DNA of 64,000 bases from Oscillatoria sp. FACHB-1407 (GCF_014697545.1 NZ_JACJSA010000009.1:124001-188000); one strand, 5' to 3'. Positions 1 to 64,000 are shown, counted from the stretch's first letter. The notes: generated from the sequence alone by a model not told the origin. Numbers and translations: made by a program.

Positions 1-2
1 CC

Positions 3-1001
3 CGTGTGTTCGACAAGGTGTATCAGCGTGAGGTGTTAAGTGCTCCGGGCAACCAACTGCAAGCCTTTCGCGATAGCGGTCAATATTGGGATGCCTGGAA
101 TATCGACCCCAACTACGCTCAACATGCTCTCCCTGAGCCAATTCTCACTTTGATTGAATGGGTGGAATGGGGAGCGATCGCCCAACGGATTCAAGTGAGA
201 CGGATGCTGGGACAATCTGAGTTTTGCCAGGATTACGTTCTCACGACCAACTCATCCATGCTGAAAATTGAAACCACGGTCGATTGGCAAGAACGAGCCG
301 TGATGGTGAAAGCGGCGTTTCCCCTGAACGTCACCAGCGATCGCGCTACTTACGAGATTCCCTTTGGAGCGATCGCCCGCCCGACGCGACCCACAACTCC
401 CCATGACAAAGCCAAATGGGAAGTGCCCGCTTTACAATGGGCAGACTTGGGTGATGACGAATATGGCGTCAGTTTGTTGAACGACTGCAAACACGGCTAC
501 GACAGCCAACCTTCCCAACTACGGCTGACTTTGCTGCGGAGTGCGAGTTGGCCTAACCCCAACGCCGATCGCGGCATGCATCAATTTACCTATGCGCTCT
601 ATCCCCATGGGGGTGACTGGCGATCGGCGGAGACGGTTCACCGGGGCTACGAACTCAACCAACCACTGCACGTTAACTTCAATCCTGCTATGTCTTCCCA
701 ATCAGGCACTCTGCCACCTGTGGGGCAATTCCTCAACCTTGAAGTGAAAAATCTGATTTTGTCAGCCTTTAAGCAATCGGAAGACAGCTCCAATCGCTGG
801 ATTCTCAGAGGCTACGAGTGTCACGGCGAATCGGCTTTGGTGAACCTGGCAAACACAGAATCCGCTTTACTGAATTCGGTACTCGACCTTCCAAGCTTCG
901 CCCCAACTAACCTGCTGGAGCGACAAATTCCAGAGAGCCAACCTTCATCAGCGATCGCCCTTAATCCCTGGAAGATCATCACCCTTTCTATTCCAACTTA
1001 G
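3..1001 (+). CDS. Alpha-mannosidase, GH38 family, C-terminal part (5' truncated)
   Basis: The reading frame is open to the left edge, so only the C-terminal ~333 residues are present; GH38 enzymes are usually about 900-1050 residues. The visible part looks like the C-terminal beta-sandwich region of family 38 glycosidases, with the segments WVEWG, VKAAFPLNV, YEIPFG and GVSLLNDCKHGYD. The family cleaves alpha-mannosyl linkages, but the catalytic domain lies outside the window, so activity cannot be judged. The gene ends about 28 bases before a perfect palindrome that separates it from psbN on the other strand. The GTG at position 6 is probably an internal codon. The family call is confident; the substrate is not. 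Confidence 0.72.
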   Translation, partial: RVFDKVYQREVLSAPGNQLQAFRDSGQYWDAWNIDPNYAQHALPEPILTLIEWVEWGAIAQRIQVRRMLGQSEFCQDYVLTTNSSMLKIETTVDWQERAVMVKAAFPLNVTSDRATYEIPFGAIARPTRPTTPHDKAKWEVPALQWADLGDDEYGVSLLNDCKHGYDSQPSQLRLTLLRSASWPNPNADRGMHQFTYALYPHGGDWRSAETVHRGYELNQPLHVNFNPAMSSQSGTLPPVGQFLNLEVKNLILSAFKQSEDSSNRWILRGYECHGESALVNLANTESALLNSVLDLPSFAPTNLLERQIPESQPSSAIALNPWKIITLSIPT

Positions 1002-1028
1002 GATCGTAGAGCTAATAAATCTGCCAAA

Positions 1029-1052
1029 AGAGACGCGATTAATCGCGTCTCT
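1029..1052. repeat. Perfect 24-bp palindrome between GH38 gene and psbN
   Basis: Two 12-base arms (AGAGACGCGATT and its exact complement) meet with no loop. It lies between the converging ends of the GH38 gene and psbN, so it could work as a two-way terminator, although no clear T-run follows. A degenerate version occurs at about 3205-3226, which suggests a dispersed repeat. Confidence 0.7.
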
Positions 1053-1070
1053 CTCCTTTAGCCTTTATCC

Positions 1071-1202
1071 CTAATCTTCGTGATCTTCAAATGGATCATC
1101 TAATTCTTTAGAAGGTGGCCCAAACGACGTATAGATCGCCATGCCCGTAATAGCGACCAAAATGGCACCAATAGAAATACTCAGAACGGTTGCGGGTTCC
1201 AT
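1071..1202 (-). CDS. psbN: PsbN, photosystem II assembly protein
   Basis: A 43-residue protein starting [20 protein letters not shown]: one hydrophobic helix, then a conserved tail containing [20 protein letters not shown]. This matches PsbN in length and sequence. PsbN is a thylakoid membrane protein needed for assembly of the photosystem II reaction centre and is not a stable subunit of the finished complex. It is encoded opposite psbH, the arrangement seen in cyanobacteria and plastids. The upstream region is AT-rich and contains two overlapping inverted repeats (1223-1244 and 1234-1256). Confidence 0.95.
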
Positions 1203-1458
1203 AAGCAGATTTTTTTAATTCGGAGAATTTTCTTACAATATTCTCTAATTATTGTAGAAGATTTGAAACAAAAGTTTTCATTTTTGGGGCGATCGCTTGT
1301 TGATCTCAGTCATCCCGGTTGATGTAACAAATTTTCATATTTGATCTACCCCCTTTAGCTTTTGCTTAAGCTTTAGCTGGTAGACTCTTATATAATGCAC
1401 CGCTTTTAATAAGGTGTATTGCGGAAAATTAAAGTTTTGTATCAATCGCAGGTTAAAC
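1203..1458. promoter_or_regulatory. Divergent psbN/psbH promoter region
   Basis: The 256 bases between the two divergent starts hold promoter signals for both genes. A perfect TATAAT at 1391-1396 lies 63 bases before the psbH ATG and is the likely psbH -10 box; no good -35 box stands at standard spacing. On the psbN side an inverted repeat with arms TACAATA/TATTGTA (1234-1240 and 1250-1256) could be a -10 region, an operator or an RNA hairpin. One GCGATCGC octamer lies at about 1290. Confidence 0.55.
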
Positions 1459-1662
1459 ATGGCACAGCGCACTCGCCTGGGAGATGTTCTCAAGCCCCTG
1501 AATTCTGAATACGGTAAAGTTGCTCCAGGTTGGGGCACCACCCCTCTGATGGCAGTTTTCATGCTTCTATTCTTCGTCTTTCTGTTAATCATTCTGCAAA
1601 TTTACAACTCATCCTTGCTGTTGGAGAACGTAGACGTAGACTGGCAAAGCCTGGGTCGCTAG
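1459..1662 (+). CDS. psbH: PsbH, photosystem II 10 kDa phosphoprotein
   Basis: A 67-residue protein beginning [20 protein letters not shown], followed by [14 protein letters not shown] and one transmembrane helix (about residues 28-50), ending [11 protein letters not shown]. Length and sequence are those of cyanobacterial PsbH, a small intrinsic photosystem II subunit that stabilises the core and the QA-QB site. The ATG at 1459 gives the standard N-terminus; the frame is open further upstream but that part has no family similarity. A rho-independent terminator follows at 1718. Confidence 0.96.
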
Positions 1663-1717
1663 TCAGTGTAGGTTCTTCATCCTAATTGGCTACTCGATAC
1701 TCCAAAGAGTATGCGAT

Positions 1718-1745
1718 GCCCTGAAAGTTTCTCAGGGCTTTTTTA
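1718..1745 (+). terminator. Rho-independent terminator of psbH
   Basis: A 7-bp stem (GCCCTGA with its complement TCAGGGC) and a 7-base loop is followed by six T residues, 56 bases after the psbH stop codon. Confidence 0.88.
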
Positions 1746-1900
1746 ATACATAGCGGTGTGGAGCAATTTTCTCAATAAGCTAAGTGTTCCAGAGCAATGG
1801 ATGAGATGTTAGGGTAAAGCAAGAATCGCGATCGCCCCGATTTTGGGCGAGATGTTTAGCGGACTGGCGAGAAGTCCGGGCAATTTCAGGAGGATGTGTT

Positions 1901-2227
1901 GTGAATATCTTTGGGATTGGCTTGCCTGAAATGGCATTGATTATGGTTCTAGCATTGTTGATCTTTGGTCCTAAAAAGCTACCAGAGATTGGCAAGAGCC
2001 TGGGGAAAGCCATTCGTGGTTTTCAAGAAGCCTCAAAGGAATTTGAGAATGAGTTTAAGAAAGAGGCAGAACGCCTGGAGAAAGTCGTCTCAACTCCCAT
2101 GGAAGCCAAATTAGAAACACCTCAGAAGGCACTGGTGGCAACAACCCCTGAAGCAGAGGAACCCACAGAGCAAATCGCCGAGATTGTAGCTGAGGAAGCC
2201 CCTGTTAGTCAGTCACAACAGGGCTAG
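1901..2227 (+). CDS. tatA: TatA-type twin-arginine translocase subunit
   Basis: A 108-residue protein with one N-terminal hydrophobic helix (about residues 5-21), the hallmark hinge FGPKKLPEIG (residues 22-31), an amphipathic helix (SLGKAIRGFQEA), and a charged, disordered tail. TatA forms the pore that moves folded proteins with twin-arginine signals across the plasma and thylakoid membranes; the single cyanobacterial TatA/E family cannot be split further by eye. The GTG start is supported by a strong AGGAGG 7-12 bases upstream. The stop is 21 bases before pth, so the two genes are likely co-transcribed. The psbH-tatA-pth order is common in cyanobacteria. Confidence 0.93.
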   Translation: MNIFGIGLPEMALIMVLALLIFGPKKLPEIGKSLGKAIRGFQEASKEFENEFKKEAERLEKVVSTPMEAKLETPQKALVATTPEAEEPTEQIAEIVAEEAPVSQSQQG

Positions 2228-2248
2228 ATACAACGTACGGGGACTTGG

Positions 2249-2875
2249 ATGGCAACAGCAGACTCTTCTGCCCTGGTGATTCCCCAACTGATTGTGGGGT
2301 TGGGGAATCCCGGTGAAAAATATAATCAAACACGCCACAACATCGGGTTTGAAGCGATTGATCAGCTAGCCCGACGGTGGGGAGTTGCGCTTTCTGAAAA
2401 TCGCAAGTTTCAGGGAGTTTTTGGCGAAGGTCGTGCTCCTAAAGTAGATAAAATTCGTCTGCTCAAGCCTCTCACTTACATGAACCTGTCAGGACAGTCG
2501 ATGCGGGCAGTTATCGATTGGTATAAGCTTCCCCCGGAGTCTGTCCTGGTCATCTACGACGATATGGATCTGCCCTTGGGCAAACTACGATTGCGGCTCT
2601 CTGGCTCCGCAGGCGGACACAATGGCATGAAATCAGCGATCGCCCATCTGGGAACTCAGAACTTCCCTCGACTACGAATCGGCATTGGTGCGCCTAAAGT
2701 AGTCGCCGAAAACAAAGACACTATTTCTCACGTCTTAGGACAGTTCTCGAAAACAGAAGCCGCAACTGTCTCTGAGGTGTTGCATTTGACGACTGATGCG
2801 GTGGAAATGAGCCTGCGAGAGGGAATTGCTAAAGCCATGAGCCTCTATAACAATCGTGTTGTTGGCAGTGAATAG
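2249..2875 (+). CDS. pth: Peptidyl-tRNA hydrolase
   Basis: A 208-residue cytoplasmic enzyme that cleaves peptidyl-tRNA released from stalled ribosomes and so recycles tRNA. Family motifs are all present: GLGNPG (17-22), TRHNIGF with the catalytic His at 30, TYMNLSG with Asn79, YDDMDLPLGK with the conserved Asp near 105, and GGHNG (122-126). The N-terminal ~12 residues extend beyond the conserved core, as in many cyanobacterial homologues. It lies 21 bases after tatA. Confidence 0.96.
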   Translation: MATADSSALVIPQLIVGLGNPGEKYNQTRHNIGFEAIDQLARRWGVALSENRKFQGVFGEGRAPKVDKIRLLKPLTYMNLSGQSMRAVIDWYKLPPESVLVIYDDMDLPLGKLRLRLSGSAGGHNGMKSAIAHLGTQNFPRLRIGIGAPKVVAENKDTISHVLGQFSKTEAATVSEVLHLTTDAVEMSLREGIAKAMSLYNNRVVGSE

Positions 2876-3331
2876 GGGATCAATAGTTAGTCAATCCAAT
2901 TATTGGAGGACTTTGAGCCTCACCAAGGTCTTGACCCAACTAAAAACATCCGTACTGAGTACAGGTGCGAAGCGCGCCTTTGGGTAAACCGAGACACCTT
3001 CTGCTAGGGGGTTTGTGGGAAATTCCCACAATGCCTGGTTTTCAAACGCTTGAAGCAACCCTGCACCCAACCTGGAAGGAAGCAGAGATCTGTGTACAGA
3101 GTAGCTTGCTAAGGGGGACAGCGACAGCCGGGGATGAATTAGAGGCGTCCTTCTATCAGATTGGTATAAAGACCGTAAAAATGCGCTGTAAAAACGGGCT
3201 GTATAGACACGATTAATCGCCTCTCTCTCCCCGTTTGATGTCAGTCTTCGGTATTTTCCTGGGAAACCTAGATCTAGACAGAAGTTGTAATTAGTTAACG
3301 TTCTCTCTTCCATACCCAGGAGATCTGACTC
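2876..3331. other. 456-bp non-coding stretch with hairpins, function unknown
   Basis: No convincing gene is seen. Frames on both strands stay open (83 codons on plus, 137 on minus), but neither looks like a protein family I know. The stretch has RNA-like features: a palindrome TTGTGGGAA-A-TTCCCACAA at 3013-3031, a G-rich segment 3110-3133 that recurs inverted at 20970-20993, and a degenerate copy (about 3205-3226) of the palindrome at 1029. The next gene's ribosome site (AGGAGA) is at about 3319. Confidence 0.4.
3110..3133 (+). repeat. 24-bp dispersed repeat, copy 1 (inverted copy at 20970-20993)
   Basis: The segment TAAGGGGGACAGCGACAGCC plus GGGG reappears as its reverse complement at 20970-20993 with one difference in 24 bases. 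Both copies are intergenic, which marks it as part of a dispersed repeat. Confidence 0.65.
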
Positions 3332-3634
3332 GTGCTAGATAGGTTTAATTCAGATACACAATCTAGAAATTCTAAAGAAGCGGCTCCCATTTTTTCTCAG
3401 AAGCTCGTTGAACGATGCCATATCAGTCTCCCAGATATGTCTCACCCCGTTGGAGCGATCGCCTACGAGGGTCAGTATTATGCGTATGTCAAGTTCTTTC
3501 CAACGGTTGAAGCCGCCCAACGTGGGGCTGATCGCTTGATCGAGAAGGGAAATGCAGTCATTTTGACCCGAATTCCGAAGGGTTTGGTGTTATGGGTACA
3601 CGAACCAGAGGCTAAACTGGCAAGAAAGCCTTAA
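3332..3634 (+). CDS. Conserved small cyanobacterial protein, function unknown
   Basis: A 100-residue soluble protein with no signal peptide or membrane segment. The N-terminal ~40 residues look flexible. The compact core from about residue 34 (SLPDMSHPVGAIAYEGQYYA) continues through YVKFFPTVEAAQRGADRLIE to ILTRIPKGLVLWVHEPEA, with an alternating alpha/beta pattern. I recognise it as a type of short protein common in cyanobacteria but can name no function. The GTG start is chosen because an AGGAGA lies just upstream. It ends 15 bases before the next gene, so the two are probably co-transcribed. Confidence 0.75.
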   Translation: MLDRFNSDTQSRNSKEAAPIFSQKLVERCHISLPDMSHPVGAIAYEGQYYAYVKFFPTVEAAQRGADRLIEKGNAVILTRIPKGLVLWVHEPEAKLARKP

Positions 3635-3649
3635 TCATCAAACACTACC

Positions 3650-3913
3650 GTGAGTTCTAAGCGTCTACCTGAAACCACTGCCCACGTTCGCATTACAGGT
3701 CAGTCTTGGCAGCAAGGCAAAATTGAGGGTGAGGTAAGAGCCAGCGATTATGAATGGCAATTCCAGTGGCGGTTTCGGCAGGGAGAGCTATTGGTGGAAC
3801 CTTCCCTGGGGCGATCGCTGATCAAAGAGCCATTAGAGCGTTTCTTAGAGAAGTGTGACTATCAGTTGGAGTTGGGAGGCGATTACTCTTTCACCATTCG
3901 TGCAGAAATTTAG
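3650..3913 (+). CDS. DUF3146-like small cyanobacterial protein
   Basis: An 87-residue protein beginning MSSKRLPETTAHVRITGQSW, rich in beta-strand pattern (VRITGQSW, GKIEGEVRA, YEWQFQWRF, LLVEPSLGRSLIKEP). It resembles the cyanobacteria-restricted DUF3146 family in size and pattern; no role is known. The GTG start follows the previous gene by 15 bases. Its stop lies next to the stop of convergent ruvX (one base between them), so no terminator separates them and the transcripts may overlap. Confidence 0.72.
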   Translation: MSSKRLPETTAHVRITGQSWQQGKIEGEVRASDYEWQFQWRFRQGELLVEPSLGRSLIKEPLERFLEKCDYQLELGGDYSFTIRAEI

Positions 3914-3914
3914 G

Positions 3915-4370
3915 CTACTCCCGCACACCCAGCCCATCCGTCAACTGGTGCAAATATCGCTCAATCAGCAAAATTGCAACAATGTCGTCAATGGGACGGG
4001 GGATGCTTCGCATTCCCTGAGGAATCAACCGATTCAGCCCTCGTGCGGGATACATTTGCCAGTAGCGATCGCGAGCCTCTAAGGTGCTGTATCGCTCATT
4101 CACCAAGACAATGCGGAGAGGTTCAGCAAGTTCCTGAGTCAACTTCTGTTTCCAGGTTTGTGCGGTTGTTTGATCCCCCATCACTAACAGCGAAATGGGA
4201 AACTGTTGACGCAGTGTTCCAATGGTGGCGATCGCAGCTTCGGCAGCGACGACTTGATGATAATACAAGTTGCGATCGAGCCCCATGACGGCCAGACCAC
4301 ACTTCTGGCGACCCGGATCAAAGCCGAGAATCACGGGCTGACTCAACCCCGTATTGAGAGAAGATGTCAT
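3915..4370 (-). CDS. ruvX: YqgF/RuvX-type RNase H-fold nuclease (pre-16S rRNA processing)
   Basis: A 151-residue protein with the RNase H-fold pattern of the YqgF family: an N-terminal strand with the first acidic residue (ILGFDPGRQKCGLAVMG), a second strand (LLVMGDQTT), VNERYST with a conserved Glu, and a C-terminal Asp in RPIDDIVAILLIERYL. Bacterial family members process the 5' end of 16S rRNA; older annotations call them Holliday junction resolvases. This is the divergent cyanobacterial form. It follows the DUF3084 gene by 16 bases on the same strand, so the two are likely one operon. Confidence 0.85.
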   Translation of the reverse strand: MTSSLNTGLSQPVILGFDPGRQKCGLAVMGLDRNLYYHQVVAAEAAIATIGTLRQQFPISLLVMGDQTTAQTWKQKLTQELAEPLRIVLVNERYSTLEARDRYWQMYPARGLNRLIPQGMRSIPRPIDDIVAILLIERYLHQLTDGLGVRE

Positions 4371-4386
4371 TCTGAAATTTCACTTT

Positions 4387-5748
4387 TCATGGAGTACGAG
4401 TACTAAAGAGAACTTGTCCATTCTGGACGGCAACCAACTCCAGGCGAATCGGTCCAGCTGTATAAGTTGCTTCGGCAGTGACAGCCTGAATATCAACAGC
4501 CTGGTTATATTGCCGCAACCGTTCAAAGAAGGTAGAAACCGTTTCGGATCGACCATCGGCAATTTGGATACCATCACTCAAGATACCAGCCTGCCGAGCG
4601 CGAAACTGTGCTGCTGCCAGCAATAGGTTAATGCGGTCAATTAACCGCTCGTTGTCCATTGCCCCCGGCTCAATCGCAGTAGCAGCGACGAGTTCTCCCG
4701 CTTCAAAGATGATTTCGTTGCGTGCAGCGGTGACATACACCTGGATGCAGGGCTCACCCGCTAAAACGCACGGCTCACCGACCACATAGTTGCCTGCTGA
4801 CAGCACTCGCACGACGTAATCTTGCCCACTCTCAATTTGATTGGTGAGTTGCTCAACTTGCTCATTTGTAATGCGAATGACCTGCTCATCAAAGTTCTCA
4901 GTGCCGGGACGAATGCGTTGTAGGGCAATTCGGTTTGCCTCCCGCAAAATCTGGTCAACGGCGCGTGGCGCAGCACTCGGGTTGACAATGCGCACGATCC
5001 CCGATGCCAGGGGTTGATTTCGCAACAGGGCAACATTGCCCGATCGCAACCGCCGCAGATCTTGCAGTTCCTGTTCTAGCAATTGCACTTCTTCGGCTAG
5101 CAGAGTGCGCTGTTCTTCCAGCGTTCGGAGTTGCGTTTCTCGCTCGGCGATCGCCCGGTTTCGTGCGGCAATCTCGGCATCCCGTTGGGCGACTTGTTGT
5201 CGGCGATCGGCTTCGAGTTGCTGAATGTCTGCCCGCAGAGAAGTCGCTTGTTGCGAAACGGTTTGCAGCAAGCTTTGAGCACGGCGATAGTTCGCTGCGA
5301 CCTGGCTCAGTTGACTCTGAGTGCTGTTGAGTTCTGTTTCGGTGCGATTACGTTGAGCGATGGCACGCTGCAAGGATTGGTTGATTTCCCGCAACCGACG
5401 TTCAGCCGCGATCTGTTCATTCAAAGCCGTGTCTCGTTCGACCTGTGCCTCTTCGCGCTCCCGAACCGCAGCATCCCGTTCGATTTCAGCGTTGCGCTTG
5501 TCAGCTTGGATTTCTTGATAATCAAACACCCCTCGTCGCAGTTGCTCATCGACGGCAAACAATAGCGCAAAGGTGGAGGCTGAGATGATGGTGCCTGTGA
5601 GAATGGTGATGAAGGTCGCCGTTTGCCGAGGACGCATTTTAAAGAGGCTGAGCCGCGCCTTGCCCACTTGCATACCGAGGCGATCGCCCACGGTTGCGAT
5701 CACCCCTCCTAACACTAAAATTGCTGCGATTAGGACTAATGCGGTCAT
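4387..5748 (-). CDS. DUF3084 membrane-anchored coiled-coil protein
   Basis: A 453-residue protein. The N-terminus has one hydrophobic helix (about residues 2-20), a conserved GDRLGMQVGKARLSLFKMRP segment and a second helix (about 45-65). A long coiled coil follows (about 70-235), rich in Glu, Arg and Gln with heptad spacing, then a globular C-terminal domain. This layout matches the cyanobacterial DUF3084 family, a probable membrane-anchored scaffold of unknown role. It heads the pair with ruvX, a neighbourhood seen in other cyanobacteria. Upstream are repeats A1 and B1. Confidence 0.88.
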   Translation of the reverse strand: MTALVLIAAILVLGGVIATVGDRLGMQVGKARLSLFKMRPRQTATFITILTGTIISASTFALLFAVDEQLRRGVFDYQEIQADKRNAEIERDAAVREREEAQVERDTALNEQIAAERRLREINQSLQRAIAQRNRTETELNSTQSQLSQVAANYRRAQSLLQTVSQQATSLRADIQQLEADRRQQVAQRDAEIAARNRAIAERETQLRTLEEQRTLLAEEVQLLEQELQDLRRLRSGNVALLRNQPLASGIVRIVNPSAAPRAVDQILREANRIALQRIRPGTENFDEQVIRITNEQVEQLTNQIESGQDYVVRVLSAGNYVVGEPCVLAGEPCIQVYVTAARNEIIFEAGELVAATAIEPGAMDNERLIDRINLLLAAAQFRARQAGILSDGIQIADGRSETVSTFFERLRQYNQAVDIQAVTAEATYTAGPIRLELVAVQNGQVLFSTRTP

Positions 5749-5847
5749 GTATGGTCAGCTCTGCGCGAAGCTCAGATACAGCCTACTGTATTCTGAATCG
5801 AGTCGATGCAGTTAGACAGACTAACTTCAAAAATCAAATGCAAAGTA

Positions 5848-5947
5848 TATAGCAACCGAGGGGTTGGTTAGGACGGGGTGCAGGGGCGCAGCCCCCACAT
5901 CCCTTGTATTAACTGTCTCGGCATTAACTGTCTTTACAGTTGCTATA
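5848..5947 (+). repeat. Family A repeat, copy A1 (about 100 bp, terminal inverted repeats)
   Basis: It starts TATAGCAACCGAGG and ends CAGTTGCTATA, an imperfect terminal inverted repeat around TATAGCAAC. The interior carries GGTTGGTTAGGACGGGGTGC, a GC-rich hairpin (GGGGCGCAGCCCCC region) and TTGTATTAACTGTCT. Copies occur at 16640, 27594 and 29069, with a diverged one at 7340. No coding capacity; it looks like a MITE-type element. Confidence 0.75.
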
Positions 5948-6036
5948 GCAGTTCTAATGAGTTGTAAGATAAGCGACTTGTGAGAGGTGCACCCCGTTGG
6001 GGTACGCCGCTCACAACCTATTTGGGATTGCCTATA
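5944..6036 (+). repeat. Family B repeat, copy B1, abutting A1
   Basis: It starts TATAGCAGTTCTAATGAG and ends TTTGGGATTGCCTATA, with an internal imperfect hairpin (ACTTGTGAG... to ...CTCACAACC around CACCCCGTTGGGGTACG). It shares the TATA of the right end of A1. The same A-B junction recurs at about 27696. Other copies lie at 27696-27788 and 35242-35332. Confidence 0.7.
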
Positions 6037-6225
6037 TAAGCGGGACTGAGCATTGCTAAGTACTGCTATTCATAGATAGGGTTTGGAAATAAAACCAGGG
6101 GGGTGCGGGGGCTGCGCCCCCAGCCAGGGGTTCCACCCCTGCACCCCAAATTCCCACCCTTATTTACGACGAGTTTTACTAAGTCCCTGGAGTGACGAGA
6201 TTGGATGATATTGAAATTACGCGCT
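6037..6225. other. Non-coding stretch with GC-rich hairpins downstream of ntcA
   Basis: No gene is seen. The segment GGGGGCTGCGCCCCC and the following CCAGGGGTTCCACCCCTG fold into strong hairpins and share sequence with the core of family A. The left part (GCTATTCATAGATAGGGTTT) resembles the DNA just left of repeat C1 near 10972. The hairpins may double as an ntcA terminator. Confidence 0.45.
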
Positions 6226-6897
6226 TTAAGTGAATTGCTGACTCAGTGCCACTGGATTGTAGACCGTAATTTTTTTCTTGTGAATTGAAATCATCTTGTC
6301 TTGCCGCAGATCACCCAATAGTCGAGTTACCGTAACCCGTGTAGAACCAATTGCTTCGGCGATCGCTTGATGAGATAGCTTCAGGTCAATCGTGATGCCA
6401 TCGGCGGTTGGGACGCCAAAATCGCGGCAGAGAATTAACAGAAAGCTCACCAGACGGGAACCCATGTCTCGATGCGCCAGCGTCTCGATCATCATCTCGG
6501 TTTGTAGAATCCGCGACGACAAACCCTGCAACATCACCATCGACAGTTCAGGATTTTCCTTCAACGCCTTCTGAAATTGCTCAATCGGCACCGATAACAA
6601 TTCGACAGGGGTAAACGCCACGGCATGATAAAACCGATCTGCCCGTTGCCCTGTAATCAGCGATAGCACCCCAAAGACACTGTTTTCGCGCAACAGTGCC
6701 ACAGTAATCTCTTCCCCTGCCTCGTAAACACGAGACAGTTTGACGGCTCCTTTTAACAAGAAATAGACCCGTTCAGCCGGATCACCAGGGAAAAAAATTG
6801 TCTTACCTCGTTCAAACGTCTCCACCACAGGGGGAAACGCGCCGCCTCCAATTTGGCGGAATACATTCGCAAGTGGCTTATCTTGCGTTACAACCAT
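6226..6897 (-). CDS. ntcA: NtcA, global nitrogen regulator (CRP family)
   Basis: A 223-residue transcription factor, the standard NtcA length. The N-terminal effector domain has [19 protein letters not shown]; a long dimer helix (about 120-143) follows, then the C-terminal helix-turn-helix [20 protein letters not shown] (174-193). Residues that bind 2-oxoglutarate in known NtcA structures are present at matching positions: the FGVL segment (75-78), Arg88, Arg129 and Glu134. NtcA senses carbon/nitrogen balance and controls nitrogen assimilation genes at GTA-N8-TAC sites, one of which lies upstream of this gene. fabI lies divergently, 571 bases away. Confidence 0.97.
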
Positions 6898-6941
6898 AGC
6901 TTCCTCCCCTCCCGGTGCCCCAACCTTAGTTCATGCATAAT

Positions 6942-6958
6942 CATGTGGATTACACATG
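6942..6958. promoter_or_regulatory. CRP-like inverted repeat in the ntcA leader
   Basis: CATGTG-GATTA-CACATG forms a perfect 6-bp inverted repeat with a 5-base centre, 45-61 bases upstream of the ntcA ATG. The TGTG...CACA arrangement resembles sites of CRP-family proteins. Binding is inferred only. Confidence 0.4.
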
Positions 6959-7013
6959 CTGCAACGAATCGATGACTTTAGAACACTTAAACTTAACTTC
7001 GTGATACTTTTTT

Positions 7014-7027
7014 GTATCAGCTATTAC
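7014..7027 (-). promoter_or_regulatory. Candidate NtcA-binding site upstream of ntcA
   Basis: The sequence GTA-TCAGCTAT-TAC fits the consensus GTA-N8-TAC exactly. It sits 117-130 bases upstream of the ntcA start. ntcA is known to be autoregulated in other cyanobacteria. A -10-like TTTAAGT lies about 22-28 bases downstream on the ntcA strand, roughly the spacing of NtcA-activated promoters, but the match to TAN3T is weak. The site overlaps an inverted repeat (TGATAC-N6-GTATCA, 7002-7019). Confidence 0.6.
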
Positions 7028-7339
7028 CAAATCTGGAATGAATGAAGTCTGTTATACAAACTAGTGTGACTCACTTCTACTTTTTATAGCCATAGTTGAT
7101 GAGGTTTGACGTGTGAGCAGGGGCAAACCCCTTGGCTGGAGACGAGGCTTCAACCCTTTATTGTCTTACCTTAAACAGCGATCGCTGTAAGTAAAATTTC
7201 GGTTGACACACGAATGAGGTTGATTGAAAGAAGACTCAATATAGCAATGTAGTCTAGAATACACGTTCTTATTCTCTCAATGACAGGAGATCAAATCTCT
7301 TCCCCCCTATCTTTATGTCCCTATTTTTCAGTATTCTCC
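7028..7339. other. Non-coding spacer between ntcA and fabI
   Basis: No gene is seen. From about 7087 to 7190 (TATAGCCATAGTTGATGAGG onward) the DNA resembles the interior of repeat A2 in a decayed form. The remainder is AT-rich with no clear signal. Confidence 0.35.
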
Positions 7340-7446
7340 TATAGCAATCGAAGAGTGGATCAGAATGGAATGCAGGGGTAAACCCTTTATATTGAGGGCA
7401 AAGACCTCAATCCATCATTGTTCTGACCGTTTTAACGGTTGCTATA
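7340..7446 (+). repeat. Family A-like repeat, diverged copy A2, upstream of fabI
   Basis: It begins TATAGCAATCGAAGAG and ends ACGGTTGCTATA, giving the same terminal inverted repeat core as A1, but the interior differs (GGAATGCAGGGGTAAACCC, GACCTCAATCCATCATTG). It ends 22 bases before the fabI start. Confidence 0.6.
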
Positions 7447-7448
7447 AT
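7418..7448 (+). promoter_or_regulatory. Candidate fabI promoter formed by the A2 repeat end
   Basis: TTGTTC (7418-7423) and TATAAT (7443-7448) are separated by 19 bases. The -10 box is made of the last TATA of repeat A2 plus the next two bases. Predicted transcription would start near 7455, leaving a short leader with no clear Shine-Dalgarno sequence. Confidence 0.45.
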
Positions 7449-7468
7449 TGCGCTTTCAGTGAGTTGTC

Positions 7469-8245
7469 ATGCTGAACCTGACCGGAAAAAACGCCCTCGT
7501 AACGGGCATCGCCAATAACCGCTCGATCGCCTGGGGGATCGCTCAGCAGCTACACGCGGCTGGGGCAAACCTGGGAGTGACCTATCTGCCCGATGATAAA
7601 GGTCGATTTGAGAAAAAAGTAGCTGAACTCGTCGAACCGTTGCAGCCCAGTTTGTTTTTGCCCTGTGATGTGCAGAATGATGCTCAAGTCCAGGAAACGT
7701 TTGACACGATTCGTGATAGGTGGGGCAAGTTAGATATTCTGATTCACTGTTTGGCGTTTGCCAATAAAGATGATCTGACGGGAGACTTTAGTAATGTCTC
7801 CCGTCAGGGCTTTGATTTGGCGTTAGAGGTGAGTGCTTACTCGTTGATTCAACTGAGCCGTGCTGCAAAGCCGCTCATGACGGAAGGAGGCAGCATCGTC
7901 ACGTTGACGTATTTGGGAGGCGTGAAGGTTATTCCCAATTACAACGTCATGGGCATTGCAAAGGCAGCCCTGGAAATGAATGTGCGTTATTTGGCGGCTG
8001 AGTTGGGTCCGCAAAACGTTCGGGTGAACGCCATCTCGGCGGGTCCGATCCGGACGCTGGCATCCTCTGCCGTCGGTGGCATTCTTGATATGATCCACCA
8101 TGTTGAGGAAACGGCTCCTTTGCGCCGGACGGTCACACAGGCTGAAGTGGGCAATGCGGCTGCATTCTTGTGTAGTGACCTATCAAGCGGCATCACTGGA
8201 CAAATTCTTTATGTTGATGCGGGCTACGAGATTATGGGTATGTAA
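7469..8245 (+). CDS. fabI: Enoyl-[acyl-carrier-protein] reductase FabI
   Basis: A 258-residue short-chain dehydrogenase-fold enzyme that reduces enoyl-ACP in the last step of each fatty-acid elongation cycle. The N-terminus has the FabI form of the NAD-binding loop (VTGIANNRSIAWGIA), then HCLAFANKDDLTGDF. The catalytic region has Tyr148 (LTYLGG), Tyr158 (IPNYNVMG) and Lys165 (IAKAALE), the FabI Y-x6-K pattern. The C-terminal VNAISAGPIRTLASS and YVDAGYEIMGM are also typical. The only promoter-like sequence upstream involves the repeat A2 end. Confidence 0.96.
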   Translation: MLNLTGKNALVTGIANNRSIAWGIAQQLHAAGANLGVTYLPDDKGRFEKKVAELVEPLQPSLFLPCDVQNDAQVQETFDTIRDRWGKLDILIHCLAFANKDDLTGDFSNVSRQGFDLALEVSAYSLIQLSRAAKPLMTEGGSIVTLTYLGGVKVIPNYNVMGIAKAALEMNVRYLAAELGPQNVRVNAISAGPIRTLASSAVGGILDMIHHVEETAPLRRTVTQAEVGNAAAFLCSDLSSGITGQILYVDAGYEIMGM

Positions 8246-8267
8246 TCAGACTGATCTGGAGGGCTAC

Positions 8268-8696
8268 TTAGAGATAGTCCTTCAGAAAGTCAAACACATG
8301 GTCTTCCCAACAGGGTTCGGGAAAACGGTTTAACAAATTCGCGAGGATGTCGGCTTCGATCTCCTCGATCGCCTCTTGCAAAAATAGGTCTGCTAATGCC
8401 TTGAGGTCGCGATCGCGCAACGGAGACAGAGGCATGGCGTAACTGTGGGGTTGCGCTACGAGGGAGGATGCAACCTGATGGGCACCAGCCGAAACACTGA
8501 CATGAAGCAAATCACCCTGCGAGGAAATCGCGCCTGGAGGATTCCGATGCGTTGAATCCGATCGCGATGTAGCGGAGTGTTCGCTCAGCCGTTCAGCTTT
8601 TTTCTGCAACAAAGCCTGAGAGCTATGCTGCACAAGCTCTGTCAAAGCTGGGTCATGGCTACTGGGGCTAGAGATAGGAAGCATTGAGTTCAACAA
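8268..8696 (-). CDS. Hypothetical protein
   Basis: A 142-residue open frame convergent with fabI (22 bases between stops). I do not recognise a family. The N-terminal ~90 residues are Ser/His-rich and look disordered; the C-terminal ~45 residues (LKALADLFLQEAIEEIEADI, then LNRFPEPCWEDHVFDFLKDYL) look helical, acidic and conserved in style. The start could be Met1 or Met5. It may be a small regulatory or adaptor protein, but nothing in the context says which. Confidence 0.5.
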   Translation of the reverse strand: MLNSMLPISSPSSHDPALTELVQHSSQALLQKKAERLSEHSATSRSDSTHRNPPGAISSQGDLLHVSVSAGAHQVASSLVAQPHSYAMPLSPLRDRDLKALADLFLQEAIEEIEADILANLLNRFPEPCWEDHVFDFLKDYL

Positions 8697-8842
8697 GGGT
8701 CGCTCATTTGTTAATTATGTTTAAGTTTCTCTAATAATGCACCCTGAGAACTGGAGAGGGAGATAGCGAACAGAAAACAGCAGGATTTAGGAGGAGAATC
8801 ATTCCCTGGCTCCTTTGGTTTCCTAACTTCCACCGTTTGCTG

Positions 8843-8976
8843 TCCTAAAGATTGTGGATCTAATAAATCCGCAAACTGTAAAGGCGGGTCTAGCAGATCA
8901 ATCTGCACGCTGCAATGGATTTGATAGCAAAACCCGCCCCTGCCTAATCTCAAACTGATTGAATTCCCATTCCTAA
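8843..8976 (+). repeat. Family D repeat, copy D1 (about 130 bp)
   Basis: It shares with 18771-18893 the order ATTGTGGAT, AATCCG-AAACTGTA, GGCGGGT-TAGCAGA, ATCTGCAC, TGGATTT, ATTGAAT-CCCA-TCCT. Complementary segments inside (GGCGGGT at about 8883 and ACCCGCC at about 8933) can pair. No coding role is evident. Confidence 0.65.
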
Positions 8977-9165
8977 ACTATGGCTGTGGCAAAAACTGGG
9001 CTGAATGCAGTAACTACTCAGTGAACGGTTGTGCTGAAGTTTTTGATTTTAAAACTTTCTAGAGAGGGATTGGGCTTCTTGTGGTGCCCGTCGGACTTAA
9101 ACCAACAACACTTACCCGCAGATGTACGCTTTTACCAGCTAAAAATCAGTATTAATCAGCACACA
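8977..9165. other. Non-coding spacer before the 14-bp array
   Basis: No gene is seen; the open frame here runs into the tandem array and has no family-like features. Confidence 0.35.
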
Positions 9166-9277
9166 ACAGTTTTCCAAACACAGTTTTCCAAACACAGTTC
9201 TCTAAACACAGTTCTCTAAACACAGTTCTCTAAACACAGTTCTCTAAACACAGTTCTCTAAACACAGTTCTCTAAAC
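9166..9277 (+). repeat. 14-bp tandem repeat array, eight units
   Basis: Two units of ACAGTTTTCCAAAC are followed by six of ACAGTTCTCTAAAC with no spacers (8 x 14 = 112 bases), and the array then runs into ACAATGG. A second 14-bp array with an unrelated unit lies at 36862-36959. This fits the long tandemly repeated repetitive (LTRR) class described in cyanobacteria. Confidence 0.95.
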
Positions 9278-9445
9278 ACAATGGTTTACTGGGGGCATGG
9301 CTTAACCTCAATTCGGGTTAAGCAGCCCAGCGGCTCAACTCGCGGACTACCAGACATCAGGAATTTGCCCAACTAACGCGGGTCGGTTTTGCTCGCAGTG
9401 CAGCAGTTTCAATCGCTAAAGTTCTGATCCCGAACTTAGACTGGC

Positions 9446-10150
9446 TTACAGATTGAGGGTGGTTAGTTCGGTGGGGTAAAGGTCGATCGCAAAAACGTCA
9501 GCAAAAGCTGTGGCGACTTGTTGCTGCACTTGAGCCATCTCAACCCCAGGAAGCCACTGCGCTAGACTCCCGACAGGCTTATCGGCAATGCCACAGGGGA
9601 CGATATGGGAGAAGCCGCTGAGATCGGGGCACACATTCAACGCAAACCCATGCATGGTGATCCAACGGCTCACCTTGATGCCGATCGCGGCAACTTTGCG
9701 CCCCTCGACCCAAACCCCGGTCAGCCCAGAGATACGTTCTCCCTGCAATCCATACTGGCTCAGCACACGGATCAGCACCTCTTCAAGCTGACGCAAATAC
9801 CAGTGCAGATCGCGTTGATAGTGATTCAGATTGAGAATGGCGTAGCCAACAAGTTGACCAGGGCAATGATAGGTCACCTCGCCCCCTCGTTCTGTGCGAA
9901 CTACTTGCCACTCTGTATGTGTGGGATCAAATTTCAAAAAGCCGGGGTCTGATCCCTGCCCCAACGTATAAACAGGTGGGTGTTCCAACAAAAACAGCAC
10001 ATCGGTTTGACGGGGATCAGCGCGACGACTCTCGACTAGCGATCGCTGCCACTGCCAAGCGCGATCATAAGGCACCAACCCCGGTGTCACCAGATAACAC
10101 CCCCGTTTTTGGATTGGTTCAGACAGGAGAGGTTGAATTAGCTTGTTCAA
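9446..10150 (-). CDS. lipB: Octanoyltransferase LipB
   Basis: A 234-residue cytoplasmic enzyme that moves the octanoyl group from acyl carrier protein to lipoyl-dependent enzymes, the first step of lipoate synthesis. Family motifs are present: [30 protein letters not shown] (88-103), [20 protein letters not shown] with Lys152, and PCGI with the catalytic Cys186. The extra N-terminal residues are common in cyanobacterial LipB. It is divergent from hpf/lrtA, with 165 bases between the starts. Confidence 0.95.
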
Positions 10151-10315
10151 AATTTGCTAGGAGATCAAGAGTAATTTGACGCAATTTTGGTTAATCTCAA
10201 CCATGTTCAAATCAAGAATTATCACGGGATGCAAAAGAATTTTAAACGACACTGTTGCCCAGAATACAAGGTGCTAGGGTAAAAACATAACCCAAATCCT
10301 CAGGGGAGGAAGCTT

Positions 10316-10957
10316 ATGAAGCTCGTTATTCAGGGCAAAAATATCGAAATCACAGAAGCCATCCATGAGTATGTGCATCAAAAGATTGAGAAAGCAGTGA
10401 ATCACTTTCAAAGTCTAACCACCGAAGTGGATGTTCATCTGTCTGTTGCCCGCAATCCCCGAATTAACCCCAAACAGACAGCAGAAGTCACTATTTATGC
10501 CAACGGCGCAGTTGTGCGGGCAGAGGAGAGCAGCGAAAACCTCTATGCCAGTATTGACATGGTTGCCGATAAAATTACTCGTCAGCTTCGCAAATATAAG
10601 GAAAAACGGCAAGACAAGAGCAAAGCAGCTGTCAAGACGACTGATGCTCTCAATGAACAATCGGTTGCGCCCACGCTGATTACCCGCACTCCAGAGTTGC
10701 CTCCCCAGGTCATCAGAACTAAATATTTTGCAATGCCTCCGATGACTGTGGAAGAAGCATTGGAGCAGTTAGAGTTAGTCGATCACGATTTCTACATGTT
10801 TCTTAATGCAGAAACAGGTGAGATCAACGTGATCTATGAGCGCAACCATGGCGGATATGGCGTGATTCAACCGCGTCACTCCAATGGCAATGGCAATGGC
10901 AAAGCTGTTGCTTCGACCAACGGTGCCTCAAAGAACTTGCACCATACCAAGGTCTAA
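10316..10957 (+). CDS. hpf: Long-form ribosome hibernation factor (LrtA/HPF)
   Basis: A 213-residue protein of the long HPF type. The N-terminal S30AE domain (about 1-100) begins [20 protein letters not shown]; the C-terminal dimerisation domain (about 135-185) contains [20 protein letters not shown] and the conserved [20 protein letters not shown]. In cyanobacteria it is called LrtA, light-repressed transcript A; it binds 30S subunits and promotes inactive 100S dimers in the dark or under starvation. A strong ribosome site (GGGGAGG) precedes the ATG. A Gly/Asn-rich tail ends the protein. A nested hairpin terminator lies at 11097-11157. Confidence 0.94.
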
Positions 10958-10990
10958 GTACAGCTATTCACAGATAAGGGGTTGGAAACA

Positions 10991-11085
10991 TAGCTTTGGT
11001 CAGAAAGCTTAAGGCAATAGCTCAAACCCTGATGCTGGGAAAACTTCCTGACTCGCCTCCGCCCCGTCAAATGGAGCTACGGCTA
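10991..11085 (+). mobile_element. Family C MITE-like element, copy C1 (95 bp)
   Basis: It begins TAGCTTTGGTCAGAAAGCTT and ends GAGCTACGGCTA, with short terminal inverted repeats TAGC/GCTA. It is closely similar to 29095-29195 (direct) and to 17533-17633 (inverted). The right flank is TA and the left flank CA, so a TA target duplication may have decayed. No coding capacity; a transposase would have to act in trans. Confidence 0.7.
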
Positions 11086-11096
11086 TACTTGCCTTT

Positions 11097-11157
11097 GAAA
11101 CCGGGTTTTCTTTGTTGAAGTTCCAGGGTGTTGGAACTACGGAAGAAACCCGGTTTC
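11097..11157 (+). terminator. Nested hairpin, likely terminator of hpf/lrtA
   Basis: Outer arms of 12 bases (GAAACCGGGTTT and its complement ending at 11157) enclose a second hairpin AGTTCCA-GGGTGT-TGGAACT, and TTT follows. It sits between hpf and the convergent methylase gene. Confidence 0.65.
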
Positions 11158-11253
11158 TTTGTGCCGTTTATTCTTCATCGTTTATCCTTTTCTTCTCCCC
11201 TGTTCTCCTGGGTAGACGCGATGAATCGTGCCTCTTCCCTTTCCTTTGATCCT

Positions 11254-13359
11254 TCATCTTTTCTTGTTTCTCGCTTCCCCATCCCACGCTTCAACCTGCT
11301 CGATCTCGGTCGTGGTTAAGCCGTATAACTCATAGACCAGGTGATTGATCTGGCGATCGCACAATTCCACTAATTCCACAGATTCCCGTGATTGTCCCTG
11401 GAGGAGACGCCAATTAACCAGCTCAAGCAGTTGGCAATAGAGAGAGTGGTTTGCGGTGATTTTTTCAGTGGGGCGATCGCCCACGTTTTCCAGGTCAGGC
11501 GGTGGAATGGGAATCTGTTTGAGTTGGGGTGGTCCCACTCGCAAATACCCTCCTTGCAGACTGTTGCCGCCAAAGTGGCTAACAAAATAGAGCCGAATGA
11601 GGCTGCTGTTCAAAATTCCCAGAAGGTAGCGCAGGTCAACCGTTGAACAAACCACCGACGTCGATTTGCCTGCCAAAATGCCTCCAGTGGCATCAAGGGC
11701 ACATTCTAAGCCTTGTGTCATGCCAGCGACCACGATTTTGGGTTGAGACGCCTGTTGCCAGCGTTTTTGGGGTAACTGCTGAGCTTGCGATCGCCCCACC
11801 ACAGGGTGCCAGTAGCTCGCTCCCAAATACCGCAATGGTTTCTGACCCCACAACAAACAATAGCGATCGATCGTGCCACTGTTGACCATTCGCAGATCTC
11901 CGGGCTCTGGCTCTGGTTTGTCTTGAAGGAGCGATCGCAGGTCATACGCCTCGGCAACGGTGGCGGCTCCAGTGACTTGAGCAATCTCAGCCAATGGGGG
12001 AAATTTGAGTCGCAGTTCAGCGAGCCAGAGTGCTGATGCGTTGGGGGAGGAGAGCAACCAGGGCTGCTCAGGGTGGCGGGTGTAGAGGGCATAGTCGAAG
12101 GAATGCGATCGCTCCACTACCGGAGCAGAGGCATCCCCGACCAGAGTCATCTGTGCGTACTCAACAGATGATAGCGATGTCGCAATTCCTTTTTGCGCGA
12201 TGAACACCAAAGGATAGGCTGCTGCCGCAAACACTGGCACACGGGAGTAGTCGTGAATCGCCAGGAGGTGGTTGTCACGGGTGAGGAGCGATCGCACCTT
12301 TGCCGCATAGGTCGCCGATGCCAGTTTGTTAGGGACGACAAAGCTCAGCACCCCCCCCGGTTTGCACAGTTCCAACCCCTTCTCAATAAATACGCAAAAC
12401 AGATCCCAGTTGCCGACAGCAGTTTGATAGTGAGTCGTGCAATACCGTCGCCATTCGGGCAATAGGGCTGTCATCCACTCAGAGTCAAGGTAAGGGGGGT
12501 TGCCCACCACCCCATCAAATCCGCCCGCCTCTGTGAGGACAGGAAAGGTTTGGTGCCAATCAAAATTGATGAGGGCATTGCCGCACTGGAGATTGTGATC
12601 CAGGTTGGGCAGTGAACCAGGGGGATCGGATTCGCCAATCAGCAGTTGCAACCAGAGGGAAAGCTTAGTGACAGCGATCGCCTGAGGGTCAATGTCTACC
12701 CCAAAAATGCAATCCAGGAGAAGCGATCGCCGCTTTTCGTAGGGTAAGTGGGCGGCGTGTGCCTCTAACAACCGTTGGTAAGCTGTCAGCAGAAACACCC
12801 CCCCACCACAGGCAGGGTCTAGAACGGTGGGTCTGGGGTTAGACAGTCGATCGAGTGTGTTGTGGAGGATGTCATTGGCGATCGCCCGTGGTGTGTAATA
12901 CGATCCCCCCGTCTTTTGGACGGAAGGGTTTTGAGTGCTGCCATGAGAATTTGTGATCTCCCACTGGCTCAAACACCGTTCGTATGCCTGTCCTAAAAGC
13001 TCAACCCCGATCGCTGTTGTCCACGCGGTTTCAAGCTGGATGAGCGTATCGCAGAGCAGGTCATCCGGGATGATCAGGTGCCTATTTAAGGGAAGCAAAA
13101 GGGATGGATAACTTGTATTGACAACCTGGATTAAGTGCTGCAACCGCCCGTAAATATCACTCTCTCGTTGCAGGCGATGGAGGTGTCCTGCTGAAATCAG
13201 GCGATACTGTTCGCACAATTTCAACCCTAAAAGGTTGATGATCAAGTTCTGAATCGGGTAGTTGCGTTCGGATGGAGATAGCGCGGGCTGTTGCTGAGTG
13301 AGGTAGGTGGCGATCGCTCGTTGCCAACGCTCAACCTGTCGCAGTAGCCCTTCACTCAT
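11254..13359 (-). CDS. N6-adenine DNA methyltransferase, Eco57I-like, no nuclease domain seen
   Basis: A 701-residue protein with a gamma-type N6-adenine methylase core: TGGSYYTP (150-157, motif X), DPACGGGVFLL (181-191, AdoMet-binding motif I), FGVDIDPQAI (219-228, motif II), CGNALINF (259-266) and the catalytic NPPY (287-290). The C-terminal ~300 residues resemble the TaqI/Eco57I-type target recognition domain. Type IIG enzymes carry a nuclease domain before the methylase; here the first ~145 residues show no PD-(D/E)xK pattern I can see, so it is probably an orphan methylase or works with a separate nuclease. Its ATG overlaps the SRAP stop by 4 bases (ATGA). Confidence 0.88.
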   Translation of the reverse strand: MSEGLLRQVERWQRAIATYLTQQQPALSPSERNYPIQNLIINLLGLKLCEQYRLISAGHLHRLQRESDIYGRLQHLIQVVNTSYPSLLLPLNRHLIIPDDLLCDTLIQLETAWTTAIGVELLGQAYERCLSQWEITNSHGSTQNPSVQKTGGSYYTPRAIANDILHNTLDRLSNPRPTVLDPACGGGVFLLTAYQRLLEAHAAHLPYEKRRSLLLDCIFGVDIDPQAIAVTKLSLWLQLLIGESDPPGSLPNLDHNLQCGNALINFDWHQTFPVLTEAGGFDGVVGNPPYLDSEWMTALLPEWRRYCTTHYQTAVGNWDLFCVFIEKGLELCKPGGVLSFVVPNKLASATYAAKVRSLLTRDNHLLAIHDYSRVPVFAAAAYPLVFIAQKGIATSLSSVEYAQMTLVGDASAPVVERSHSFDYALYTRHPEQPWLLSSPNASALWLAELRLKFPPLAEIAQVTGAATVAEAYDLRSLLQDKPEPEPGDLRMVNSGTIDRYCLLWGQKPLRYLGASYWHPVVGRSQAQQLPQKRWQQASQPKIVVAGMTQGLECALDATGGILAGKSTSVVCSTVDLRYLLGILNSSLIRLYFVSHFGGNSLQGGYLRVGPPQLKQIPIPPPDLENVGDRPTEKITANHSLYCQLLELVNWRLLQGQSRESVELVELCDRQINHLVYELYGLTTTEIEQVEAWDGEARNKKR

Positions 13360-14027
13360 GCGCCGATCGGTTCAACACAAGTGGGATCGTCATACTTCGG
13401 GCTATTCATCCGAGGACTCACCGGATAGCTCATCATCGGGTCAGTGTCATAAGGCTGCAAGAGTGCCTCGAGTCGGTCGGTTTGTTGCATATCAGGGTCG
13501 AGCCAGAGATCGTAATCCTGAGGATGAAGAATTACAGGCATCCGATCATGAATCGAACTCAGGAGATCGTTTGCCTCGGTTGTCAAAATCGTGCAGGAGT
13601 CAATCTCACTCCCGTCGGCTCCCTGCCAGTGCTCCCACAATCCAGCAAAGGCAAAAGGCTGGTGCGATCGCATCTGAAAATAGTAAGGTTGTTTGCCTGT
13701 GTCCGATCGCTGCCATTCATAAAAGCCATCGGTTACAACCAGACATCGTCTACGCTTAAATGCTGCTCGAAAGGAGGGTTTCTCCGCTACTGTCTCCGCC
13801 CGTGCGTTGATCAGGCGTGCGCCCATCTTAGGGTCTTTTGCCCACGAGGGAATTAACCCCCAATACAGCAATTGAAAGTGCCGTGGCTCGTCTGCCATGG
13901 CGAGAACGACGGGGGCAGGTTGGGTGGGGGCAATGTTGTAGCGAGGCATCACATCCGGTTCGACACTGAGTTGAAACGTCTCAGCGATCGCCTTTCCCGT
14001 TTGCCCTAACGAAAACCGTCCGCACAC
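13356..14027 (-). CDS. SRAP/HMCES-family abasic-site DNA-protein crosslink protein (YedK-like)
   Basis: A 223-residue SOS-response-associated peptidase-family protein. Known members (bacterial YedK, human HMCES) trap abasic sites in single-stranded DNA through a covalent bond from Cys2 and may also release it autocatalytically. All key elements are present: Met-Cys2-Gly at the N-terminus (MCGRFSLG), RYNIAPTQ with Asn31, LINARAET (72-79), DGFYEW with Glu104, and HDRMPVIL with His160. It is middle gene of a three-gene set: the nuclease ends 21 bases upstream and its own stop overlaps the methylase start. Confidence 0.95.
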   Translation of the reverse strand: MCGRFSLGQTGKAIAETFQLSVEPDVMPRYNIAPTQPAPVVLAMADEPRHFQLLYWGLIPSWAKDPKMGARLINARAETVAEKPSFRAAFKRRRCLVVTDGFYEWQRSDTGKQPYYFQMRSHQPFAFAGLWEHWQGADGSEIDSCTILTTEANDLLSSIHDRMPVILHPQDYDLWLDPDMQQTDRLEALLQPYDTDPMMSYPVSPRMNSPKYDDPTCVEPIGA

Positions 14028-14048
14028 TGCCCTCTGCTCCCAAATTGA

Positions 14049-14843
14049 TCAAAGGCTCAATACGAGTTGTAGCCCACTTTCGGGTTTGCTGTCCTCTGGC
14101 AAAGGATCGGGATCTACATTCACCGCCGGACAATAGCGCGCGTAGGCACAGCGATCGCACTGATCTCCCGGAAACGGCGACCAACGGCGATCGTGTCGCA
14201 GTTGCAAGGCTAACTCGCCAATCAGTGACTCAACCTGCTGCCGATGATGAGGTGTAACATCAAAGCTAATTTTTTCTCCGCTGCGAAGGTAAAGCAAGCT
14301 CAACCGCTTTAAGCTACGCCGATAGCGTTGCTCCAGTGCCAAAAAATACAGCCCGATCTGCAAATCCATCTCATCGGGGTGCATCAGGTCGATGTCCTTA
14401 GAGGATTTGTAGTCAATTAACTCCAGCCCATCGTCTAGATAATCGAGGCGATCATACCGTCCTGTTAAAAGAAACTCGACGTTTTCAACTTGCAACGTCC
14501 CCTGAATTCTGCCTTCCACTGCGAGTGGTCGCCGCAACGAACTTTGATTAGCGATGAACGTATGATAATAACGCTGTAGGATTGATCGTCCCTCAGTCAC
14601 CTGATTCGGAGTTAGATCGCGGGTCTGCTGACTCCAACAATGCTCCAGCCAATCAAACTGAGGAATGGCATCCTGATAGTGCCAATCTCGATAAATTTGT
14701 GCCAATGCTTGATGCAGTGAGGTTCCCAGGACGGCTGAGCTAAAAAACGCCGCTCCGGGCAACCGCCGCTCATACCGAAAATAATACGCTTGGGGACAAC
14801 GATAATATGCCTGTAGCTTAGCGGCGGAGATCGAGTACGTCAT
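14049..14843 (-). CDS. Cas4/RecB-like PD-(D/E)xK nuclease with Fe-S cysteines
   Basis: A 264-residue protein when started at the ATG at 14843 (MTYSISAAKLQAYYRCPQAY), which has AGGTGA upstream; an in-frame GTG 66 bases earlier adds an unconserved extension. The nuclease core is clear: a His in LHQAL (44), GRYDRLDY with Asp131, LELIDYKSSK (140-149) giving the Asp-x-Lys pair, and the QxxxY-like LQIGLYFLAL. Cys16 plus CDRCAYARYC (Cys229, 232, 238) form the four-cysteine set that binds a 4Fe-4S cluster in Cas4 and AddB. No CRISPR array or cas genes are near, so a DNA repair or defence role with the SRAP and methylase genes is more likely. Confidence 0.9.
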   Translation of the reverse strand: MTYSISAAKLQAYYRCPQAYYFRYERRLPGAAFFSSAVLGTSLHQALAQIYRDWHYQDAIPQFDWLEHCWSQQTRDLTPNQVTEGRSILQRYYHTFIANQSSLRRPLAVEGRIQGTLQVENVEFLLTGRYDRLDYLDDGLELIDYKSSKDIDLMHPDEMDLQIGLYFLALEQRYRRSLKRLSLLYLRSGEKISFDVTPHHRQQVESLIGELALQLRHDRRWSPFPGDQCDRCAYARYCPAVNVDPDPLPEDSKPESGLQLVLSL

Positions 14844-14910
14844 AATCACCTGAAGCAGAGAGTGGCAGATCAAGAGCGGCAGGTCACAACCAACACCAAC
14901 GACCCACACC

Positions 14911-14960
14911 TATAGCAGAACGCGACTCATGATTTCCATTCACTCTACCATGACGCTATA
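14911..14960. repeat. Short segment with TATAGC/GCTATA ends
   Basis: A 50-base stretch starts TATAGCAG and ends GACGCTATA, the same terminal motif as families A and B but with a different, shorter interior. It may be a decayed or minimal element upstream of the nuclease operon. Confidence 0.35.
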
Positions 14961-15172
14961 GGTAGTGTCTAAGCTAAAATTTCTGATCGCGATCGCCACA
15001 TTCAGTGTTTCTTGTCCCTACTCAGCCAGAGGCGGTTTTGACAAAATTCGCGTTCCTAAGCCATAATCTCATCACACAAAAGGCAATTTTGGGAACCCTA
15101 GTAACAGAACTATTGCCCCTTTAAGACAGATCAAGTCTTTATCATGGGTTAAAGCCCTTTATCGCAGTCGTA

Positions 15173-16384
15173 ATGCTGAGCCGAATTAAAGATATTGCCG
15201 CCAGTCTTGCCCCTCGCCTCATTGAGATTCGTCGTCACCTCCACAGCAACCCCGAACTGAGTGGTCAAGAATATCAAACTGCTGCCTATGTGGCAGGGGT
15301 CATGTCCTCCTGTGGGTTGCGTGTGCAAGAACTGGTTGGCAAGGTGGGAGTCGTAGCCGAGCTAGCCGGAACCGGGGAAGATTCTCGATTACTCGCCATT
15401 CGGACGGACATGGACGCTCTCCCGATTCAGGAGCGTACCGGGTTAGACTTTGCCTCTCGCCAACCAGGCATCATGCACGCCTGTGGTCATGATGTCCACA
15501 CAACCGTTGGCTTGGGTACGGCAATGGTCTTGTCTCAACTGGCAGAAGCATTACCGGGCAACATCCGATTTCTCTTTCAACCTGCCGAAGAAACGGCTCA
15601 AGGGGCAAACTGGATGATTCGGGATGGGGCAATGAATGGAGTATCGTCAATCTTGAGTGTTCATGTGTTTCCCACAATCCCCGCAGGTTGTGTTGGCATC
15701 CGCTATGGAGCACTGACAGCAGCAGCAGACGATCTAGAGTTGACGATCATTGGAGAGTCAGGGCATGGGGCACGCCCCCACGAGGCGGTTGATGCGATCT
15801 GGATTGCCTCTCAGGTGATCACGACGCTGCAACAGGCGATTAGCCGCACCCAAAATCCACTGCGTCCTGTCGTGCTGACCATTGGTCAAATTCAAGGAGG
15901 ACGAGCTCCCAACGTGATTGCCGATCAGGTGCGTATGACGGGCACAGTGCGATCGCTTCACCCTGACACCAGCGCAACCCTGCCCAACTGGATCGAGCAG
16001 ATTGTAGCGAGTGTCTGCCAATCTTATGGGGCACGGTATGAAATGAACTACAAACGGGGGGTTCCCTCGGTATTAAACAACTCACCGTTGACTCAGATTG
16101 TTGAAACAGCAGCAGAGGAAGCTTGGGGCAGCGATCGCGTCCAGATCTTGCTGGAACCTTCCCTCGGAGCCGAAGATTTCTCCCTTTATCTACAACACGC
16201 CCCCGGAACAATGTTTCGTCTGGGGGTCGCCTTTCCCGACCAACCCAACTACCCCCTCCATCATCCTCAGTTTCATGTCGATGAAGCATCGATTGTGACA
16301 GGAGTTGTCACCATGGCATATTCTGCTTACCTGTATTGGCAACGGGGTGATCATCGTGACGGGGGAGCAGATTTACCTCGCTAG
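15173..16384 (+). CDS. M20-family amidohydrolase (N-acyl amino acid / IAA-amide hydrolase type)
   Basis: A 403-residue metallopeptidase-fold enzyme that hydrolyses N-acyl amino acids or related amides. Metal-binding residues are visible: RTDMDALP (77-84), MHACGHDVHTT with Cys104, His106 and His109, and QPAEE (136-140). A lid domain in the middle has GHGARPHEAVDAIW, and the C-terminus has GAEDFSLYLQHAPGTMFRLG and PLHHPQFHVDE, all typical. The substrate cannot be told from sequence. It stands alone between spacers, with a hairpin terminator candidate at 16429. Confidence 0.92.
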   Translation: MLSRIKDIAASLAPRLIEIRRHLHSNPELSGQEYQTAAYVAGVMSSCGLRVQELVGKVGVVAELAGTGEDSRLLAIRTDMDALPIQERTGLDFASRQPGIMHACGHDVHTTVGLGTAMVLSQLAEALPGNIRFLFQPAEETAQGANWMIRDGAMNGVSSILSVHVFPTIPAGCVGIRYGALTAAADDLELTIIGESGHGARPHEAVDAIWIASQVITTLQQAISRTQNPLRPVVLTIGQIQGGRAPNVIADQVRMTGTVRSLHPDTSATLPNWIEQIVASVCQSYGARYEMNYKRGVPSVLNNSPLTQIVETAAEEAWGSDRVQILLEPSLGAEDFSLYLQHAPGTMFRLGVAFPDQPNYPLHHPQFHVDEASIVTGVVTMAYSAYLYWQRGDHRDGGADLPR

Positions 16385-16428
16385 CACATGACAGCCCAGA
16401 AGACCTGAGAAGTTTTACGGTCGCCGAT

Positions 16429-16457
16429 GTTGTTTTAGTCGTTTAGACTAAAACAAC
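16429..16457 (+). terminator. Perfect 12-bp hairpin after the M20 gene
   Basis: GTTGTTTTAGTC-GTTTA-GACTAAAACAAC, a perfect stem with a 5-base loop, 45 bases after the stop codon. No long T-run follows on the plus strand, so its terminator role is likely but not certain. Confidence 0.6.
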
Positions 16458-16639
16458 TTAAAGGCATCTATCCAGTCGCAAGACCATCAGGCTCAGGGGT
16501 GTGACGTGCTCCGGGTCTGAGTTTTCGTCTGCATTGCATTCTAATCAACCACAGGACTTGCGCAGTTAGATCCCCTAACCCTCTCAAAAGGGGGCTTCCG
16601 GAGTTCTCTTTTTAAGGGGGCAAGGGGGGATCAAAGTTT
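16458..16639. other. Non-coding spacer
   Basis: No gene is seen. The segment from about 16569 to 16628 contains complementary AAAAGGGGG- and CCCCTAACCC-type runs that resemble common cyanobacterial intergenic hairpins. Confidence 0.35.
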
Positions 16640-16744
16640 TATAGTGACCGAAGGGTTGGTTAGGACGGGGTGCAGGGGTGGAACCCCTGGCTGGGGCGGC
16701 AGCCCCCACACTCCCTTGTATTAACTGTCTCCACCGTTGCTATA
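16640..16744 (+). repeat. Family A repeat, copy A3
   Basis: It runs TATAGTGACCGAAGGG ... GGTTGGTTAGGACGGGGTGC ... TTGTATTAACTGTCT ... CCGTTGCTATA. It is nearly identical to A1 over the GGTTGGTTAGG segment and has a longer GC-rich hairpin core (GGGGTGGAACCCC, then GGGGCGGCAGCCCCC). Confidence 0.75.
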
Positions 16745-17031
16745 CGCTTCAAGTGTGTAATTCCTAAGCCATTCAATGGCTATGACTCAGCTCTTTCAGA
16801 TGTTTGACCAGCGACACGTCTAATCAGGGAAATGGTGCATCGCTATTTGAAAGAGTCAAACCTTCCACTGTGATTTACTCACCGATCACTAAACCTTGAA
16901 GTTTGGCTGAAGGAACATTGTTTTTAGAGCCAATCAGATGGGAATGATCTAGATTGAGGCAAATAATTGACTTCAACAGGTGGGATGGTAAAAATTTGCT
17001 GCAACCCATTCATGGTTCTGATAAACTTGCC
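16745..17031. other. Non-coding spacer upstream of the LC7-like gene
   Basis: No gene or clear promoter is seen. The frame of the next gene is open back to a TTG at 16954, so a longer N-terminus is possible. Confidence 0.35.
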
Positions 17032-17436
17032 ATGCTTTCCAATGTAGACTTGCGATTAGATACCCTTTCATCCGTAAAAGATTCTCCAGTGTCTTACTCA
17101 GACTCGATTATCGGCGCAGCCATTTTTGACTTAAGCGGTTTACCAAAAGAGTATTTCACAACTGCTGAGAGTAATGATGTAAGTTGGGTTCAAACCATTT
17201 TTCAAGCATTGGGTTTACAATCGCTGCTGATATCCTCGCTGCGATTGGAGGGGTTTCGCCATGCCGTCGTCCACGGTTCTGGATATCGAGCGATCGTTGT
17301 TCGTCAAAGAGCCCGGTATACCGCTCTATTAGTACGCCAATCAGATCAAGCGACAATTTCCAACGAGTTTATTCAGTGGTCGCTCGAATTTGAACCTAGA
17401 ACCCTGAGAACCCACCCTAGATTCAGCACGATTTGA
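17032..17436 (+). CDS. Small cyanobacterial protein, possible roadblock/LC7-like fold
   Basis: A 134-residue protein from the ATG at 17032 (MLSNVDLRLDTLS). The core reads IIGAAIFDLSGLPKEYF, VSWVQTIFQALGLQSLLIS, YRAIVVRQRARYTALLVRQ. The beta-helix-beta-beta pattern and the LSGLP turn are like the LC7/roadblock modules found next to small GTPases and twitching-motility regulators in cyanobacteria. This is fold-level resemblance only. No GTPase or kinase gene is adjacent. The start is uncertain because no clear ribosome site precedes either candidate. Confidence 0.55.
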   Translation: MLSNVDLRLDTLSSVKDSPVSYSDSIIGAAIFDLSGLPKEYFTTAESNDVSWVQTIFQALGLQSLLISSLRLEGFRHAVVHGSGYRAIVVRQRARYTALLVRQSDQATISNEFIQWSLEFEPRTLRTHPRFSTI

Positions 17437-17532
17437 AGTTCGTTTTCGTTAGGAAGCCAGCGAACCACCAGTAGATCAGGGGTTGTCTCACTGAACAGAA
17501 AAAATCTATGGAAAGCTGAAAATGAGGATTTG

Positions 17533-17633
17533 TAGCCGTAGCCTCATTTGATGGGGTAAAGGTGAGTCAGGAGGCTCCCCCAGAATCAGAGGTTGAGCCA
17601 TTGCCGTTGCCTTGAGCTTTCTGACCAAAGTTA
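17533..17633 (-). mobile_element. Family C MITE-like element, copy C3 (101 bp, inverted)
   Basis: Read on the minus strand it starts TAACTTTGGTCAGAAAGCTC and ends CTACGGCTA, matching C1 and C2 along its length, including GGCTCAACC and CCTGACTCACC segments. The TA flank is kept on one side only (17634-17635). Most of the rest of 17437-17822 shows no gene. Confidence 0.65.
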
Positions 17634-17822
17634 TAACTCTGTGAACAAGCTGGTTTTACGCCTGGAGATACGGGTTCAAACGACAAAATTCTCTCAACTC
17701 AAACTTGCACTGAGTGACCTAGAGCAGCGATCGCACTAATCCTCAGCTAAATCAGCTCAGTCAGCCTAGTTGTTGTCATTGTGTTGTCATTGTAATGCAG
17801 TAGCGTTTCAGACCTGAGATGT

Positions 17823-18137
17823 CTAGACCTCGTCGTGGGTTTCGCCACCGGGAGATGCTTTGTAAATTGCGTCTAACTGCTCCCGCGCATCTTCAACCGT
17901 GATGGAGCGCATGACCAGGAAAGGTTCATCGACTACGTTGCCAGCATCATCTAACAATTCTGGATGGGGAACCGCAACTCGACTGCGGGAGTAGGGGTTG
18001 TTTCCACCTGTAAAACGCCCCTGTGGACCATAGGAACGTTGAGACTCGATCCCCAGCGTCATGAGGTTGCGAATCAAATTACCCACTGCCAAAAAAGCCA
18101 GGATTGTAAAAACGAGAATGTAAATGAGATGTAACAT
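17823..18137 (-). CDS. DUF2973 membrane protein
   Basis: A 104-residue protein when started at the ATG at 18137 (MLHLIYILVFTILAFLAVGN), which has GGAG at good spacing; two in-frame ATGs upstream are less well placed. One N-terminal transmembrane helix (about 3-22) is followed by NLMTLGIESQR, a Gly/Pro/Arg-rich linker, and a C-terminal region with DDAGNVVDEPFLVMRSITVE and a helix. This fits the cyanobacterial DUF2973 family, function unknown. The DUF2605 gene lies just upstream on the same strand, a common pairing. Confidence 0.87.
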   Translation of the reverse strand: MLHLIYILVFTILAFLAVGNLIRNLMTLGIESQRSYGPQGRFTGGNNPYSRSRVAVPHPELLDDAGNVVDEPFLVMRSITVEDAREQLDAIYKASPGGETHDEV

Positions 18138-18318
18138 AATCATTTTCTCCAAATTAAACAATTTTTAATGGTAGAGAAAAACAGCTTGGTTCTCTAGTGA
18201 TCCAGCTCCCCTAGCAAAATCCACCGCCATTGAATTGACCGTAGATTTATCCAGCAAGTTCATAATGTGAAACCTTAATTTAGTTTCTCAGATTTTAAGA
18301 TGACAATCTAGACTCAGC

Positions 18319-18639
18319 TTATCCTGATGACCGTTGAAGCCGTAAACGAACTGCCACTTGCCAGCATTCCGTAACAAGTTGGTGCCAGGGAATGAGAACA
18401 GCCGTTTCAACCCCTACCTGCCCATCCGTTAGTTTTAATAGCATTTGCGCTGTGCTGACCTCTTGCTGTGCCTGCTTAACTCTTGCCAGCAAATCGGCTT
18501 GCTGTTCATCGCCCAAAAAGCAGATGTCTTCAGACTCTAGCAGCGATCGCGATTGCTCAAACCAATGTTGAAAATCATCTAACAGCGGTTCTAATAAGGT
18601 TTTTAGCAAATCAGGCTCAGGCAAGTTTGAATTAAACAT
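18319..18639 (-). CDS. DUF2605 family protein
   Basis: A 106-residue, mostly helical soluble protein beginning MFNSNLPEPDLLKTLLEPLL and continuing DDFQHWFEQSRSLLES, then LARVKQAQQEVSTAQMLLKL. It matches the DUF2605 family, restricted to cyanobacteria and of unknown role. It precedes the DUF2973 gene by 181 bases; the two families are usually neighbours, so they probably act together, perhaps with the DUF2973 protein as membrane anchor. That link is inference. Confidence 0.85.
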   Translation of the reverse strand: MFNSNLPEPDLLKTLLEPLLDDFQHWFEQSRSLLESEDICFLGDEQQADLLARVKQAQQEVSTAQMLLKLTDGQVGVETAVLIPWHQLVTECWQVAVRLRLQRSSG

Positions 18640-18770
18640 TACAGTATGGGAGTTGCTATCTTATTCTGTAATATTAACGCAATTTACGTTTCTTAATATT
18701 TTTTTGATTAAAATAGCCGTTTTTAAGCACACCACCCGACCTGCTCTGAAGACGTTACCCCATTACCCCA

Positions 18771-18893
18771 TTTAGGATTGTGGATTTCATCAATCCGAAA
18801 ACTGTACGGGCGGGTTTAGCAGACCTATCTGCACCCTGCCCTGGATTTAACAGCCCCGCTCCGCTACCGAACTTATTGAATGCCCACTCCTGG
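18771..18893 (+). repeat. Family D repeat, copy D2
   Basis: It is the direct counterpart of 8843-8976, sharing AGGATTGTGGAT, AATCCG, ACTGTA, GGCGGGTTTAGCAGA, ATCTGCACCCTG and ATTGAATGCCCACTCCT with local differences. It lies upstream of thrS. Confidence 0.62.
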
Positions 18894-19064
18894 AGGTTGA
18901 GTTGGGTCTGAGTAAGCTACTGTTCCAACCGACTGTTGCTGTAAGACCCAAAAAGGGATTGGATAAGATAGAGGCTAGGACAGCCTCACGAATCAACAAC
19001 AGGATCTGGAGCTGTCAGCTCAACCCCTTGTAGATCACAGTTATTAAGTAGACCACAGTTACCA

Positions 19065-20891
19065 ATGTCAAACTCAGACGCCTTATCCCAGCTAGAACAG
19101 CCCCAAAAAATCCATCTGCCCCGTACCAGCGAATCTGAGGCACTCAAAAAAATTCGCCACACCGCCTCTCATGTCATGGCGATGGCAGTGCAAAAACTGT
19201 TTCCCAAGGCGCAAGTAACGATCGGTCCCTGGATTGAAAATGGGTTTTACTACGACTTTGATAGTCCTGAGCCGTTCACCGAAAAAGATTTGAAGGCAAT
19301 CAAGAAGGAGATGATTAAAATCATCAATCGCAAATTGCCTGTGATTCGCGAGGAAGTGAGTCGCTCTGAGGCAGAACAGCGCATCAAGACAATTAACGAG
19401 CCTTACAAATTAGAAATTTTGGAAGGGCTAGAAGATCCCATCACGATTTATCACCTGGGCGATGCCTGGTGGGATTTGTGTGCAGGGCCTCACTTGGAGA
19501 ATACGAGCGAACTGAATCCCGACGCGATCGAACTAGAGACGGTTGCTGGAGCCTATTGGCGAGGTGACGAAACCAAAGCCCAACTGCAACGCATCTACGG
19601 CACTGCCTGGGAAACCCCGGAACAGTTGGCGGAGTACAAACGCCGTAAAGAAGAGGCTCTTAAGCGAGATCATCGGAAGTTGGGTCGAGAGTTGGGGCTA
19701 TTCATTTTCTCGGATCTCGTCGGTCCGGGGTTGCCCCTGTGGACTCCCAAAGGAACGGTGTTGCGATCGCTCCTTGAAGACTTTCTAAAGCAGGAGCAAC
19801 TAAAACGGGGCTATTTGCCTGTTGTGACTCCCCACATTGCTCGTGTGGACTTGTTTAAGATCTCTGGGCACTGGCAAAACTACAAAGAAGATATGTTCCC
19901 GATGATGGCGGAGGACGATGCTGCCCGTCTGGAGGAACAAGGCTTTGCGATGAAGCCGATGAACTGCCCGTTTCACATTCAGATCTATAAGAGTGAGTTG
20001 CGTTCTTATCGAGATCTGCCGATGCGGTTAGCGGAGTTTGGCACAGTTTACCGCTACGAGCAATCTGGAGAATTGGGTGGTTTGACTCGGGTGCGCGGCT
20101 TCACGGTGGATGACTCACACCTGTTTGTCACACCAGAACAGTTGGATGCTGAATTCGTTAACGTCGTTGATTTGATTTTGACGGTGTTTGAAAAGCTCCG
20201 TCTGAAAAACTTCAAAGCTCGATTGAGTTTCCGGGATCCTGCTTTAGACAAATACATTGGCTCTGATGAAGCCTGGGATAAGTCACAGGGTGCCATCCGA
20301 CGAGCCGTGGAAACCCTGGGGATGGATCACTTTGAAGGGATTGGGGAAGCTGCATTCTATGGTCCCAAGCTGGATTTCATCTTCCAGGACGCGCTAGAGC
20401 GGGAATGGCAATTGGGAACGGTGCAGGTAGACTATAACCTGCCCGAACGCTTTGACCTGGAATATGTCGCGGAGGATGGCTCCCGTAAACGTCCGGTGAT
20501 GATTCATCGGGCTCCCTTCGGTTCCCTAGAGCGTCTGGTTGGTATCCTAATCGAGGAATACGCGGGAGACTTCCCCTTGTGGTTGGCTCCGGTGCAGATC
20601 CGATTGCTGCCTGTCACTGAGGATCAGCTTCCTTTTGCTAAAGAAACTATCGAAAAAATGCGATCGCTCGGTATTCGGGCAGAGGTTGACCTGAGTGGCG
20701 ATCGCTTAGGCAAACTGATTCGCAACGCCGAGAAGGAGAAAATCCCAGTCATGGCGGTGGTTGGAGCGAAAGAGATGGAAGCCAACGCACTCAACATCCG
20801 TACTCGTGCTTCTGGTGAGTTGGGGGCAATTCCAGTCGCTGAGGTGCTGGAACGGTTGACACGGGCGATCGCTAATTACGACGACTTTTAG
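19065..20891 (+). CDS. thrS: Threonyl-tRNA synthetase (short form without TGS domain)
   Basis: A 608-residue class II aminoacyl-tRNA synthetase that charges tRNA-Thr. The second additional/editing domain is at the N-terminus (RHTASHVMAMAVQKLFP with the HxxxH pair, and YYDFD). The catalytic core includes KPMNCPFHIQIYKSELRSYR with the zinc-ligand Cys, RYEQSGELGGLTRVRGF (motif 2), and HRAPFGSLERLVGILIEEY (motif 3). The C-terminal anticodon-binding domain follows (about 510-600). The N-terminal TGS domain of the E. coli enzyme is missing, which is usual for cyanobacteria. No leader RNA signal is obvious. Confidence 0.97.
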   Translation: MSNSDALSQLEQPQKIHLPRTSESEALKKIRHTASHVMAMAVQKLFPKAQVTIGPWIENGFYYDFDSPEPFTEKDLKAIKKEMIKIINRKLPVIREEVSRSEAEQRIKTINEPYKLEILEGLEDPITIYHLGDAWWDLCAGPHLENTSELNPDAIELETVAGAYWRGDETKAQLQRIYGTAWETPEQLAEYKRRKEEALKRDHRKLGRELGLFIFSDLVGPGLPLWTPKGTVLRSLLEDFLKQEQLKRGYLPVVTPHIARVDLFKISGHWQNYKEDMFPMMAEDDAARLEEQGFAMKPMNCPFHIQIYKSELRSYRDLPMRLAEFGTVYRYEQSGELGGLTRVRGFTVDDSHLFVTPEQLDAEFVNVVDLILTVFEKLRLKNFKARLSFRDPALDKYIGSDEAWDKSQGAIRRAVETLGMDHFEGIGEAAFYGPKLDFIFQDALEREWQLGTVQVDYNLPERFDLEYVAEDGSRKRPVMIHRAPFGSLERLVGILIEEYAGDFPLWLAPVQIRLLPVTEDQLPFAKETIEKMRSLGIRAEVDLSGDRLGKLIRNAEKEKIPVMAVVGAKEMEANALNIRTRASGELGAIPVAEVLERLTRAIANYDDF

Positions 20892-21070
20892 GGAAAGGGG
20901 CAAGGGGGAAGGATGAAGGATGAAAACTGAAGGATAAAAGGGTAGTGTTTCAGATCTGTTGCCACTAACCCCCGGCTGTCGCCGTCCCCCTTACCAAAGG
21001 GGACTACAGGGGGTCTTACAGAGGTTATCAACAGGTTTGGAACACCACCCTTTAGCCCTTATCCCTTCCC
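20892..21070. other. Spacer with heptad-type repeats after thrS
   Basis: It includes AAGGATGAAGGATGAAA (about 20918-20935), related to the heptad array at 48332, and the inverted 24-bp repeat copy at 20970-20993. No gene is seen. Confidence 0.45.
20970..20993 (-). repeat. 24-bp dispersed repeat, copy 2
   Basis: The reverse complement matches 3110-3133 at 23 of 24 bases. The flanking CCCCTTTGG and CCCCCTGTAG runs (20994-21015) can fold with it. Confidence 0.65.
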
Positions 21071-21340
21071 TTACTCTCCTAATGCTCTAAATACCTTCTG
21101 AATCAACTCCTCTAGATGTCGCTCACAAAATTGCTCGGCATCGGACAATGCCATGCCTCGCTCTCTGACATAGGTTTCAAAGGCGTTGTAAATCATGGCT
21201 CTAGCAATCTCCTGCTCATCGTGGGCGATCGCCCAGCGCAATTCGATGCAACCCCGGATGATCAGATCAACCAGGTGACCCTCATACCTCAGATCGGCGA
21301 GCAGTTGATCGGCAACACTTTGATGAGATGAACTATTCAT
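21071..21340 (-). CDS. Small hypothetical protein, last gene of the ABC-F operon
   Basis: An 89-residue acidic, helical protein: SVADQLLADLRYEGHLVDLI, GCIELRWAIAHDEQEIARAM, YVRERGMALSDAEQFCERHL. No membrane segment or family I recognise. The alternating acidic and hydrophobic residues suggest a small helical bundle. It starts 9 bases after the deoxyribosyltransferase-like gene stop on the same strand, so it is very likely co-translated with it, which supports it being real. Confidence 0.65.
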   Translation of the reverse strand: MNSSSHQSVADQLLADLRYEGHLVDLIIRGCIELRWAIAHDEQEIARAMIYNAFETYVRERGMALSDAEQFCERHLEELIQKVFRALGE

Positions 21341-21349
21341 CGCTCAAGC

Positions 21350-21859
21350 TTACAGAGTCTTAGAATCTGGCAACAACCATCGATAGAGGGCTTTATCGGG
21401 AGAGGGGATTTGGCTGACGGAGGTGTAGTAGTAATCTTCCCAGCCTTGTTTGGGTAACCCCGCAAATAGCATCAGGTTGAGGGGATATTCCTCGCTGTCG
21501 GTGCAGCGACGGAAATCATCTCGAAATAGAAATATTGTTTTTTCCAGGGCGATCGCCATTCCCAGTTCCACCATGACGCCTTCATCGGGTGGGGTGCCGT
21601 TGACGATCGCAAAAATGCCATCACACTGTTTCACATCCTCAAAGTCAGCTTGTGCGACCTGATATGCCCAACCGGCCTGAGAGAAATCGACCTGATTGTT
21701 GCGGCTAAAGGGTTCCCATACTTCTGCCCCCAGAGCTTCGATCGCCTGAATGATGGGTGGTAGGAGCAGCGTTTTCTGCTGCTGTGAAAACCCATAAGGG
21801 TTGGCTAGATAAATTCGTTTTTGTGGCACACCTGTCCTCTCTGGGGTCAACTCCATCAT
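21350..21859 (-). CDS. Nucleoside 2-deoxyribosyltransferase-like protein
   Basis: A 169-residue protein from the ATG at 21859. The N-terminus has KRIYLANPYGFSQQQKTLLL, then QCDGIFAIVNGTPPDEGVMV, ELGMAIALEKTIFLFRDDFR. The DEGVMVELGMAIA stretch with its Glu is the hallmark of the nucleoside 2-deoxyribosyltransferase fold, in which the Glu attacks the N-glycosidic bond. Family members exchange or hydrolyse bases in deoxynucleosides or nucleotides. The start codon overlaps the stop of the ABC-F gene in an ATGA, implying coupled translation. The true substrate could be a nucleoside, a nucleotide or a modified base. Confidence 0.85.
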   Translation of the reverse strand: MMELTPERTGVPQKRIYLANPYGFSQQQKTLLLPPIIQAIEALGAEVWEPFSRNNQVDFSQAGWAYQVAQADFEDVKQCDGIFAIVNGTPPDEGVMVELGMAIALEKTIFLFRDDFRRCTDSEEYPLNLMLFAGLPKQGWEDYYYTSVSQIPSPDKALYRWLLPDSKTL

Positions 21860-23814
21860 GCGCGTTCTGCCAGTTCCAGCCATCGCTCCGTTGCCGTATC
21901 AATTGCCTGAGTTAATTCAGCTAGCCGTTCGGTCAATTGTTGCATCTCAACAAAATCGGTTGGGGGATTGTTGTAAAGTTGCTTTTCCAGCATTTCCTTC
22001 TCAGTTTCCATTTCGGGAATCTGAGTCTCCAGCGTTTCGTATTCTCGCTTTTCTTTAAAGGAGAGCTTGCGCGGTTTGGCAGAATCGCTTGCTTTGACAA
22101 CCGGATTGCTGGCTGAAGTCGAGGCGATCGCCCCGTTTGTTTGTGATTTCGCAGGAGCTTTTGTGGGTTTGCTGGCTTTGTTACGCTCCTCTTCTTCGGC
22201 GTCTTCTTCGGCTTTTTTGTAATCGAGATAAATTGAGTAGTTGCCGGGATATTGGCGCAATTTGCCTTGAGGCTCAAAGGCAAAAATGGCGTCAACGGTG
22301 CGATCGAGGAAGTAGCGATCGTGGGATACCACAATCACACAACCGTTAAAGTCCTCAAGATAGTCCTCCAACACAGCAAGGGTTTGAACGTCGAGGTCAT
22401 TCGTCGGTTCGTCCAGAATTAAGACGTTAGGCGCACTCATCAGCACTCGCAATAAGAACAGTCGGCGTTTTTCGCCACCAGAGAGCTTGTGAATCGGGGC
22501 ATATTGCTGGTTGGGTGGAAATAAGAACCGTTCTAGCATCTGGGAGGCAGTAATAACGCTGCCATCGGCGGTTTTTACTAGTTCAGCGATGCCTTTCAGG
22601 TAGTCGATCACCCGCTCGTTTTCATTCAGAGCAACATCTTCGGAGTGCTGGTCAAAATAACCAATGTGAATGGTGGAACCGACCTCGACGGTGCCTGCAT
22701 CGGGTGAAACTCGTCCCGTGATGATGTTCATCAAGGTGGATTTGCCAGAGCCGTTGCTGCCGATGATCCCGACCCGATCTTCTGGGTTGAAGAGGTAGGT
22801 GAAATCTTGAATCAGGGTGCGATCGCCATAGGATTTGGAGATTCCAGTTAGCTCTATCACTTTTTTGCCGATGCGCCGACCCGCCGTTGAGATTTCGACC
22901 TTGCCTTGTGTCTGCTTAAACTCTTGTGCTTGCATGTCCCGAATTCGGTCAATCCGGGCTTTTTGCTTGGTGCTGCGGGCTTTGGGTCCACGTTTGAGCC
23001 ACTCTAACTCGCGTCGCAAGACACCTGCATGTTTGCGCTGGCTGCTAACGGCAGACTCTTCTGCGGCGGCTTTTTTCTCCAGGTAATAGGCGTAGTTGCC
23101 GCTGTAGCTCGTGAGATCGCCGCGATCGATTTCTAAAATGCGATTTGTGACGCGATCGAGAAAGTAGCGATCGTGGGTGATCAGGAGTAACGCTCCCCGA
23201 TAGCGATTCAAGTAACTCTGTAACCACTCCACCGAGAGAGCATCCAGGTGGTTTGTCGGTTCGTCCATCAACAACACCTCTGGCTCTGACAAAAGAGCCG
23301 TTGCCAGAGCAATGCGTTTGCGATATCCCCCGGATAGATCCCCAATTCGGGCATCAAAATCTTGAATGCCTAACTTGCTCAAGATCACTTTGGCGTTAGT
23401 TTCCAACTCCCAGGCACCCGCTGCCTCAATGCGTTGGGAGACGTTCGACAGTCGCGACATCAGCTTTTCGTTGTCTGCTGTGCTGTGAGACAACTGATTC
23501 GAGAGTTCTTCATACTCCCGCACGAGTGCCATCTGGTCGCCACTATCGGCAAAAACCTGTTCTAGAACGGTGCGATCTTCATCCAGTTCGGGCTGTTGTG
23601 GCAGGTAGACAATACGGGAACCGCTATTGACCCATAGCTCTCCGCTGTCGATGGGTTCCAGACCAGCAATCATTTTCAGCAATGTAGACTTGCCAGAGCC
23701 GTTGGTGCCGATTAGCCCAACCTTATCGCCTTCGTTCAGGCTAAAGCTGGCGTCTCTCAGGATTTCCTTGATGCCAAAGCCTTTGTGGATCGATCGCAAT
23801 GTAAACAGAGCCAT
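21856..23814 (-). CDS. ABC-F family ATPase (Uup-like)
   Basis: A 652-residue soluble protein with two ABC ATPase domains and no membrane segment. Domain 1 has GTNGSGKSTLL, LSGGYRKR and VLLMDEPTNHLD; domain 2 has GSNGSGKSTLM, LSGGEKRR and VLILDEPTNDLD. A charged interdomain linker (about 235-310) and a Lys/Glu-rich C-terminal coiled coil (about 575-650, preceded by a low-complexity Ala/Ser/Thr stretch) make it Uup-like. ABC-F proteins act on ribosomes and Uup binds branched DNA in E. coli. It is first in a three-gene minus-strand set with the deoxyribosyltransferase-like and small hypothetical genes. Confidence 0.93.
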   Translation of the reverse strand: MALFTLRSIHKGFGIKEILRDASFSLNEGDKVGLIGTNGSGKSTLLKMIAGLEPIDSGELWVNSGSRIVYLPQQPELDEDRTVLEQVFADSGDQMALVREYEELSNQLSHSTADNEKLMSRLSNVSQRIEAAGAWELETNAKVILSKLGIQDFDARIGDLSGGYRKRIALATALLSEPEVLLMDEPTNHLDALSVEWLQSYLNRYRGALLLITHDRYFLDRVTNRILEIDRGDLTSYSGNYAYYLEKKAAAEESAVSSQRKHAGVLRRELEWLKRGPKARSTKQKARIDRIRDMQAQEFKQTQGKVEISTAGRRIGKKVIELTGISKSYGDRTLIQDFTYLFNPEDRVGIIGSNGSGKSTLMNIITGRVSPDAGTVEVGSTIHIGYFDQHSEDVALNENERVIDYLKGIAELVKTADGSVITASQMLERFLFPPNQQYAPIHKLSGGEKRRLFLLRVLMSAPNVLILDEPTNDLDVQTLAVLEDYLEDFNGCVIVVSHDRYFLDRTVDAIFAFEPQGKLRQYPGNYSIYLDYKKAEEDAEEEERNKASKPTKAPAKSQTNGAIASTSASNPVVKASDSAKPRKLSFKEKREYETLETQIPEMETEKEMLEKQLYNNPPTDFVEMQQLTERLAELTQAIDTATERWLELAERA

Positions 23815-24237
23815 GCGTTCACTCTCATTCCAACGCCCCTGAGCATGATCAAGGGTTGTTCCCTAACTAACTTAGTGTAACGTTCTCATCTCACCGGGGA
23901 GGAATTAAAGCAGTAGGAATTAAGTTTGTTGGCAGAATTTTCACCCCATTCAACCCAAGGCTCTAAAAGCAGTTTTGCTGAGGTTCTTTTTAAGTTAGTC
24001 AAAAATTTGAAGTCAGTTGCAAATATCAAGATTATTCTTAATCCAGGGGTCAGCCAGGATTTAAACCTCCCAGCGGTAGATGCGATTCTCCGCTACAACA
24101 TAAATGGGGCAATTTCTGGCGAAACCCTGAGCAGGATACGACGGTTTAGGGTTGATCAATCAGGGGTAGCTCTCAATGTTAGGTCGCGATCGCAACTCAC
24201 TATTTACTCTTCATCTGGGCTGAGGTAGGTACACATT
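23815..24237. other. Non-coding divergent spacer upstream of the 1098-residue gene
   Basis: This 423-base stretch holds promoters for two divergent genes, but no box stands out. An open frame of 100 codons (23926-24228, TTG start) has no protein-like features and I do not call it. One GCGATCGC lies at about 24186. Confidence 0.4.
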
Positions 24238-27200
24238 ATGAGTCAGAGTGCTCCACAGAATACCGCTACCGCAGGTCTGTTGGCGGCTCACCATTTTCAT
24301 CGGCAACTGCGATCGAGCGCAGAGAGTATGAGACAGCGCGATCGCTGGTTGCAAGGGGGCTTAGTCACGCTTGGCGTTTTAGCTGTCTCTGTAGCCCTCA
24401 TCCCTTGTGTTGCTCAACCCTTGGGAAACGCTGAACAGCTACTCCACATGAGCCAGATTGGTCTGGTGTTGGTGGGACTCTCTTTTGTGGTGCTGGTTGC
24501 CCTCTCCAATCGGCTACAACTCAATCAAGGTTGGCTGATGTTGACATCTGGAGCCGTATCGGTAGATCGCTCAATCTACCTCTATCGCACCTTGCTGCAA
24601 TGTATGCCTGACCGCGATCGCTGGTTGAATCAACAACTCACGACCATTCAGCAACAACTTCAAGAACGGTTGGGGGGCAACTGGTTGGTGCATTGGAGCG
24701 ACGCAGAGCCACAACCGGACGATGACACCCAGGACTTGTTAGCGGATGGGTATCTCCGATATCGCCTGGTGCCTCAACTCGAACAAGCCACCGGGCACCT
24801 GACAGAACTCTCTGCCGCCCACAATCGCTATCAAATCGCTGCTATTCTTTGTGCCGGCTTGGTGGTGTTGTTGCCTATTCTCAATTCAGGATGGTTGGGA
24901 TGGAGTGCGATCGCCGCTAACCTGAGTTTGGGCGTGATCTTGTGGTTGAGAACTACCTCACTGCAACGGCAGATTGAAACCTACAGCCAACTCATCGGGG
25001 GATTAACGCTGTTGCAAAATCACTGGCAGAGTCTGTCAGAATATAGCGTTCAAGCCTTTTTCCGGTTAGTCATTGCGGCGGAAACTCTGATTGAGGTGCC
25101 GCATCGGCAGATGGGTGATCAGATTCGTGAAACGCTGAATCTGTTGCGAGAAGACCAATCCAACTACATTCAATCCCTTTTGGGGCAACCCATCCCTCCT
25201 GCTCTGGAACAGCGATTCCGCAGAACCATGCCTGTAGCAGTGGTAGCGGAGACGCTCCCTGCTGAGGAATCGACGACGGTTGCTACTAGCACGGTCATTG
25301 AGTCAGAGACGACTGTAGACAGCACGGTGATCGAAAATGCTCCTGACACTCTCTCAGACCCTCAAACCAATGGCAAATCTAAACAAACGGCGTTAGCAAT
25401 CGTCCCTCCTCCAACTCCTGCCCCTGCTCCACCCCCATCCGTAAAACGAGGACGACCCCATGCGTTTGTCGTTATGCCCTTTGGGCGCAAGCAAGGACCT
25501 GACGGTCGCTGGATCGACTTCAACAGCATCTACTACACGTTGATTAAACCTGCTCTGGAAGAAGCGGGTCTGGAGCCATTTCGAGCCGATGAAGAAGCCT
25601 CCAGTGGTGACATCTTGAGTGACATGTTTCAGGAGTTATTGCTGGCGGATCTGGTGGTCGCTGACTTAAGCATTGACAACGCCAATGTCTTTTATGAACT
25701 GGGGATTCGCCATGCGCTGCGACGGCGCGGGGTAGTTCATATTCAGGCTGGGCGAGCCTATATGCCGTTTGATATTTTTAACGTGCGGACGCTGCCCTAT
25801 CACTGTGATGAGTCTGGGTGCCCTGATCCGACTTTTATGGAAAAAGATAAATTAGCTCTAGTCAAAATGATTCGGGCAACCTGGGAGTCTGACCGCACTC
25901 GAATTCACAGCCCCATCTTTAACCTACTGACCGGCTTGCTAGAACCCGACCGCAAGAGCCTACGAACTCCTCAAGCGATCGGCTATTGGCAAGAATACAA
26001 AACATTGCAAGACAGAATTGCGATCGCCCAACGGCAAAAACGAATTGGTGATGTCGTGTTGTTGTCCGAAGAGGTCAGCAACCCACTCATTAAAGAAGAC
26101 ATTATTACGGAGGCAGGTAAAGCACTCACCAGTATGGGGCACTCTGCCCTGGCACTCAAGCAATATCGGCAAGGGTTAGCTATCAATCCTGACAACATCA
26201 ACTTCCGCTGTGCTGAAGCCTTTCATCTCAACCGCTTGGGTCAAGCTGACGAGGCGATCGTCAAGTTGGAAAAAGTCATGGAAGATGTACCCAACTGTGT
26301 TGATGCCACGACAAAATTGGCTCGCATTTACAAAGATCTGTGGAAGAAGACGTGGATTGACATAACTGATGAGGCGAAGCGGATTCATACCGCCTATGAA
26401 TATTCCTTTGTGTTGCAAAAGTCGATTGAGAATTACCTGCGGGGCTATCGCCTTGATCAAAACGAATACTACTCTGGCATCAATGCTCTGACCCTCACGG
26501 CTCTCCTCGATCACCTGGCTAGCCTTGCTGAGACAACCAGTGGTGACGCAGATGAGATGAACTATCGGAGTAAGTTACCGATTCTAAAAGGTTCTATTCA
26601 ATTTTGCTTGGAAAGTAGTTTGCAGCGATCGCCCAACGATTATTGGGCAGCCCTGTCTCTGGGTGACCTGGCAGTCTGTGCCGCAGAAACCCCCCAACAA
26701 GTCGCAACCGCTTATCGCAAAGCTCTGGCTATCCTGTGGAACAACAAATACACACTGCAAACTACCCTCGACCAACTCAATCTCATGAAGCTGCTCAAGT
26801 TCCGTCCAGAGCATGTGCAGGCGGGCATCGCCGTCCTACAAGCCGAACTGCGACGGATGGAGAGCCAGGAACAGAGCTTTGTAGGGATTGATGAAGAAGA
26901 AACCACAAAACCAGTCCAGGTATTCCTCTTTACAGGACATATGATCGATCGGGAGGGACGACCCAAACCTCGATTTCCTGCCAAGATGGAGCCAGAGGCA
27001 ACCAAGCGGATCAACGATGTGTTGGATAGGCTCAATGCTGACGAAAGTTGTCTGGCGATCGCCCCTGGTCTGGCGTGTGGCGGCGATATCCTGTTTGTCG
27101 AAGCCTGTCTCCGACGCAATATTCATGCCCACATTTATCTGCCGTTTGAATCCGCTGAATTCATCAAAAGTTCGGTGAGTTTTGCTGGCGATGATTGGGT

Positions 27201-27534
27201 CGATCGCTTCTATAAAGTGTTAAATCATCCCAACGTCACCTTACATCTGCAACCCGATCGCTTAGGTCCAGTGCCGATTGGAGATGATCCCTATCGCCGT
27301 AATAACCGTTGGGCATTGTATTCAACGTTGATGCATGATATCAGGAACGTTAGGCTGATTGCCCTGTGGAATGGTCAGGGCGGCGATGGTGTCGGTGGTA
27401 CAGAGGATATGGTGCAACAGGTGCGGCAATTGGGTGGCATCGTGGAGCACATAGATACAACAAAATTTGATTATTGGCAGTCGCAAAATTCAGCGATGGG
27501 GCAAATTTACAGTAAGCTAGAGAGCTCCATCTAA
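24238..27534 (+). CDS. Multidomain protein: two TM pairs (SLATT/DUF4231-like), deoxyribosyltransferase/TIR-like domain, TPR region, SLOG-like C-terminus
   Basis: 1098 residues. (1) Residues 1-300: two transmembrane hairpins (about 41-60 with 72-90, and 199-215 with 222-238), each with flanking long helices, the layout of SLATT/DUF4231 membrane modules. (2) A Pro/Thr-rich linker (about 330-400). (3) Residues about 405-560: HAFVVMPFG (from 408), EPFRADEEASSGDIL, LLADLVVADLSIDNANVFYE, LGIRHALRRRG, a Rossmann-like domain of the deoxyribosyltransferase/TIR-like type. (4) About 590-870: helical repeats resembling TPR and the DUF4071 region. (5) About 893-1095: VFLFTGHMIDREGRPKPRFP, GLACGGDILFVEA, HIYLPFE, resembling SLOG-type nucleotide-binding folds. 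Such combinations are discussed for nucleotide-signalling conflict systems. It appears monocistronic, followed by repeats A4 and B2. Domain calls 1 and 5 are the least certain. Confidence 0.75.
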   Translation: MSQSAPQNTATAGLLAAHHFHRQLRSSAESMRQRDRWLQGGLVTLGVLAVSVALIPCVAQPLGNAEQLLHMSQIGLVLVGLSFVVLVALSNRLQLNQGWLMLTSGAVSVDRSIYLYRTLLQCMPDRDRWLNQQLTTIQQQLQERLGGNWLVHWSDAEPQPDDDTQDLLADGYLRYRLVPQLEQATGHLTELSAAHNRYQIAAILCAGLVVLLPILNSGWLGWSAIAANLSLGVILWLRTTSLQRQIETYSQLIGGLTLLQNHWQSLSEYSVQAFFRLVIAAETLIEVPHRQMGDQIRETLNLLREDQSNYIQSLLGQPIPPALEQRFRRTMPVAVVAETLPAEESTTVATSTVIESETTVDSTVIENAPDTLSDPQTNGKSKQTALAIVPPPTPAPAPPPSVKRGRPHAFVVMPFGRKQGPDGRWIDFNSIYYTLIKPALEEAGLEPFRADEEASSGDILSDMFQELLLADLVVADLSIDNANVFYELGIRHALRRRGVVHIQAGRAYMPFDIFNVRTLPYHCDESGCPDPTFMEKDKLALVKMIRATWESDRTRIHSPIFNLLTGLLEPDRKSLRTPQAIGYWQEYKTLQDRIAIAQRQKRIGDVVLLSEEVSNPLIKEDIITEAGKALTSMGHSALALKQYRQGLAINPDNINFRCAEAFHLNRLGQADEAIVKLEKVMEDVPNCVDATTKLARIYKDLWKKTWIDITDEAKRIHTAYEYSFVLQKSIENYLRGYRLDQNEYYSGINALTLTALLDHLASLAETTSGDADEMNYRSKLPILKGSIQFCLESSLQRSPNDYWAALSLGDLAVCAAETPQQVATAYRKALAILWNNKYTLQTTLDQLNLMKLLKFRPEHVQAGIAVLQAELRRMESQEQSFVGIDEEETTKPVQVFLFTGHMIDREGRPKPRFPAKMEPEATKRINDVLDRLNADESCLAIAPGLACGGDILFVEACLRRNIHAHIYLPFESAEFIKSSVSFAGDDWVDRFYKVLNHPNVTLHLQPDRLGPVPIGDDPYRRNNRWALYSTLMHDIRNVRLIALWNGQGGDGVGGTEDMVQQVRQLGGIVEHIDTTKFDYWQSQNSAMGQIYSKLESSI

Positions 27535-27593
27535 GGGCATTCTATGATTCTCTCTATGTCAAATCAGCACTCTACTGATTAACACGCTCCTGC

Positions 27594-27697
27594 TATAGCG
27601 ACTGTCGAGACAAGTAATACAAGGGGATGTGAGGGCTGCGTTCCCAACCACGGGTTCCACCCCTGCCCCCGTCCTAACCAACCCCTCGGTTGTTATA
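27594..27697 (-). repeat. Family A repeat, copy A4 (inverted)
   Basis: Read on the minus strand it has CAACCGAGGGGTTGGTTAGG, GACGGGGGCAGGGGTGGAAC and CTTGTATTACTTGTC, and ends with CGCTATA. Its right end merges into repeat B2 through a shared TATA. Confidence 0.72.
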
Positions 27698-27788
27698 TAG
27701 CAGTCCTATCTGATTTGTGAAAAAGGTGATTTGTGAAAGTGCCCGCCCATCGGGCGGGCACTTTCACAAATCATTTAGGGTTGCTATA
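27696..27788 (+). repeat. Family B repeat, copy B2, with a perfect 22-bp hairpin
   Basis: It runs from TATAGCAGTCCTATCTG to TTTAGGGTTGCTATA. Inside, 27727-27773 folds into a perfect stem: TGATTTGTGAAAGTGCCCGC continuing CC, a 3-base loop ATC, and the exact complement. It follows the stop of the 1098-residue gene and may also end its transcript. Confidence 0.75.
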
Positions 27789-27885
27789 TAACGATAAATA
27801 TGGCAGTTTCAGACGAGTTGTGAGGAATGAATCTCTCACAGCTCGGCCATCCTTGCACCAGACGCTCCATGAGAGCTGAAACAGT

Positions 27886-29010
27886 ATGTCTAAAATCTTA
27901 GTCATCGAAGATGAAACTCTCTTACTGGAAAGCCTGCTTGAGCTGTTGGATGCAGAGGGATTTGAAGCGATCGGTGCAGAAAATGGGCAGATTGGTATTC
28001 AACTCATTCAAGAGACATTACCTGACCTGGTCATTTGTGATATTCTCATGCCCGAATTAGATGGGCTTTCAGTGCTGCAACAATCAAGAGAAGACGCTAC
28101 AACAGCTCTGATTCCGTTCATTTTTTTAACGGCTAAAGGAACATGGTATGAAGTTCGGCAGGGCATGAATTTAGGGGCAGATGATTATTTAACGAAGCCT
28201 TTTAAGCAAACCGATCTATTGCAAGCGATCGCAGTGCGTCTCAGTAAACGAGAAGCGATTATAAACTTGCAAGAAAAAATTGAGCAATTAGAGCAAGCTA
28301 ATTTGTTAAAGGAACAGTTTCTTGAAACAGCATCTGATGAACTACGAGTGCCTATTACAAATATCAAAATAGCGGTTCAAATGTTATATGAAGCTCCAAC
28401 AAGAGAGCGGCAAAAACAATATTTTGAATTGTTGCAGGCAGAATGTAACCGTGAAATCAATCTACTCAATAACTTACTGGATCTGCATAAACTAGAGACT
28501 AATACACGTCCTTTTCGCTTAGAGTCAATCAGCTTCCAAAAATGGATTCCAACTATTACTGAAGCGTTCCAAAAGCAGTTAAAAACACGACAGCAAACTC
28601 TTCAAGTCACGGTTTCCCCTTACTTACCAAAATTAATGTTTGATGGGGCTGATCTACAGAGTATCGTCGGAGAACTGCTCAATAATGCCTGCAAGTATAC
28701 AGCTCCTCAAGGCAACATTGTGTTAGAGGTGTATCGTAATCCTTTACCACCCATCTCTGGTATATCTTCTTCGCCACTAACAACAATCGTCGTGAGTAAT
28801 CAAGCAGAGTTATCGGCTGAAGTCATTCCCCAACTCTTTGACCAATTTTATCGAGTGCCAGGGGGCGATCGCTGGAAACAAGGCGGAAGTGGGCTAGGAC
28901 TGGCTCTGGTGAAAAAGCTAATCGAACGGGTGGGTGGCACCATTCACATCATCAGTGAAGGTGGTTGGGTACATGTTCACGTTTATCTGCCACTGCAACC
29001 TTCGGTGTAA
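27886..29010 (+). CDS. Response regulator-histidine kinase fusion with Asp in place of the phospho-His
   Basis: A 374-residue soluble protein. The N-terminal receiver domain (1-120) has the acidic pocket (VIEDE), the phospho-acceptor in DILMPELDG and the Lys in TKPF. A coiled coil (130-145) leads to the HisKA domain, where the expected S-H-E-L-R is ASDELRVPITN: Asp151 (codon GAT, 28336-28338) replaces His. The ATPase domain keeps its N box (ELLNNACKYT) and G box (GSGLGLALVKKL). It is a close relative of the convergent gene at 29271-30377, which keeps the His. It may therefore bind ATP and receive phosphate on the receiver without autophosphorylating. Confidence 0.9.
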   Translation: MSKILVIEDETLLLESLLELLDAEGFEAIGAENGQIGIQLIQETLPDLVICDILMPELDGLSVLQQSREDATTALIPFIFLTAKGTWYEVRQGMNLGADDYLTKPFKQTDLLQAIAVRLSKREAIINLQEKIEQLEQANLLKEQFLETASDELRVPITNIKIAVQMLYEAPTRERQKQYFELLQAECNREINLLNNLLDLHKLETNTRPFRLESISFQKWIPTITEAFQKQLKTRQQTLQVTVSPYLPKLMFDGADLQSIVGELLNNACKYTAPQGNIVLEVYRNPLPPISGISSSPLTTIVVSNQAELSAEVIPQLFDQFYRVPGGDRWKQGGSGLGLALVKKLIERVGGTIHIISEGGWVHVHVYLPLQPSV

Positions 29011-29068
29011 TAAACCCTTGTGTCCATGCCTCAAGGAACTCAGCCTACTGGCTCATCGGTTCTCCGTT

Positions 29069-29275
29069 TATAGCAACTGTCGAGACAGTTAATATAGCTT
29101 TGGTCAGAAAGCTTAAGGCAAAGGCAATGGCTCAAACCTTGACACTGAGAGAGCTTCCTGACTCGCCTCCGCCCCATCAACTGTGACTACGGCTATACAA
29201 GGGGGTGTGGGGCTGTGCCCCTAGCCAGGGGTTCCACCTCTGCACCCCGTCCTAACCAACCCCTCGGTTGCTATA
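29069..29275 (-). repeat. Family A repeat, copy A5 (inverted), interrupted by element C2
   Basis: Outer parts match A4: TATAGCAACTGTCGAGACAG on the left and CAAGGGGGTGTGG...CCAACCCCTCGGTTGCTATA on the right. Between them the element at 29095-29195 splits the expected TTAATACAAGG. The right end overlaps the stop codon of the kinase gene at 29271. Confidence 0.78.
29095..29195 (+). mobile_element. Family C MITE-like element, copy C2, nested in A5 (101 bp, TA duplication)
   Basis: It starts TAGCTTTGGTCAGAAAGCTT and ends GACTACGGCTA, with TA on both sides (29093-29094 and 29196-29197). In undisturbed family A copies the same spot reads TTAATACAAGG or its equivalent, so the insertion point and the duplication are directly visible. 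TA duplication with short inverted ends is the pattern of elements moved by IS630/Tc1-type transposases. Confidence 0.75.
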
Positions 29276-30377
29276 GGATAGGTATTTCAACACAAAATCG
29301 TGTCCATCCATCACTACTGGTTACCTGGATCGTTCCTCCGGCGCGCTCAACCAGTCGTTTAATGAGGGCTAATCCCAAACCCGTACCCCCCTGCTGCCAG
29401 CGATCGAGGCTGCGAACTCGGTAGAACCGATCGAATAAGTAGGGGAGATCCTGTGCTGGAATTTCTGCCTCATTACTCACCACAATTTGAATTGGATCGT
29501 TACCCTGTACGCTCAACGTAATGTTGTGATGAGGTGCTGTGTATTTACAGGCATTGTGCAGCAACTCGCTCAAGATTCGGCGTAGATCAGAAGCGTTGAA
29601 AGAGATAGAAGAGATATCAGAGTTGATGCTAACTTGAAAGGTTTGTTGTCGCTCGATCATTCGCTCTTCAAATGACTGAGCAACACTTGTAATGAAATCG
29701 TGTAAATTAATTTCTCCGACGGCTGGTGGCGTGAAATTTGATTCTAATTGCTGAAGATCCAACAAATCATTCAACAAATCAATTTCTCGACCACATTCTG
29801 TTTGCAGTAAATCAATATATCGCTGTTGTTGTGTATTTTGAGGCATGGTTTGTAGCATTTGAATTGCCAGCCTGATATTGGTCATTGGACTCCGCAATTC
29901 GTGAGACGCTGTACTCAAAAAATCTTCTTTAATTGAGTTTTCCTGCTGCAATTCGTCCACTTTTTGTTGGAGTTGTTGAACGAGTTCTCGCTGAAAGTTT
30001 TGAATGGTTGATTGTCTTGCCAGGCGGGTTGTGATTGCGTCTATCAGTTCGGTATGGCGGAACGGTTTAGTGAGATAGTCGTCTGCTCCCAATCGCATCC
30101 CTGCCCGAAAATCATCTACCGTACCTTTTGCTGTAAGAAAAATGAAAGGAATCATGGCAGTAGAGGGGAGTTGCCTTAGCTGAGATAGAACCGTATATCC
30201 ATCTAATTCGGGCATCATGATGTCGCAAACAATCAGGTCAGGAAGCTCGGTCTGAGCTAACTCGATGCCTGTCTCGCCATTCTCTGCGGCGATCGCCTCA
30301 AAACCCTTCAACTCTAAAATTTCAATGATGATTTCTCGAAGATCTGCCTCATCTTCAATCACAAGAATTTTTTGCAT
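29271..30377 (-). CDS. Response regulator-histidine kinase fusion (intact His box)
   Basis: A 368-residue soluble protein with a receiver domain (IEDEADLRE, DIMMPELDG, LTKPFRHTE), a coiled coil (about 125-150), HisKA with STASHELRSPMTNIRLAIQM, and an ATPase domain with ELLHNACKYT and GTGLGLALIKRL. It is a paralogue of 27886-29010, arranged tail to tail with it. The last codons read Ile-Pro-Ile-Leu and the TAG stop comes from the TATAG end of repeat A5. It may phosphorylate its own receiver, the neighbour's receiver, or an unlinked regulator. Confidence 0.92.
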   Translation of the reverse strand: MQKILVIEDEADLREIIIEILELKGFEAIAAENGETGIELAQTELPDLIVCDIMMPELDGYTVLSQLRQLPSTAMIPFIFLTAKGTVDDFRAGMRLGADDYLTKPFRHTELIDAITTRLARQSTIQNFQRELVQQLQQKVDELQQENSIKEDFLSTASHELRSPMTNIRLAIQMLQTMPQNTQQQRYIDLLQTECGREIDLLNDLLDLQQLESNFTPPAVGEINLHDFITSVAQSFEERMIERQQTFQVSINSDISSISFNASDLRRILSELLHNACKYTAPHHNITLSVQGNDPIQIVVSNEAEIPAQDLPYLFDRFYRVRSLDRWQQGGTGLGLALIKRLVERAGGTIQVTSSDGWTRFCVEIPIL

Positions 30378-30902
30378 AACCCTTACACTCCTAAACCCAT
30401 CAATACTGCGATTTGGAGTTTACTTCCCTGCTTCACCTGACTATCAACATCAACGGTTTGGTTCTGTAAGCTAACGTCTCGTCCAGCATTTGCCAACCTT
30501 AAGTCTTTTCTGGGAGCCAAAAAAAATCTGTTCAGCATCTTGACGACAGTATAAATCTGTTGAACATGAGTAGTTTCCACGAGGTGCTTCATTCGAGCCA
30601 GACTGCAACGAACCGGCATGAACAGAACTGCCTGCTATTACGGTTGAAAGATTGTCCCAGAGTCATCAATTGAGTTTTAGCCCTCGTTAATTCTTCGTTT
30701 CAAGAAAATTGGTTCTATCCAAGTTTTCAAACAGCCATTATCAGCAAAACATCTTATGGTGAATTCATTTCCTGCTAATAGGATGGAAATAACTAAATCT
30801 TCATCTTCCTGATGGTTGGGGTCAGTATTACGCAAAAATTCAAAGTGTAATGGAATACATACGTAAGTATAATTACTATCCCTCCTGTAGCCAGTTCTAT
30901 GC
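30378..30902. other. Spacer between the kinase fusion and the AAA_35-FHA gene
   Basis: About 525 bases with only weak open frames on the minus strand (30383-30619, and one reaching into the FHA gene). No clear promoter or terminator is seen. Confidence 0.35.
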
Positions 30903-30940
30903 TTAATCCAGTTTAGTCTCCTTCTCTTCCTCCTCATCAT
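30677..30940 (-). CDS. Possible small protein overlapping the end of the AAA_35-FHA gene
   Basis: About 87 residues if started at the ATG pair at 30940/30937, which lies inside the 3' end of the AAA_35-FHA gene in another frame. The stretch CIPLHFEFLRNTDPNHQEDE continuing DLVISILLAGNEF looks protein-like, but the N-terminal Arg/Lys-rich part simply mirrors the acidic tail of the overlapping gene. An AGGAGG lies after the ATG, not before it. I am unsure that it is expressed. Confidence 0.22.
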   Translation of the reverse strand: MMRRKRRRLNWIKHRTGYRRDSNYTYVCIPLHFEFLRNTDPNHQEDEDLVISILLAGNEFTIRCFADNGCLKTWIEPIFLKRRINEG

Positions 30941-32453
30941 CAAATTCGTTCGACACTGTTTGGTTATCAAGTGTGCTCTCAGACTCTTCTAGCGACAGTC
31001 CGAGAGTACGTCGATAGATGATTTCTACCTGGGGACCCAGGGAAATCGAATCCTCATCCTGGAGTTGATGACATTGTGTTTTATAGCCATTGATCAACAT
31101 CCCATTTGCACTGGGCTTGCCCTCCAGACTGCCATCAGTAATGTGGTACTGATAGGTATTTTCTGCGTTGACGAATTCGACTAGGGTGGCGTGATGTCGT
31201 GAGACATAGGGGGATGAAATCCGAATGTCACACTCAGGCGATCGCCCAATTAAATAGACCGGAGCATCCAAAATATACTTTCGTTGTCCGAGATCATCCT
31301 TAATAATCAGCAGGTGGTGATGCGCCTGCTTGCATTGGCGCAGTGTGCGATCGACCCAACTCTGATTGAAAACGGATTCATAGATGCGGTTGTAAACCTT
31401 GAGCATCCCCTGGTGCTCAACCACCAGTCCTGACAAGCGCAGTTTGACCTGATGCGGGCTGTTGTCTACAGGGATGCTGCCTTGAATCAAAATTTGTTGG
31501 TACAACCCTAACAGACGACTGGCTCGCCTGGGGTTACTTGTCAGGCGATCGCGAATGGTTCTCAAGTGTTCTGGTTCATCCTGGGACTCCCAATTCTTAA
31601 TAATCTGTGTATGCACAATCTGGGCGATCGCCTCAACCTCAAGCCCCCTGGAGATAGAGTTGGCTGACTTAACAATCAACTGGCACAACTTTTGCGTGAG
31701 AAACGGTTGTCCACCAGTCCAGGCAAGGACAGCCTCAAGCACTGCTTCTGGGCGGTTGACTTGATGCATCAAACCTTGAATGAGCGGTTGCGCCTCTTCT
31801 AGACAAAACCCTTTAAGCTGAATCGCTCGACCCACATTAAAGGGAGTTCGCTTCTTATCTCGTACCAGATCGGTTGGGGTTGTCACCCCTAGCAGGCAAA
31901 ACGTGAGCCGCTGGTACTTGGGTTTGTCAGCCCGCTGGTTGTAGCAATCTCGAATCAGGGCAAAGAAATCACTGACTGAGAAATTTAAACCCAGCACACT
32001 ATCAATTTCATCCAGGAAGATAACGATGTCGCCTGTGATTTCAGTGAGCAACACCTCTTCGATGAATTCGCTGAGGCGTTGAATTGGGGAAAAATGATCG
32101 CGATCGCGCCACCAACTCCGCAGATTAACTTGTTCAGTCAGGTTAAAACTGCTGACTAGACTGCGGGCGATTCCGGCATACCACTGGTCAGGAGCAATGT
32201 GTTGACTCCCAATTTTTGTGAGATCCACAACTCCACAGGCAACTCCCTCCTCCTGCAATCGCTGCATCGTTCTGACACGAAGGCTGGACTTACCCATTTG
32301 ACGCGAGTTTAAAACATAGCAAAATTCTCCTGTTTTTAATCCTTCAAATAAGCCCTGGTCGGCTTGTCGTTTGACATAGGTTGTAGCTGCCGCAGATAAA
32401 CTACCACCAACTTGAAATAAATCTCCGTCTGCTAAGAGTAACTCCGCCTTCAT
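30903..32453 (-). CDS. AAA_35 ATPase with C-terminal FHA domain
   Basis: A 516-residue soluble protein. The N-terminal AAA_35-type (STAND-like) module has FCYVLNSRQMGKSSLRVRTM (Walker A about 50-57), DIVIFLDEIDSVL (Walker B 142-154), TPFNVGRAIQLKGF and a winged-helix-like region with WTGGQPFLTQKLC. The FHA domain (about 375-475) has YLIGRSPECDIRI, SPYVSRHHATLV and SANGMLING, the usual Arg, Ser, His and Asn for phosphothreonine binding. A Glu/Asp-rich tail ends the protein. GGGAG precedes the ATG. It lies 105 bases after the CHAT-TIR-AAA_35 gene on the same strand and shares its ATPase type, so the two may be co-transcribed and interact. Confidence 0.88.
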   Translation of the reverse strand: MKAELLLADGDLFQVGGSLSAAATTYVKRQADQGLFEGLKTGEFCYVLNSRQMGKSSLRVRTMQRLQEEGVACGVVDLTKIGSQHIAPDQWYAGIARSLVSSFNLTEQVNLRSWWRDRDHFSPIQRLSEFIEEVLLTEITGDIVIFLDEIDSVLGLNFSVSDFFALIRDCYNQRADKPKYQRLTFCLLGVTTPTDLVRDKKRTPFNVGRAIQLKGFCLEEAQPLIQGLMHQVNRPEAVLEAVLAWTGGQPFLTQKLCQLIVKSANSISRGLEVEAIAQIVHTQIIKNWESQDEPEHLRTIRDRLTSNPRRASRLLGLYQQILIQGSIPVDNSPHQVKLRLSGLVVEHQGMLKVYNRIYESVFNQSWVDRTLRQCKQAHHHLLIIKDDLGQRKYILDAPVYLIGRSPECDIRISSPYVSRHHATLVEFVNAENTYQYHITDGSLEGKPSANGMLINGYKTQCHQLQDEDSISLGPQVEIIYRRTLGLSLEESESTLDNQTVSNEFDDEEEEKETKLD

Positions 32454-32558
32454 TAGAAGCTCCCGAATGGATTGATGCTGCCCTGATGATGTGTAGATAC
32501 ATAAACTGTTGGTAACTCAGAATTTGGATAACCCGGTTGACCGTGACCTCATTTGAGT

Positions 32559-34817
32559 TTATTGAGTGACGTGGAGGCGATCGCGAAAATAGTAGCGATA
32601 GAGATCGCAGCGTGGTACGACCTCATTACTTTGTAGATGTACCAGGCCCATGCTGTGCAGTTGAAAAGCCTGTACTGACTCCAATCGCCCTGGTTTAGAA
32701 GAGGTGACCACCTGTTTCATGGCTGCTGCCATTCTTGGGTTTTGTTCTAAATTCCACAGGTGTCGTCGCAAATGGTCGCTATAGGGTCCGGCTTCAGTGG
32801 GGGCAGTTAACAGCAGTTGCTCAAGGGTTAACTCCTGGCGGGCAAGCTGGTAGAGAGCGACTCGCACCAGATAGGGATGTCCACCGACCATTTTCATCAA
32901 CTGAGCGACCTGAGTTTGGTTCCAGGGAAGCCCATGGCGTTGAGCCAAATTGTAAACCTGCTCCGGAGTAAATTCAGATAATTCAATCGGTAAGCCAACA
33001 TTGAATGGAGACTGATTGATATTGAGAGGAATGTAGATTTCAGTGGAATGCACGACAATCAGCCGCAGCTTCTTCCAGAGGCTGCGAGTTTTAGCATCCT
33101 CATGCCATGCTCGCAAAAGCCCAAAAAAATCTGTTGCAATGTCTGGATGTTGAAAGACACAATCAACTTCATCTAACCCCAGCACAACGGGTGCCTGAGT
33201 TTGAGTCAAAATGTATTCCTCAAAATAAGTGGTGCAATTATCTTTACTCCCAAAAATTTCATCCCAATAGTCTGCAATGCGATTAGGAAGCCGCAATCGT
33301 CGCCCAATGCTGGCACAAAACCACCGCAAAAATTTATCTAGCTCACTAAAAATTGCAGTGTCTGCCAGTTGAAAGCTGAGGGGAACTGTCAGGCATCCTT
33401 GCTCCTCCGCATGGCACAAGATCCGAGACATGAGCGATGTCTTTCCCATCTGTCGGGGGGCTTTGATGCGAATCAGGGCACCCGATTTAACGATGGTTTC
33501 ATAACAATGAGTTTCTGTAGGTGGGCGATCGACATAAAACTGGGAGGCAAGGTCTACTTGTCCCCCCGGAAGCTCAGGTTCGGCGATTGGACATGGGTAG
33601 GTGAACGGCTCAAAGCCCGACGGATCTTGAGAGCGAGTCTCGGCTAAAGCAGAAGGGACAAGGTCGTCTCCTGGAGTTTTACCTTCTCCTTTTGCACGTC
33701 CTTTGACGATGTTAAGAATCTCTTGAAGAATAATAGGGCTATCATCGGGCGATCGCCACTCGCGTTGCTGAATTCGGCTTAAGTAGCCCCGCAAATCATA
33801 GTTGAGGGCAGCATTCATCGGGAAATTAACCCGAATCGGCAGAATAGCAGGTTTTTGAGTGGTGCTGGCATCATGTAACTCTTTGGCACGACGAACCTCT
33901 TCGGTCACCATCTCGCTAACCGCCGATTTAGGCGACAACAACAAGACAAAGTAATCGCACTCTTCTAGCTCCTGATCAATTCGCTGTGACCAGTTATCTC
34001 CTAATTGAATACTCTCTGCCGCCATAAAAACCTCATGTCCGGCAGACTTGAGCGTGTCGTAAAACTGTCGTGCCAAACTGCAATCAGGCTCCTGGCTACG
34101 GTAGCTAATGAAAAAACGAGCGTTTCCTTCTGACTGAGAAACCTCATCGGATGCAGAGGTACACACAGCTGCTGAGTTGAAGGAAATGGATGTCTCTTGA
34201 GAGACGAACGCTTGAGGAACCGGATTTTGTAAGGATTTGGTCGTTAAAGTCGGCAGGATGACAGGGCTGTTGCCGGATTGGGTAAAGCGAAGCCCCCCTC
34301 GTGAGGTTATCGTCTGGCATCCCAACTGATAGGCACTCTCAACCGCTTCACCCGATAAAAGAGCGTTGTAAAACGTCAGCGAAAACTCAGTGGCAGCCTC
34401 TTCTCCCATGGCTGGGTCAATGCCCACGACATAATTAATATGACGACTGAGCAGTGCTATTTGCGTCTCAAGCTGGCTTGCTGTCAACACAACACAGTTA
34501 ATTGTTTCGGCAAACAACTCAAACAGGTTGGCGAGTGCGGTGCTTTCCAAAAGGGGGATTGTGGGATGGGTAGCAGATTCAAAAGAGGGCAGAGGGGCGT
34601 ATAGGTGAACAATCTGGGGCTTGATTTCTAATAAGGCTTGAATCAGGTCTTTGGGCTGGAGGGCTTGACGGTGTTCAAAGAGGGTAGGAGAGGAGGGCGA
34701 TCGCTTGAGGCGATCGCTCATTGCTTGCAATTCCTGCCCCAGTTGTTCTGGAATCACTTTTGTAGGATGGGTAGTAAATACCAAGACTGTTGGTATTTCG
34801 TGCATAACAATCGTCAT
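32559..34817 (-). CDS. Degenerate CHAT - TIR - AAA_35 STAND-type protein
   Basis: 752 residues from the ATG at 34817, which has GGGAG upstream; an earlier in-frame ATG (34859) lacks one. (1) A CHAT-like caspase-fold domain (about 1-210) with IVHLYAPLP where active CHAT domains have HxSGHG, and NCVVLTASQLETQ where they have the catalytic Cys (NAC); both catalytic residues are lost. (2) A TIR domain (about 233-375) with RFFISYRSQEPDCSLARQFY, GDNWSQRIDQELEECDYFVL and SEMVTEEVRRAKEL, the last holding a candidate NADase Glu. (3) An AAA_35 ATPase (about 430-750) with APRQMGKTSLMSR and VVLGLDEVDCVF. Related proteins occur widely in filamentous cyanobacteria and are thought to be conflict or signalling proteins. 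Confidence 0.85.
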   Translation of the reverse strand: MTIVMHEIPTVLVFTTHPTKVIPEQLGQELQAMSDRLKRSPSSPTLFEHRQALQPKDLIQALLEIKPQIVHLYAPLPSFESATHPTIPLLESTALANLFELFAETINCVVLTASQLETQIALLSRHINYVVGIDPAMGEEAATEFSLTFYNALLSGEAVESAYQLGCQTITSRGGLRFTQSGNSPVILPTLTTKSLQNPVPQAFVSQETSISFNSAAVCTSASDEVSQSEGNARFFISYRSQEPDCSLARQFYDTLKSAGHEVFMAAESIQLGDNWSQRIDQELEECDYFVLLLSPKSAVSEMVTEEVRRAKELHDASTTQKPAILPIRVNFPMNAALNYDLRGYLSRIQQREWRSPDDSPIILQEILNIVKGRAKGEGKTPGDDLVPSALAETRSQDPSGFEPFTYPCPIAEPELPGGQVDLASQFYVDRPPTETHCYETIVKSGALIRIKAPRQMGKTSLMSRILCHAEEQGCLTVPLSFQLADTAIFSELDKFLRWFCASIGRRLRLPNRIADYWDEIFGSKDNCTTYFEEYILTQTQAPVVLGLDEVDCVFQHPDIATDFFGLLRAWHEDAKTRSLWKKLRLIVVHSTEIYIPLNINQSPFNVGLPIELSEFTPEQVYNLAQRHGLPWNQTQVAQLMKMVGGHPYLVRVALYQLARQELTLEQLLLTAPTEAGPYSDHLRRHLWNLEQNPRMAAAMKQVVTSSKPGRLESVQAFQLHSMGLVHLQSNEVVPRCDLYRYYFRDRLHVTQ

Positions 34818-35241
34818 ATAATCTCCCGATGGCTCCACTTTATTTGATAGTGTTCCCATCCTTTTTCGGTTTCTATTCGTAATAGAAAAGATATGAGTTC
34901 AGCTTAGCTGTAAATTTATTAGAAGGATCTGAAAGCTATTCTATGCAAAGTTTCTGGAGACTTTAACTAACTCTTTATAAAGGCTTTTGGAATCCCCGTG
35001 AGGGCTGTTACCCCTCATCCCTAAAACCCCCTTGTAAATATTTTATGATTGAGAAACTTGGTGCTCTTTGATAGTTTTTGATGAGGGCTGTTACCCCTCA
35101 CCCCCTTTAAATAGTCGTAAATCAATAACGATGAAAAGAGCAAATTTGATATTACTAACCAGATAATTTAAGTATTTGACTTTCAGGTTAAAGAGATGTT
35201 GTGCTGGTTGGCTGTCAAGATGCCCTAATTTAGGGAATTGA
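34818..35241. other. Non-coding region with a 19-bp hairpin repeat
   Basis: No gene is seen. The sequence TGAGGGCTGTTACCCCTCA occurs twice, at 34999-35017 and 35082-35100, and each copy can form a 6-bp hairpin. Upstream signals of the TIR gene should lie near 34830-34900. Confidence 0.5.
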
Positions 35242-35332
35242 TACAGCAATCCAACTGACTTGTGAGAGAAAAGGGGCTCCATCCTTTGGTTCACAAATAC
35301 CTGCTTCTTAAAGATGATTTAGGACTGCTGTA
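35242..35332 (+). repeat. Family B repeat, copy B3
   Basis: It begins TACAGCAATCCAACTGACTT and ends TTTAGGACTGCTGTA, so the terminal inverted repeats match at 10 of 11 positions. The interior has ACTTGTGAG and TTCACAAAT arms, as in B1 and B2, but a weaker hairpin. Confidence 0.68.
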
Positions 35333-35520
35333 TTTCTCTTGCGTGAAGAAATGCATCGCGGATAGTTGCAAATAGTTTTCCAAAATCTAAAACATTCGGG
35401 AAGCCTCAACTGAAGACGGTTGAGTTGGTTATGAATACTAAAAATCCGCCATTCAATTGGGCTTGAAACCTCTGAATGACGGACTTGAGTTTTACTTGAA
35501 CTATGGCTCTAACTGAGCTA

Positions 35521-35593
35521 TACCCCCAGGGGAATTCGAATCCCCGTCGCCTCCGTGAAAGGGAGGTGTCCTAGGCCTCTAGACGATGGGGGC
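35521..35593 (-). tRNA. tRNA-Glu (anticodon UUC)
   Basis: 73 bases on the minus strand. The acceptor stem is GCCCCCA with UGGGGGU (G1-U72 wobble) and discriminator A. The D arm is UCGUCUAGAGGCCUAGGACA, the anticodon loop CUUUCAC presents UUC, and the T arm is GGGGAUUCGAAUUCCCC. CCA is not encoded. In cyanobacteria this tRNA supplies glutamate for both protein and tetrapyrrole synthesis. Confidence 0.97.
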
Positions 35594-35713
35594 TCAAGAA
35601 CTTGACCTTAATAAGGGTAGCTAACATTACTGAAGTTTGTCAACACCCTTGGCGAAATTTGGTCAGAATAATTTGCAAACGAGCCGGATACTGTTGCAAT
35701 GGTGGGTTTTGAC

Positions 35714-35992
35714 CTAAGCCAAGTCTCTGGAGTTGCGTAGACGAATCAACTGGCGACGCATTTGTGGCGAAGCATCCATCTCAGAAATTTCCTGTGCCTC
35801 AACCTGAACCTGGACAGGCTCTAGGTACTCATCAGACCCACAGGCGAAGGCATCAAGCAGCATCTCTAACAGTTGGTCGCGATCGCGCAGGGCACCTTTT
35901 TCTTCAATCAGCCTGAATTTGAGGTGAATTTCACAATCGTAAACACCGACTTCAGAATTAATAGGTTGATGCTCTAAAGAACTGGATTTCAT
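35714..35992 (-). CDS. Small conserved cyanobacterial protein (Npun_R1517-like, tentative)
   Basis: 92 residues from the ATG at 35992 (MKSSSLEHQPINSEVGVYDC). The core has EIHLKFRLIEEKGALRDRDQ, LLEMLLDAFACGSDEYLEPV and the C-terminal ASPQMRRQLIRLRN. I recall very similar small proteins in filamentous cyanobacteria that databases link to heterocyst differentiation regulators (Npun_R1517 family); this link is from memory and uncertain. The frame is open upstream to 36100, but the extra 36 residues look unlike the family. It sits just beyond tRNA-Glu. Confidence 0.65.
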   Translation of the reverse strand: MKSSSLEHQPINSEVGVYDCEIHLKFRLIEEKGALRDRDQLLEMLLDAFACGSDEYLEPVQVQVEAQEISEMDASPQMRRQLIRLRNSRDLA

Positions 35993-36861
35993 TGGGGAAA
36001 CAACACCTAGCGTGCTGCGATAAAAAGTCGTATTGGAGAAGCAACAAAGAATGTTGCGGATGCTTGCTCTAGAGATGAGTAAATTCTCTCTGAGAGGCAA
36101 CTCTTTTAGCTGTGACCTAAGCTTTCGTTACCTAATGCTTAAGCTAACACTGCCTAAATCAGGAACAAATCCGCTAATTAGCTGAAATGGAATAAGCCAA
36201 TAGAAATTTTTTAGTGACTCAAAAAGGTTTCCCTGTTCAATGTTGAAACTAAACTAACCAATTAAGAACTAATAAACTGAACATATCACTCTCAACTATC
36301 TATTAATAGACAATGACTATAAAGTCTCTGTAAGAAGTTGGGTGTGCCTTTACGACTGCTTCAAACAGCCCTGAAACAGGGCATTTGCAGATTTCAAGAA
36401 TTACTTAAAAGTAGATGGTTTAACTACACAAAATTTGCAACTACTGATAGTAAACAATGTGTAAAAAGCTATTCCGTAAAACCTGGTAAGTATTATTGTT
36501 AGCTTTAGCACATCATAAAAGCATTTTTATACTCAGCTATTCTTTTAGTTTATGAGGAGAGTGGTAAGTCGCCAAAAAATGAGATGTAGCTAATGTCACT
36601 ACTACTGAGATCCACGATGAAATAATCGGGCAATGTTGAAGTATTTAAAATTTTTTAGAGCTTCTTAGTTGCTACTTCTCAACGTTATCTTCAGTAATAA
36701 TCCTATTTGAGATTGAATCCTATTCTCGTTTGATGGCTCCGCCAAAACTGGAGGTTTTAGAGCGAGTACATGACTGAACCCCTGTATTTATTTAAACAAT
36801 GAAGTGATACCCAAAAACTGTAAAGTTTCGGATAATTATTGCTTTGCCAGCTTGGAAACAA
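35993..36861. other. Long AT-rich non-coding stretch
   Basis: No gene, RNA or repeat that I can support in about 870 bases. Composition is more AT-rich than the neighbours, and no frame reaches a convincing length. Confidence 0.45.
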
Positions 36862-36959
36862 CAATTCAGTCAAGGCAATTCAGTCAAGGCAATTCAGTCA
36901 AGGCAATTCAGTCAAGGCAATTCAGTCAAGGCAATTCAGTCAAGGCAATTCAGTCAAGG
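36862..36959 (+). repeat. 14-bp tandem repeat array, seven units
   Basis: Seven perfect copies of CAATTCAGTCAAGG (7 x 14 = 98 bases), then CAATGGCC. There are no spacers and no size variation. The array ends 10 bases before the stop codon of the DUF6464-like gene on the other strand. The unit length matches the array at 9166-9277, though the sequence differs. Confidence 0.96.
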
Positions 36960-36969
36960 CAATGGCCTT

Positions 36970-37296
36970 TTATTCTTCAACCGCCATGGATTGATCATCC
37001 CAAGAGCGGCTTTCGTAGGCAGAGCAGCCCTCACAAGGACCGATTGGATTGACCGCACAGCGGACGTAGCTTGATCGAGCGTTAAAGCGACAAGTTATAT
37101 CTCCGATCATGTATCCAACCCCATCAATGTATTGGTGGTCGGGTGAGAGGCGAAGTCTTGGTAAGCCTCTGCGGTTCACTGAATTGAGGGCAAGACGGAG
37201 TCGGGCTTGAGTCCTGGCATCGGTCTGCCGCATGACCCAGACTGAAAATAGCGAAGGGGTTAAGCCAACAACGACGATTAGAAGTGCTTCTAACAC
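36970..37296 (-). CDS. DUF6464-like small membrane protein
   Basis: A 108-residue protein: an N-terminal hydrophobic helix (MLEALLIVVVGLTPSLFSVW, about 2-22), then a basic segment, then DHQYIDGVGYMIGDITCRFN, YVRCAVNPIGPCEGCSAYE. The three C-terminal cysteines (RCAVNP, PCEGC) with the earlier TCRFN suggest a metal-binding or disulfide-bonded module. I recognise it as the cyanobacterial DUF6464 type; no function is known. The 14-bp array lies right downstream. Confidence 0.78.
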   Translation of the reverse strand: MLEALLIVVVGLTPSLFSVWVMRQTDARTQARLRLALNSVNRRGLPRLRLSPDHQYIDGVGYMIGDITCRFNARSSYVRCAVNPIGPCEGCSAYESRSWDDQSMAVEE

Positions 37297-37485
37297 GGGT
37301 TTCAGTTGAGAATTTGAACGTGATGTAGGCGAGCGATCGCTCCTTATCTATGGGTTATAGATCAATTTGAGGGCTTCTAGCTAGGGGGAAGCGGGACAGA
37401 GGTGTGAGGGTTTTTCTTTTTGTGTAAAAGCAACCGGATGCGATCGCTTGCTGGATGAAAAGTAGAGAAAATTCTTCCTTGAGCC

Positions 37486-38109
37486 ATGCAAAAAACAATT
37501 TATTCCGTGGCAGCTTTAACCCCTGCATTGTTGATTGCAGGAGGCTTGAAACCAGCCCAAGCGCAAGAGGTTCCACAAAACGCCAGAACGCAACAACTCC
37601 ATGCGATGTTGCAAGGGGCAGTATGCCGCAACGATTGGAATCAGGCATTGAGGGCGATTAATCCACTGATTGGAGCACCCGAAATCACCTCTGAGTCGCG
37701 ATTGGAGTTAATTCAGTTTCGTTATCAATTGGAGAACTGGCGAGCTGCAAAATCTCAGATCACAAACATTCCAAACTGCGCTGGAGCAACAACCACCGTG
37801 AGGGAACTGCCGACTCGTAGAACCGTCGCCGCTCGGCAACAGTCCCAGGATGTCAGCGTGCAACAACTCTACGCGGCATTACAGGGGGCAGTATGCCGTA
37901 ATGACTGGAATGGGGCTTTGGCGGTGATTAATCCGATGCTAGGTTCCCCTGACCTGACTTCAGATTATCGTCAGCAGTTGTTGCGATTCCGCTATCAGTT
38001 GGAGGACTGGCGAGCCGCAAGAAGCGTTGTAGAAAATATTCCCAATTGTAGTGGTGTGGCAATAACTCCTGAGCCGGAACAGATCGCCGCTGTGAACTGG
38101 GCAGGGTAG
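37486..38109 (+). CDS. Secreted protein with two 65-residue repeats
   Basis: 207 residues. A signal peptide (about 1-26, ending AQAQE) directs it to the periplasm or outside. Two near-identical modules follow: about 37-100 and 126-190. Each has LQGAVCRNDWN, an AINP or VINP helix, FRYQLE-WRAA and IPNC, with two cysteines per module that could form a disulfide. The helical pattern is TPR-like, so a protein-binding role is plausible. I do not know a named family. A basic Thr/Arg/Gln linker joins the modules. Confidence 0.8.
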   Translation: MQKTIYSVAALTPALLIAGGLKPAQAQEVPQNARTQQLHAMLQGAVCRNDWNQALRAINPLIGAPEITSESRLELIQFRYQLENWRAAKSQITNIPNCAGATTTVRELPTRRTVAARQQSQDVSVQQLYAALQGAVCRNDWNGALAVINPMLGSPDLTSDYRQQLLRFRYQLEDWRAARSVVENIPNCSGVAITPEPEQIAAVNWAG

Positions 38110-38334
38110 AGAGAAGGGATAAGGAATAAGGATTACGAGGACGCAGACAGAGGGTAGCGAGTGCGTAGGGAACGGGTGGATGTATAGATGCGTAGATGGG
38201 AATGCGCTCCGTCTACCCCTCGATGGTTGATTCCTGCAAGCGCATCAGGTTGTGTGAGAGCAATCGCGATCGCCTGGCGTATGGTTTAATGAATTCGATG
38301 TTGAGGCGATAACCGCTACGATTGAGCGACCCCC

Positions 38335-38913
38335 ATGCAATCTGTACCGCACAATTCAGATTCCAGAAGACCCTCCTGGGATGAATATTTTTTGATGCTC
38401 GCTAAATTGGCGGCGACTCGGTCTACTTGTCTGGCTTTCCCGGTTGGGTCGGTAATCGTTAAAAACAAGCAGGTATTAGCAACGGGTTATAACGGCCCAC
38501 CATCGGGGTCAGCGCACTGCGTGGCTCAGGGCTACTGTTATCCTGGGTTAAGCAGTTGTGATGCCAGTCGCGATCTGCCGTCGCGTGCGGTTCATGCTGA
38601 GGCAAATGCGATCGCCCAGGCCGCGAAACATGGTATCTCGACTCACGGAGCCAGCATTTATGTGACGCTAGAGCCGTGTTTGTACTGTTTGAAGCTGATT
38701 ATTTCTGCCGGAATTCACGACGTTTTCTATGAAACCCCTTTCATGGGTGAAAAGAGCGCAACGGTGCGAGATTCGTTTGTCCTGGAGAATTTGATCCATC
38801 TTAAGCAGATTCAGCTTTCACAGGAGATTGCTGAACGGGCTGCTGCATCACTCCTGAAGTCAACCTCGGTCGTTGACCTGAATCGTAATGATGTACTGCG
38901 GACGCAAACATAA
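38335..38913 (+). CDS. Deoxycytidylate (dCMP) deaminase
   Basis: A 192-residue zinc enzyme of the ComEB/dCMP deaminase family. It converts dCMP to dUMP, feeding dTTP synthesis. The catalytic HAEANAI (87-93) and zinc-ligand PCLYC (114-118) are present, as are GYNGPPSG and the second cysteine cluster (HCVAQGYCY, SSCDASRD) typical of this family. The N-terminal WDEYFLMLAKLAATRSTC is standard. It is convergent with the sensor kinase gene at 38929, with 15 bases between the stops. Confidence 0.93.
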   Translation: MQSVPHNSDSRRPSWDEYFLMLAKLAATRSTCLAFPVGSVIVKNKQVLATGYNGPPSGSAHCVAQGYCYPGLSSCDASRDLPSRAVHAEANAIAQAAKHGISTHGASIYVTLEPCLYCLKLIISAGIHDVFYETPFMGEKSATVRDSFVLENLIHLKQIQLSQEIAERAAASLLKSTSVVDLNRNDVLRTQT

Positions 38914-38928
38914 CCTCTCCTAGGGGAG

Positions 38929-41052
38929 TTATGTAGTGACTGGCAAGGTGATCGTAAATGTTGTTACACCGTTTTTGCTCTGCGTGAAAATTTCTCCTCC
39001 CAGACGAAGAACTAATCGCTTGACAACTGCCAAACCCAATCCTGTGCCACGATAGTTCCAGGGGTTGGGGCGAGCAACTCGATAAAAAGTCTGAAAAATA
39101 CGGTCTAACTCGTGCGACGGAATGTCGATTCCAGTATTTATCACACTCAAACTTAATTGTTGATGATCGAGGTGCAAGGTCGCGGTTACTGTGATGCTGT
39201 GATTAGGTGGAGTGTATTTGCAGGCGTTGTTGAGCAGTTCACTCATAACCCGCTCAAGGCTAGGCAGATGAGAGGTAATCATGGGTAGGTCGGGGTCTAC
39301 CTCGCAAATCAAGGTTTGTAACTGTTTTGTGGCTTGCGCTACAAACCGCTCAGTGATTTGTGGCAGCCATTGTTGCAGATAGATAGGGGTTAACAGCAGT
39401 GGCTCTACGGAGTGTTCAGTGTTCTGAAAATCGAGCAAATCACTGATCAAGTTAAATTCTTGTTGCCACTCGTCATGTAACACTTGCAGATAACGTTCCA
39501 TCCTTTGCCAGAGCAAATCCTGGGTCTGAGTGGGTAGCAACTCTCCATCGGCAGTCTTGAGCGATCGCACAATCCGTCGCAGCATCTCGATCGCCATCCG
39601 CATATTGGTTAGCGGTGTCCGCAGTTCATGGGAGATGGAGCTAAGAAATCCCTCCTTCAAGTGATGAACGGCTCGTAACTCTTCATCAATTTGGGGATCG
39701 GGTTGAATCTGTAACTGTTTTGGGGCGATCGCTGCCTGGCTCATCACTTGAGCCACTAACCCAGCCTGAGTCGCTGTCCACAACGCTTTAGAAGCGATTA
39801 ACAAACCTACCTCACCAATGACCGTTTGCTGTCCTTCAATGGGGCAAACCACGATGTAGTGGTCTGAGTCCTGTAGACCGGAGTAGGGGGGTGGCAGAAT
39901 CTCAGGAGACGGTGCGATCCAGTGATGTTTTTGAAAGAGGGGCAAATAAAACTGAGGATAGTCTCGCAGTGGAATCTCAGTGCCAACTGCCAGTAAAGGT
40001 AAAGCTGGCTCGTCTGAACGATAGTCACCAATGACAGTAGCCATCTCCTGCATGGAGTCATATAGGGCAACCCAACCGTAACTCAGATTAAGAGATCGTC
40101 CTAATTGGTGCAGGGTTGTGTTGAGCAGGGATTGCTCATCTGTCGGATGGGCTAGCTGTTGAAGAATGTGTTGCAGCGATTGGACACAGGCAAATCCGAC
40201 CGAAAGTTGGCTTAGGGTGTGTTGCAGTTGAGCGGCTTGTTCTTGCAGTTGAGCCGTCAAAACGGCTTGATTGCGCTGCCAAATTCCCTCAGCTTGGAAG
40301 CGATCGCTTGTATCTTGAAACACCAACACGCTACCGATAATTTGACCCGTTTCATCTCGAATTGGCGTCGCTGTATCGCCGATTGGACGCTCCCGTCCAT
40401 CCCGACTCCGCAGGATTGCCCGCTCTGGCAACTTCACCGCAGTGCCCCGTTGAATGGCGAGTAATAGGGGATTGTCTAACACTTCACGAGTATCAGCATG
40501 GATCAGGTGCAGAACGGTGGTTGCCAGTTGTCCCAAAGCGTCTTGCTGTCGCCATCCGGTCAGCCTTTCAGCCGTAGAGTTCATAAAAGTAATTGTGCCG
40601 TTGCAGTCGGTGGCGATCGTACCATCACCGATACTGGCTAACGTGGTTGCAAACCATCGTTGCATCCGTCTCGAAGCCTGTTCTAGCTGGTGGCGATGCA
40701 GGGTAATTTCGATTGTTGTTTGTAGGTCTTGCTCGCGCAGTGGTTTGACAAGGTAACCAAATGGGGCAGACAGTTTTGCCCGCTGGAGAGTCATAGCATC
40801 GGTGTAAGCCGTCAAATAGATTACCGGAACATCGTATCGAGTATAAATCTCCTCTGCTGCGGTCACTCCATCCATGTCACCTTTCAGGCGGATGTCCATG
40901 AGCACCAGATCGGGTTGATTGGCTTCAACTGCCCGAATGGCATCAGGTCCAGAAATGACGCTTGCAACAACCGTATGTGCCAATCTTGCTAATGCTTCTT
41001 GAAGGCTCCAAGCAACGACTTGTTCGTCCTCGACTATTACAATTTTCGCCAT
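38929..41052 (-). CDS. Hybrid sensor: receiver-PAS-GAF-histidine kinase
   Basis: A 707-residue soluble protein. A receiver domain (1-120) with IVEDEQVVAWSLQ, LMDIRLKGDMDG and VKPLREQD is followed by a PAS domain (about 130-255, ending DTSDRFQAE), a coiled coil, a GAF-like domain (about 285-440), HisKA with SISHELRTPLTNMRMAIEML, and an ATPase domain with ELLNNACKYT and GTGLGLAVVKRL. The kinase part is closest in style to the two fusions at 27886 and 29271. No transmembrane segment, so it senses an internal cue. The output partner is not visible. Confidence 0.9.
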   Translation of the reverse strand: MAKIVIVEDEQVVAWSLQEALARLAHTVVASVISGPDAIRAVEANQPDLVLMDIRLKGDMDGVTAAEEIYTRYDVPVIYLTAYTDAMTLQRAKLSAPFGYLVKPLREQDLQTTIEITLHRHQLEQASRRMQRWFATTLASIGDGTIATDCNGTITFMNSTAERLTGWRQQDALGQLATTVLHLIHADTREVLDNPLLLAIQRGTAVKLPERAILRSRDGRERPIGDTATPIRDETGQIIGSVLVFQDTSDRFQAEGIWQRNQAVLTAQLQEQAAQLQHTLSQLSVGFACVQSLQHILQQLAHPTDEQSLLNTTLHQLGRSLNLSYGWVALYDSMQEMATVIGDYRSDEPALPLLAVGTEIPLRDYPQFYLPLFQKHHWIAPSPEILPPPYSGLQDSDHYIVVCPIEGQQTVIGEVGLLIASKALWTATQAGLVAQVMSQAAIAPKQLQIQPDPQIDEELRAVHHLKEGFLSSISHELRTPLTNMRMAIEMLRRIVRSLKTADGELLPTQTQDLLWQRMERYLQVLHDEWQQEFNLISDLLDFQNTEHSVEPLLLTPIYLQQWLPQITERFVAQATKQLQTLICEVDPDLPMITSHLPSLERVMSELLNNACKYTPPNHSITVTATLHLDHQQLSLSVINTGIDIPSHELDRIFQTFYRVARPNPWNYRGTGLGLAVVKRLVLRLGGEIFTQSKNGVTTFTITLPVTT

Positions 41053-42275
41053 GGTCTCACTGCAACTAAACCCTCTGTCCTAATGACTACTCTTGTGCCC
41101 TCTCGCGCATATTTCCTTTATTGATATGAAATTCTGTACAGCACTTTGGGGTTGTCTTGTTTCTTGGAGAAAAAGAATCAAAAACAGTCAAGTTGAGTGT
41201 GGCGTCAGACAGCGTACGAATCAATTTGGCTCAGATTCCTTATAGAACAACATCAATTTAGTCAAAACAACTCCCAAGCAATAACTCTTTTCATGGCTGA
41301 CCTGGGTTTATTAAATGAGGGTATAGTCATGGGTTTGAAGTTTAAGTGATGCTGCCCCTCGTACTGACATAACTCTCTTAGCCACTTACTTTAATTCAAT
41401 TCAACTGCTCAACAAGAAGGGTATGATTCTCACAACAAAAAATATGTATTGACCATAGCACTAGTCAGCCGACGAATTAATTTGATTCGGTTGCTTCATA
41501 GATCACGCAAAACAAAATTTAATAACCTTAGATTACCCAGAGCGGCAACCTTAGCTATGGTCAACCCAAGCTTGTAGAGATGCTATCTGCTTCTGTATGT
41601 AGGTTTAAGTGATGCCATCCCTGATTCTTTGGATCTCTCAGTAGTTTACTGTATCTTTGTAGTCCAACGAGAAGGGTATTATCCACATCCTTGAAATTAT
41701 GGAACCGTTTAAGTAGTTATGCGGATCTCTTATCAACACATCTTTCCTGGGAAGGCTAAAAACTTCTTGTTCGTACGATCTTCAAGGTTTATCTCAGCCA
41801 ATTAACTTGGAAGCTAAGTCACTTCAGGCATGGGGAATCAAAGAAATGGGATACGTAACCCTAAAAGCAAAGTCTAGTATAAAAAAATACTTTGATGCCA
41901 ATCGAATTCCAAAATCAAATGCAAAATTTGCAGCATTTGGTCAGGAACCGTGCTAAAAGAAGAAATTTTAGAACCTGATTTGTAAGGTGCTCTCCGGTTT
42001 CCTCAAACTTTCCATCGAAAAACTGGTAAATTGTTCCATTAAGTTAGTATATTTGTACTTAAGCTGTGTTATTGCATGAAACAACTCCTTTGGTTATCTA
42101 CCAGATATCTGTCATCCCTGAAAAAATCGAGTATCTTTAACCTGACTATCCCTTGCAACGGACTACAGTTCTAACGGCAGCAGTTCGCTTTTAGTCTCTT
42201 CTAGCTCTCCTCTGCTTGCTGCTTAAGTGGTTTCTTCGTACCCCTGTCCTTAATTCCTCCGACTCTAGAGGTTTC
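41053..42275. other. 1.2-kb non-coding region with a diverged tandem duplication
   Basis: No gene is seen. Segments 41213-41460 and 41465-41690 are related: ACGAATCAATTT versus ACGAATTAATTT (41217 and 41472), GTTTAAGTGATGC twice (41340 and 41603), and AGAAGGGTAT twice (41415 and 41670), all offset by 255-263 bases. The rest, up to the smc start, is AT-rich with no clear promoter. Confidence 0.55.
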
Positions 42276-45200
42276 GTGCACATCAAGCGCGTTGAACTGA
42301 CTCACTTCAAATCTTTCGGCGGCACGACCCAAGTTCCCTTGCTGCCAGGGTTTACTGTGATTTCAGGACCCAATGGATCGGGCAAATCGAATATTTTGGA
42401 TGCGCTTCTGTTTGCGTTGGGGTTGTCCGGTTCCAAAGGAATGCGGGCAGAGCGATTGCCTGATCTGGTCAATCAAAGCGTTGCCAGTCGTGGGCGATCA
42501 ACTATTGAGGCTAGTGTTACAGCCACATTTGCCCTCGATGATGAAGATATTGCTCTTGCTTTGGAAACCGAAGAAGAGACACCCCTGCCAGACTTAGAGG
42601 ACGAGCACGCAAACGGTAACGGATACGATGCTAATAGCAATGGGCATCAAAATGGTAATGGGACTGGCAATAGGACTGCCAACGGCAATGGCAATGGTAA
42701 TGGTAATGGGCATAAAGCGGGAAAGCAACTGCCCCTTGATCCGGCTCTGGTGCCCTTTAACGAGTGGAGTGTGACGCGCAAACTCCGAGTGACACAGCAG
42801 GGTACTTACACCTCTAACTACTTCATTAACGGACAGCCCTGCACCCTCAACGAATTACACGAGCAACTGCACCGCTTTCGAATCTATCCCGAAGGCTACA
42901 ACGTTGTATTGCAGGGGGACGTCACCAGTATTATCTCGATGCATCCCCGTGAACGCCGCGAAATCATTGATGAGTTGGCTGGGGTTGCCGCCTTTGATCG
43001 CAAAATTTCTCAGGCAAAAGAAAAATTAGATGCGGTTAAAGAACGTGAGGAAAAGTTTCGCATTGTCGAAAAAGAATTGATTGCCCAGCGCGATCGCCTC
43101 GCTCAAGATCGCCTCAAAGCCGAGAAATATCAGCGGCTACGGGGTGAGTTTCAGAACAAGAGCCAGTGGGAAGTGGTTCTGACCTGGCGACAACAACAGC
43201 AGGCAGCCCGGCAGTTGGAGGAGCAAATTCAGCAGGGCGATCGCACTCTGACGGAATACACGGCTCAATTAGGGACGTTGGCAATTGAAATCCAACAGGC
43301 GATCGCGGAGTTAGAGCAGTTAAACGCACGAGTCAAGGCACTGGGTGAGGACGAGCAGTTGGCACTGCAATCAACGCTGGCAACTCGTGAGGCAGAGTTG
43401 CGGCAGTTGCACCGCCAGGAACAGGAGTTAACCAACGCCAGTCGGGACACGACTGCTCAACTGGAACGGACGCAACGGGAGATTCAGGAACAGATTCAAG
43501 CTCTGAGCCAGTTGTCTCAGGAGAAAGCGGAAGGGGATCGGCTGATCACCTCGCTGGTGACAGAACGCGACCGCGCCCAGACCGAGTTAGACCAGAGCCG
43601 GGAGGCTGCCAATGCGATCGCCAACGCATCAGAAGCGTGGGTGCAAGAGCAAACAGCCCTGCGACATCAAATTGAGGCACTATTGCAGACGCTGGATCCT
43701 CAACGGGCGGAGCACGTCCGGTTACAGGAACGGCTGACGCAGTTACAGCAGAAGATTCAAGAGCAAACCCAAGCCCTGGAGGCGATCGCTCAAGATCTGG
43801 CAACGAAGCAAGCGCAGCACGCCGAGGCGGTTGAGGCTGAGAAACTCGCTACGATTCACCTGGACACCTTGCAGAAATTGCTTGCAGGTGCTGAACAAGA
43901 GGTTCAGATACAACAGGAAACCCAGGCTCGATTGCTCCAGGAACAGCGAGATAAGCAACGGCAACTGGACAAACTGGAAGCTCAGGCGCAAGCCATGCAG
44001 GAGGCTCAGGGGACTGGGGCAACGCAAGTCTTGTTACAGTTGGGGTTGCCGGGGGTCTGTGGTCTGGTGGCGCAGTTAGGGCGGGTTGATCCCCAGTATC
44101 AACTTGCGTTAGAGATTGCGGCGGGTGGACGGTTAGGCTATCTGGTCGTCGAGGATGATGGAGTCGCTGCCGCTGCGATCGAACTGCTGAAACAAAAGCG
44201 GGCGGGACGGGCAACCTTCCTGCCATTAACCAAAATTCGGGCACCCCAATTCAAGCCCATCCCCGCCTGGAACCGTCCTGATGGCTTCATTGACTATGCC
44301 ACCAACCTGATCGACTGCGAAGACCGCTACCGCGAAATCTTTGGCTACGTCTTCGGCAGCACGGTGATCTTCTCGACGATGCAGCAGGCACGACAATACC
44401 TGGGGCAATACCGTATCGTCACCCTTGATGGGGAGTTGCTGGAAACCAGTGGAGCCATGACCGGAGGCAGTGTCTCCTCCCGATCGGGATCGTTGCGATT
44501 TGGCACAGTGCAGGCAGGAGAGTCGAGTGAAGCCATCAACCTCCGTAATCGCCTCAAGGTCATTGATCAGGTGCTGGCGCGCTGTCAGGAGGCACTGGCT
44601 CAAGCTGTTGTGACTGTTAAAGAGCGATCGCAGGCATTGAGCGATGCGCGTCAGCAACAACGAGAAGTGCAGATTCAGGCACAGCAATTGCACGGTGAAA
44701 TTGAGAAGATGCAAGCCCAACAGGGGCAATTGCAAACTCAATTCACCCAAAACACGCAAGAGCTTAATACCGTTCAGGAACGGTTGCACACCCTGGAGCA
44801 GACTCTGCCCCAGCAGGAAGCCGAACTTGCCCACCTGCGTCAGGCATTGGCGGAGCTAGAGCAATCGCAGACTCACAGCGAGTGGCAGCAAATGCAAGCC
44901 ACGATTCGTACACGGGAGACACACCTGAGCGATCGCCAACTGGCTCTGCGAACGGCGGAACAACGGCTACAGGATTTCGAGATTCAACATCAGCGCATTC
45001 AGGAAAAAATCGAGCAATATCAACAACGGGTACAGGACTACCGGACACAGCAAACCACCCAACTCAATCAAGATGCTGACCTGAAACGCCAGATTGGTGA
45101 GATGCATCAGCAGATCGAGCAAATCCGGGTTGGGTTAGCCACCCTGGAGCAGACACTTGCCGCTGAAAAGCAGGAGCGCGATCGCACCGAACGACAACTG

Positions 45201-46022
45201 CGCGATCGCCAGAGTACTCACCAACAGACGGAGTGGCAAATTCAGAAGCTCCAGGAGAGCCAGCACGAACGTCGTCAAGAGCTATCTGCGCTACAGACAC
45301 AATTGCAAGAGCGGCAGGCAGAGTTGCCCGATCCCCTGCCGGAGGTGCCGGAGACGGTGGATCTGACCCAGTTACAGCACGAGTTGCGATCGCTGCAAAA
45401 ACGTCTGCAAGCGATGGAACCCGTCAATATGCTGGCATTGGAGGAGTACGATCGCACCCAGGCACGTCTGGACGACCTCAGCCAAAAGCTGGGCACGTTG
45501 GAAGAGGAACGGACAGAACTGCTCCTCCGGATTGAAAATTTCACCACTCTCCGTCAGCGTGCCTTTAAGGAGGCGTTTGATGCGGTGAACGAAAACTTCC
45601 AGACCATCTTTGCGGAGTTGTCCGATGGAGATGGCTACCTGCAACTGGATGATCCCAACAACCCTTTTGAGGGAGGGTTAAATCTGGTGGCTCACCCCAA
45701 AGGCAAGCCTGTCCGTCGCCTTGCCTCCATGTCCGGGGGCGAAAAATCCCTGACTGCCCTCAGTTTTATTTTCGCGCTGCAACGCTATCGCCCGTCACCT
45801 TTCTACGCCTTTGACGAGGTCGATATGTTTTTGGATGGGGCAAATGTGGAGCGATTAGCTAGAATGATTAAACATCAGGCACAGCAGGCACAGTTTATTG
45901 TTGTAAGTCTACGTCGCCCGATGATTGAGTCTGCTCAGCGCACAATTGGCGTAACTCAGGCTCGCGGGGCGTATACTCAAGTCTTAGGACTAAACTTACA
46001 ACCGCAAAGTGCCTCTTTGTGA
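42276..46022 (+). CDS. smc: Chromosome segregation protein SMC
   Basis: 1248 residues from the GTG at 42276 (VHIKRVELTHFKSFGG), preceded by AGAGG; the frame is open to a TTG 60 bases earlier but the family begins here. The N-terminal head has GPNGSGKSN (Walker A, 31-39). Two long coiled coils surround a hinge (about 590-750, with GVCGLVAQLGRVD and SGAMTGGSVSSRSG). The C-terminal head has LASMSGGEKSLTALSF and FYAFDEVDMFLDG. SMC condenses and segregates the chromosome. An Asn/Gly-rich stretch (about 112-155) interrupts the N-terminal head. No scpA or scpB is nearby. Confidence 0.95.
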   Translation: MHIKRVELTHFKSFGGTTQVPLLPGFTVISGPNGSGKSNILDALLFALGLSGSKGMRAERLPDLVNQSVASRGRSTIEASVTATFALDDEDIALALETEEETPLPDLEDEHANGNGYDANSNGHQNGNGTGNRTANGNGNGNGNGHKAGKQLPLDPALVPFNEWSVTRKLRVTQQGTYTSNYFINGQPCTLNELHEQLHRFRIYPEGYNVVLQGDVTSIISMHPRERREIIDELAGVAAFDRKISQAKEKLDAVKEREEKFRIVEKELIAQRDRLAQDRLKAEKYQRLRGEFQNKSQWEVVLTWRQQQQAARQLEEQIQQGDRTLTEYTAQLGTLAIEIQQAIAELEQLNARVKALGEDEQLALQSTLATREAELRQLHRQEQELTNASRDTTAQLERTQREIQEQIQALSQLSQEKAEGDRLITSLVTERDRAQTELDQSREAANAIANASEAWVQEQTALRHQIEALLQTLDPQRAEHVRLQERLTQLQQKIQEQTQALEAIAQDLATKQAQHAEAVEAEKLATIHLDTLQKLLAGAEQEVQIQQETQARLLQEQRDKQRQLDKLEAQAQAMQEAQGTGATQVLLQLGLPGVCGLVAQLGRVDPQYQLALEIAAGGRLGYLVVEDDGVAAAAIELLKQKRAGRATFLPLTKIRAPQFKPIPAWNRPDGFIDYATNLIDCEDRYREIFGYVFGSTVIFSTMQQARQYLGQYRIVTLDGELLETSGAMTGGSVSSRSGSLRFGTVQAGESSEAINLRNRLKVIDQVLARCQEALAQAVVTVKERSQALSDARQQQREVQIQAQQLHGEIEKMQAQQGQLQTQFTQNTQELNTVQERLHTLEQTLPQQEAELAHLRQALAELEQSQTHSEWQQMQATIRTRETHLSDRQLALRTAEQRLQDFEIQHQRIQEKIEQYQQRVQDYRTQQTTQLNQDADLKRQIGEMHQQIEQIRVGLATLEQTLAAEKQERDRTERQLRDRQSTHQQTEWQIQKLQESQHERRQELSALQTQLQERQAELPDPLPEVPETVDLTQLQHELRSLQKRLQAMEPVNMLALEEYDRTQARLDDLSQKLGTLEEERTELLLRIENFTTLRQRAFKEAFDAVNENFQTIFAELSDGDGYLQLDDPNNPFEGGLNLVAHPKGKPVRRLASMSGGEKSLTALSFIFALQRYRPSPFYAFDEVDMFLDGANVERLARMIKHQAQQAQFIVVSLRRPMIESAQRTIGVTQARGAYTQVLGLNLQPQSASL

Positions 46023-46136
46023 TGTGCTGCCTCGTGCGACACAGTTCTGTGACATAGTTCTTTGTAACTCTGTATATTGATTTCTATCAGTATTCGCAGT
46101 ATTGATATTCCAGCCTTCGAGATTTAGGACTCGAAA

Positions 46137-47126
46137 ATGACATCTGAACGATTTTTACAACGCTCTGACCTTTTAGGAACTCAAGTTATCACTCGCGATC
46201 GCGGCAAACGCCTTGGCGTGGTCAGTCAAGTCTGGGTCGATGTAGACCGACGAGAAGTGGTTGCCATCGGGATGCGAGAGAGTATGCTGTCTGGAGTCCT
46301 ATCGGGGATTCAGCAAACCATGCTGCTCGACAGTATTCGCGAGATCGGGGATGTCATCTTGGTGGATGACGATACGGTGATTGAAGATGACTTCAACGTA
46401 GATATTTACAGCGGCTTAATCGGTAGCGAGGTCATTACCGAGACGGGTGAGCTACTTGGCAAAGTTCGGGGCTTCAAGTTTGATGCTGATGATGGTGCCC
46501 TTGAATCCATCACGATCGCCTCCTTTGGTCTGCCACAGATTCCCGATCAATTGATCAGCACCTATGAACTCTCAATCGACGAAGTGGTCAGTAGCGGACC
46601 CGATCGCCTGATTGTGTTTGAAGGGGCAGAGCAAAAAATGCGCCAACTGACCGTCGGCGTCTTGGAACGAGTGGGCATTGGTAAGCCTCCCTGGGAGCGA
46701 GACGACGAAGAAGAATACATCATGCCAACCTCGGTTTCTAACCAGTTGGGCACGGGGTTGAAAACATCGGCAAACCAATCGACTCGGAATGCAACGACCG
46801 CTACCCGCGAAACCTGGGATGACGACAACTGGAACGATGCTCAACCGCGTCGCCAGATTGAGCGGGAGCCACTGCGTCAGCGTCAGCCTGAGCCGACCTA
46901 CTATGACGATGAAGATAACAACTGGAACGACGCACCCGAAGAAGAATACGAATACGAGGAACTCCGTCAAGAGCAGGCGTATGAACCCAAATACGCTGTG
47001 CAGTATGATGAAGTGCTCGAAGACGCCTGGGGAGACGATGACAATCCAAAACCCTATCGCGGTCCTCAAGTAAATATTCCAGAACGCAAGAAAGTGGTGG
47101 AATACGAAGAAGAAACCGATTACTAA
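46137..47126 (+). CDS. PRC-barrel domain protein with acidic tail
   Basis: 329 residues. Two PRC-barrel-type beta domains: about 8-80 (LLGTQVITRDRGKRLGVVSQ, WVDVDRREVVAIG) and 95-165 (LIGSEVITETGELLGKVRGF, FDADDGALESITIASFG). The rest (about 195-329) is a low-complexity, acidic and Tyr/Asn/Gln-rich tail with repeats such as DDNWNDA and EDNNWNDAPEEE. PRC barrels occur in photosynthetic reaction centre subunit H and in RNA-processing proteins; the role here is unknown. It follows smc by 114 bases and ends at a strong terminator. Confidence 0.87.
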   Translation: MTSERFLQRSDLLGTQVITRDRGKRLGVVSQVWVDVDRREVVAIGMRESMLSGVLSGIQQTMLLDSIREIGDVILVDDDTVIEDDFNVDIYSGLIGSEVITETGELLGKVRGFKFDADDGALESITIASFGLPQIPDQLISTYELSIDEVVSSGPDRLIVFEGAEQKMRQLTVGVLERVGIGKPPWERDDEEEYIMPTSVSNQLGTGLKTSANQSTRNATTATRETWDDDNWNDAQPRRQIEREPLRQRQPEPTYYDDEDNNWNDAPEEEYEYEELRQEQAYEPKYAVQYDEVLEDAWGDDDNPKPYRGPQVNIPERKKVVEYEEETDY

Positions 47127-47143
47127 TCGCTTTAGAAGTCCTC

Positions 47144-47177
47144 AGAAGTCGGAGTTTTTCCAAAAACTCCGACTTCT
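47144..47177. terminator. Perfect 16-bp hairpin terminator
   Basis: AGAAGTCGGAGTTTTT, loop CC, then the exact complement ending GACTTCT, and ATTTATT. The A-run and T-run inside the stem let it work in both directions. It lies 18 bases after the PRC-barrel stop and 25 bases before the glycosyltransferase start. Confidence 0.88.
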
Positions 47178-47201
47178 ATTTATTGGATTAGGCATAGAAA
47201 C

Positions 47202-48359
47202 GTGCGGATCGCTTTACTGACCTACTCCACAAAGCTGCGTGGTAGTGTCGTTCACACTCTGGAATTAGCAGAGGCATTGCACGATTTGGGGCATGATGTA
47301 ACGGTCTATGCTCTGGACAAAGACGGCAAAGGCTTCGATCGCCCCCTTTCCTGTCATCAACGTCTGATTCCTGCTGCCCCTGCCCCTGCTGATCTAGATA
47401 GACTGATTCAGCAACGCATTCACGAATTTGTAGTAGCTCTGGAGCAAGACCTCAGAAGCGATGCTCTGGATGTGTACCATGCTCAAGATTGCATTGGGGC
47501 AAATGCGCTGGCGATTTTGCGTCAACGGCAACTGATTCCCCACTTTGCCCGGACGGTTCACCATATTGAAGATTACAGCAGTCTTTATCTCCAGCAGTGC
47601 CAGGATCGCTCCATTCGAGAAGCTGATCTGTGCCTGTGTGTCAGCCAGGAGTGGCAGCAGGAATTGCACCGCCAATATCAGATCGAGGCTCCTCGCGTGT
47701 ATAACGGAGTGAATCTGAACCGCTTTTCGCCAGAGGTTAATGGTGTTGAATCTGAGGTTAAGCAGCGGTTTGGTTTACAGGGGTTGCCGCTCTACCTCAC
47801 TATCGGTGGCATCGAACCCCGGAAAAACTCGATCGCCCTGCTTCAGGCGTTTGCCCAGGTGTTGCCCCATCAACCCCAGGCACAACTGGTAATCGCTGGA
47901 GGCTCAACCTTATTTGACTATCACACCTACCGGGACGAATTCTTTGCCAATGTTCAGGCACTTGGCATCCCAGATGCTGCCCTGGTGGTTACGGGAGTTA
48001 TTCCCGATCGCCTGTTACCTGTCCTGTACCGAACTGCCGATGCCTTCGTCTTTCCCTCCGTCAAAGAAGGTTGGGGTCTGGTGGTCTTAGAGGCGATCGC
48101 TTCTGGTCTTCCCGTTGTCACGTCCAATCAACCCCCCTTCACTGAATTTCTCTCACCAGAGCAAGCCTTGCTCGTCGATCCTCTCTCTCCTCAAGCGATC
48201 GCCCAGGCCATGTTGGCTGTAACCCGTCCCGAAGTGACGCGATCGCTGGTGCAGCAAAGCCAATCGGTTCTATCCACCTATACCTGGGTAGCGTCGGCAC
48301 AAGTGCATCTGCGCCATTATGCCCAGTTGTTGAAGGATAAAGGAAAGGATGAAGGATGA
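47202..48359 (+). CDS. GT4 glycosyltransferase, MSMEG_0565-like
   Basis: A 385-residue GT-B fold enzyme. The N-terminus (MRIALLTYSTKLRGSVVHTL, ELAEALHDLGHDVTVYAL) is typical of the MSMEG_0565 glycosyltransferase group. The C-terminal half has the donor-binding features YLTIGGIEPRKNSIALLQAF, VTGVIPDRLLPVLYRTADAF and FPSVKEGWGLVVLEAIASGL with its conserved EGWGL-E motif. Donor and acceptor are unknown. The last residues (KDKGKDEG) and the stop codon are encoded by the heptad repeat array that starts at about 48332. In other bacteria this group sits in a larger cluster, which is not visible here. Confidence 0.87.
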   Translation: MRIALLTYSTKLRGSVVHTLELAEALHDLGHDVTVYALDKDGKGFDRPLSCHQRLIPAAPAPADLDRLIQQRIHEFVVALEQDLRSDALDVYHAQDCIGANALAILRQRQLIPHFARTVHHIEDYSSLYLQQCQDRSIREADLCLCVSQEWQQELHRQYQIEAPRVYNGVNLNRFSPEVNGVESEVKQRFGLQGLPLYLTIGGIEPRKNSIALLQAFAQVLPHQPQAQLVIAGGSTLFDYHTYRDEFFANVQALGIPDAALVVTGVIPDRLLPVLYRTADAFVFPSVKEGWGLVVLEAIASGLPVVTSNQPPFTEFLSPEQALLVDPLSPQAIAQAMLAVTRPEVTRSLVQQSQSVLSTYTWVASAQVHLRHYAQLLKDKGKDEG

Positions 48360-48467
48360 AGGCTAAAGGATGAAGGCTAAAGGATGAAGGATGAAGGATA
48401 AAGACTAAAGGATGAAGGCTAAAGGATGAAGGATAAAGGATGAAGGATGAAGGATAAAGACTAAAGG
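48332..48467 (+). repeat. Heptad tandem repeat array (STRR type)
   Basis: Degenerate 7-base units, mainly AAGGATG, AAGGATA, AAGGCTA and AAGACTA, run for about 135 bases. Further units appear at 48631-48700 and about 20918-20935. This is the short tandemly repeated repetitive sequence class known from filamentous cyanobacteria. The array includes the 3' end of the glycosyltransferase gene. Confidence 0.92.
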
Positions 48468-48496
48468 AACGTGAATTCGGGATAAGGATTTCGGCG
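48468..48496 (+). repeat. 29-bp repeat, copy 1 (identical inverted copy at 58711-58739)
   Basis: It starts AACGTGAATTCGGGATAAGG and ends ATTTCGGCG. The exact reverse complement lies at 58711-58739. After it come small hairpins (GGCGGTT-AA-AACCGCC at about 48493; AACCGAC-CTGC-GTCGGTT at about 48522). Confidence 0.85.
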
Positions 48497-48770
48497 GTTA
48501 AAACCGCCGCTATCAGAGCAAAACCGACCTGCGTCGGTTCGTCAAACCTTGATTTTCCGTAGTTCGCGTCGGCGGACTTCGCTCTAGTAGCCGCGAATTC
48601 ATTCGCCGGGCTCTTAAACTGAACTGACGTTAAAGGATGAAGGCTCAAGGATAAAGGCTGACGGATAAACTCAAGGATAAAGGCTGACGGATAAAAAGGA
48701 TGAACAATGAAAAGGAAAAGCGGCGATTCTTTTTTCTCTCTTCATTTCCCTTTTATCCTTTATCCTGCGT
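48497..48770. other. Repeat-rich spacer, no gene
   Basis: It contains several small hairpins and more heptad units (AAGGATAAAGGCTGACGG twice, 48631-48700). No coding signal is seen. Confidence 0.5.
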
Positions 48771-49196
48771 TTATCGTTCTTTCTCGCCCCACACATGCAC
48801 AACCAACTCCCGCAGGTGACTGCGATCGCGATGTTCCCACACGTAGATGCCCTGCCAGGTGCCCAGCACTAGCCTGCCGTTGTTGATGGGAATTTGCTCC
48901 GAGGTATGGGTCAAGACGCTGCGGATGTGGGCGGGCATATCGTCGGGTCCCTCAGCGTTATGAATATAGTCGTAGCCGTCGGGCACCAGTTTTGCCATGA
49001 AATTGGCGAGATCCTCTAGAACATCGGGGTCGGCATTTTCTTGAATAATCAAACTGGCGGAGGTGTGGCGGAGAAATAGATTACACATTCCGATCTGAAT
49101 GCCAGATTCGGCAACAATGGTTGCCACTTTGGAGGTGATTTTGTGTAGCGATTTGCCGTTGGTTTGAATGCGGAGTAACTGTTGGAAGTGGGGCAT
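48771..49196 (-). CDS. YjbQ family protein (UPF0047)
   Basis: 141 residues from the ATG at 49196 (MPHFQQLLRIQTNGKSLHKI). Conserved family segments are present: NLFLRHTSASLIIQENADPD, VLEDLANFM, YIHNAEGPDDMPAHIRSVLT, and LVLGTWQGIYVWEHRDRSHL. The His residues in RHTSAS, AHIRS and EHRD are the conserved set. E. coli YjbQ has weak thiamine-phosphate synthase activity in vitro; the natural role is unclear. The gene starts 10 bases after the glycosyltransferase-like gene on the same strand, so they are probably an operon. Confidence 0.92.
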   Translation of the reverse strand: MPHFQQLLRIQTNGKSLHKITSKVATIVAESGIQIGMCNLFLRHTSASLIIQENADPDVLEDLANFMAKLVPDGYDYIHNAEGPDDMPAHIRSVLTHTSEQIPINNGRLVLGTWQGIYVWEHRDRSHLRELVVHVWGEKER

Positions 49197-49206
49197 GGAA
49201 GTTGGG

Positions 49207-50289
49207 TTAACTAGCAGCAAAGAAGTCTACGATAGCGTGGGCGATCGCCTCATTGCCGTCTTTAGCGATCGGTTCTGTCTTACGAGGGGGGTGCATTGGC
49301 TCCTGCAAAAACTGCCAATCCCCTTGAAAAAACTCTTTAGATTCTAAAATGCGGTGACTGGAGTAGTCTTGCATTCCAGCTAGCAAGACGGGAGCTTCGG
49401 CAAAATCATCGCGAGTAACGGACACGATCGGCACATCCAGGCGACAGGCTTCGGAGAAAGTACCGTAGCCCGGCTTAGAAACGATGCGACTGCACAACGG
49501 CATAAAATCGACCGGGCGGTAGCTCTGATCAGTGATTTGTAAAAGATTGGGCAGTTGAGGAGCGTTGCGGTCGAAGGTGATGAACTGCCAATCAGGAAAC
49601 TGTGCCAGATTGTGATATGGAATCTGCTCAATTCCCAAGCCACCAAAGGTGAGCAGCACAGTTTTGTCCAATGGGGTTGTGAGCGAAAACTGCGCCTGAA
49701 TCTCTGCTGCGGTGTGGCGAGGGGTTCCTCCCGTAAGTCCTACATCTGTGATGGTGGGAAATGCACTCATCGGCTCGTGAAAAGGCAGTCGAAACAGGCG
49801 ATCGCACTTGTTAAAGCATGCCGCAATCCAGTCGGCGATCTCAACGAACTCACCCCCCCAAGCCCGATAGATAAAATCCCAGCCAAAGTTACTCATCATC
49901 CAACAGGGGACTCCTGCGGCTTGAGCGATCGCCGCGGCTAACGGGGGGATATCAGCCAACACCAACCCCACCCGATTTTGCCGAATGAAGTTGACCTCAC
50001 TGGCAATCAGCGATCGCTCCTGTGATTTGATCTGCCGTAATTTTTCGAGTGTGGCAGACTTGTCCATCGTCAGGCTGTCGCGTTGCACCACCCCAATGTC
50101 AAAAGCACGGGGACGATGAATGAAATCCCCTTGAATGTAGGACTCCAGCAACCAACGGGGAGCCGTCGTCACCAGGATCAGCAATAACTCAGGGAATTGT
50201 CGTTGTAGCTCAGCCACAACAGCCGCTGTTCGTGTTGCATGACCAAAGCCGTGATTGGTGATAGCAACATACAAAATTGGTTGAGGCAT
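49207..50289 (-). CDS. GT-B glycosyltransferase-like protein (arabinokinase N-terminal type)
   Basis: A 360-residue protein beginning MPQPILYVAITNHGFGHATR, the Gly-rich loop of GT-B enzymes, with later VLLTFGGLGIEQIPYHNLAQ and the donor-site-like VSKPGYGTFSEACRLDVPIV. It resembles the domain that precedes the sugar kinase in plant L-arabinokinases, and bacterial stand-alone proteins of that type. Substrate unknown. The upstream spacer (50290-50451) shows no gene, and the YjbQ gene follows at once. Confidence 0.83.
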   Translation of the reverse strand: MPQPILYVAITNHGFGHATRTAAVVAELQRQFPELLLILVTTAPRWLLESYIQGDFIHRPRAFDIGVVQRDSLTMDKSATLEKLRQIKSQERSLIASEVNFIRQNRVGLVLADIPPLAAAIAQAAGVPCWMMSNFGWDFIYRAWGGEFVEIADWIAACFNKCDRLFRLPFHEPMSAFPTITDVGLTGGTPRHTAAEIQAQFSLTTPLDKTVLLTFGGLGIEQIPYHNLAQFPDWQFITFDRNAPQLPNLLQITDQSYRPVDFMPLCSRIVSKPGYGTFSEACRLDVPIVSVTRDDFAEAPVLLAGMQDYSSHRILESKEFFQGDWQFLQEPMHPPRKTEPIAKDGNEAIAHAIVDFFAAS

Positions 50290-50451
50290 GAGGGTTCAGA
50301 AAAATGAGTCCACCATATTCTATAGCGGTTGCTACAGCAGGGGTGAGACTGAGGGGTGAAGTGCTGAGGACTGAAGGAGAGATGCAGATGGGTGAATTGA
50401 GCCTGGAGCGATAAGGAATGGAAGATGCCTCCTGAAACGCGATCGCTATTC

Positions 50452-50934
50452 CTAAGCTGGAGCATTAAACATTTTTGCGGCGAGTTGGTCGTACATCGCT
50501 TTTGCCTGGAGCAGCTCTTCCTCCAGGTGTTTTAACTTCTTGCGTTGCTGCTGAATGGTGATGTGGTGTTTGACACGCGCCAGCACCTCCAACCCCTGAA
50601 AGGGTTTTGTGACATAATCTGCTCCGCCCATGGTAAATGCTCTAACCTTATCGTTGACATCATCCAGGGCACTCAGAAAGATGATAGGGATATCACATGT
50701 GTCGGGACTGGATTTTAGACTGGCACAGACTTCATACCCATTCATTTGTGGCATTTGAATGTCTAGCAGGATTAAATCAGGCACTTCAGCCTGAACTGCT
50801 TTGAGGGCAAACATGCCACTGGTCGCTTTGCGAACTCGATAACCTTCATGACTCAAGAGTGAACTAAGAACCTGGAGGTTGTTCGGTTGGTCATCAACAA
50901 TGAGGATATTCGTATTTTCCAAAGACTGGATCAT
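50452..50934 (-). CDS. Response regulator with C-terminal coiled coil
   Basis: 161 residues from the ATG at 50934 (MIQSLENTNILIVDDQPNNL). The receiver domain has VDDQPNN, LILLDIQMPQMNGYEV with the phospho-acceptor Asp, FLSALDD and TKPFQGLE. After residue ~125 there is only a coiled coil (QQQRKKLKHLEEELLQAKAM), with no DNA-binding or enzyme domain. Such single-domain regulators work by protein contact. It starts 37 bases after the stop of the large hybrid kinase, its likely partner. Confidence 0.92.
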   Translation of the reverse strand: MIQSLENTNILIVDDQPNNLQVLSSLLSHEGYRVRKATSGMFALKAVQAEVPDLILLDIQMPQMNGYEVCASLKSSPDTCDIPIIFLSALDDVNDKVRAFTMGGADYVTKPFQGLEVLARVKHHITIQQQRKKLKHLEEELLQAKAMYDQLAAKMFNAPA

Positions 50935-50971
50935 TTTTCCGGGTGGGAGAAAAGTGCTACGGCTTGAGTTA

Positions 50972-53900
50972 TTAGTTATAGTTCCCCTCCAGGATCGACA
51001 AGATGCGGTCAAACTCAAATCGGTAAGTTAAGTTACGCAATTCTGCGGCTAGTTCGCTGTGATTGTCTGAAAACTGCTGCAACAGATTTAGAATGGCGGC
51101 GTCATCTCCGGTACAGGTGATTTGATAAAGTTGCTCTCGCCAGGAATCGGGCACAGATGCTAAAGCGGAGGCGAAATCGAAGACCTGAGCCGGAGCCACT
51201 TGAGGTTCAGCCTCAGCGTAGACGTAGTTGAGATCGAGGTGTTGAGCGAGCTTGTCTAACAGTTCATTGGTGCGGAAGGGCTTTCTCAAAAAACTATTGC
51301 ATCCCAGTGTGAGGGCGCGATCGCGATCGGTTTGAAAGACGCTGGCAGAGAGGGCAATAATTTGAGTTGGGGTCGAAGTAGCTGCGGCTTCCTCCTGAAG
51401 TCGAATCTGGTGTGTGGCTTCCATGCCATTGAGAAACGGCATCCGAATGTCCATTAAGATCAAATCGGGGTGCCATTCCTGCCATAGGGCGATCGCTTCT
51501 TCACCATTGGCTGCCGTTTCTACCAGAAAACCAATCGGTTCTAGAAGTTTGACCAGTAATTCCCGGTTTTCAGGCTGATCGTCTGCCACAAGAATACGGT
51601 AAGTGTTCTGATTGTTTTGCAAGCCAATCACTAAGCGATCGGGGGTTATGGGTTGTTCCTCTAAGGTTTCACCTAACTGAACAACGACATCTAAGGTGAA
51701 GGTACTACCGCCATCAAGGATGCTGCTGACGGAAATAGTACCGCCCATTAGCTCAGCAAATTTGCGGCTGAGGGTCAGCCCTAAGCCTGTCCCTTCTGTT
51801 AATTTTTTGCCAGAACTGGTTTGTTCAAAGGCTTCAAAAATGCGATCGATGTCGGTGGGAGCGATGCCAACCCCGGTGTCCTGGATTTCAAACCGCAGGG
51901 GACAGTAAATCAACGGAATAGGGGAATCAGAACAGGGTTGGGTGGCTGGTGTGGCTGTGTGGTTCAGCCGTCTAACGCGCAATGTCACCCGCCCCTGATC
52001 GGTAAATTTAATCGCATTGCCGATTAAGTTAATCAGAATTTGCCGTAGTTTACCGGGGTCAGCAATGATGATTTGGGGAATGTCGGGGGCAACTTCGACC
52101 TTGAGCTCAATGCCTTTTAAGGTCGCCCGGATTTGTAGCATGGCATCTACTGTCTGAATTAAGCTCCTCAGATTAAAGCTACTTTCAACGAGTTCCAGAT
52201 GTCCTGCTTCAATTTTGGAGAGATCGAGAATGCCGTTAATTAATCCCAGCAAGTGTTCACCACTGCGATTGATAATTTCGAGATTGCGTTTTTGTTCTGC
52301 ATTGATGCCAGCGTCTCGTTGCATGATTTGGGCAAACCCCAAAATCGCATTGAGTGGTGTACGGAGTTCATGACTCATACCTGCCAGAAAAGAGCTTTTG
52401 GCACGATTAGCTGCTTCTGCGGAGTCTTTAGCTTGCTGAAGGGCAGCTTCTGCGTGTTTGCGATCGCTAATGTCCACCGCAGAGCCGATAATGCCCTGCA
52501 CCTGTCCCTGGGTATCCAGCAGGGGTTTGATGATGGTTTGATACCAGTGGGTTGTGCCGTGCACATCAACAATAGCTGTGTCTGGAAATACTTGTGTCTC
52601 AAGGGTTTGCATCACTACTTGATTGCTTCTGGTAAATTCCTCGATTTGTTGAGGATCTGTGTTGAAGTCAACATCTCGCTTACCCAGCATCTCTGCAATG
52701 GGTTTACCATAAATCAGCGTGCAAGCTTGATTAAGTAGTAGGAAGCGACCCTCAGTGTCTTTAACAAAGATGGGATAGGGGCAGACATCGACGATATTTT
52801 TGAGGAATTCCTGTTGGGCTTGCAGTTGAGCTTCCATCTGCTTGCGATCGCTAATGTCTCGAATCAGGAATAGCAACTGACCATCGACAGTGGGCATCAC
52901 CCGCACCTCCTCATACTGCCAGGTGTCCTTCAGATGGATTGCTTGCTCATAGGTTTGCAGATCTCCTGTGGTGAGGGCTTGACGAATGTGATGCATATGT
53001 CGTTCAGCAACATCCGCAGGCAGGGTTTGAGAAATATTTTTACCGACTGGGTTCTCCCGCTCTGACACTAAATCGATGAAGTGGTAGTTTGTTCTGAAAT
53101 AGTTGAGATAGGTGCCAGTCTCATCCAGACAAAACATCAAATCGGGTAGGGCTGCAACAATTGCCTGGTTTTGGGCTTCACTTTCTCGCAGTGCAGCTTC
53201 AATCTGTTTGCGTTCTGTAATTTCTTGTTCCAATGCCTGGGTGCGATCGTGGACTTCTCGCTCCAGAGCGAGGTTATATTCCTCTAATAAATTAGCAACC
53301 CATTTGCGTTCGGTCGCATCGACGATGATGCCATCCCAAACCAAATCTCCGTTGGGCAGTCGGTCAACGCAGGATTGCACTTGGATGTATTTACATTGCC
53401 CTGAAACGGTGGTCAACCGCAACTCAATTGGACGTTGTTGCAGCGTGTGGATGCCCAGATCGAGCGACTGCCGCAAAACAGCCACATCATCAGTGTGTAA
53501 CAGTGACCACAAGGCTTGTTCATCTTGTAGAACAGCCTCTGGATCAACTTCAAAAATCTCTCGACATCGGGGGCTAACGTAGGCAAATTGCGATCGCCCA
53601 TCGGCATGAACAATGTAGCGATAGAGCATTCCCGGTACACTTTCGGCAATTCGACGAAACTGGGCTTCTTGCTCTCTCAGAGCAGCTTCGGCTCGCTTAC
53701 GCTTGGTAATGTCCTGAAATGTTGAAATAGCATAGATGACCTCTCCCTCAGCATTCATAACGGGAATGGCGCGGCTCTCTAGCAACACTACCTGTCCGTT
53801 CTGTTGGTGAATCTCCAGATCATCAACGAGCACCGTTTCTCCTTGCAGTGCTCGCAGGAGAGGAAGTTGGTCTGGGGGATAGGGCTGTTGAGTACCTGCC

Positions 53901-55366
53901 TGATAAACTGGGTAATTCTTCAGTTGATCTAGTAACTCATTGGGGTTGGCTTTTAGCTCTAAAAGGCGTTGTCCTGCCTGATTGAGATAGCTATCTTGAC
54001 TGTCGCCGTTACGTTTTAACATGATCACCCCAATGGGCAAAGCCTCAAGAATTTGGCTCAACTGAGCTTGCTTGTAGGTCAATGCCTGATTGAGTTCATG
54101 TTTTTCTGCGAATGTTTTTCTAAGTTGGCTGACCATGTGGTTAAACGATCGCGCCAAATCCCCTACTTCATCATTGCGGGTCAAGTTAATTGATTGTTCC
54201 CAGTCGCCATTAGCGATTTTTTTGGCACCTACATTGAGTTGGAGGAGTGGTTTTGTAATGCGGCGGGCGGTGAGAACACCGACCTGGGTTGCAATGCCCA
54301 ATGCGATTAAACTCAACCACACTGTGACGTGAGTGTTGCTCTCGATCGGTGCCATAAAGTCAGACTCTGGCACAACGACCACAATTAGCCAGTCCAGCCC
54401 GTAATCATCCTGGAAGGGAACGACTTGTACCAGTTGGTTGCCGTTGTGATCAAAGCTAAATTGTTGAGCAGATTGAATTTGATGCAGATCTCCAAACCGT
54501 TGCAGTAGGTGATTTGCGGTTTCTGCGACTAGCCAGTTTTGACTTTGAGTTGCAGGTAGTCGTTGGGCAGATTCTCCTTCGCCTGTTAAGAGAGCTTCTT
54601 CATCAGCAGTAGAGCTAGACACTAACAAGCCCGATCGCTCAATGATGAAAGTTTCTCCAGATTTACCAATGCTGAGTTGACTGAGAAATGTATCTAACTC
54701 CACCGACAACAGAAAATCAGTAGCACAGACTCCTACCAGATTCCCGTCCCAATCATAGACAGGTTCACTGGCCGTAATGACTGGCACCATATCATCAAAA
54801 TCAAGGTAGATCTCACTCCAGGTCGCTGATCCTTTTGTTTGGGCTGCAATATACCAGGGACGCTGGCGAGGATTATATTGCCGTTCTAGCGTGCGATCGG
54901 TTACAACAATGTCTTCAGCTGCATTGACATAGGCGTAGTTGAAGTAATAGTTGGTGGCAGGATTGCTGTATTGAATTTGGAGAGACAAATTGGAGGTTGA
55001 ATTGTTGTGCCCCACTCCCATAAAAGCCCCATCGGATTGTCTACCGCAATAGACCAGATTAGTTGCCGGGAAGTTTTTTGCCTGTTGCCAAAAGGAGCGA
55101 GCATCCTCCAGACGAGTCAGGTCGAGCTTGCCTTCTGCTAAGGCGATCGCATTCATGCCGTTGATGAGAAATGGAGCCTCAACATAGCTCCTGAGCTGTT
55201 GCTGAATCCGCTGACTAAGCTCTTGTCGCAGTTGAGATGAAATTTCGCTGACGCTCTCACGCCCATTCTTGAATGAGAGATAACCGACTAACCCGACTGT
55301 TGCTGCCATTTGTACGATAAAGGGCACAACTAACCAGAACCGCAGCGATGTCTTGCGGGAACCCAT
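50972..55366 (-). CDS. Large membrane hybrid kinase: dCache-HAMP-PAS(x4)-HisKA-HATPase-receiver
   Basis: 1464 residues from the ATG at 55366 (MGSRKTSLRFWLVVPF), which has AAAGGA upstream; the frame reaches back into the neighbour but that part is not family-like. TM1 (about 10-30), a periplasmic dCache sensor (about 35-330; RQRPWYIAAQTKGSATWSEI is typical), TM2 (about 338-360), HAMP (ITKPLLQLNVGAKKIANGDW), four PAS domains (each ending in DITKRK, DATERK, DISDRK-type segments), HisKA with GMSHELRTPLNAILGFAQIM, ATPase (GTGLGLTLSRKFAELMGG), receiver (ILVADDQPENRELL, LMDIRMPFLNGMEA) and a ~90-residue C-terminal helical part. It lies between an NtrB-like kinase and a response regulator on the same strand. 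Confidence 0.92.
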   Translation of the reverse strand: MGSRKTSLRFWLVVPFIVQMAATVGLVGYLSFKNGRESVSEISSQLRQELSQRIQQQLRSYVEAPFLINGMNAIALAEGKLDLTRLEDARSFWQQAKNFPATNLVYCGRQSDGAFMGVGHNNSTSNLSLQIQYSNPATNYYFNYAYVNAAEDIVVTDRTLERQYNPRQRPWYIAAQTKGSATWSEIYLDFDDMVPVITASEPVYDWDGNLVGVCATDFLLSVELDTFLSQLSIGKSGETFIIERSGLLVSSSTADEEALLTGEGESAQRLPATQSQNWLVAETANHLLQRFGDLHQIQSAQQFSFDHNGNQLVQVVPFQDDYGLDWLIVVVVPESDFMAPIESNTHVTVWLSLIALGIATQVGVLTARRITKPLLQLNVGAKKIANGDWEQSINLTRNDEVGDLARSFNHMVSQLRKTFAEKHELNQALTYKQAQLSQILEALPIGVIMLKRNGDSQDSYLNQAGQRLLELKANPNELLDQLKNYPVYQAGTQQPYPPDQLPLLRALQGETVLVDDLEIHQQNGQVVLLESRAIPVMNAEGEVIYAISTFQDITKRKRAEAALREQEAQFRRIAESVPGMLYRYIVHADGRSQFAYVSPRCREIFEVDPEAVLQDEQALWSLLHTDDVAVLRQSLDLGIHTLQQRPIELRLTTVSGQCKYIQVQSCVDRLPNGDLVWDGIIVDATERKWVANLLEEYNLALEREVHDRTQALEQEITERKQIEAALRESEAQNQAIVAALPDLMFCLDETGTYLNYFRTNYHFIDLVSERENPVGKNISQTLPADVAERHMHHIRQALTTGDLQTYEQAIHLKDTWQYEEVRVMPTVDGQLLFLIRDISDRKQMEAQLQAQQEFLKNIVDVCPYPIFVKDTEGRFLLLNQACTLIYGKPIAEMLGKRDVDFNTDPQQIEEFTRSNQVVMQTLETQVFPDTAIVDVHGTTHWYQTIIKPLLDTQGQVQGIIGSAVDISDRKHAEAALQQAKDSAEAANRAKSSFLAGMSHELRTPLNAILGFAQIMQRDAGINAEQKRNLEIINRSGEHLLGLINGILDLSKIEAGHLELVESSFNLRSLIQTVDAMLQIRATLKGIELKVEVAPDIPQIIIADPGKLRQILINLIGNAIKFTDQGRVTLRVRRLNHTATPATQPCSDSPIPLIYCPLRFEIQDTGVGIAPTDIDRIFEAFEQTSSGKKLTEGTGLGLTLSRKFAELMGGTISVSSILDGGSTFTLDVVVQLGETLEEQPITPDRLVIGLQNNQNTYRILVADDQPENRELLVKLLEPIGFLVETAANGEEAIALWQEWHPDLILMDIRMPFLNGMEATHQIRLQEEAAATSTPTQIIALSASVFQTDRDRALTLGCNSFLRKPFRTNELLDKLAQHLDLNYVYAEAEPQVAPAQVFDFASALASVPDSWREQLYQITCTGDDAAILNLLQQFSDNHSELAAELRNLTYRFEFDRILSILEGNYN

Positions 55367-55469
55367 ATTCAATCCTTTGAGCGAAACCTGCGTGAGTTGC
55401 TGTGATAGAGTTCCCAAAGACTTGGTGGTGCTAGCAGGTTTGGTATGGATTTCCCGAAAGATTGATTTA

Positions 55470-56756
55470 TTACTTTTGAGGTAGCTGGACTGTGACCGTG
55501 GTTCCCAGGTCGGACTGGGATTGAATCTGTAACGTGCCGCTGTGAGCTTCGACAATGCGCCGGACGACTGCCAAGCCCAGTCCGTTTCCAGAGGATTTTG
55601 TGGTGAAAAAAGGAGTCCCCAATTTTGCTAACTGACTGGCTGGAATTGGGGTTCCACCGTTGTGGACACTGATCAAAACCTGAGTTTCATCTGCTTGAAG
55701 GCGACAGGTAATGGTTGCTCCTACCTCAACGGCTTCGCAAGCATTTTTGATCAGGTTGATAAAGACTTGTTTTAGTTTGTCGCGATCGCCCACTATCCTT
55801 ACAGGGGTTAACTCTGGAGTGAATTGAATCAAATGTTCTGTGAGCGTCGGAAGATGGCGCAACCCTTCTAAAACCTCTGTCAAAAAAGCATTCAACTCCA
55901 GTTCGCAATAATTCAAACTGGGTTGTTTGGCGTAGAGCAAAATTTCATTCAACAAGCGTTGCAAGCGTTCAGCATCTTCTACGGCAAGTCCCAGTTGAAG
56001 TTGCGCTTTTTGGGGTAACTCAACGCCCTGTAGGGCTGTTAGCCCCATTAGCACCGTAGTTAAGGGATTACGAACCTCGTGCACGATCATAGCTGCCAGT
56101 TCACCAATTTCAGCCAGACGCGCCATCGCCTGTTCGGCTTGCTTGCGTTCTGTGATGTCGCGTACTAAAGCCAGTTCGAGCGATCGCCCCCCCGACTCAA
56201 AGATACACACGGTTGCTTCTACTGGAAACACCGTGCCATCCTTGCGGCGATGCTGACTCTCTAGCCGGGTTGGAGTCCCAAAAATCAGGTTTTGCCGAAA
56301 GGTAAACAACTCATCCGCCGTAAACTTGACATCAAAATCTGGCGTGCCAAGGGTTAGTAGTTCCTCATAGGAGTAACCCAGATTCTCACATGCCTGTCGA
56401 TTGGCATCCAAAATACGACCGTTTGCCGGATCAATGAGTAAAAAAGCATCGCCCGCATTTTCAACCAGCAATCTAAAGCGAATTTCGCTTTGTCGGAGTG
56501 CTTCCTCAATCTGTTGTCGCTCTCGAATTTCAGCTTGTAGTTGTTCGTTGGTGTGTTGCAGTTCGGCTGTGCTCTGTTGAATGCGTTGCTCTAATTGGCT
56601 GTTGGCTTGCAGCAATTGCGACTGAGCAATCCAGAGATCATGAGTGCAGCGGATGACCTCTGTTGCTAACATCTGCACCTCTGGTTCTAATACCTGACTT
56701 ACCTGTTGCTGATTCAGCGGGTATTGATTAGAAACAGAGTTGTTGCTTGTAGCCAT
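55470..56756 (-). CDS. PAS-domain histidine kinase, NtrB-like
   Basis: A 428-residue soluble kinase: an N-terminal coiled coil (about 45-90, AELQHTNEQLQAEIRERQQI), one PAS domain (about 90-205, FRLLVENAGDAFLLIDPANG to LVRDITERKQAE), and a HisKA of the HEVRNPLT type (AAMIVHEVRNPLTTVLMGLT), as in NtrB and related kinases. The ATPase domain has NLIKNACEAV and GNGLGLAVVRRIVEAHSG. It lies 103 bases before the large hybrid kinase on the same strand. It probably shares a signalling pathway with the downstream genes. Confidence 0.9.
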   Translation of the reverse strand: MATSNNSVSNQYPLNQQQVSQVLEPEVQMLATEVIRCTHDLWIAQSQLLQANSQLEQRIQQSTAELQHTNEQLQAEIRERQQIEEALRQSEIRFRLLVENAGDAFLLIDPANGRILDANRQACENLGYSYEELLTLGTPDFDVKFTADELFTFRQNLIFGTPTRLESQHRRKDGTVFPVEATVCIFESGGRSLELALVRDITERKQAEQAMARLAEIGELAAMIVHEVRNPLTTVLMGLTALQGVELPQKAQLQLGLAVEDAERLQRLLNEILLYAKQPSLNYCELELNAFLTEVLEGLRHLPTLTEHLIQFTPELTPVRIVGDRDKLKQVFINLIKNACEAVEVGATITCRLQADETQVLISVHNGGTPIPASQLAKLGTPFFTTKSSGNGLGLAVVRRIVEAHSGTLQIQSQSDLGTTVTVQLPQK

Positions 56757-56880
56757 AGGATTCTCATTGAGCAGAACCGTAGGGGCAGGTACTCGTAATC
56801 GTACTAGCTGCCTACAATAATGCTATGGACTTTTGAGATAAAGTGGAGTTCTGCTAGATACCAGATAGGCTTGATTAAGA

Positions 56881-57507
56881 TCAAGCAACAAATGATTTTT
56901 TTAATGTAATGCGATTTTGTTTACGAGTGATGCTGCCTTCTCGTTCAAGCCGGGCTAAAGCACGGGATAGAGTCGCGGGTGTAAGCCCTAAATCGATTGC
57001 TACTTCTTTTAAGGGGCGATCGAAATTAACAACATTATTATCTGATTTAGCGTTATCCGATCGCACTAAATAGTGCAGATATTGAAGTACTCGTTTATGG
57101 GCTGCTCGAATATCTCGTAGTTCGAGTTGCATCATTAAAGATGTGTTTTTTCTGACTAATAGCGTCATGAAATCTTCTGCAAGATTGGAATTTTCTTTGA
57201 GTGCATCCAGCAAAATGTCTTTGGGGTAAACCAGTATCTGTGAATTGGTTTCAGCGATCGCTGTGTATGAGTAAAACTCTGAAAAAAGAGCACTCTCACC
57301 AAAACTCTCATCAGGTCTGATGATTTCCAGTGTGACGAAGCGACGTTCGGAGGTCAAACGAGTAATTTTGAGGCGACCCGTTTTGACTAAAAAGAGAGCT
57401 AATGCAGAATCACCTTGACGAAATAGGGTTTGTCCAGAAACAAGTTCTCGTGTGGCGATCGCATCCTGTAACTTGGCTGGGAGATGATCAAGCGTGAACA
57501 GATCCAT
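56881..57507 (-). CDS. Crp/Fnr-family transcription regulator
   Basis: 208 residues from the ATG at 57507 (MDLFTLDHLPAKLQD). The cyclic-nucleotide-binding-like domain (about 10-125) has GQTLFRQGDSALALFLVKTG and ESFGESALFS. The dimer helix (about 115-140) is followed by a winged HTH with LKEVAIDLGLTPATLSRALA (about 165-185) and RLEREGSITRKQNRITLK. No FNR-type cysteine cluster is seen, so it is not an obvious oxygen sensor. It lies at the head of the kinase cluster, 124 bases upstream of the NtrB-like kinase, and may control it. Confidence 0.9.
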   Translation of the reverse strand: MDLFTLDHLPAKLQDAIATRELVSGQTLFRQGDSALALFLVKTGRLKITRLTSERRFVTLEIIRPDESFGESALFSEFYSYTAIAETNSQILVYPKDILLDALKENSNLAEDFMTLLVRKNTSLMMQLELRDIRAAHKRVLQYLHYLVRSDNAKSDNNVVNFDRPLKEVAIDLGLTPATLSRALARLEREGSITRKQNRITLKKSFVA

Positions 57508-57642
57508 TGTGGTGCAATGCAATAAGACTAGGGGAACGAGTTGATGATGAAAGTGTTAACTGTTATGTCAAAAAATTAATTTAGTCATAGATGTTTATTC
57601 ATTTAGAGAATGCAAAACTGTCCGGTGAGGAATTTCCGGTTG

Positions 57643-57789
57643 TTAGATATCTTCTTTTTGAAGTGAACTCTCCCTGCAAATGCTATTCCGATCTTCTAAA
57701 ACACTCGAAGCAAACAGGGCTTCTAACATCTGCAACTGCTGCACGATTTGCTCAAGATGTTGAATGAACTGGTCGAGTTGGGATGGCAT
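57643..57789 (-). CDS. Possible 48-residue coiled-coil peptide
   Basis: An ATG at 57789 opens MPSQLDQFIQHLEQIVQQLQ, a regular leucine/isoleucine heptad pattern, then MLEALFASSVLEDRN. The frame is open further upstream (to 57987), but that part reads like non-coding DNA. The neat amphipathic helix makes a small expressed protein possible. No family is recognised. Confidence 0.3.
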   Translation of the reverse strand: MPSQLDQFIQHLEQIVQQLQMLEALFASSVLEDRNSICRESSLQKEDI

Positions 57790-58185
57790 TGTGGGATTCC
57801 AGTGCGAGTGAAGATTGATAAATGTTAAGACTTTTCTAATATGTCCTTTAAAGCTGAGTGTTTGCTGAGAAAAAGCTGAGACTTGAGGCACGAATTTGAA
57901 GAAAATCTTAAACTGAGCAACTCCTTGCAGCGGAATACCCTTCCAAGTCATCTCAAGCAGGAGGAATCCAAATGAATTGCTCAACATGTTCTTAAATCGG
58001 GGAAAATTTGTAGAAACGACAAGTGTGGTTAGGGGTTCAACTTGCGCTGATTTTTCTTATCCAGGCTTCACTATCTTTTATTCCCTTGTCAGTGATCACT
58101 CAGGCTTATCTCAGGAAACCCGAGCATTGTTGGAGAACGGTAAAGAAAACCGCATTGACATCAAATTTTCTGAGGAACTGATCTA

Positions 58186-58530
58186 ATGAAATACTTTATT
58201 CTGAGTGGTCTGTCTATCTTGCTGCTATGTGCTGCCCCTGCGGCTTATGCTCAAACAACTGTTGTGCCTGCTACGAGTACTGTGAAAGCGACCTCAATCA
58301 CCCCCTTTGATTTAGTGTCTCTGTCTTATCAAGGGTTTTTGGAGGATGAGGGAATTCCTAAATTCAATCGTTTGATCTTTGGCTATCGGTCGGGACGGGT
58401 GACAGCAGAAGACTTGGTGCGAGCAGCGATCAATACGAATCGCTTGGCTCCTGAAACAATTAGCGATCGCCGTTATTTGGCGGCTGTTTCTCAGCAGCTT
58501 GACTCTCTCTACAACACAGGTAGCAACTAG
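58186..58530 (+). CDS. Small secreted protein, function unknown
   Basis: 114 residues. A clear signal peptide (MKYFILSGLSILLLCAAPAA, cleavage likely after AYA at about 22) is followed by a ~90-residue mature protein with LVSLSYQGFLEDEGIPKFNR, LIFGYRSGRVTAEDLVRAAI and NTNRLAPETISD. It resembles small cyanobacterial exported proteins of unknown role. The start is fixed by the signal peptide. An upstream frame of 69 codons ends at the same ATG (TAATG), but I do not consider it real. Confidence 0.78.
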   Translation: MKYFILSGLSILLLCAAPAAYAQTTVVPATSTVKATSITPFDLVSLSYQGFLEDEGIPKFNRLIFGYRSGRVTAEDLVRAAINTNRLAPETISDRRYLAAVSQQLDSLYNTGSN

Positions 58531-58975
58531 TACAGCAAAAAATAAGTTTTGAAAGGGGTGAAGGGGCGAAGCCCCCAAACCCCCTACATTGCAGAACTTT
58601 GTGTTCGCAACACTAGTAGTTGACCATCGGAATTTATGACAGCAAATCGGAGAGGGGTAGAGGGGTAAGGCTGACTGCCTGACAAATCTTTGATGCTTGG
58701 CGATTTCAATCGCCGAAATCCTTATCCCGAATTCACGTTATCATACCGATTTAATGTTTGATTGTAATAGATCACTGGGTAGGGGCGTTTCGCGAAACGC
58801 CCTTACGGAATCATGTGCAGCGAAGCCAATTCAAATTGGTATCCAATTAAATTGTGATCAAGGTAGATGTCGATAGGGGCGGATTTTGCAGATCAGGTTT
58901 TGGGTTTGCCGTTAGTAAATCGCTAAACCCGTCCTACGAGCGTTCGCATTGGCAGTTGACATGGCAGTTGTCCGT
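58531..58975. other. Repeat-containing spacer
   Basis: It holds a GGGGCGAAGCCCC hairpin (about 58563-58575), the 29-bp inverted repeat copy (58711-58739), and GGGGCGTTTCGCGAAACGCC (about 58783-58802), a strong hairpin. No gene is seen. Confidence 0.45.
58711..58739 (-). repeat. 29-bp repeat, copy 2
   Basis: It is the exact reverse complement of 48468-48496. It lies downstream of the small secreted protein, beside the hairpin GGCGATTTCAATCGCC (58699-58714). Confidence 0.85.
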
Positions 58976-61909
58976 CTATGCAATTTGTCTGCTAATCAGT
59001 TGGGCAAACAATCCGGGTTGGTGGGCTAACTCATCAAAGGTGCCCTGCTGAACAACGCGACCTGCCTCTAACACGTAAATGCGATCGGCGTTGCGAATGG
59101 TGCTGAGACGGTGAGCAATGACGATTCGAGTTGCTTTGAGGCGATCGAGACTCTGGCTGACGATCGCCTGAGTGCGATTATCCAGAGCACTAGTGGCTTC
59201 ATCCAGCAGTAAAATTCGGGGTTGTAATGCCAGAGCACGCGCAATCACAAGCCGCTGTCGCTGCCCACCGGAGAGGTTTGTGCCTCCTTCGCTAATAATC
59301 GTGTGCATCTGCATCGGCATAGCGCGAATGTCATCCGCGAGTCCACTGTTTTCAGCGGCTGCCCACGCTTCATCCAGGCTAATCAGAGCACCACTGGCGA
59401 TGTTTTCAAAAATGGAGCCAGCGTTAATCCGACCATTTTGCAGAACAACGCCGAGTTGCCGTCGCACTGCTGCCACATCCAGACCTGCCAGGTCTTGCCC
59501 GTCGTAGTAAACTGTCCCGGAAATAGGCTCTTCAAAGCCTAGCAGCAATCGCAAAACGGTGGATTTACCGGAGCCAGAGGGACCCACCAGAGCAATAAAT
59601 TCACCGGGATTGGCTTGAATGCTGACATCGTTTAGAATCAGTGCGCCATCGTCGCGATAGCGAAATGTGACGTGGTCAATGCGAACACTGCCGGAGAGCC
59701 GTCCCGGATCGGCTTTGTTAAGGCTGATTTCGGGTTCAGCACTGAGAATGGGGAGCGATCGCTGCCATAGAGGAATCACTCCCAGCACTTCGGTAAAGGT
59801 CAGACTCAGACTGGTGACACCACTGATGAAGATGCCAAACGCCACATTGAATGCCAGAAAAGTTCCCACCGAAAGCCCCGCCTCGCCAAGATTGGGTGTG
59901 ATCAGGCGACTCGCTAACCAGAACAGTACTACAGCCGTTAACGCAGGAGTAACAGTCGTAAACACATCCACCATATCTTCAAGACGTTGAGTGCTCAACG
60001 TGTATCGGAGTTGATGAGCGTATTTTTGTCCCCAATAGGCAAAGGCGCGTTCCTCTACCCCCGCAATCCGTAGTTTTGAGACACCGTTAACTAACTGCAC
60101 GACGATGCCAAACAGGTTGCCTTCCAACTCCATCAAATGGCGACTCTGATGCACCAAAATTGCCCCTGAAACGAGCGTAAAGACCATGATGACCAGAGCA
60201 ACGCCCAACGCCAATGTTGCCAGAGGGGGGCTGTAATAGAACAGCAACCCCAGGTTGAGTAGTGCAAAACTTCCGGTGAAGAGGGTTTGCAATGTCGTAC
60301 CACTGAGTTTACGACGAATTGCACTGATACCAGAAACTCTAGAGTTCAAATCACCGATCGCATATTGTCGAAAGAAAGTGGTTTTCAACTTCAACAACCG
60401 ATCCCACACGGCTGCTTGCAGTGATGCATCCGACAAAGATTCGATTCGCATAGAGGCGATCGCCTGAGTGAGTTGAAAACTGGCTCCACCCGCGGCTGCG
60501 GCTAATAATCCCAGTCCAATCTGGAGCAGCAAAGACAAATCACCATTGGGAATGGCATCATCGATTAACAAGGCGGTTGCCTGGGGAACGAGCATTCCTA
60601 ACAGGGTTGCCGCAACCCCCGTCCACAGAATGCGGAACAGATCCGATCGCCGACCTTTTAGAGCAAATTTCAGCAGATCCAGAGCTTTCAAACTGCCACT
60701 CGGTAACGGCTGATAAAATACATACGCGACCGGGTCGAGCGTGGCTGCGAGAGTCTCGTTTAAGCGGAGTCTGGCGCGGTTTGGATGCTGCTGATGGGCA
60801 GGGGCATCGGCATTGGCTAACCCTGCTCGGATCGGGTCAAACAGGTCATAACCCCCTCCTACCCTGGGCAACAGAGCAACCGGATGCTTGTCCATGCGAG
60901 TGTATGCCAGAATCGGTTCCCCATCTTTTTGCCACCAGCGATCGCGCAGCAATACCCGCCGCAGACGCAGTTGAGAGGCACGGGCGATCGCCTCCAGTGG
61001 CTCCTGAACCCGCGACAAATCCTCCGATTTCATGGGAGGGGAAATGGTGATACCCATTGCTCTGGCGATCGCCCCTGCCGCAATCAGTAGGGGAGTTTGG
61101 TTGTGTAAGTCACGATCTTGTTGTGGGTTAAAAACCGAGACTAAATGGTGAATCGCTTGCTGCGTCACCTGCCGATTGAGATGTTGCCGCTCCTGAAATC
61201 GTTGTAATGCGGCTTGAGTTTCTGTGGCTGCAACGGACTCAACATAGCGCAGAAAGTGCGTGTGGAGCTGCGTTAATCCGTTCAATACATCATGTCTCTC
61301 AAGATTGGCAGTCGATTGAATCGCGAATTCCAACGGTTCCGCTGCCTCAAACCACATTGCCTGTCCCAATGGAAAGAAGCCAGATTTTGTCGTCATGGGT
61401 AACTCAGGATGCCCCATCCAGCTAGCTTTTCCCGCTTGAATTTGAATCCACACAACGGTATCCGTTTGGGGTTGATAGGTCTGTCCTGTTAGCAGTGCTC
61501 CATATTGCATCGTGTGCTGGGTTGGATGCCATGTTTGGAATTGCGGTTGTGGTGAGCCATAGGCTGTGCTCAGTTGAGCCATCCAATCGTTCAGAAGGGA
61601 TTCTAGTGGGGCATCTGACAGCGGCAATGGGGACAGTTCGGTTGGCTCTAGTGCAACGGCGATCAAGCCCAATGCTCCTTCGGTTGGGGGAGTGGCTGCC
61701 CCAAACATTGCTTGCCCCACAGTTACATTGAACAAGTGGCGGCGTTCTCCTTCGGGGTGACCCTCTTCAAAGGGCACTGCAAACACCGCCAGAGAACCAA
61801 ACTCAACTATCCAAATCTGCTGTGGATCATTCAAAACCAGAATTTCGTTCCCCTTCATCGCATGAAGAGATGATTGAATTCGCCAGCGTTGTGCCTGCTC
61901 TAATTCCAT
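58976..61909 (-). CDS. NHLP/NHLM-type peptide export ABC transporter (permease/ATPase, no peptidase)
   Basis: 977 residues from the ATG at 61909 (MELEQAQRWRIQ). The N-terminal ~400 residues form a soluble regulatory region with a cyclic-nucleotide-binding-like fold (IWIVEFGSLAVFAVPFEEGH). An ABC exporter membrane domain (about 430-720, five to six helices) and an ATPase follow: LVGPSGSGKSTVLRLLLGFE, GTNLSGGQRQRLVIARALAL, ILLLDEATSALD. This size and order match the second transporter of nitrile-hydratase-leader-peptide (NHLP) bacteriocin systems, which export modified peptides. It begins 2 bases after the stop of the peptidase-bearing transporter, so the two are co-translated and probably form a heterodimer. 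Confidence 0.87.
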   Translation of the reverse strand: MELEQAQRWRIQSSLHAMKGNEILVLNDPQQIWIVEFGSLAVFAVPFEEGHPEGERRHLFNVTVGQAMFGAATPPTEGALGLIAVALEPTELSPLPLSDAPLESLLNDWMAQLSTAYGSPQPQFQTWHPTQHTMQYGALLTGQTYQPQTDTVVWIQIQAGKASWMGHPELPMTTKSGFFPLGQAMWFEAAEPLEFAIQSTANLERHDVLNGLTQLHTHFLRYVESVAATETQAALQRFQERQHLNRQVTQQAIHHLVSVFNPQQDRDLHNQTPLLIAAGAIARAMGITISPPMKSEDLSRVQEPLEAIARASQLRLRRVLLRDRWWQKDGEPILAYTRMDKHPVALLPRVGGGYDLFDPIRAGLANADAPAHQQHPNRARLRLNETLAATLDPVAYVFYQPLPSGSLKALDLLKFALKGRRSDLFRILWTGVAATLLGMLVPQATALLIDDAIPNGDLSLLLQIGLGLLAAAAGGASFQLTQAIASMRIESLSDASLQAAVWDRLLKLKTTFFRQYAIGDLNSRVSGISAIRRKLSGTTLQTLFTGSFALLNLGLLFYYSPPLATLALGVALVIMVFTLVSGAILVHQSRHLMELEGNLFGIVVQLVNGVSKLRIAGVEERAFAYWGQKYAHQLRYTLSTQRLEDMVDVFTTVTPALTAVVLFWLASRLITPNLGEAGLSVGTFLAFNVAFGIFISGVTSLSLTFTEVLGVIPLWQRSLPILSAEPEISLNKADPGRLSGSVRIDHVTFRYRDDGALILNDVSIQANPGEFIALVGPSGSGKSTVLRLLLGFEEPISGTVYYDGQDLAGLDVAAVRRQLGVVLQNGRINAGSIFENIASGALISLDEAWAAAENSGLADDIRAMPMQMHTIISEGGTNLSGGQRQRLVIARALALQPRILLLDEATSALDNRTQAIVSQSLDRLKATRIVIAHRLSTIRNADRIYVLEAGRVVQQGTFDELAHQPGLFAQLISRQIA

Positions 61910-61911
61910 GA

Positions 61912-64000
61912 TTAACTGAGTGCTCCTTCGCTTTGAATGAGTTGGGCGTAATAACCCGGTTGGTGCCACAGTTCTTCGTGTGTGCCGCGCTGCACCACCT
62001 TGCCTCGTTCCAACACAATGATTTCATCGCAATCGCGAATTGTACTGAGACGGTGCGCCACGATCAGACAGGTGCAGCCCCGTTGCCGCAATTTCAAGTC
62101 GATCGCCCTTTCTGCTTCGGTATCCAGGGCACTGGTGGCTTCGTCCATGATGACGATCGAGGGGTGATTAACTAAAGCTCTGGCAAGTTCAAGTCGCTGT
62201 CGCTGACCTCCGCTCAGGTTAGTTGCACCTTCCAACAGAGCCGCATCGTAGCCACCCATCATCGCCAAAATCACATCTTCGATCGCCGCATCCTGGCAGG
62301 CTCGTCGCAACGCCGCATCCGGCACCGTGGTATCCCATAGCGTCAAGTTATCGCGCACACTTCCAGCAAACAGCAAAATATCCTGCTCCACCACGGCGAT
62401 CGAGTTTGTGAGCACCGATCGCGGAATTTGTCGTCTGGGAATGCCATCAAAGTAAATCTCGCCAGACCACGGTTCAAACAGCCCTGCAATTACCTTGGCG
62501 AGCGTTGATTTACCGGAGCCGCTACCTCCCACCAGAGCTATCCGCTGTCCCGGTTTGATAGAGAGGTTAAAATTTTCAATCAGCGGGGGTTCCAGTGGAT
62601 TGTAGCCGTAGGTAACATCCTTGATCTCAATGTATCCCTTGAGTCGATGGGTAGGGGATGCTGCGTAGAACATCGAGGAAGGCGGCATAACCTCTCCCAC
62701 CGTTACATGAGAGATTAGCTGTGAATCAACCTCATTGCTCAACACATCGTCTAACCGTTGCAGATTGCCCTGCAAATCTTGAATGGTGCTACCAAAGCGC
62801 ACGAGCCGATTCACGGGCAACAAAAAGCTTTGCGTCAGCATTTGAAATGCTACTAACATTCCAATGCTGAGATTGCCATGAATCACACGCCAACCGCCGA
62901 TCGCCAGCAAGGATAGAGCCGTCAGAGCAGACAATAATGCAGGCATGACTCCGAGCACTTTGCTGATCATGCCCAGGTCTTGTTGAGCGTTGATCGCTTT
63001 GGTGTAATATCCTGCCCAGCGCGCAAAGAAATCAGATTCTAATCCAGAGGCTTTTAGCGTTTCCATGCTCTGAAGTCCGGCGATCGCCACCCCCGATACT
63101 TTGCCGTATTCCTGTGCCAGTCTGAGGTTTGCGTCAATGCGCTGGCGCGATACCCACTGGAGAATTAACACATTTAACGCGGCAAAAAACACGACAATCA
63201 GGGTTAATGGAGTGTCGTATTGCAACATGGCGATTGCATAAAAGACCACTAGCACAACACTAATAACAGTTGTCGTTAAGCGACCGGATAACACATCAGC
63301 GATATCGTCGTTGAGGCGTACACGACTGCTAATTTCGCCAGCAAAGCGTTGGGCATAGAAATGCATCGGTAACCGCAAAACATGCCACAGAAAACGACTG
63401 GAGAGGCTGACTGCTAATTTGATTTTGAGACTTCGTAGATAGCGCAGTTGCAGCAGGGTTAACAGTCCTTGTAGGGCGATCGCCAGCAACACACCGACAA
63501 GAATATAGGGCAGCCAATCGAGGCGATCGGCAATTAACACCTGATCGACAAACATTTGCGTAAAAATCGGCAACGCCAGTGTCGGAATGACCAGCAAAAA
63601 TCCGGCAAGGACGCAATAGAGGAGTGCCCCTGTAGACCCTTTCAAACGGCTACTCAAGGCGTTAACGACACTGGGTTTGCTCCCTCCAGGTTGGAAGTCT
63701 GTCCCTGGTTCCATGACCAGCACAACGCCCGTGTAGCCCTCATCAAAGTCCTGATAGGAAACGGTCATAGGACCCGCAGCTGGATTGTTGAGATAGACGC
63801 GATCGCGCCCAAAGCCATCCACCACTAAAAAATGGTTGAAATGCCAGAAGACAACAAAGGGTGGACGAAGCTGTTGTAAGCTGTCCAGGCTTTTCTTAAA
63901 GCCTTTGGCAACCAATCCGTAATTGCGGGCAGCTTTGAGAATATTAGCGGCAGTCACCCCATCACGCGACACGCCACAGGCTTGTCGAAGCTCCGCCAGA
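61912..64000 (-). CDS. NHLP-type export ABC transporter with C39 peptidase domain (5' end outside window)
   Basis: The reading frame is open to the right edge; the last visible codons read LAELRQACGVSRDGVTAANI, part of the C39 peptidase. Family members remove the leader at a double-Gly site and export the peptide. Visible C39 features are WHFNHFLVVDGF with the catalytic His and VYLNNPAAGP with the conserved Asp region; the catalytic Cys should lie beyond the edge. The exporter membrane domain (about 115-395 in the visible part) and ATPase (LVGGSGSGKSTLAKVIAGLF, TNLSGGQRQRLELARALVNH, IVIMDEATSALDTEAE) are complete. About 25-40 residues are missing at the N-terminus. Precursor peptides and maturation enzymes, if any, would lie outside. 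Confidence 0.9.
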   Translation of the reverse strand, partial: LAELRQACGVSRDGVTAANILKAARNYGLVAKGFKKSLDSLQQLRPPFVVFWHFNHFLVVDGFGRDRVYLNNPAAGPMTVSYQDFDEGYTGVVLVMEPGTDFQPGGSKPSVVNALSSRLKGSTGALLYCVLAGFLLVIPTLALPIFTQMFVDQVLIADRLDWLPYILVGVLLAIALQGLLTLLQLRYLRSLKIKLAVSLSSRFLWHVLRLPMHFYAQRFAGEISSRVRLNDDIADVLSGRLTTTVISVVLVVFYAIAMLQYDTPLTLIVVFFAALNVLILQWVSRQRIDANLRLAQEYGKVSGVAIAGLQSMETLKASGLESDFFARWAGYYTKAINAQQDLGMISKVLGVMPALLSALTALSLLAIGGWRVIHGNLSIGMLVAFQMLTQSFLLPVNRLVRFGSTIQDLQGNLQRLDDVLSNEVDSQLISHVTVGEVMPPSSMFYAASPTHRLKGYIEIKDVTYGYNPLEPPLIENFNLSIKPGQRIALVGGSGSGKSTLAKVIAGLFEPWSGEIYFDGIPRRQIPRSVLTNSIAVVEQDILLFAGSVRDNLTLWDTTVPDAALRRACQDAAIEDVILAMMGGYDAALLEGATNLSGGQRQRLELARALVNHPSIVIMDEATSALDTEAERAIDLKLRQRGCTCLIVAHRLSTIRDCDEIIVLERGKVVQRGTHEELWHQPGYYAQLIQSEGALS

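Follow-up and report, generated by a model that had tools for sequence, protein, structure and literature searches.

A nuclease, an abasic-site protein and a methylase on one strand

Why does the gene for a DNA adenine methylase stand next to those for an abasic-site protein and a Cas4-like nuclease in Oscillatoria sp. FACHB-1407? The original prediction was that the three form a split restriction or repair system, in which the separate nuclease replaces a nuclease domain missing from the methylase. In the 64,000-nucleotide stretch of DNA that we analysed (referred to as the window), three minus-strand open reading frames lie in the order nuclease, SRAP, methylase. The nuclease gene (14049..14843) encodes a stand-alone Cas4-like PD-(D/E)xK protein of 264 aa whose four conserved cysteines are predicted to hold an Fe-S cluster. 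After an intergenic gap of 21 nt (14028..14048; the gap is 7-49 nt at other compact loci) comes a gene with a GTG start for a SRAP protein of the YedK/HMCES abasic-site type (13356..14027; 223 aa), followed at a spacing of -4 nt, an ATGA overlap of the end of the SRAP gene with the start of the next, by the gene for a 701-aa Eco57I/TaqI-type (gamma-class) DNA N6-adenine methyltransferase (11254..13359). The gene identities first assigned were confirmed by Pfam matches for all three proteins, and the operon-like layout was found as described. Promoter and terminator scans gave matches at chance level only, a search of phages and plasmids returned no close relatives (the best on plasmids had ~30% identity), and our literature search found no paper describing the methylase or the trio. 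In many genomes of the family, whether the trio is linked or not, the nuclease gene is divergent with a neighbouring M20 peptidase gene (15173-16384 in the window).

A methylase akin to type IIG enzymes

The methylase matches the Eco57I family (PF07669, E=1.3e-34) and TaqI_C (PF12950, E=3e-08), as well as N6_Mtase, and has the gamma-class order of a SAM-binding core, an NPP[YF] motif and a C-terminal target-recognition domain. A helical N-domain (residues 1-136) precedes the catalytic core (~150-415, with NPPY at 287-290), and the TaqI_C target-recognition domain (~440-640) is followed by a helical C-end. The NPP-Y/F motif is intact in relatives, with NPP invariant. Pfam detected a nuclease domain in none of the 36 orthologues (0/36), and the N-terminus is all-helical in a structural model (mean pLDDT 88.5); the suggestion that the methylase lacks a nuclease domain was therefore borne out, and the window enzyme does not have the N-terminal fusion of nuclease to methylase that characterizes type IIG enzymes.

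The closest solved folds are those of CamA, M.BseCI and M.TaqI, the top match being CamA (PDB 7LNI; TM-score 0.55/0.70). CamA is an orphan adenine methyltransferase of Clostridioides difficile that is present in all genomes of the species, conserved lineage-wide, and affects sporulation and biofilm (PMC8187626). The two enzymes are of the same gamma class; neither has a nuclease, and the target-recognition domain is large and C-terminal in both. However, they share 17% identity, and the window enzyme adds a helical N-domain of 140 aa, has type IIG enzymes as its sister clade and is encoded by a gene coupled to that of SRAP (the target of CamA is CAAAAA).

That sister clade came from a scan of named genomes, which recovered methylase relatives outside the cyanobacteria in planctomycetes, Gallionella, Bacteroidota, Nannocystis and others. 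Among clades from outside the cyanobacteria, the closest is made up of type IIG enzymes, ~970-1060 aa long, with an N-terminal HSDR_N domain that bears a PD...EAK motif; HSDR_N was tested for and found in three of them (L160, L164 and L173), and the six complete sister genes (from planctomycetes, Gallionella and a Bacteroidales MAG) encode ~196-233 extra N-terminal residues. These enzymes (PADLOC group PDLC03604; L160, L164 and L170-L173) share with the window methylase the helical connector, the core (46-49% identity) and the target-recognition domain (44-49% identity), whereas their N-terminal HSDR_N nuclease, of the PD-(D/E)xK type, is absent from the window methylase, whose start falls directly after that domain. 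In a phylogenetic tree the cyanobacterial methylases and that of Nannocystis form one group (SH-aLRT 100) that adjoins the nuclease-bearing clade; the only cyanobacterial methylase outside the group, that of G012, lies on a long branch. The simplest reading is that the nuclease was lost once, at the root of this group.

Among the cyanobacterial methylases the median identity is 0.51 in the core and 0.54 in the target-recognition domain. Because the target-recognition domain is conserved to the same degree as the core, both within cyanobacteria and in comparison with the type IIG sisters, the alignments indicate that the group and its sisters probably share one target. The sister enzymes probably cut at this same motif, so that a motif found in either group would decode both.

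More distant relatives of the methylase (L196, L201, L203, L207, L208, L210, L211 and L215) are preceded by a gene of ~1050-1170 aa. In the two cases tested (L203 and L211) this gene encodes a helicase with a PLD-like domain (HKD+Snf2, DrmD-like), and helicase and distant methylase relative likely make up a two-gene defence arrangement.

Retention of the methylase across the family

We determined the distribution of the three genes in 117 genomes of the class, among which the family of the host was fully sampled (36 genomes), and counted methylases as orthologues at E below 1e-60. The nuclease was found in 68 genomes, SRAP in 65 and the methylase orthologue in 48. Within the family, the methylase is present in 34/36 genomes, 26 of the 27 of high quality and 20 of the 21 genera. 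Two other Eco57I-family methylases of the host genome, both DrmMI/type IIG-like, occur in just 11/36 and 9/36 family genomes; thus, restriction and defence methylases are patchy in this family but the trio methylase is not. Both retention throughout a lineage and a recognition domain conserved as well as the core, as expected of an orphan, regulatory-type methylase, are found here.

Three draft genomes carry a methylase that is split in two frames or contains a TGA (L130 in G026, L129 in G027 and L131 in G028), which reflects decay or assembly error; some of these genes may be decaying. Separately, the two DrmMI/type IIG-like methylases of the host (G000:C13:41957-45568 and G000:C61:752-4051; L230 and L229) are 97% identical over their first ~448 residues and ~70% identical over the rest (one in-frame TAA was read through in one segment for this comparison), a pattern suggestive of a recent gene conversion or a partial duplication.

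An orphan adenine methylase as the favoured reading

Taken together, the loss of a domain that the sister clade still has, the near-universal retention in the family, the conservation of the recognition domain at the level of the core and the lack of an obligate nuclease partner make it fairly likely that the core of the locus is an orphan DNA adenine methyltransferase, which arose from a type IIG enzyme minus its nuclease and has been kept family-wide as a housekeeping or regulatory mark with a fixed target. We infer an active methylase with an unchanging target, whose mark serves regulation or maintenance and not protection. By analogy with CamA, the enzyme would then probably lay down a solitary epigenetic mark. 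In outline, a fused restriction-modification enzyme of type IIG would have lost its N-terminal nuclease, and the remaining methylase would have been kept across the cyanobacterial family as a constant DNA mark. Several points speak against this reading: the genome may harbour a restriction nuclease at another locus; outside the family the nuclease gene is again linked to the methylase gene, in three genomes of family f25, and co-occurs with it significantly when genomes are counted; and some of the split or interrupted orthologues in draft genomes may be decaying.

If the orphan reading is right, a whole filamentous cyanobacterial family carries a constant, domesticated adenine mark of restriction-enzyme descent; to our knowledge, few orphan methylases in cyanobacteria, those of the DmtA/DmtB type, are widely conserved.

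Linkage of the SRAP and methylase genes

The SRAP protein matches PF02586 over its full length (E=8.5e-83), and its residues C2, N74, E104 and H160 are invariant in relatives, with Cys2 following a removable Met. The full-length match and these invariant positions (the catalytic Cys2, Asn, Glu and His) are shared with YedK and HMCES, but the window protein differs from them in being coupled to an adenine methylase. For SRAP genes, published contexts are UmuCD, ImuAB-DnaE2, DinB, LexA, Ku/ligase, SplB and RecD-like (PMC3765255).

In the family of the host, SRAP and methylase genes are adjacent on one strand in 20 of the 25 genomes that carry both, and the 4-nt ATGA overlap is kept at 11 loci from 7 genera. 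Outside the family they are adjacent in none of the seven genomes with both genes (0/7), and their co-occurrence there does not exceed chance (p=1.0). The flanking genes are scrambled: the gene downstream of the methylase is common to just 1/162 between-genus locus pairs. Since SRAP and methylase genes are adjacent so often while the gene downstream of the methylase is so rarely shared, clustering exceeds chance, and the overlap and adjacency amid scrambled flanks suggest that SRAP and methylase are a pair under selection in the family. The conserved overlap also suggests that the two proteins are co-translated there. The likeliest reason for the coupling would be shared expression around replication, when SRAP could cap abasic sites in single-stranded DNA and the methylase could re-mark new DNA. 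The coupling offers a concrete starting point for tests of a possible connection between DNA methylation and the handling of abasic sites.

The trio as a whole is a looser, partly inherited neighbourhood. It is compact (genes within 50 nt) in 7/36 family genomes, from 4 genera, and at the looser limit of ~8 kb the genes keep strand and order in 13 genomes; a fourteenth such case, G029, is inferred across a contig break. The nuclease gene adjoins the methylase gene without SRAP in G009, G018 and G027 and, at a distance of 738-778 nt, in the three f25 genomes, and all three genes lie apart in G005, G006, G007 and G023. Hence of the three-gene unit first proposed, which was expected to hold together in most relatives, what stood was a stable SRAP-methylase pair, and that only in the host's own family.

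An SRPBCC-like gene (assigned by reading the sequence) recurs in four families, beside the methylase gene or between the nuclease gene and SRAP or methylase (L094:7826-8329, L096:11930-12541, L099:11353-11907, L102:9094-9768, L104:9064-9687 and L112:8051-8824), and its recurrence suggests an older cluster. In three genera a single-stranded-DNA-binding-like gene is convergent with the methylase gene (L096:7412-7924, L101:10177-10662 and L128:9816-10286).

Shared descent or a module at the replication fork

The three genes may simply be unrelated housekeeping genes that share no function and that remain neighbours by descent. This explanation overlaps with the orphan reading, which needs no shared function, and we regard it as unlikely, if worth serious consideration. 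Every pairwise arrangement exists, including the full separation noted above, the nuclease gene often stands divergent with the M20 peptidase gene instead, and the distances of nuclease and methylase are not significantly correlated when one genome per genus is used (r=0.13, p=0.20). What descent does not readily explain is the kept overlap and the adjacency of SRAP and methylase, given the rarity of a common gene immediately downstream, which together suggest selection on the pair.

Alternatively, the three genes could form a co-regulated damage or replication-fork module, in which the nuclease would process ends, SRAP would shield abasic sites and the methylase would mark parental DNA for strand-directed repair. 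The retention of the SRAP-methylase overlap while the flanking genes are scrambled is consistent with such a module, as is the presence of SRAP genes elsewhere in SOS and translesion operons (PMC3765255). However, the one LexA-type match upstream of the genes (15092-15105, with 1 mismatch) is not significant, the window total being no higher than in shuffled sequences; the methylase persists without SRAP in eight family genomes (G008, G012, G018, G022, G024, G027, G033 and G035; drafts among them may have gaps); and a single family shows this gene order. We thus give this explanation little credence. We consider equally doubtful a narrower version, in which a family-wide orphan methylase translationally coupled to SRAP is the functional unit, marking and abasic shielding act jointly at the fork, and the nuclease is an accessory in some genera. 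If true, it would link adenine methylation to abasic-site tolerance, a connection not described before.

The nuclease as a probably independent enzyme

The nuclease matches PDDEXK_1 (PF12705, E=4.4e-31) and Cas_Cas4 (PF01930, E=4.8e-08), and its 59 bits against the NCBIfam model for CRISPR Cas4 (cas4, equivalog TIGR00372) fall below the curated cut-off of 65. Residues H44, D131, D144-x-K146, Q162xxxY166 and C16/C229/C232/C238 are intact across relatives; this PD-(D/E)xK core with QxxxY and four putative Fe-S cysteines places the protein among solo-Cas4 nucleases, an assignment by sequence motifs and profiles, with the fold left unconfirmed by a poor AlphaFold model (pLDDT 51.7). A profile of the nuclease found no relative of solved structure by sequence. 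(Upstream, the open reading frame could begin as far out as a GTG at 14909, but it is the ATG at 14843 that relatives conserve.) We know of no sequence specificity of its own for the Cas4 class.

Cas4-like pfam12705 nucleases with the same PD-(D/E)xK motif and four cysteines occur outside CRISPR loci, among them a Cas4-like nuclease that limits RSF1010 plasmids in Synechococcus elongatus (PMC10653904). The window gene differs from the latter in lying upstream of SRAP and methylase genes. A named S. elongatus control genome contains a PF01930 match, and G065, which is S. elongatus-like (its identity is inferred), encodes a probable orthologue with ~50% identity and neither SRAP nor the methylase. 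If G065 is indeed S. elongatus, its nuclease would be an example of a plasmid-limiting role without this methylase.

Across the sample, 24 of the 68 genomes that carry the nuclease have no methylase, and 4 of the 48 with the methylase have no nuclease (drafts are included in both counts, where absence can be an assembly gap); one of these four is the complete single-contig genome G053, which has the methylase with neither SRAP nor the nuclease. These separate occurrences, together with G065, argue that the nuclease cannot be an obligate partner. Outside the family, nuclease and methylase occur together more often than by chance if single genomes are compared (p=0.002), but the association is not significant once families are the unit of counting (p=0.68). 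The nuclease is probably an independent, widespread cyanobacterial enzyme of DNA processing or plasmid limitation that stands upstream of the SRAP-methylase pair in some genera.

Split restriction-modification, with the Cas4-like nuclease cutting unmethylated DNA in the lost domain's stead and SRAP protecting resected or damaged DNA, can point to nuclease and methylase being neighbours in two cyanobacterial families and co-occurring by genome, to the plasmid limitation in S. elongatus, and to reports of solo-Cas4 beside restriction-modification genes and of UvrD-Cas4 with Mod/Res or Dcm/Vsr (PMC5704561), but is very unlikely given the separate occurrences of nuclease and methylase, the chance-level co-occurrence of SRAP and methylase outside the family, the lack of a known sequence specificity of its own in the Cas4 class, a lost domain of the HSDR_N and not the Cas4/PDDEXK_1 type, and a methylase retained, with its recognition domain, unlike patchy restriction systems.

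Finally, the host genome encodes a second, more typical Cas4 (G000:C8:15415-15939; L223), a 212-aa frame that matches PF01930 with E=1.1e-21.
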